Shown here in pieces: positions 1 to 18,213 of a DNA stretch of 18,213 nucleotides. The position numbers were made by a program, and so were the translations under genes. Every line of letters begins with the position of its first letter. Position 1 is the first letter of the stretch. The stretch spans positions 1 through 18,213 of the forward strand of contig JAUSAU010000109.1 of NCBI GenBank assembly GCA_030652345.1, read 5' to 3'. The notes under the pieces are model-generated. The model ran no database searches, was not told the DNA's origin, and saw nothing but the letters and a program-made list of their open reading frames with translations. This DNA comes from Coriobacteriia bacterium (lineage in GTDB: Bacteria; Actinomycetota; Coriobacteriia; Anaerosomatales; PALSA-660).

Positions 1-1569
1 CAGGACACGAACCACGCCCAGTACACCATCGTCAACGACCTGGCACGGCCGCACCGCAACCTCATGGTGGTCGGCGATGACGATCAGTCGATCTACTCCT
101 GGCGTGGTGCGGACATCCGCAACATCCTCGAGTTCGAGCAGGACTACCCGGAAGCGGTCGTCGTCCGCCTCGAACAGAACTACCGCTCCACGAAGACGAT
201 CCTCGCGGCGGCGAACCACGTCGTGGCCAACAACGCCGATCGCAAGCCCAAGACGCTGTGGACCGCGAACGTGGAGGGCGAAGCGATCACCCGCTATCTC
301 GCCAGCGATGAGAAGGACGAGGCCCGCTTCGTCGTCGACGAGATCGAGCGCCTGCTCTCCGCCGAGGGGCGCAGCTACGCCGACTTCGCCGTCTTCTACC
401 GCACCAACGCGCAGAGCCGGGTGCTCGAGGACCAGTTCCTGCGCGCGGGGGTCCCGTATCAGCTCGTGGGCGGCACGCGCTTCTTCGAGCGAGCCGAGAT
501 CCGCGACGTGATGGCGTACCTGCGTGCCGTCGCCAACCCGTCCGACCCGGTCCCGCTCAAGCGCGTCATCAACCAGCCGAAGCGCGGCATCGGTGACGCC
601 ACGATCGCCGTGCTGGAGGACGCCGCCTACCGGGAGCATCAGACGCTCTCGGAGATCGTCCTGCGCGCCGGCAGCGAGGATTGGCTCGGGAGCGGCCCGC
701 GCTCCAAGGTCGCCTCGTTCGCGGACCTGCTCACCCGGGCACGCGCGGTCGAGGGTTCGCTCCGCGAGCGCATCGAGGGCATCATCGCCCTCTCCGGGCT
801 CGAGGATGCGCTGCGTGCCGAGGGCTCTGACGAGTCGAAGGGCCGCATCGAGAACATCCGCGAGTTCCTCAGCGTCGTGTCCGAGTTCACGGATGTGCAC
901 GAGGACGCCGGCTTCGACGAGTTCCTCGAGTGGGTGGCGCTGCGCACCGACCTCGACACCCTCGCCGAGGGAGAGCGCGCAGTCACGTTGATGACCCTTC
1001 ACACGGCGAAGGGCCTCGAGTTCCCGGTGGCCTTCATCGTGGGCATGGAAGACGGCATCTTCCCGCACATGAATTCCATGTTCGAGCCCGCCGGCCTGCA
1101 GGAAGAGCGCCGGCTCGCCTATGTGGGCATCACGCGTGCCCGCGAGCGCCTCTATCTCACACACGCGTACCAGCGCATGATCTACGGCGCCACACAGCAC
1201 AACCAGCTCTCGATGTTCGTCAAGGAGATCCCCGACGAGCATCTCAAGGCCGAAGGCATCGGCTCCGCCGGTCACGAACGGGCGGGAGCCGCGCGCGGCG
1301 ATCGCTACGGGCGTCCCGGCTGGCGTGACCCCGCGCGTCCGGGCGGGGATGGCGGCGGTCGTGTGTACGGCTCCGGCCAGGTACGACGCGAGCCGACGCA
1401 GGCGGCCGCCTCGACGTATGCTGTTGGTGACCTCGTCGAGCACAAGACGTTCGGCAACGGGCGCGTGAACGCCGTCAAGGGCGACAAACTCGTGGTCGGC
1501 TTCGGTGGCGAGACCGGGGAGAAGACGCTGCTCGCCGGATTCGCGCCGTTGCGCAAGATCGACGCCTGA
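1..1569 (+). CDS. pcrA: ATP-dependent DNA helicase PcrA/UvrD, 3' part
   Basis: A superfamily 1A 3'-to-5' DNA helicase of the PcrA/UvrD type, which acts in excision repair and in clearing proteins from DNA. The reading frame is open from base 1, so the N-terminal Walker A half lies outside the window. The first residues, QDTNHAQY, follow directly after the usual DE of motif II. Motif III (VVGDDDQSIYSWRGAD), motif IV (LEQNYRST), motif V (TLHTAKGLEF) and motif VI (EERRLAYVGITRARERLY) appear in order. After a low-complexity Gly/Arg-rich linker, the last 50 residues (YAVGDLVEHKTFGNGRV onward) form the Tudor-like C-terminal domain of PcrA that binds RNA polymerase in studied homologues. The stop is TGA at 1567. 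The pyrophosphatase gene begins 16 nt later and may be cotranscribed. The identification is firm; choosing PcrA over UvrD is a naming convention. Confidence 0.95.
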   Translation, partial: QDTNHAQYTIVNDLARPHRNLMVVGDDDQSIYSWRGADIRNILEFEQDYPEAVVVRLEQNYRSTKTILAAANHVVANNADRKPKTLWTANVEGEAITRYLASDEKDEARFVVDEIERLLSAEGRSYADFAVFYRTNAQSRVLEDQFLRAGVPYQLVGGTRFFERAEIRDVMAYLRAVANPSDPVPLKRVINQPKRGIGDATIAVLEDAAYREHQTLSEIVLRAGSEDWLGSGPRSKVASFADLLTRARAVEGSLRERIEGIIALSGLEDALRAEGSDESKGRIENIREFLSVVSEFTDVHEDAGFDEFLEWVALRTDLDTLAEGERAVTLMTLHTAKGLEFPVAFIVGMEDGIFPHMNSMFEPAGLQEERRLAYVGITRARERLYLTHAYQRMIYGATQHNQLSMFVKEIPDEHLKAEGIGSAGHERAGAARGDRYGRPGWRDPARPGGDGGGRVYGSGQVRREPTQAAASTYAVGDLVEHKTFGNGRVNAVKGDKLVVGFGGETGEKTLLAGFAPLRKIDA

Positions 1570-1585
1570 CGCCCAAGGAAGAGCC

Positions 1586-3211
1586 ATGGGACCCGTACTC
1601 GTCTTCGGCCACAAGAATCCCGACAACGACTCGATCTGTTCCGCGATCGCGTACGCGCACCTCAAGAACTTGACCGATCCGTCGCGGGTCTACGTGCCCG
1701 CGAGGCTGGGCGCGATGCCACCGGAGTCGGCGTGGGTGCTGGAGCAGTTCGGTGTCGATGCACCGCTCGAGCTTTCCCACGTCCGCACGCGGGTGACGGA
1801 CGTGATGACGACCGACGTCGTGACCGTATCGCCGAACGACACGCTGCACTCGGTCGGCCGCCTGCTGGCCGAGCGAGGCGTGCGTGCCCTGCCGGTCGTC
1901 GACGCGGGTGAGGTCAGGGGACTCGTCACCGTGCAGGCGCTGGCGAGCCGCTACGTCGAGGATCTCACCGTCTCGGGATTCGCCAAGAGGCCCGTCTCCA
2001 TCGGGCATGTCGTCGAGGTGCTTGCCGGGACGTTGCTGTCCGGCTCGGTCGACGACCTGCTGTCGGGCGCTGTGCTCATCGGCGCGATGGAGCCTCGCAC
2101 GATGGTGTCGCGCATCACGCCGGGCGACACGCTCATCGTCGGGGACCGGCTCCGCAGTCAGCCGATGGCGATCGAGGCGGGTATCGCGTGCCTGATCGTC
2201 ACGGGTGCGGCCGAGCCCGCGCCGGGCGTGCTCGACGCGGCCCGCGCGCGTGGCTGCGCCGTGATCTCGACGGGCATGGACACCTACTCCGCAGCCCGTC
2301 TGATGGACCTCTCCCACGCCGTCTCCGAGTTGATGGAGACCGACGTCCTGATCGTCGAGCCCGATGCGCTGCTCTCCGAGGCTTCCGAAGACCTGTTCAA
2401 CTCGCCTCAGCGCGAGGCGCCCGTGGTCGACGAGGCGGGCAGGCTCGTCGGCCTTCTCACACGGACCAACGTGGCGCGAGCCGCACGGCGCTCGGTGATC
2501 CTCGTCGACCACAACGAGCTGGCCCAGTCGGCGGACGGCGTCGAGGAGGCTGCGGTGATCGAGATCGTCGATCACCACCGCGTGGGCGACGTGCAGACCG
2601 CCGGCCCCATCACCTTCCTCGGGATACCCGTCGGAGCCACGGCGACGATCGTCGCGACCCGATACCGCGCGCTCGAGGTCGAGCCCACGCGGGCGATGGC
2701 GGGACTGATGCTCGCCGCGATCCTGAGCGATACCGTCCTGCTCAAGTCGCCCACCACGACCGACACCGACCGCGACATGGTCGAGTGGCTGGCCTCCGAA
2801 CTCGCACTCGACTACGCCGAGTTCGCGATGGACATGTTCCGGGCTCGTTCGTCAGGTGAGGACTTCTCTGCGGAGAAGGCTGTCACGAGGGACCTCAAGG
2901 AGTACCGGGTCGGCGATTCCCTCACGGCGGTCGGTCAGATCGAGACCGTCGACATGGAGGACGTGCTGCGCCACCGTCACGAGATCGTGGAGTTCATGGA
3001 GGGTCTCGCCCGTCATCGCGGTTACGAGCTCGTGGTGTTCATGGTGACGGACGTCGTCCGCGAGGGCAGTGAGTTGCTGATCGTCGGGAAGAGGCGGCTC
3101 GCCGAGAAGGCGTTCGGCGTGAGCTTCGAGACGGGGTCCGCCTGGTTCGACGGGATGCTCTCGCGTAAGAAGCAGGTCGCCCCCAGGCTCGTGGAGAGCG
3201 CCGGCCGCTAG
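1586..3211 (+). CDS. ppaC: Manganese-dependent inorganic pyrophosphatase with CBS and DRTGG domains (family II)
   Basis: A cytoplasmic family II (DHH/DHHA2) pyrophosphatase that hydrolyses PPi to two phosphates. The 541-residue protein begins GPVLVFGHKNPDNDS, giving metal ligands H9, D13 and D15. The DHH domain is then interrupted by CBS domain 1 (about 71-124), a DRTGG domain (about 130-243, with VGDRLRSQPMAIEAGI) and CBS domain 2 (about 245-298). It resumes at ILVDHNE (D308), the IVDHH motif (329-331) and SDTVLLKSPT (D382). The C-terminal DHHA2 domain ends with the substrate-binding SRKKQ near 526-530. Enzymes of this layout are inhibited by AMP/ADP and activated by ATP or diadenosine polyphosphates through the CBS pair; I infer the same here. 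The ATG at 1586 is chosen because AAGGAAGAG lies just upstream and the protein then starts like its family; an in-frame earlier start would run into the helicase gene. Confidence 0.96.
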   Translation: MGPVLVFGHKNPDNDSICSAIAYAHLKNLTDPSRVYVPARLGAMPPESAWVLEQFGVDAPLELSHVRTRVTDVMTTDVVTVSPNDTLHSVGRLLAERGVRALPVVDAGEVRGLVTVQALASRYVEDLTVSGFAKRPVSIGHVVEVLAGTLLSGSVDDLLSGAVLIGAMEPRTMVSRITPGDTLIVGDRLRSQPMAIEAGIACLIVTGAAEPAPGVLDAARARGCAVISTGMDTYSAARLMDLSHAVSELMETDVLIVEPDALLSEASEDLFNSPQREAPVVDEAGRLVGLLTRTNVARAARRSVILVDHNELAQSADGVEEAAVIEIVDHHRVGDVQTAGPITFLGIPVGATATIVATRYRALEVEPTRAMAGLMLAAILSDTVLLKSPTTTDTDRDMVEWLASELALDYAEFAMDMFRARSSGEDFSAEKAVTRDLKEYRVGDSLTAVGQIETVDMEDVLRHRHEIVEFMEGLARHRGYELVVFMVTDVVREGSELLIVGKRRLAEKAFGVSFETGSAWFDGMLSRKKQVAPRLVESAGR

Positions 3212-3219
3212 GCGGCCGG
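3201..3219 (+). other. Perfect 8-bp inverted repeat with a stop codon in its loop
   Basis: CCGGCCGC at 3201-3208 and GCGGCCGG at 3212-3219 are exact inverted repeats. The 3-nt loop is the TAG stop codon of the pyrophosphatase gene. No T-run follows, so an intrinsic terminator is not shown. It could be a pause or mRNA-end structure between the pyrophosphatase and the PAP2 gene. Confidence 0.5.
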
Positions 3220-3232
3220 ACGCGGCGCCGGC

Positions 3233-4051
3233 ATGGACCTGAGACCCGGACCCGCGATGCGCTGGTTGGCCCGCCGCCTGGATGTCGACCGCCCCACGGG
3301 GCTCTATCTGACCGTCGGCTTCGGAGCGGGCCTCGTGTTCCTCGCCGGTTTCCTTTCCATCGCCGAGGATCTGCTCGACCCCGCGACACTCGTCATGGAC
3401 AGCGCCGTCTACGGCGCGCTCGCAGCGGTCGCATCGCCCGCGGTGGCCCGCGCCATGTGGATGGCGACCCTGCTCGGCGACACTCCGGTCATGTTCGCTC
3501 AATCGTGCGCGGCGGTCGCGCTGCTGCTGATGTGGGGCCGTCCCCGGCGCGCGGCCGTCCTGACGGCCCTCATGGTGCTCGGTCCGTTGCTCGCGATGGT
3601 GCTCAAGGGGATCTTCGGCCGTCCTCGGCCGCCGGTGTCGATCGCGCTCGTCGCGACTCCCGGGTCCGCGAGCTTCCCCTCGGGCCACTCGATCGGTGCG
3701 ATCGTGCTGTACGGCACACTGGCGACACTGCTGATCCTGTCGGACCGCACGCTGCGGGAGAAGGCGCTCGGCGCGGTCGCCGGGACCCTGGTGACGCTTG
3801 CCGTGGGGCTCTCGCGTGTCTATCTCGGTGTCCACTGGGCGAGTGATGTGCTCGGCTCGCTCCTCCTCGGGGCTGCGCTCATCTGCGTCGGGACCGCCGT
3901 GCTGACGGCATGGGAGAGGTTCGGCCGCCCGCTGCCGGAGCGGCACCTCTCCGGGCACATGGTCATCGTGAGACGGGCGCTGACGGCGGCCGTGCTCCTC
4001 GTGCCGCTGGCCGCACTCGCGATCGAGAGTGCGAGGAACCCGTTGTTGTGA
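3233..4051 (+). CDS. PAP2-family membrane phosphatase
   Basis: An integral membrane phosphatase of the PAP2 / undecaprenyl-diphosphatase-like superfamily. It would remove phosphate from a lipid phosphate or diphosphate at the outer face of the membrane; the substrate cannot be told from sequence. All three signature motifs are present in the 272-residue protein: K125-x6-R132-P133 (KGIFGRPRP), PSGHS (149-153) and SRVYLGVHWASD, in which R195, H201 and D205 form the third catalytic motif. About six hydrophobic segments are visible, one of them after the active-site region (residues about 243-264). No good ribosome-binding site precedes the ATG at 3233; ATG 3257 is an in-frame alternative that would remove 8 residues. 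It runs tail-to-tail with phoR, 4 nt apart. A role linked to phosphate supply is tempting from context but not shown. Confidence 0.9.
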   Translation: MDLRPGPAMRWLARRLDVDRPTGLYLTVGFGAGLVFLAGFLSIAEDLLDPATLVMDSAVYGALAAVASPAVARAMWMATLLGDTPVMFAQSCAAVALLLMWGRPRRAAVLTALMVLGPLLAMVLKGIFGRPRPPVSIALVATPGSASFPSGHSIGAIVLYGTLATLLILSDRTLREKALGAVAGTLVTLAVGLSRVYLGVHWASDVLGSLLLGAALICVGTAVLTAWERFGRPLPERHLSGHMVIVRRALTAAVLLVPLAALAIESARNPLL

Positions 4052-4055
4052 GCCG

Positions 4056-5816
4056 CTAGTGAGCCCGCGGCAGCCGCAACGTGAACGTCGTGCCCTCGCC
4101 GGGCACGGAGGTGACCTCCACTGAGCCGCCGGCGCGCTCAGCGGCGTTCTTCACGAGCGCGAGCCCGAGCCCCGTCCCGCCGCTCGCGCGCGTCCGGGCG
4201 GGATCCACGCGGTAGAAGCGCTCGAATATCCTGGGAAGATGCTCGGCGGGGATGCCTACGCCGGTGTCCGTGATCTGGACGACGGTGGTCTGCTCGTCCG
4301 CCGACAGTCGCATCGTCACGCGGCCCGCGTCCGTGTATGCGATCGCGTTAGCGAGCAGGTTGTCGATAGCCACCGCCACGTCCGTCGGATCCGCCGCGGC
4401 GTAGACGTCCTGGGCAGCCACGTCGGTGTCGTCGGCCTCCAGCGTGAGTCCTGCCGCCGCCGCGGCGGCCTGATGGCCGGCGAGGGCGTTGTCGACGGCC
4501 GCGCGCAGATCGGTGATCGAGCCGGGCGAAGGAGTGCCCTCGAGGCGCGAGAGGTCGAGCAGGTCGAGGACCAGGCGGCGCAGACGGTCCGCTTCGTTCT
4601 TGATCTGAGAGACGAAGATGAGGGCCTGCTCGGTGTCACCGTCCGACGCGGCCGTGTCGGCCGAATCCGCGAGCAGTTGGATCGACGATGTGGGCGTCTT
4701 GAGCTCGTGCGAGGCGTTGGCGACGAAGTCGCGGCGTACGCGATCGAGTCGGCGCCCTTCCGTGGTGTCCTCGACGACGACCAGGGTCCGCGAGCCTGCG
4801 TCCGTCGGGTTCAGAGGGATGGCGGCGATCCGCAGATAGCGATGCTCCGGATCCGGGCCGATCTCGGTGGAGCAGGGCTCCGTGCAACCGAGGCGCTCCT
4901 CGATGGCGGCCCGCAGCGATGCCGGAAGCGCCGCCTCGGCCGGTGTCTTCCCTGCCCAGCCGCCGGCAGGCGTCTTGAACATCGCGGCGGCGCCGCTGTT
5001 CGCGACGCTGATCCGGCCGGCGTCGAAGAGGAAGACGGCGTTCTGCAGGCCGTCGAGCGCGTTGCGGAGCGTCGCCTCCTCGGCCTCGAGGCCCGTGATC
5101 GTCCTGCGCATCGTGTCGCGCAGCGTCACGAGCGCCGCACCGAGGCCTCCGAGCTCGCCACTCACCTCGGGTACCGGCGCGAGCAGATCGCCGCGCGCCA
5201 TGGCTTCAGCCGCGCTCTTCAGCCTCACCACGGGCTCCGCAGCCGAGGCGGAGAGCCGGACGCCGACGATGACGGCGGCGGCGATGGCAGCGAGGAGCAG
5301 GAGGATGCCGGACTGCCTCGCGCGACTCGCGAGCGCCTCGACGCGCGCGACGGGCTCGGAGACCCGCAGGGCCGCCGTCTGGCTCAGCACGATGGCGGGT
5401 ACCGCCACATACATCTGCGGTATCCCGAGCGTCGCTGACTGGCGTGTGTCGGATCCGACCGTGCCCGAGAGCGCCGCGACGATCTCCGGGCGCCCGCCGT
5501 GGTTCTCCATCTTGGCGGGGTCTTGAGCGCTGTCGGCGATCACCCTGCCGTCTGATGCGACCACGGTGATGCGCAGGTTCGTCCGCGCCACGAGACGCCT
5601 GACCTCCTGCGCGGGGTCCGCAGTCTGCTGTATGGCGAGCGCGGAGGCTTGTGCGATGGTCTGCAGGTGACTGCGCTGCTGCTCGACCACCACCTGCGTG
5701 ACCGGGCCGAAGAGCGACCAGGCCCACGCACCGAAGAGCACGACCACCACGAGCGCATAGCCCAGAGCGAGCCGGGCTCGATACGACGCGGTGAGTACCT
5801 TGAGGCGTCCGGTCAC
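4056..5816 (-). CDS. phoR: Phosphate-regulon sensor histidine kinase PhoR
   Basis: A membrane sensor kinase that phosphorylates PhoB when phosphate is scarce. The 586-residue protein has a first membrane segment (about 16-38), an extracytoplasmic region (about 39-168), a second membrane segment (about 169-189), HAMP (about 190-242), a PAS domain (about 250-355), the H-box FVANASHELKTP with phospho-acceptor H370, and an ATPase domain. The ATPase domain has its N-box around DNLLAN (485-490), G1 at DTGVGIP (517-523) and G2 at GGTGLGLAL. I start it at GTG 5816 because this codon overlaps the phoB stop as GTGA, the usual coupled arrangement, and leaves the first membrane segment intact. An upstream in-frame extension would only be phoB antiframe sequence. 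The PAS domain holds an unusual C311-x3-C315 pair. The placement beside phoB and pst supports PhoR over other kinases. Confidence 0.93.
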   Translation of the reverse strand: MTGRLKVLTASYRARLALGYALVVVVLFGAWAWSLFGPVTQVVVEQQRSHLQTIAQASALAIQQTADPAQEVRRLVARTNLRITVVASDGRVIADSAQDPAKMENHGGRPEIVAALSGTVGSDTRQSATLGIPQMYVAVPAIVLSQTAALRVSEPVARVEALASRARQSGILLLLAAIAAAVIVGVRLSASAAEPVVRLKSAAEAMARGDLLAPVPEVSGELGGLGAALVTLRDTMRRTITGLEAEEATLRNALDGLQNAVFLFDAGRISVANSGAAAMFKTPAGGWAGKTPAEAALPASLRAAIEERLGCTEPCSTEIGPDPEHRYLRIAAIPLNPTDAGSRTLVVVEDTTEGRRLDRVRRDFVANASHELKTPTSSIQLLADSADTAASDGDTEQALIFVSQIKNEADRLRRLVLDLLDLSRLEGTPSPGSITDLRAAVDNALAGHQAAAAAAGLTLEADDTDVAAQDVYAAADPTDVAVAIDNLLANAIAYTDAGRVTMRLSADEQTTVVQITDTGVGIPAEHLPRIFERFYRVDPARTRASGGTGLGLALVKNAAERAGGSVEVTSVPGEGTTFTLRLPRAH

Positions 5817-6517
5817 GCCGAGCCGGTCTTCTTCTTGGCCTCGAACCGGTAGCCCACCCCGTGCACGGTCTGGACGAACGTGAAGGCCGAGACCTCTTCG
5901 ATGGCCTGACGCAAGCGGCGGATGTGCACGTCGATGGTGCGGGAGGAGGCGAGGTGGTCGTACCCCCACACCTCCTGAGCGAGTTTCTGGCGGGGCATCA
6001 ACCGGCCCGGCTCCCGCGCGAGGGCGAGGAGCAGCTGGAACTCCTTGAGGCGCAGGCGCACCGGTGTCCCGGCGACGGTCGCGCGAAGCTGAGAGGGTTC
6101 GATCGCCAGGTCTCCCGCCTCGATCGTGTCGTCCGCCTCGAGCACGGCGCGCTCCCGGACACGTCGGAGGTTGGCGCGTACGCGGGCCAGCAGCTCCTCC
6201 ATCTGGAACGGCTTGGTCAGGTAGTCGTCCGCACCCGCGTCCAGACCTCTGACCTTGTCCCGGGGTTCGCCGAGTGCGGTCACCATGATGATGGCGGTCT
6301 CCGTGTTCGTGCGCCGTATCTGGGTCGCGAACTCGAAGCCGTCGATCCCCGGCAGCATGAGGTCGAGCAGGATGAGATCGGGCGCGTTCATACGCGCCAT
6401 ATCAAGAGCGGTGACACCGTCTCCGGCTGCTCTCGTCTCGAAGCCCGCGCGACGCAGGGCGTACTCGACGGTCTGCCGGATGATCGGGTCGTCTTCGACA
6501 ATGAGGATGTCGGCCAT
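5813..6517 (-). CDS. phoB: Phosphate-regulon response regulator PhoB/PhoP (OmpR family)
   Basis: A two-component transcription factor that binds Pho boxes once phosphorylated by PhoR. The 234-residue protein has a receiver domain with acidic pocket E8-D9-D10, phospho-acceptor D52 (ILLDLMLPGIDG), T80 and K102 (YLTKPF). It is followed by an OmpR-type winged helix containing LRLKEFQLLLALAREPG and ASSRTIDVHIRRLRQAIE, ending in VQTVHGVGYRFE. The start is the ATG at 6517, preceded by GGAGGA with 8 nt spacing; an ATG 27 nt further upstream lacks a comparable site. The stop overlaps the phoR GTG by 4 nt, so the pair is translationally coupled. It is divergent from pstS across 220 bp containing a candidate Pho box, which suggests autoregulation. 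The name depends on context, since OmpR-family regulators look alike. Confidence 0.93.
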   Translation of the reverse strand: MADILIVEDDPIIRQTVEYALRRAGFETRAAGDGVTALDMARMNAPDLILLDLMLPGIDGFEFATQIRRTNTETAIIMVTALGEPRDKVRGLDAGADDYLTKPFQMEELLARVRANLRRVRERAVLEADDTIEAGDLAIEPSQLRATVAGTPVRLRLKEFQLLLALAREPGRLMPRQKLAQEVWGYDHLASSRTIDVHIRRLRQAIEEVSAFTFVQTVHGVGYRFEAKKKTGSA

Positions 6518-6594
6518 ATGAGCGTTCCTCCGAGGTGAGGGCACGGCGGGCTACGCTCGCACTGTGCACCAGAATCGCGCGCATGCAAAGACCG

Positions 6595-6611
6595 TTTAAC
6601 AAAACGATAAC
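6595..6611 (+). promoter_or_regulatory. Candidate Pho box between phoB and pstS
   Basis: TTTAAC (6595-6600) and GATAAC (6606-6611) are direct repeats on an exact 11-bp pitch, sharing TAAC. They sit in an AT-rich island inside very GC-rich DNA. The pitch matches known PhoB/PhoP operators, for example the TTAACA-N5-TTAACA type of Bacillus. The site lies 78 nt before the phoB ATG and 126 nt before the pstS GTG, so it could serve both directions. No convincing -10 was found for either gene. Confidence 0.55.
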
Positions 6612-6737
6612 CTATGGGGTGGCGTTTCTTACATCCGTGCAACCACTCGTTGCGACCCGGGGACGACTATGGTTCACGACGGGCGGGACGTTCGCAGGCC
6701 CGGGCAGAGACTACCGATGCGAGGAGTGGTTGTAGAA

Positions 6738-7616
6738 GTGAAGATGCGTAACTGGGTCACCCTTGGCGCTGTGACGGCACTTGCCGTCGGCGCTGTTGCG
6801 CTCGCGGGTTGCGGAAGCACCGCGGGTACCGGCACCACCGCCGGTGATACGTCGGCGACGCCGACGACGCCTGAGATCTCGGGTGCGGTCACGGTCGCCG
6901 GGTCGGACACGATGGTCAACATGTCGCAGGCGTGGGCCGAGGAGTTCATGAAGGCCAACCCCGGCGTCCAGATCGCCGTAAAGGGCGGCGGTTCGGGTAC
7001 CGGCATCGCGGCGCTGATCAACGGCACCGTGGACTTCGCCAATGCCTCTCGTGAGCTCAAGGACGAGGAGAAGGCCAAGCTCGCCGGCGCGGTCGAGAAC
7101 AAGGTCGCTCGCGACGGCATCGCCGTCGTCGTGAACTCGGCGAACAAGGTCGAGAACCTCACCAAGGATCAGCTCGGCAAGATCTACCGTGGCGAGGTCA
7201 CCAACTGGAAGGCCGTCGGCGGCGCCGACAAGCCGATCGTGCTCATCTCCCGCGATCCGTCATCGGGCACGTATGAGTACTTCAAGGAGGAGATCGTCGG
7301 CAAGGAGAAGAACTACGCCAAGTCGGCGAAGCTCCTTCCTTCGACCCAGGCCATCGTGGACGAGGTCAAGGCGAACGCTGACGCCATCGGCTACATCGGC
7401 GTGGGCTACGAGTCGACCGACATCAAGGTCGTCGGTCTGGAGGGCGTGAAGGCCTCCGTCGCCACCGTGCTCGACGGCACCTATCCGCTCTCCCGCGGCC
7501 TCTACATGTACAGCAATGGTGCCCCGTCTGAGGCCGGCAAGGCGTTCCTCGACTGGATCCTCTCGGCCGCCGGCCAGAAGGTCGTCACCGATCAGGGCTT
7601 CGTCCCGGTCAACTAG
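6738..7616 (+). CDS. pstS: Phosphate ABC transporter substrate-binding lipoprotein PstS
   Basis: The high-affinity phosphate-binding protein that hands phosphate to PstCA. The 292-residue protein begins with a lipoprotein signal: basic start, hydrophobic stretch, then lipobox LAGC with the lipidated Cys at about residue 25. A Thr/Gly-rich linker and the binding domain follow. Phosphate-loop motifs typical of PstS are visible: VAGSDTMVNMSQAWAEEF, KGGGSGTGIAAL, VDFANASREL and SRDPSSGTYEYFKEE. The start is set at GTG 6738 because GAGGAG at 6721-6726 lies 11 nt upstream. ATG 6744 is the alternative, 17 nt from the same site; both keep the signal peptide. It is the first gene of the pst set and is separated from pstC by a strong hairpin. 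A Pho box upstream suggests induction by PhoB. Confidence 0.96.
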   Translation: MKMRNWVTLGAVTALAVGAVALAGCGSTAGTGTTAGDTSATPTTPEISGAVTVAGSDTMVNMSQAWAEEFMKANPGVQIAVKGGGSGTGIAALINGTVDFANASRELKDEEKAKLAGAVENKVARDGIAVVVNSANKVENLTKDQLGKIYRGEVTNWKAVGGADKPIVLISRDPSSGTYEYFKEEIVGKEKNYAKSAKLLPSTQAIVDEVKANADAIGYIGVGYESTDIKVVGLEGVKASVATVLDGTYPLSRGLYMYSNGAPSEAGKAFLDWILSAAGQKVVTDQGFVPVN

Positions 7617-7619
7617 ACG

Positions 7620-7643
7620 GTACTCTGTACGAAGTACTCTGTA
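7620..7643 (+). repeat. Two 10-bp direct repeats after pstS
   Basis: GTACTCTGTA occurs at 7620-7629 and again at 7634-7643, 14 bp apart, immediately after the pstS stop and before the hairpin. The joining bases also make GTAC-GAA-GTAC, a small inverted repeat. No function is evident. Confidence 0.6.
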
Positions 7644-7649
7644 GTGGCG

Positions 7650-7684
7650 CATCCCGCCCGGCACCTCGTGTGCCGGGCGGGATG
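7650..7684 (+). terminator. Strong hairpin between pstS and pstC (attenuator or mRNA stabiliser)
   Basis: Bases 7650-7664 and 7670-7684 form a perfect 15-bp GC-rich stem around a 5-nt loop (CTCGT). The following bases, TTGCGCCGTTCG, contain no true T-run, so termination is probably partial or the hairpin protects the pstS 3' end. Such structures are common where a binding protein must be made in excess of its membrane partners. Confidence 0.75.
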
Positions 7685-7725
7685 TTGCGCCGTTCGTTGC
7701 GATGGAAAGGTCGGCAGATAGCGAG

Positions 7726-8658
7726 ATGCCCCAGACCTCATCGATGAAGCGTCGCGGGTCGGGCCGCGCGGGTACCACCCGTGCGGCCGCCGCAGTCGTC
7801 CGGATACTCATAACGGCGAGCGGTTGGATCGCGATCGCGGTCCTCACCGCCATCGCCGTCTTCCTTGCGGTCAACGCATGGCAGGCGGCGGTCAGCCCGG
7901 AGGCGGGTCTGCTCAGGATGATCACGGGTACGTCGTGGTATCCCACGAGCACCCCGCCGCTGTACGGGTTCCTGCAGTACATCATCGCCACCATCCGAGT
8001 GACCGCCGTCGCGCTGGTGATCGCAGTCCCGATCGGGATCGCGGCGGCGATCTACATCTCGGAATTCGCCGCGCGCCGCGTCAAGGAGGTCGTGAAGTCG
8101 GTCGTCGAGTTCATGGCCGCCGTACCGTCCGTCATCTATGGCCTCATGGGCGTCTACGTGGTCGGTCCGGCCGTGCGGGATGCGCTTCACCTCTCTTCGG
8201 CGCTGACCGCACTCTCCGCCGGCATCGTGCTGGCGTTCATGGCGCTGCCGACCATCATCTCGATCTCCGAGGACGCGATGCACGCCGTACCCAAAGACCT
8301 GCGGTTCGGATCGCTCGCACTCGGCAACACGAGATGGCAGACCGCGTACAAGGTGACCGTTCCCGCCGCGTCCTCCGGCATCTTCGCCTCGGTCATGCTC
8401 GGGATGGGACGCGCGATCGGTGAGACGATGGTGGTACTCATGGTCGCGGGCAACTCGATGGAGAACACCTGGTCGTTGACGACGTCGGCCCGCCCGCTGA
8501 CCGCCGTGATCGCCGGCGAGCTGGGGGAAGTCGTTCAGGGCGGACTGCACTACTCGGCGCTCTTCGTCGTCGGTCTGACCCTCTTCGTCATAACCTTCCT
8601 GATCAACCTCGGAGCCGACGTGGTACTCGAGCGCCAGCGGAAGAGGTGGCGCCGATGA
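7726..8658 (+). CDS. pstC: Phosphate ABC transporter permease PstC
   Basis: One of the two membrane subunits of the Pst phosphate importer. From this start the protein has 310 residues: a basic N-terminal tail, a long first membrane segment ([20 protein letters not shown]) and about five more segments in the permease domain. The family pattern [20 protein letters not shown] is present, as is the ATPase-contacting EAA-type loop near [39 protein letters not shown] is typical of PstC. The start is uncertain. ATG 7702 has no ribosome-binding site at all. ATG 7726 has GGAAAGG, although 15 nt away. ATG 7744 is also possible. The stop overlaps the pstA start as ATGA. Confidence 0.94.
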
Positions 8659-9527
8659 CCAGCGCCCGCTCGCGCGCACGGATCCGCGCAGCCCGCATCA
8701 CCGAGACGGTCATGAAGGGCGTGACGGGTTCCGCCGCCGCGCTCGTCGTCACCTCGGCGGTCGCACTGCTCGGCTACCTGCTCGTCCGGGGGCTCCCGTC
8801 GATCTCGTGGGAGTTCCTGACGGGCATGCCCCGGACGTTCATGACGCAGGGCGGCATCTGGCCCGCTATCGTCGGCACCTTCTGGCTGACGCTCGGCACC
8901 GCGGTGTTCGCGCTCCCGGTGGGCATCGCCGCGGGCATCTACCTGTCCGAGTACGCACCGCGCAGCCGGGGGACGCGACTGGTCCGTCTGTCGATCGCGA
9001 ACATGTCGGGCGTCCCGTCGATCGTGTATGCGCTCTTCGGCGTGGCGCTCTTCGTGTCGCTCATGGGCCTGAAGGTCTCGATCGTCGCCGGTTCCCTCAC
9101 GCTCGCGTGCCTGACGTTGCCGGTCATCATCACCGCGACCGAGGAGGCGCTTCGTCAGGTACCGCAGGACCTGCGGCAGGCGGCACTCGCTTTGGGGGCG
9201 ACGCGCTGGCGGACGATCCGCACGGTGGTCTTGCCGGCTGCCGCTCCCGGTATCGTGACCGGGTCGATCCTCGGACTGTCGCGTGCGGCGGGCGAGACGG
9301 CACCGATCCTGTTCACGGCGGCGTTCTTCATGGCCCCGTTGCCGAAGACGCCCATGGACAAGGTCATGGCGCTTCCCACCCACATCTACATCATGGCCAC
9401 CCAGCCCATGAAGCCAGCCCCGCACATCGTGTGGGGCGCCGCGCTCGTGCTCGTCGCGGGCGTCTCTATCGTCAATATCGCCGCAGCCACCTGGCGTGCG
9501 CGCGCTCGGAGAAAGGTCACCTGGTGA
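8655..9527 (+). CDS. pstA: Phosphate ABC transporter permease PstA
   Basis: The second membrane subunit of the Pst importer, 290 residues with about six hydrophobic segments. The region from [14 protein letters not shown] to [15 protein letters not shown] and then [17 protein letters not shown] is typical of PstA. The cytoplasmic coupling loop lies near [19 protein letters not shown], and [18 protein letters not shown] marks the late membrane region. The ATG at 8655 is chosen over GTG 8646 because it forms the ATGA overlap with the pstC stop and has AAGAGG (8641-8646) 8 nt upstream. It overlaps pstB by 4 nt. Confidence 0.95.
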
Positions 9528-10309
9528 GCACTAGCGCCCCCGGGAGCTTCGAACTCAAGGACGTCTCGGTCACCTACGGTACCGAGACAGCGGTGGCGGG
9601 TGTGACGATGTCGATCGACCCGCAGGCGGTCACGGCGCTCATCGGACCGTCGGGCTGCGGCAAGTCGACGCTCCTGCGCTGTCTCAACCGCATGAACGAC
9701 GAGCTCGGCGACGTCAGCGTCGGGGGGAGGATACTGCTCGACGGCGAGGACATCTACGCCCGCGAGATGGATCCTGTCGAGTTGCGCAGCAGGGTCGGCC
9801 AGGTCTTCCAGCGGCCCAACCCGTTCCCCATGTCGATCTACGACAACGTCACCTACGGGCCGCGCACACACGGCGTCCGCGGCAAGGCCGACCTCGACAG
9901 CCTCGTGGAGGAGTCGCTGCGCCGTGCTGCTCTGTGGGACGAGGTGAAGGCGCACCTGAAGAAGCACGCGTTCGAGCTCTCAGGTGGCCAGCAGCAGCGT
10001 CTCTGCATAGCCCGCGCGCTGGCAACGAAGCCCGAGGTGATGCTCATGGACGAGCCGGCGAGCGCCCTCGATCCGATCTCGACCCAGCAGATCGAGGATA
10101 CGATCGCCGAGCTCAAGAGCGACGTCACGATCGTCATCGTCACGCACAACATGCAGCAGGCCGCACGGATATCCGACCGCACCGCCTTTATGCTGCGCGA
10201 GTCGATGGATCGCCCGGCGGGACTCGTCGAGGTGGGAGACACCCGGACGTTGTTCACGTCGCCGGTGGACTCCCGCACGGAGGCCTACATCACCGGCCGG
10301 TTCGGCTAG
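9524..10309 (+). CDS. pstB: Phosphate ABC transporter ATP-binding protein PstB
   Basis: The ATPase that drives the PstCA permease, 261 residues and full length for the family. It has Walker [10 protein letters not shown] (41-49), Q-loop at Q96 within VFQRPNPFP, signature LSGGQQQR (152-159), Walker B VMLMDEP with D176 and E177, and switch H208 in VTHNMQQA. The PstB-specific LRCLNRMND and [10 protein letters not shown] stretches are present. Translation starts at GTG 9524, overlapping the pstA stop as GTGA, with GAAAGG at 9511-9516 as ribosome-binding site. A phoU gene commonly follows pstB, but none is found here; psiE comes next after a 103-bp gap. Confidence 0.97.
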
Positions 10310-10341
10310 ATCCCGGGGATCCGTCCACGGGTCGGCTGCGT

Positions 10342-10379
10342 TTCGCGCAGGCTTCACGCACGCGTAACCCTCGTTTCAC
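10342..10379 (+). promoter_or_regulatory. Four-unit Pho box array upstream of psiE
   Basis: TTCGC (10342), TTCAC (10353), GTAAC (10364) and TTCAC (10375) are spaced exactly 11 bp apart. The repeat pitch and the TTCAC/GTAAC core match actinobacterial PHO boxes (GTTCACC-like units every 11 bp) and agree with the smaller site before pstS. The array ends 21 bp before a -10 hexamer, a good position for an activator. The first unit is the weakest match. Confidence 0.65.
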
Positions 10380-10400
10380 CACGTCCGGTCGCGTGAGCCC

Positions 10401-10406
10401 TAGGCT
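10401..10406 (+). promoter_or_regulatory. -10 element for a leaderless psiE mRNA
   Basis: TAGGCT fits the TANNNT -10 pattern and is followed by 6 nt before the psiE ATG at 10413, so transcription would start at or next to the A of the start codon. No ribosome-binding site precedes this ATG. No clear -35 is present, which agrees with an activator-dependent promoter behind the Pho box array. Confidence 0.6.
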
Positions 10407-10412
10407 CGTCCC

Positions 10413-10967
10413 ATGGACACGACGGACACACACGCGCGAATCCCCGCACGCATCCCGCCCGATGCGCCGCCCCTCGACACGCCACCTGCGGGCAGGCCCG
10501 ATACCCCGGACCCTGCCGGGCCGGGCGCTTCCACCCGCAGGTGGTCGCTGTCGGGAGTTCAGGGCCTCGTCGTCTCGGCGGTCGTGGAGATACTCGTCGC
10601 ACTCGTGCTGGTCGTCCTGGTCTGGGTGGTCTTCGGCGTCGCGCGTGACGTCTGGACAGCTGTCACGACGAGCTCCATCGACGCCTTCAAGAACCTCTCG
10701 ATCGAGCTTCTCACGGTCTTTGTGTTCATCGAGCTGTTCCACTCACTCTCCGAGTACATGCGCTTCCGTCGTCTCCGCGTGACGCATCTCGTCGATGCCT
10801 CTCTGGCGTTCGTCCTGCGCGAGGTGTGGGTCGGTATGTACGGCGGCGAGATGGACTGGAAGCGGCTCCTCGCGCTGGCGGCGATGGTGCTCGTCCTCGG
10901 CGCCGTGCGGACGGCGGCGGTCATCTTCTCGCCGGGCGAGCGCGCGGCGGACGAGGCCGAGGCATGA
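10413..10967 (+). CDS. psiE: PsiE-family phosphate-starvation-inducible membrane protein
   Basis: A 184-residue protein of the PsiE family, known as phosphate-starvation inducible; its biochemical role is not established. A Pro-rich hydrophilic N-terminus (1-45) is followed by four hydrophobic segments at about 50-77, 94-115, 125-143 and 151-172. The family signature is the stretch from LSIELLTVFVFIELFHSLSEYM to VTHLVDASLAFVLREVWV, with conserved Glu and Arg residues next to the membrane. The ATG at 10413 has no ribosome-binding site but sits 6 nt behind a -10 hexamer, which suggests leaderless expression. The Pho box array upstream and its position straight after pstB put it in the PhoB regulon. 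It overlaps the next gene as ATGA, so three genes form one unit. The family call rests on motif recognition, not on a search. Confidence 0.8.
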   Translation: MDTTDTHARIPARIPPDAPPLDTPPAGRPDTPDPAGPGASTRRWSLSGVQGLVVSAVVEILVALVLVVLVWVVFGVARDVWTAVTTSSIDAFKNLSIELLTVFVFIELFHSLSEYMRFRRLRVTHLVDASLAFVLREVWVGMYGGEMDWKRLLALAAMVLVLGAVRTAAVIFSPGERAADEAEA

Positions 10968-11179
10968 GGATGAGCAGTCTCTACGATCTCGCAGCGGCCG
11001 TCACCAGGCACCTGGAAGCGACCCATGCCGGAGACCCCATCGGTCTTGTGCGGGCGAAGGGCGAGCTCGCCACACGCGCCGGCTTCCTCGTCACGATGGT
11101 CGCACGGACCGATGCCGACGACCCGGACAAGGTCTACAGGCTGCGGTCCGCAGCCGCCCAACTGGGCATCCCCCTGTGA
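10964..11179 (+). CDS. Small protein of unknown function (71 aa)
   Basis: I do not recognise this family. The protein is soluble-looking and mostly helical, with SLYDLAAAVTRHLEATHAG, then RAKGELATRAGFLVTMVART, and a closing DKVYRLRSAAAQLGIPL. It has no signal peptide and no cysteine. The ATG at 10964 overlaps the psiE stop (ATGA) with GAGG 7 nt upstream; ATG 10970 is a possible second start. It ends 16 nt before the HAMP protein gene. Being locked between these two genes by overlap and short spacing argues that it is translated and works with one of them. Confidence 0.65.
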   Translation: MRMSSLYDLAAAVTRHLEATHAGDPIGLVRAKGELATRAGFLVTMVARTDADDPDKVYRLRSAAAQLGIPL

Positions 11180-11195
11180 CCGGAAGGTGCGTCGG

Positions 11196-12242
11196 ATGAC
11201 TCTGAGTGTCAGGAACAGGATCGCTGTCGCGATGACGGCGGTGCTGCTCGCGAATGCGGCCGCGGCGGTGTTCTCGTGGGCGTGGTACACGCGGGCAGCT
11301 CGCTTCGGCGAGGAGTCCCGTCGCGCCACGCAGACAGCGCGCAGTGCGGCGACGGTCTCCCTCAACGTGTCCGAGTTCATGGGCAACGCCAACGGGCTCG
11401 CGGTCTTCGTGGCGGGCTCTGCACGTCCCGAAGCGGCGACGGCCGTCTATGCCGCCGTCGTGGGCTCCGACCGTGCCGTCGACACCGCGATGGGGCCGCT
11501 GGTGTCCGTCGCGGGAGCGGATGAGGTTCGGCGTCTGTGGACCGATCTCCGGCTCGTCACGTACGGTTGGATCAACGCCGAGGCCGCGAAGGGCGGATCG
11601 CCGATGCGTATCCGCACCGACGGACGAGGCCATTTCCGTGCGGGCGTGCGATCCGACCTGGTGCTGCCTGCCGGCGCTCAAGGACTCGACGAAGCGGGTC
11701 TGCGCGATGCCGTCCGGACCAAGAGCGAGATCCTGCGCGACGGAGCGCTGCGGCGGGTCGTGCGGGCGGCGGATGCGCGCGCGGCCGCCGCTGCGATTGA
11801 TGAGGACGCGGCACGGACGCTCGCCACCAATGGGACGGCCGGACTGCTCGTGCTCAGCCTGGCTGTCGCCGTCGCCGCCTCCAGCTGGATCTACGCCAGC
11901 ATCGCCCGCCCGCTCGAGGAGGCCCGTCGTTTCGCGGCGACGGTGGCGGGCGGAGACCTGCGCGTCACGATGGGCCGTCACGCATCCGATGAGATCGGTG
12001 CGCTCACCCGATCGGTCGAGGAGATGAAGGACGTCGTCGTCCATAAGATCGACGTGATGCGGGAGATGGCGGGGGCGGTCCTGGTGACAGCCGATGGCGT
12101 CGCTCAGGCAGCGGGCCACGCCGGCGAGGTGGCCGCTGAGTTGTCCGACGCAGAGCCATGCGGCCTGACCGCGGACATCGCTGATGTCCGGATGCGTGCG
12201 AAGACGCTCGTGTCCCTCGCCGAGCAGATGCTGCTGGACTGA
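11196..12242 (+). CDS. Membrane HAMP-domain protein, chemoreceptor-like without signalling domain
   Basis: The 348-residue protein has the sensory half of a methyl-accepting chemotaxis protein. It comprises a first membrane segment (about 7-29), a helical extracytoplasmic domain (about 30-212), a second membrane segment (about 213-236) and a HAMP domain (about 237-288, with RPLEEARRFAATVAGGDL and DEIGALTRSVEEMKD). After HAMP only about 60 residues of helical, coiled-coil-like sequence remain. The roughly 250-residue MCP signalling hairpin, a kinase or a cyclase would be expected there, but none is present. The following DNA is an oppositely oriented gene, so no lost 3' part is visible. The ATG at 11196 has GGAAGG (11182-11187) 8 nt upstream. 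It lies at the end of the psiE unit. It could be a regulator that pairs with another receptor through HAMP or coiled coil, or a decayed receptor. Confidence 0.8.
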   Translation: MTLSVRNRIAVAMTAVLLANAAAAVFSWAWYTRAARFGEESRRATQTARSAATVSLNVSEFMGNANGLAVFVAGSARPEAATAVYAAVVGSDRAVDTAMGPLVSVAGADEVRRLWTDLRLVTYGWINAEAAKGGSPMRIRTDGRGHFRAGVRSDLVLPAGAQGLDEAGLRDAVRTKSEILRDGALRRVVRAADARAAAAAIDEDAARTLATNGTAGLLVLSLAVAVAASSWIYASIARPLEEARRFAATVAGGDLRVTMGRHASDEIGALTRSVEEMKDVVVHKIDVMREMAGAVLVTADGVAQAAGHAGEVAAELSDAEPCGLTADIADVRMRAKTLVSLAEQMLLD

Positions 12243-12258
12243 GCGCGCACCCGGACGA

Positions 12259-13113
12259 TCACTGATCGGTCTCGACCGAGAACACTTCGTTGGCGCGCAC
12301 GAACGCGCGCATGAAGTAGCGCAGGTCGGGGATCGCGTTCTGGCTCGGGAATGCGCGCAGAGCGCTCTCCTTGGCGGTCACGTCGTCCACGCCGAGGGTG
12401 ACGCTGCGCCAGTCACGATCGTCGGTCCTCAGCGCTCGTGGAGGCCGCAGGGAGCGGCGGGGCAGGTAGGCCCACGGGAACGGATAGTGGCCCTGGTGGA
12501 TCAGGTAGGTCAGCCGGAGACGCACGGTGTCAGCTTGCTGCAATGCGCGCATCACGAACCGGTGCGCGTATGCATGGTCCGCGTGCGTCTCGCACGCGTC
12601 GGGGAAGATGACGGTCTCGGGCGCGAATCCGGCGATGGTCGCGGTGAGGTCGAGGTGCATGGCCTCCCCGGAGCAGGGGGCTCCCGGACTGAGCGCCCAG
12701 TCATACGGCACGACCGCGCTGCCGTTCCGGCCGGTGGTGACCGTGCCGGGATCCGCCCACATGGCCTCGAGCCGACCGTCCGGATAGCCGAGGCACATCA
12801 CATCGGAGGCGGGGATTCCAAGGGACTCCGCGGCGTCCTGACTCTCGCGGAACCGCATATCGCCGAGCCGGCGGTACGTGGGAGCGTCCGGGGAGAAGCG
12901 CCCGATGCGGCGCGCAGCGCGCAGGTATGCGTCGCCGGCGGTGAGCAGGACGATGCGGACGTCGGCGCCGCGCGCGCGCAGCGCGTGCATGGTGCCGCCG
13001 GCCGCGAGTGTCTCGTCATCAGGATGCGGCGCGACGATCAGGATGCGGTCGCCCAGCGAGGACGTCTCGAGGCGCCGCGCTGAGGTGGGCGTGATGACAT
13101 CTGCTGGGGGCAA
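12259..13113 (-). CDS. PIG-L family (LmbE-like) deacetylase
   Basis: A zinc-dependent N-acetyl deacetylase of the PIG-L/LmbE superfamily, which includes GlcNAc-PI, mycothiol-pathway (MshB) and bacillithiol-pathway (BshB) enzymes; the substrate here cannot be decided. The 284-residue protein has the zinc motif APHPDDE (H30, D32, D33), the helix RESQDAAESLGI, GYPDG (109-113) and the second metal motif H177-A-D-H180. It has no signal peptide, so it is probably cytoplasmic. The start is TTG at 13113: no ATG or GTG occurs in frame before the catalytic motif, and GGAG lies 8 nt upstream. It follows the pilin-like gene by 52 nt on the same strand and may share its promoter. It converges with the HAMP protein gene, 16 nt apart. 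Confidence 0.9.
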   Translation of the reverse strand: MPPADVITPTSARRLETSSLGDRILIVAPHPDDETLAAGGTMHALRARGADVRIVLLTAGDAYLRAARRIGRFSPDAPTYRRLGDMRFRESQDAAESLGIPASDVMCLGYPDGRLEAMWADPGTVTTGRNGSAVVPYDWALSPGAPCSGEAMHLDLTATIAGFAPETVIFPDACETHADHAYAHRFVMRALQQADTVRLRLTYLIHQGHYPFPWAYLPRRSLRPPRALRTDDRDWRSVTLGVDDVTAKESALRAFPSQNAIPDLRYFMRAFVRANEVFSVETDQ

Positions 13114-13165
13114 CTGCGGCGCTCCGGGTTCTTCAGGGGAGACGGGTCCTCTACGGGCCGGCGGT

Positions 13166-13501
13166 TCAGCGATGCCCGTGGATCGAGCAGACGACCGACT
13201 CCGTCGTTGTCCAGGAGTACGCGCCGCCGGCCGGACAGATGGGCGCCTTTGCCAGCGAGGCGGGTACGAGCTCGGTCATGAGCGCGGCGTAGTCGGCCGG
13301 GACCGGAGCATCGGGATTGCGCGACTCGAACTGCTGGTGGGCTCCCTCGATGATGCGTTCGTCGGCGAAGCAGGTCGTCCGCTGGGCGGCCTCGCGATTG
13401 GCGGTGAAGGCGATGACGGCGATCGCCGCGAGGATCGCGAGGATCAGGACGACGACCATGAGCTCGACGAGCGTGAAGCCGGCCTCCGTGCCCCCTCGCA
13501 T
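13166..13501 (-). CDS. Type IV pilin-like (prepilin) protein
   Basis: A 111-residue prepilin. The 8-residue leader MRGGTEAG is cleaved before F9, followed by the N-methylation motif FTLVE with the conserved Glu at mature position 5 and the hydrophobic helix MVVVLILAILAAIAVIAF. The C-terminal part has CFADER, then CPAGGAYSW and VVCSIHGHR. The CPxGG...C pattern resembles Gram-positive competence-type pseudopilins, where cysteines form a disulfide. The ATG at 13501 has GAGGGGG just upstream; a longer version would put arginine-rich sequence before the leader. No pilin assembly ATPase, platform protein or prepilin peptidase is in the window, so it is an orphan pilin here. A promoter is visible 44 nt upstream. 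Confidence 0.9.
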   Translation of the reverse strand: MRGGTEAGFTLVELMVVVLILAILAAIAVIAFTANREAAQRTTCFADERIIEGAHQQFESRNPDAPVPADYAALMTELVPASLAKAPICPAGGAYSWTTTESVVCSIHGHR

Positions 13502-13544
13502 ACGACCCCCTCGTCGGCAGCGCCCGGTCGGTGTTCCAGGTGTC

Positions 13545-13572
13545 AGTCTAGCCAACGCGGCAGCGCGAGCAA
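13545..13572 (-). promoter_or_regulatory. Candidate promoter for the pilin-like gene
   Basis: On the - strand, TTGCTC (13572-13567) and TAGACT (13550-13545) are separated by 16 bp, a good -35/-10 pair for a housekeeping sigma factor. Transcription would begin near 13538, leaving a leader of about 37 nt before the ATG at 13501. It lies just downstream of the hairpin at 13612-13643. Confidence 0.5.
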
Positions 13573-13611
13573 GGGTGAGCGGATGCGCGCGAGGGACTTG
13601 GCGGAGATAAG

Positions 13612-13643
13612 AACGAGCCGCGCTGGGGGGAGCGCGGCTCGTT
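13612..13643 (-). terminator. Intrinsic-type terminator of the propeller/channel operon
   Basis: A perfect 13-bp inverted repeat (13612-13624 and 13631-13643) with a loop of six identical bases (C6 on the - strand). On the - strand it is followed by CTTATC, a weak T-rich tail; the + strand has none. It fits as the end of the operon that closes with the DUF2149 gene at 13738, and it insulates the pilin promoter. Confidence 0.7.
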
Positions 13644-13737
13644 GTACAGAGCGGGCGGTCTCCGTCCTGAGGGGGGAGGAGGTACGGATCGCCCAGGCCC
13701 TACCGAGGAGCAAGCAATGTGCGTGCCAAAACCACCG
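13644..13737. other. Unassigned 94-bp stretch between the DUF2149 gene and the terminator
   Basis: No gene is supported here. The - strand reading is a long 3' leader to the terminator, too long for a plain trailer. The + strand has GGGGGGAGGAGG and a GAGGAG placed 6 nt before an ATG at 13717, but that frame runs antisense through the DUF2149 gene and is not convincing. It may hold a small RNA or a regulatory leader; no known riboswitch consensus was recognised. Confidence 0.3.
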
Positions 13738-14133
13738 CTACGGGGCGACCGAACCGGAACCCGGTACCCAGACGACCTTGCCGTCACCGAGGCGGTACAC
13801 GGTGCCGATGGCGGTCCCGGACCCGGATGCCTGCCCTCCGGTCGCCTTGAGGCGCTCGACCTTGTTGCCGGTCTTCGTGATGATCTCCATGTTCTTGCCG
13901 CCGGGGTCCTTCACGATGGTGAGCTTGTCCGCCGAGAGGTAGTCCTTCAGGCCGATGCTCGAGAGCGCCATGATGAGGAAGCCCACGCCGATGAGGACCG
14001 CGACGTCGAACAGGTTCCCCATCGACTCCATCGGGTCACCGTTGCGGTCGGGCAGCAGCAGGCTTCGGCGGTTCATGTACGAACGCGAGCCCGCATGGCC
14101 CCGTCGAGCTGAGAATCGGCCGTGTGCGTCCAT
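13738..14133 (-). CDS. DUF2149 protein, ExbD/TolR-like partner of the channel protein
   Basis: A 131-residue protein I recognise as DUF2149, a family of unknown function often found beside MotA/TolQ/ExbB proteins. A hydrophilic N-terminus is followed by one membrane segment (about 41-60) beginning GNLFDVAVLIGVGFLIM, then a small extracytoplasmic domain with KLTIVKDPGGKNMEII and GTVYRLGDGKVVWVPG. D43 sits at the start of the membrane helix in a context that recalls PLVDVxLVLL of ExbD/TolR, where that Asp carries protons. The topology, one helix with the domain outside, also matches ExbD. ATG 14133 lies 2 nt after the stop of the channel gene with GGAG 9 nt upstream. The DUF call is from memory of the family; the ExbD analogy is inference. 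Confidence 0.8.
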   Translation of the reverse strand: MDAHGRFSARRGHAGSRSYMNRRSLLLPDRNGDPMESMGNLFDVAVLIGVGFLIMALSSIGLKDYLSADKLTIVKDPGGKNMEIITKTGNKVERLKATGGQASGSGTAIGTVYRLGDGKVVWVPGSGSVAP

Positions 14134-14135
14134 AT

Positions 14136-14774
14136 CTAGGACTCCAGCGTCTCGAGGACGTACTCGATGTCACTGATGTCCTGCGTGTAGCGGCGCTCGC
14201 GCACGACCGACATCACGTACGCCAGGCCGCCGATGAGCAGTCCGATCACGGTGGTCGAGAACGCAACGACGAGATTCGAGGCGAGCGTCTGCACGTCACC
14301 GCGAGCCAGCGCGACGAGCGCGGGGCTGATGGGGATCAGGGTGCCCATGAGCCCGAGGATGGGGCCGATCCGGATGAACGTCCGGGTCCGCTCGAGTCGC
14401 TTGGTGATCGTGAGCTCGAGGTCGCCCAGCCGCTTCATGACGCGGATGCGGGAGAGGTCCCCGCCGGCGGCGAGCGCCGCGAAGAAGCGTGTGAAGAATC
14501 GTCCGCCCTTCATGAGGCTGAGGCGCTGGAGCGCTTCGGGCTTATTGCCGCTGCGCAGTTCGTCGCGCGCGAGCAGTGCCGCGGCCTCCATCGCGCCGAG
14601 GTCGCGCTTCCGGTACTGCCACAGTGCCTCATAGCAGAACCGTCCGGTCTCGAAGACGATGAAGACGAGTGAGATGAGCTCGATGAACAGCACCGGGTAC
14701 AGGAGCGCCGTGGCGACCGAGTAGATGATCGCATCCGGGTGGGTGAGCCAGTAGACGACGTAGTCGGTTCTCAT
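14136..14774 (-). CDS. MotA/TolQ/ExbB-type proton channel protein
   Basis: An integral membrane protein of the MotA/TolQ/ExbB family, 212 residues with three membrane segments at about 17-43, 132-156 and 167-191. There is a long cytoplasmic loop between the first two, the normal TolQ/ExbB layout. The family motif is clear: RIGPILGLMGTLIPIS (with T144), followed by LVVAFSTTVIGLLIGG (with T174/T175), the polar pore-lining positions. The C-terminal tail RERRYTQDISDIEYVLETLE is helical and cytoplasmic. AAGGAG stands 4 nt before the ATG at 14774. It follows the propeller gene by 16 nt and precedes the DUF2149 gene by 2 nt, so the three are cotranscribed. Such proteins conduct protons together with a one-helix partner and pass the energy to an extracytoplasmic protein. 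Confidence 0.88.
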   Translation of the reverse strand: MRTDYVVYWLTHPDAIIYSVATALLYPVLFIELISLVFIVFETGRFCYEALWQYRKRDLGAMEAAALLARDELRSGNKPEALQRLSLMKGGRFFTRFFAALAAGGDLSRIRVMKRLGDLELTITKRLERTRTFIRIGPILGLMGTLIPISPALVALARGDVQTLASNLVVAFSTTVIGLLIGGLAYVMSVVRERRYTQDISDIEYVLETLES

Positions 14775-14790
14775 CGATCTCCTTCATCCA

Positions 14791-16422
14791 TCAGTGGAGT
14801 GTGCCGCTCATGAGTCGCGCGAGGAGCGGGAGCAACTTCGCTCCGGGGCCCCACGCCAGTCCGCTCCCGAACACGATCGTGATCAGTCCGAGACCCGCGT
14901 ACTGGGCGGGAACCGGGACGCTGCCCGCGACCCCGAGTGTGCCTGAACCGCTCCCGCCAGCCCCGACGCCGCCGATCCTTTGCATGACCCACCCCCGCAG
15001 GATACCGTCTGCGGGCAGGGTCGCCGGGGCGGTCGACACCACGCTGCCGTCGCCGAATCCCGTGGTGTCGCCGGTCAGCGGCGAACCCGCGCCGTACAGC
15101 GTGCTCGTGGCCGCAGCCGAGGCCTGGGTCGCCGCGGCCTGCCAGACGATCGACACATCGTTGAGGACGGCTCCCTGGTCCAGAGCAGGCGACTGCTGTC
15201 TGACCCGGTACCGGATGTACGCGCCCTGAGCAGTGCTCGGGAACGAGAACGATCCGCTCGATCCGGCCGACTGCCACGCACCGCCGTCGATCGCGTACTC
15301 CAGGATCGTCGACCCGACCTCGCCCGAGGCGTTCCAGTTCAGCGCCGTGAAGCGCTTCTTCGCACCCGCCGCGGACAGGTCGAGCCGGCGCGACGTGGCC
15401 GTCCCGGAGGATGCGTAGCTGTAGACCAGCAGGCGCTTGGTGCCGTCGAGCACGAGCGTCGAACCGTCGTAGATCCGCAGTGCTGCGAGTGGTGAGGAGA
15501 CGGGTCCGTGTCCGGGCAGCATCGGTCCGGCGCCGTACGACCCCACGACGGACTTGGCGCGTGAGACCACGACGATGCGGTTGTTGCCCTTGTCGGTGAT
15601 GAGGGTGGTGCCATCGGCGAGCCGGATCGCTTCCGTGGGCCCGCTCAACTGGTTGACGCCGACGCCCTTCGTGGTCCCGTACTGCCATGTGACGGCGCCC
15701 GCGGAACTGACTTCGATGACGCGGTCGTTGCCGGAGTCGGTGATCAGCGTCGCTCCGCCGATCAGGCGGTGGGCGGCGCGTGGTGCGTTCAATCCCGTGG
15801 CGTACCGCCAGGCGACGGCGCCCGCGCTCGTGATCTCGCTGACGCGGTTCGCGCCCGGTTCGACGATCAGCGTGTTCCCGTTCGTCAGGCGGTGAGCCGA
15901 TGCCGGATCGCTGAGCTGACCGAGCCCGGTTCCCTTGATGCCGGTACCGTGCTGCCAGACGGTCGCCTTCGCGTTTGTCACTTCCAGTACGCGGAAGCCG
16001 CCACGGTCGACGATCAGGGTGTTGCCGCTCGCCAGCCTCTCCGCGTCGGACGGGGCCACCAGAGCGACGTCGTCGACGGAGGAGTACACCCAGCGCTTGA
16101 CCCCGGCACGGGTGAGATCGAAGACGGAGCGGGAGGCACCGTCGGCGATGAGCACGGCGTCGTTTCCGAGAGCCCGTATCGATCGGGGATCGCCTCCGAG
16201 CGAGTACTCCCAGTTGAGCCGATACGGCAGCACGAGGGACTGATCCGCGGTCGTACCGGTCAGGACCAGCCCGCTGCGCGACTCGAGACTGAACGGTCGC
16301 CCGCCCGTGCCCTCGGTCCAGACGGCGGCCCGGGCGAGCGCGGGTAGCGCGAGGAACAGCGCCAGGCCCAGCGCGAATGCTGCGCTCGGCCACAGGGACT
16401 GTGTTCGCGTGTCGGTGGGCAT
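14791..16422 (-). CDS. Secreted beta-propeller protein with C-terminal jelly-roll-like domain and possible membrane anchor
   Basis: The function is unknown. The 543-residue protein has a signal peptide (hydrophobic 13-30, cleavage after ALARA at 32). Six repeats start near 82, 128, 177, 218, 265 and 315, with the pattern RL-x-GNTLI(V/T)D-x-G-NRV-x-E(V/I) followed by V-x-W-x-YGT. This is the NHL/PQQ/arylsulfotransferase-like propeller type, and six repeats suit a six-bladed ring. A beta domain follows (about 345-428, LEYAIDGGAWQSAG to IRYRVRQQSP), then an Ala/Ser/Gly-rich linker and a last hydrophobic stretch (about 508-535) that may anchor it. The start is uncertain: ATG 16422 gives the cleanest signal peptide, while ATG 16455 and 16476 are in frame but have no better ribosome-binding site. 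It precedes the channel gene by 16 nt. No arylsulfotransferase catalytic site is evident. Confidence 0.82.
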   Translation of the reverse strand: MPTDTRTQSLWPSAAFALGLALFLALPALARAAVWTEGTGGRPFSLESRSGLVLTGTTADQSLVLPYRLNWEYSLGGDPRSIRALGNDAVLIADGASRSVFDLTRAGVKRWVYSSVDDVALVAPSDAERLASGNTLIVDRGGFRVLEVTNAKATVWQHGTGIKGTGLGQLSDPASAHRLTNGNTLIVEPGANRVSEITSAGAVAWRYATGLNAPRAAHRLIGGATLITDSGNDRVIEVSSAGAVTWQYGTTKGVGVNQLSGPTEAIRLADGTTLITDKGNNRIVVVSRAKSVVGSYGAGPMLPGHGPVSSPLAALRIYDGSTLVLDGTKRLLVYSYASSGTATSRRLDLSAAGAKKRFTALNWNASGEVGSTILEYAIDGGAWQSAGSSGSFSFPSTAQGAYIRYRVRQQSPALDQGAVLNDVSIVWQAAATQASAAATSTLYGAGSPLTGDTTGFGDGSVVSTAPATLPADGILRGWVMQRIGGVGAGGSGSGTLGVAGSVPVPAQYAGLGLITIVFGSGLAWGPGAKLLPLLARLMSGTLH

Positions 16423-16483
16423 GAGGGCGGTCTCGTGTTCTGATCGGGCGTTCATGCCGGTGTGCGGCACCCGCATCGGGCGG

Positions 16484-17485
16484 TCAGCCGTCGAGGCGCA
16501 GTGCATCGCCGGTGTGGTCGGTCTCGTAGCCGCGGATCTCACGGACGCCGGTACGGAATGCCCGCGTGGCGAGGCGATCCAGGAACGCGGCGAGTGCAGG
16601 ATCTTCGAGTCGGTCGGCGTCGAAGATCAAATCATACCGTTCGTGGAAGAGGGTGACGAAACCGAGTCCCGATTCCTCGGCTGCGGCCCTGATGCCCAGG
16701 CCCGCATCCGCCTCGCCCGCGGCGATGGCGAGCGCCGCCTCGGTGTGCGTGCGGAACGGCCGGTCGTATCCGACGATGGCGGTGGGGTCGATACCGAGAT
16801 CATGCAGCTTCCGGTCCAGCCAGACGCGGGTACCCGAACCCGGATTGCGGTTGGCCAGGACCAGACCGGGCCGGGCGAGGTCCTCCACTCCCCGGATCTT
16901 GAGTGGGTTGCCCGGAGCGGTCATCAGCCCCTGTTCCCGGTGAGCCAGGGTGAGGCCCGCCATCCGGCGGTCCGGGAAGAGGTGGCGCAGGTAGGGGATG
17001 TTGTACTCGTCCGCCTCGGCGTCGAAGAGGTGGCAGCCCGCGATATCAGCAAGCCCCTGGCGCAGGGCGACCAGGCCGTCGAGACTGCCGATCGCCGCCG
17101 GCACGATCTCGCGGTGTCCGTCGGTCACGTTGGCATTCGCCACGAGCAGTTCGAGAGCGAAGTCGTGGCTGCCCAGCACCATGAGCGGCGCCCGGTCGCC
17201 GGTGTCCGGGCCGATGAGGAGATGGATCGCGTACGCCCCCGCGCTCGCCCGGTAGAACTTCTCCGTGTAGTTGCGCACCTTTTGCTCGCCGGCCGGCTCA
17301 GCCAGGCCCACTGCTTCCAGCCGCTTGAGGTGATGGCGGATCCAGGCGGGATGTTTGTCGAACTCGCGCCCGAGGCGGGAGAGCGTCGATGGTCCGCACA
17401 TGAGGCGGCGCAGGATCGCACGCCGATGCTCGTCAGCGAGCACCGAGAGTTGATCGTGCCGGTCGATCGTCCCGACGGTGTCCAT
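16484..17485 (-). CDS. Winged-helix regulator fused to a periplasmic-binding-protein-like ligand domain
   Basis: A cytoplasmic transcription factor of 333 residues. Residues about 10-85 form an ArsR-like winged helix (LADEHRRAILRRLMCGPSTL, then PAWIRHHLKRLEAVGLAEPAG). Residues about 100-315 form a PBP-like domain of the kind found with molybdate/tungstate-type sensors. Its motifs are LMVLGSHDFALELL, GCHLFDAEADEYNIPYL, ANRNPGSGTRVWLDRKL and GEADAGLGIRAAAEESGL. It lacks a signal peptide, so it senses an intracellular ligand; an oxyanion is a guess from the family. The ATG at 17485 has AAGG 8 nt upstream, though the same bases belong to a TAAGGT hexamer that could be a leaderless -10. It is the first gene of the propeller/channel operon, 61 nt before the propeller ATG, and divergent from the cupredoxin lipoprotein, so it may control both. 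Confidence 0.85.
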   Translation of the reverse strand: MDTVGTIDRHDQLSVLADEHRRAILRRLMCGPSTLSRLGREFDKHPAWIRHHLKRLEAVGLAEPAGEQKVRNYTEKFYRASAGAYAIHLLIGPDTGDRAPLMVLGSHDFALELLVANANVTDGHREIVPAAIGSLDGLVALRQGLADIAGCHLFDAEADEYNIPYLRHLFPDRRMAGLTLAHREQGLMTAPGNPLKIRGVEDLARPGLVLANRNPGSGTRVWLDRKLHDLGIDPTAIVGYDRPFRTHTEAALAIAAGEADAGLGIRAAAEESGLGFVTLFHERYDLIFDADRLEDPALAAFLDRLATRAFRTGVREIRGYETDHTGDALRLDG

Positions 17486-17492
17486 CGCAGAT

Positions 17493-17498
17493 ACCTTA
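17493..17498 (-). promoter_or_regulatory. Possible -10 hexamer for the regulator gene
   Basis: TAAGGT on the - strand fits TANNNT and leaves 7 nt before the ATG at 17485, the spacing of a leaderless mRNA and similar to psiE. The internal AAGG could instead be the ribosome-binding site of a longer transcript. No clear -35 is seen. Confidence 0.35.
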
Positions 17499-17580
17499 AG
17501 TCGCCGCGTAGCGTGGTGGGCCTTCAGTGTATTCCCTGCGTCGGGGGGGTCAAGGACGCGGCGAGCCGTGTCCGAGCGGG

Positions 17581-17586
17581 TAGTAT
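17581..17586 (+). promoter_or_regulatory. Possible -10 hexamer for the cupredoxin lipoprotein gene
   Basis: TAGTAT, preceded by GGG, is a good TANNNT match in GC-rich DNA, 73 nt before the GTG at 17660. No -35 at 16-18 bp was found, so this is a weak call; the transcript would have a leader of about 67 nt containing the hairpin at 17612-17645. Confidence 0.3.
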
Positions 17587-17611
17587 GAGAAGGTCATCCG
17601 GTCACAGGTAT

Positions 17612-17645
17612 CGCCGGTGGCGCCCGGCACCGGGCGAGGCCGGCG
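17612..17645 (+). other. Leader hairpin just before the lipoprotein ribosome-binding site
   Basis: CGCCGG (17612-17617) pairs with CCGGCG (17640-17645), and inside it CGCCCG pairs with CGGGCG around GCAC. The ribosome-binding site GAGAGGGG begins 3 nt after the stem. It may influence translation; no ligand-binding RNA class was recognised. Confidence 0.4.
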
Positions 17646-17659
17646 ACGAGAGGGGCGGC

Positions 17660-18082
17660 GTGAACGCACGAATCAGGATCCCGGCAGCGATCTGCACGCT
17701 TCTTCTCGTCGCGTCGCTGTCCGCGTGCGGGCAGCCGGCGCCAACCCAGTCCGCGCCCGGCGGTGCGCAGCCCCCTGCGGCTGTCTTCGATGGCGCCCCG
17801 ACGGGTGCCGCGACGGTGGAAGGCGGGGTACAGCGCATCTCCGTCGACGTCTCACAGGGTTTCTACGACCCTACGATCCTCACGGTGAAGTCGGGTGTGC
17901 CCGTCGAGATCGTCTTCGGCCAGGGTCAGGGTTGCCTCGCGAGCGTGCTGTTCCCCGACTTCGGGGTGGATCAGGATCTCACGAACGGCGGTGCGACCGT
18001 GAAGTTGCCCGCTATGAAGCCCGGCGAGTACGTATTCAGTTGCGGGATGCGGATGGTCTTCGGGAAGGTCGTCGCACGGTAG
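17660..18082 (+). CDS. Cupredoxin-domain lipoprotein (probable copper-binding)
   Basis: A 140-residue lipoprotein: a short basic start, a hydrophobic stretch and lipobox LSAC with Cys23, then a Pro/Gly/Ala linker and a cupredoxin domain (about 56-139). The domain runs from QRISVDVSQGFYDPTILTV through GQGCLASVLFPDFGV to KPGEYVFSCGMRMVFGKVV. C92 in the GC...V.FP motif and C128/M130 in CGM are the positions conserved in this plastocyanin-like group and are likely metal ligands. The single-domain layout recalls copper-handling proteins near copper ATPases, but none is in the window. GTG 17660 is chosen because GAGAGGGG lies directly upstream and the signal peptide begins right after it. It is divergent from the regulator gene and converges with the hydrolase gene, 3 nt apart. 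Confidence 0.86.
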   Translation: MNARIRIPAAICTLLLVASLSACGQPAPTQSAPGGAQPPAAVFDGAPTGAATVEGGVQRISVDVSQGFYDPTILTVKSGVPVEIVFGQGQGCLASVLFPDFGVDQDLTNGGATVKLPAMKPGEYVFSCGMRMVFGKVVAR

Positions 18083-18085
18083 CGC

Positions 18086-18213
18086 TCAGCGCAGGCCCGG
18101 CACGCCGTCCAGAAACGCTCCGACCGCATCGCGGAACGCCTCGGGCTGCTCCTCGTGCGCGATGTGCCCGCACCGGGGGATGGTGACGAACCGCGAACCC
18201 TCGACCAGATCGG
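18086..18213 (-). CDS. Alpha/beta-fold hydrolase, C-terminal end
   Basis: Only the last 41 codons are in the window; the gene continues beyond base 18213. The sequence reads RFVTIPRCGHIAHEEQPEAF followed by a helical end, VGAFLDGVPGLR. GHIAHEEQPEAF is the typical region of the catalytic histidine in alpha/beta hydrolases, where a strand ends in GH and a helix closes the protein. Substrate and symbol cannot be given from this fragment. Confidence 0.8.
   Translation of the reverse strand, partial: DLVEGSRFVTIPRCGHIAHEEQPEAFRDAVGAFLDGVPGLR

Follow-up and report, generated by a model that had tools for sequence, protein, structure and literature searches.

Gene cluster and encoded proteins

The window, the whole stretch of 18,213 nucleotides that was analysed, contains three open reading frames in a row on its minus strand, encoding a propeller protein, a channel protein of the MotA/TolQ/ExbB type and a DUF2149 protein (Table 1). 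The list of open reading frames and the translation of the window give gaps of 16 nt between the propeller and channel genes and 2 nt between the channel and DUF2149 genes, and the genes, positions and gaps reported in an earlier sequence-only reading proved exact. The start of the propeller gene is uncertain: its frame is open to 16542, and the gene caller chose 16476 over 16422. A gene for a protein with HTH and PBP_like domains, not mentioned in that reading, is located 61 nt upstream of the propeller gene on the same strand, and its product is a probable regulator of the cluster. The closest genome loci listed for the window are actinobacterial, and several of them are from Coriobacteriia.

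Table 1 Positions of the cluster genes and of features within their products
Feature	Position	Strand	Evidence
HTH + PBP_like gene, probable regulator	16484..17485	-	PF12727 220 bits, HTH_20
Propeller protein gene	14791..16422	-	543 aa; ORF and translation
Propeller protein domains (predicted)			N-terminal signal or anchor; NHL-type beta-propeller ~33-345; beta-sandwich ~350-430; Gly-rich linker; hydrophobic C-terminal tail
RGWVM motif, residues 476-480, between linker and tail	14983..14997	-	G477 invariant in 21 rows of alignment A2
C-terminal hydrophobic segment ~503-528, presumed membrane helix	14839..14916	-	hydropathy window 1.35, weak; AlphaFold2 helix of low confidence
[YF]xxG tail motif, F518-G521	14860..14871	-	kept in 31/34 tails
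MotA/TolQ/ExbB channel gene	14136..14774	-	212 aa; three hydrophobic segments; PF01618 39.9 bits (cut-off 22.9)
Channel T145, aligned with ExbB T148	14340..14342	-	invariant in 24 sequences; profile alignment
Channel T175, aligned with ExbB T181	14250..14252	-	invariant in 24 sequences; profile alignment
DUF2149 gene	13738..14133	-	131 aa; PF09919 84.8 bits (cut-off 27.1)
D43 at start of DUF2149 helix, possible counterpart of ExbD/TolR aspartate	14005..14007	-	D in 115/118 rows

NHL propellers are six-bladed, and the protein described in the sequence-only reading as a secreted six-repeat propeller is, according to its model, an NHL-type beta-propeller. The propeller blocks are predicted confidently by AlphaFold2 (mostly >90; pLDDT 79 and pTM 0.69 for the whole protein), and in Foldseek the model matches NHL propellers best (7qrx, with a TM-score by target length of 0.83). 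The propeller is followed by a beta-sandwich, a disordered linker (residues 434-504) and a C-terminal helix (505-542) predicted at low confidence, three elements absent from the earlier description. The protein matches no Pfam family at E 0.1, and the PEP-CTERM propeller family matches it weakly, with 21.2 bits vs a cut-off of 350. Among the scored candidates, 247 propeller homologs were found.

The hydrophobic tail, also new relative to the earlier description, occupies a constant position. In 14 of 15 propellers (the exception is L002) the most hydrophobic window past the first 60 residues starts 25-50 residues before the C-terminus. A hydropathy cut-off of 1.3 is reached by 13/15 propeller tails vs 14/131 non-polytopic background proteins, and a cut-off of 1.6 by 7/15 vs 5/131. 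As the strict cut-off is reached by just 7/15, the description of the tail as a clear membrane helix was dropped, and the claim made for it is based on its position and on the [YF]xxG motif. In 1000 shuffles of the core, this motif turns up in 6.6 tails on average and in 13 at most, far from the count in Table 1, from which P0064, duplicating L007, and two tails truncated at contig ends are excluded; with these included, the motif is found in 33/37. In addition, most, though not all, propeller tails contain an RGWVM-like motif. The protein is probably tail-anchored, so that the propeller of the earlier description stands and its free secretion probably does not, and the conservation of [YF]xxG would favour a specific contact of the tail over a plain anchor. 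The converse, that the propeller is an ordinary surface protein which shares the operon without contacting the channel pair and whose C-terminal segment does no more than anchor or sort it, draws on the commonness of such propellers, the weak PEP-CTERM match and the modest hydrophobicity of the tail; it is improbable in view of the conserved motif within the segment, the constant gene order and the 6-31 residues beyond the hydrophobic window, sortase-type tails being shorter.

The channel protein is composed of three hydrophobic segments, in agreement with the three-helix MotA/TolQ/ExbB channel proposed earlier. Its residues P138, T145, T175 and R194 are invariant across 24 channel proteins that represent three cluster types. 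The channel profile A5 matches ExbB (5sv0, E 1.4e-4), and in the profile alignment these residues pair with P141, T148, T181 and R200 of ExbB, all four described as conserved in the accessible part of PMC12215075. In the same part of that paper, Arg200 of ExbB is bonded to ExbD, and the equivalent threonines of TolQ are near the essential aspartate of TolR. Judged from this alignment, the residues of the ExbB proton path are retained in the channel protein.

The DUF2149 protein also bears out its earlier description as a one-helix protein. Its AlphaFold2 model (mean pLDDT 59) contains one helix (residues 35-59) and a small strand-rich domain, and is of low confidence outside the helix. Position 43 is D in 115, V in 1, N in 1 and a gap in 1 of 118 rows, which partly overlap and include the window sequence twice. 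The top local hhalign alignment of DUF2149 with ExbD pairs aspartate with aspartate and is not significant. Since the hhalign probability is 1.25% (control, 1.88%) and the protein matches PF09919, not PF02472, DUF2149 is not classed as ExbD; by analogy, it may nevertheless work as an ExbD-like B subunit. The cluster resembles ExbBD-TonB and TolQR-TolA in its three-segment channel with two threonines and an arginine and in its one-helix partner with an aspartate. It differs from them in that DUF2149, with no significant sequence match, stands in place of ExbD/TolR, in that its relatives are without detected Omp85, and in that the part presumed to be moved is probably anchored C-terminally, whereas theirs is anchored N-terminally.

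Conservation of the gene set

The propeller-MotA-DUF2149 gene set is real and conserved. In a sample of 246 genomes from a single actinobacterial class (that of G002), DUF2149 is present in 24, with at least 66 bits in 17 and at most 50 bits in 7. At E 1e-30 or better, the propeller profile matches in 13 genomes, and all 13 are within the 17 high-scoring DUF2149 genomes. Three of the remaining four (G004, G006 and G134) are contig-cut, with the propeller C-terminus retained in G006 and G134, and the fourth, G009, has a DUF2149 remnant without a channel gene. The contig-cut genomes, which also include G001, were left out of the whole-cluster counts. Sixteen propeller matches are distributed over the 13 genomes, and 14 of them adjoin MotA/ExbB and DUF2149, in the order propeller-MotA-DUF2149 in every case, with two such clusters in G075. 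Two matches are located away from the pair (G095:C68 and the fragment G003:C88), and lone propellers may be undercounted, as five candidates were scored in most listed genomes. By the gene calls made in this analysis, the propeller-channel gap ranges from -8 to 33 nt over 14 clusters in 13 other genomes. Among the best 80 of 359 relatives, a MotA match lies beside DUF2149 in 79 loci; the exception, L009, is within G009.

The sequence-only reading had named conserved order across genomes as a check on its proposal and held that the proposal would fall if the three families did not occur together elsewhere. The families co-occur and keep a single order, so on its genomic side the proposal has held. 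The distance correlations among the three proteins (0.84, 0.76 and 0.65) are uncorrected for shared ancestry and carry no weight, and the Fisher value of 1.7e-18, which takes no account of relatedness among the genomes, is not usable as a probability.

In 18 related genomes, profile searches detected neither ExbD (PF02472; control positive in 5/14) nor Omp85 (PF01103; control positive in 7/14), and these absences are no better than the assemblies, many of which are metagenomic with completeness not given. The earlier impression that nothing pointed to an outer membrane is thereby extended to these relatives, and judging from such gene content the host bacteria seem single-membraned. Moreover, the cluster copy is the sole MotA/ExbB match to PF01618 in 17 of the 18 genomes (two copies in G075), and nothing was found with this profile in G009. 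ExbD genes are present in 5/5 DUF2149-bearing genomes of other lineages (G010-G014). A strong PBP_like gene (at least 177 bits) occurs in 14 copies in 13 genomes and is near the cluster, on the same contig, in 10/13.

An ExbBD-like set, left over or acquired and currently without function, is another reading of the pair. Ton remnants in monoderms are called likely non-functional in the available portion of PMC12204202, and G009 retains only its DUF2149 remnant. However, the invariant proton-path residues, the 14 clusters with intact genes in unchanged order and the regulator at the cluster in 10/13 genomes make such a leftover very improbable.

HmuU-HmuV and exchangeable partners

The MotA-DUF2149 pair is related to HmuU-HmuV, encoded in the haem operon of Bacteroidota, a relation not made in the sequence-only reading. 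Being kin of HmuU-HmuV, whose role is assumed, the pair itself is not undescribed, which corrects the earlier proposal of a candidate undescribed system. In the literature searched (titles and abstract starts), no account was found of MotA-DUF2149 in a monoderm or accompanying a propeller.

Like the Hmu operon (hmuYRSTUV), in which a MotA/ExbB-type gene is followed by DUF2149 and a large extracytoplasmic protein (HmuS) is encoded upstream, the window has adjacent HmuU-type and HmuV-type genes. HmuS is a CobN-type de-chelatase, whereas in the window the propeller occupies the upstream position, and no CobN match was found among the window proteins tested. The Hmu operon further differs in its diderm hosts, which have a TonB-dependent HmuR and separate ExbD genes, and in HmuT, for which no kinship was detectable to C6, a small polytopic protein encoded near the pair in relatives of the window. 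According to the accessible part of PMC12583661, HmuS has predicted helices at both ends, the C-terminal one included. Measured against a tail-anchored protein upstream of the pair, as in the Hmu operon, the window propeller has a conserved tail motif and weak hydrophobicity.

The upstream partner varies among the relatives. In mostly Bacteroidota loci, HmuT, with several hydrophobic segments, is located upstream of the pair, and those loci with intact upstream DNA have, ahead of HmuT and the pair, a long ORF whose end is hydrophobic. Such an end is found in 55/62 long ORFs, taken as the last long plus-strand ORF per locus with CobN identity not checked individually. In L138-L141 the pair is preceded by Ig-like proteins with hydrophobic C-termini (Big_2 in 3/3 scanned of the four), and in L170 by a PKD-domain protein. 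Peripla_BP_2 genes are present in L139 and L142. L168, from another actinobacterium, has the order CobN-DUF2162-MotA-DUF2149; it shares with the window the motor pair and an upstream protein with a hydrophobic C-terminus, and differs in that CobN replaces the propeller and in DUF2162, a small membrane protein.

This kinship is also relevant to the haem operon in gut Bacteroidota, for which the portion of PMC12583661 available depicts HmuU and HmuV as the power source of the outer-membrane receptor. HmuT is placed in the inner membrane and its function called unclear, with HmuU/HmuV helping to energise HmuR, in the parts seen of PMC12583661 and PMC13227078. By analogy, HmuU/HmuV relatives in bacteria without outer-membrane signs suggest a job at the inner membrane.

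A candidate motor with a swappable surface module

The gene set would represent a variant of the motors typified by ExbBD, TolQR and MotAB, with kinship to HmuUV. Our best explanation of the observed gene order, co-occurrence and conserved residues, and of relatives without another MotA/ExbB or ExbD, is an ExbBD-type motor with an alternative B subunit that drives an exchangeable surface module, a reading towards which we lean with modest confidence. In such an ion-driven membrane motor, the ExbB-like protein would form the ring, and DUF2149 would be the B subunit replacing ExbD. The moved part would be the propeller protein, with its C-terminal segment and [YF]xxG in or beside the motor and with the propeller and beta-sandwich held outside the membrane on the flexible Gly-rich linker. 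Ion flow via T145, T175 and D43 may then produce a cyclic movement of the surface module. Like ion flow and movement, the stoichiometry, docking and cargo of the motor are what we infer for it. Across the wider family the ectodomain (propeller, Ig-like or CobN/HmuS) would be swappable in a setting of nutrient or cofactor uptake, and by analogy the role of the exchangeable module is probably nutrient uptake.

Several observations count against this explanation: the weak hydrophobicity of the tail, the low-confidence models of the tail helix and DUF2149 domain, and the hhalign probability of DUF2149 with ExbD. The two non-adjacent propellers, the G009 remnant without a channel gene and the glycine-betaine-type neighbour in L128 count against it as well.

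A more far-reaching version is that MotA-DUF2149 constitutes a separate class of ion-driven motor needing no outer membrane, which would move swappable tail-anchored ectodomains (propeller, Ig-like, CobN/HmuS) to power the import of nutrients or cofactors through one membrane and the wall. HmuUV of Bacteroidota would then be a diderm relative acting at the inner membrane, not a second ExbBD for a TonB receptor. We offer this version tentatively, considering it possible and rather doubtful.

The neighbouring genes raise a different partner for the motor. C5 (~140 aa) and C6, which is weakly ECF-S-like, are encoded in 12/15 clusters compared, while the window, L007 and one G075 copy lack both; a search for C6 found none in 5/18 related genomes, G007 included. 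The ECF-type matches of C6 are weak (PF07155, E 2e-4; PF09819, E 3.5e-4; YkoE 5edl, E 0.43). It was rejected as HmuT (hhalign probability 0.53%), as was DUF2162 as HmuT (0.83%) or C6 (0.14%). Instead of the propeller, the motor may energise C6 as a small importer in the membrane, with the propeller or HmuS acting as a binding lid that passes on substrate. The frequency of C6 and its ECF-type matches speak for this arrangement, as does its place near the pair, like that of HmuT upstream of HmuU and of DUF2162 in L168, and HmuTUV is presumed to carry haem over the inner membrane in the accessible text of PMC13227078. We judge it unlikely, given the clusters and genomes without C6 and the lack of detectable mutual kinship among C6, HmuT and DUF2162.

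For a motor acting on the propeller, the likeliest guess for the cargo would be a Mo/W-related nutrient under the PBP_like regulator. ModA, above cut-off, is near the cluster in just L127, the TupA-like genes near the clusters in L002, L130 and L134 are under the curated cut-off, and the glycine-betaine-type gene beside the L128 cluster is not Mo/W, so that the Mo/W link is suggestive only.

A comparable arrangement is that of the vWA force transducers in the available part of PMC12204202, in which a TolQ-type gene is tightly linked to a membrane-tethered extracytoplasmic protein and one family is without TolR/ExbD. Unlike the present cluster, they have a vWA domain and are described chiefly from Proteobacteria, Verrucomicrobia and the PVC group, and DUF2149 is unmentioned in that part. 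The same text predicts more motor-driven transducers; its B subunits were sought by PF02472, and DUF2149 would therefore escape detection. DUF2149 is not mentioned in PMC12505986 either. For Ton-type orthologs in thick-walled, ExbD-less Gram-positives, the accessible part of a review of 5:2 motors (PMC9389320) states that whether and how they work remains to be tested. The present lineage, without detected ExbD or Omp85, has its sole ExbB-type gene tied to DUF2149 and a surface protein, which makes that question testable. A proton-driven motor apparently paired with a surface propeller in seemingly single-membrane bacteria would be a use of such motors unaccounted for in the titles and abstract starts searched.

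Other neighbours of the cluster are more loosely characterised. C5 was tried as a sulfite-oxidase-fold protein and rejected, with hints only (Oxidored_molyb, E 0.07); its best PDB match is a pilin (E 0.026, over the N-terminus), and its similarity to the Ig-like partner C17 is weak (E 0.0016, probability 16%). None of its 114 homologs has a listed Pfam domain or a name better than hypothetical protein. C7, which is TiaS-like, is found in the loci of 11/13 relatives (one a short call), and the C8 group includes CWB2 surface proteins.

Doubled and partial clusters in relatives

The locus L130 of genome G075 carries two sets of propeller, MotA-type channel and DUF2149 genes, which are spaced by about 8 kb and enclose a TupA-like ABC set. 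The neighbour families C5 (proteins of about 140 aa), C6 (small polytopic proteins) and C7 (TiaS-like) accompany just one of the two sets. At the locus L143 (genome G009), a shortened DUF2149 of 82 aa directly follows the regulator (HTH and PBP_like) and part of a C8-type gene (the family including CWB2 surface proteins), with neither a propeller nor a channel gene beside it. Either the cluster has decayed here or the assembly is at fault.

Companions of the motor pair and neighbours in the window

The TiaS-like protein is found alongside the motor pair (channel and DUF2149) in two different partner types, one represented by L002 and its relatives, the other by L142. In the window, a stretch of putative kinase, regulator and transporter genes together with a PsiE gene has the look of a phosphate regulon, judging from the encoded proteins. 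The cluster has a PIG-L-type deacetylase gene close by in the window and likewise in L006. The pilin-like gene of the window is located immediately downstream of the DUF2149 gene.

Features in the window and at related loci
Locus	Feature	Position	Strand	Basis
L130 (G075)	Two propeller-MotA-DUF2149 sets	6614-18736		
L143 (G009)	Regulator and partial C8-type gene, then shortened DUF2149	about 6714-8395		
L002 (and relatives)	Small TiaS-like protein gene	8338-9090		Weak matches to TiaS and methanogenesis marker 11
L142	Small TiaS-like protein gene	8278-9288		Weak matches to TiaS and methanogenesis marker 11
Window	Sensor kinase, response regulator, PstSCAB-like ABC set, PsiE protein	4056-10967		PsiE by match; others by reading translations
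Window	PIG-L-type deacetylase gene	12259-13113	(-)	
L006	PIG-L-type deacetylase gene	1961-3406		
Window	Lone type IV pilin-like gene	13166-13501	(-)	N_methyl, GspG/ComGC-like matches
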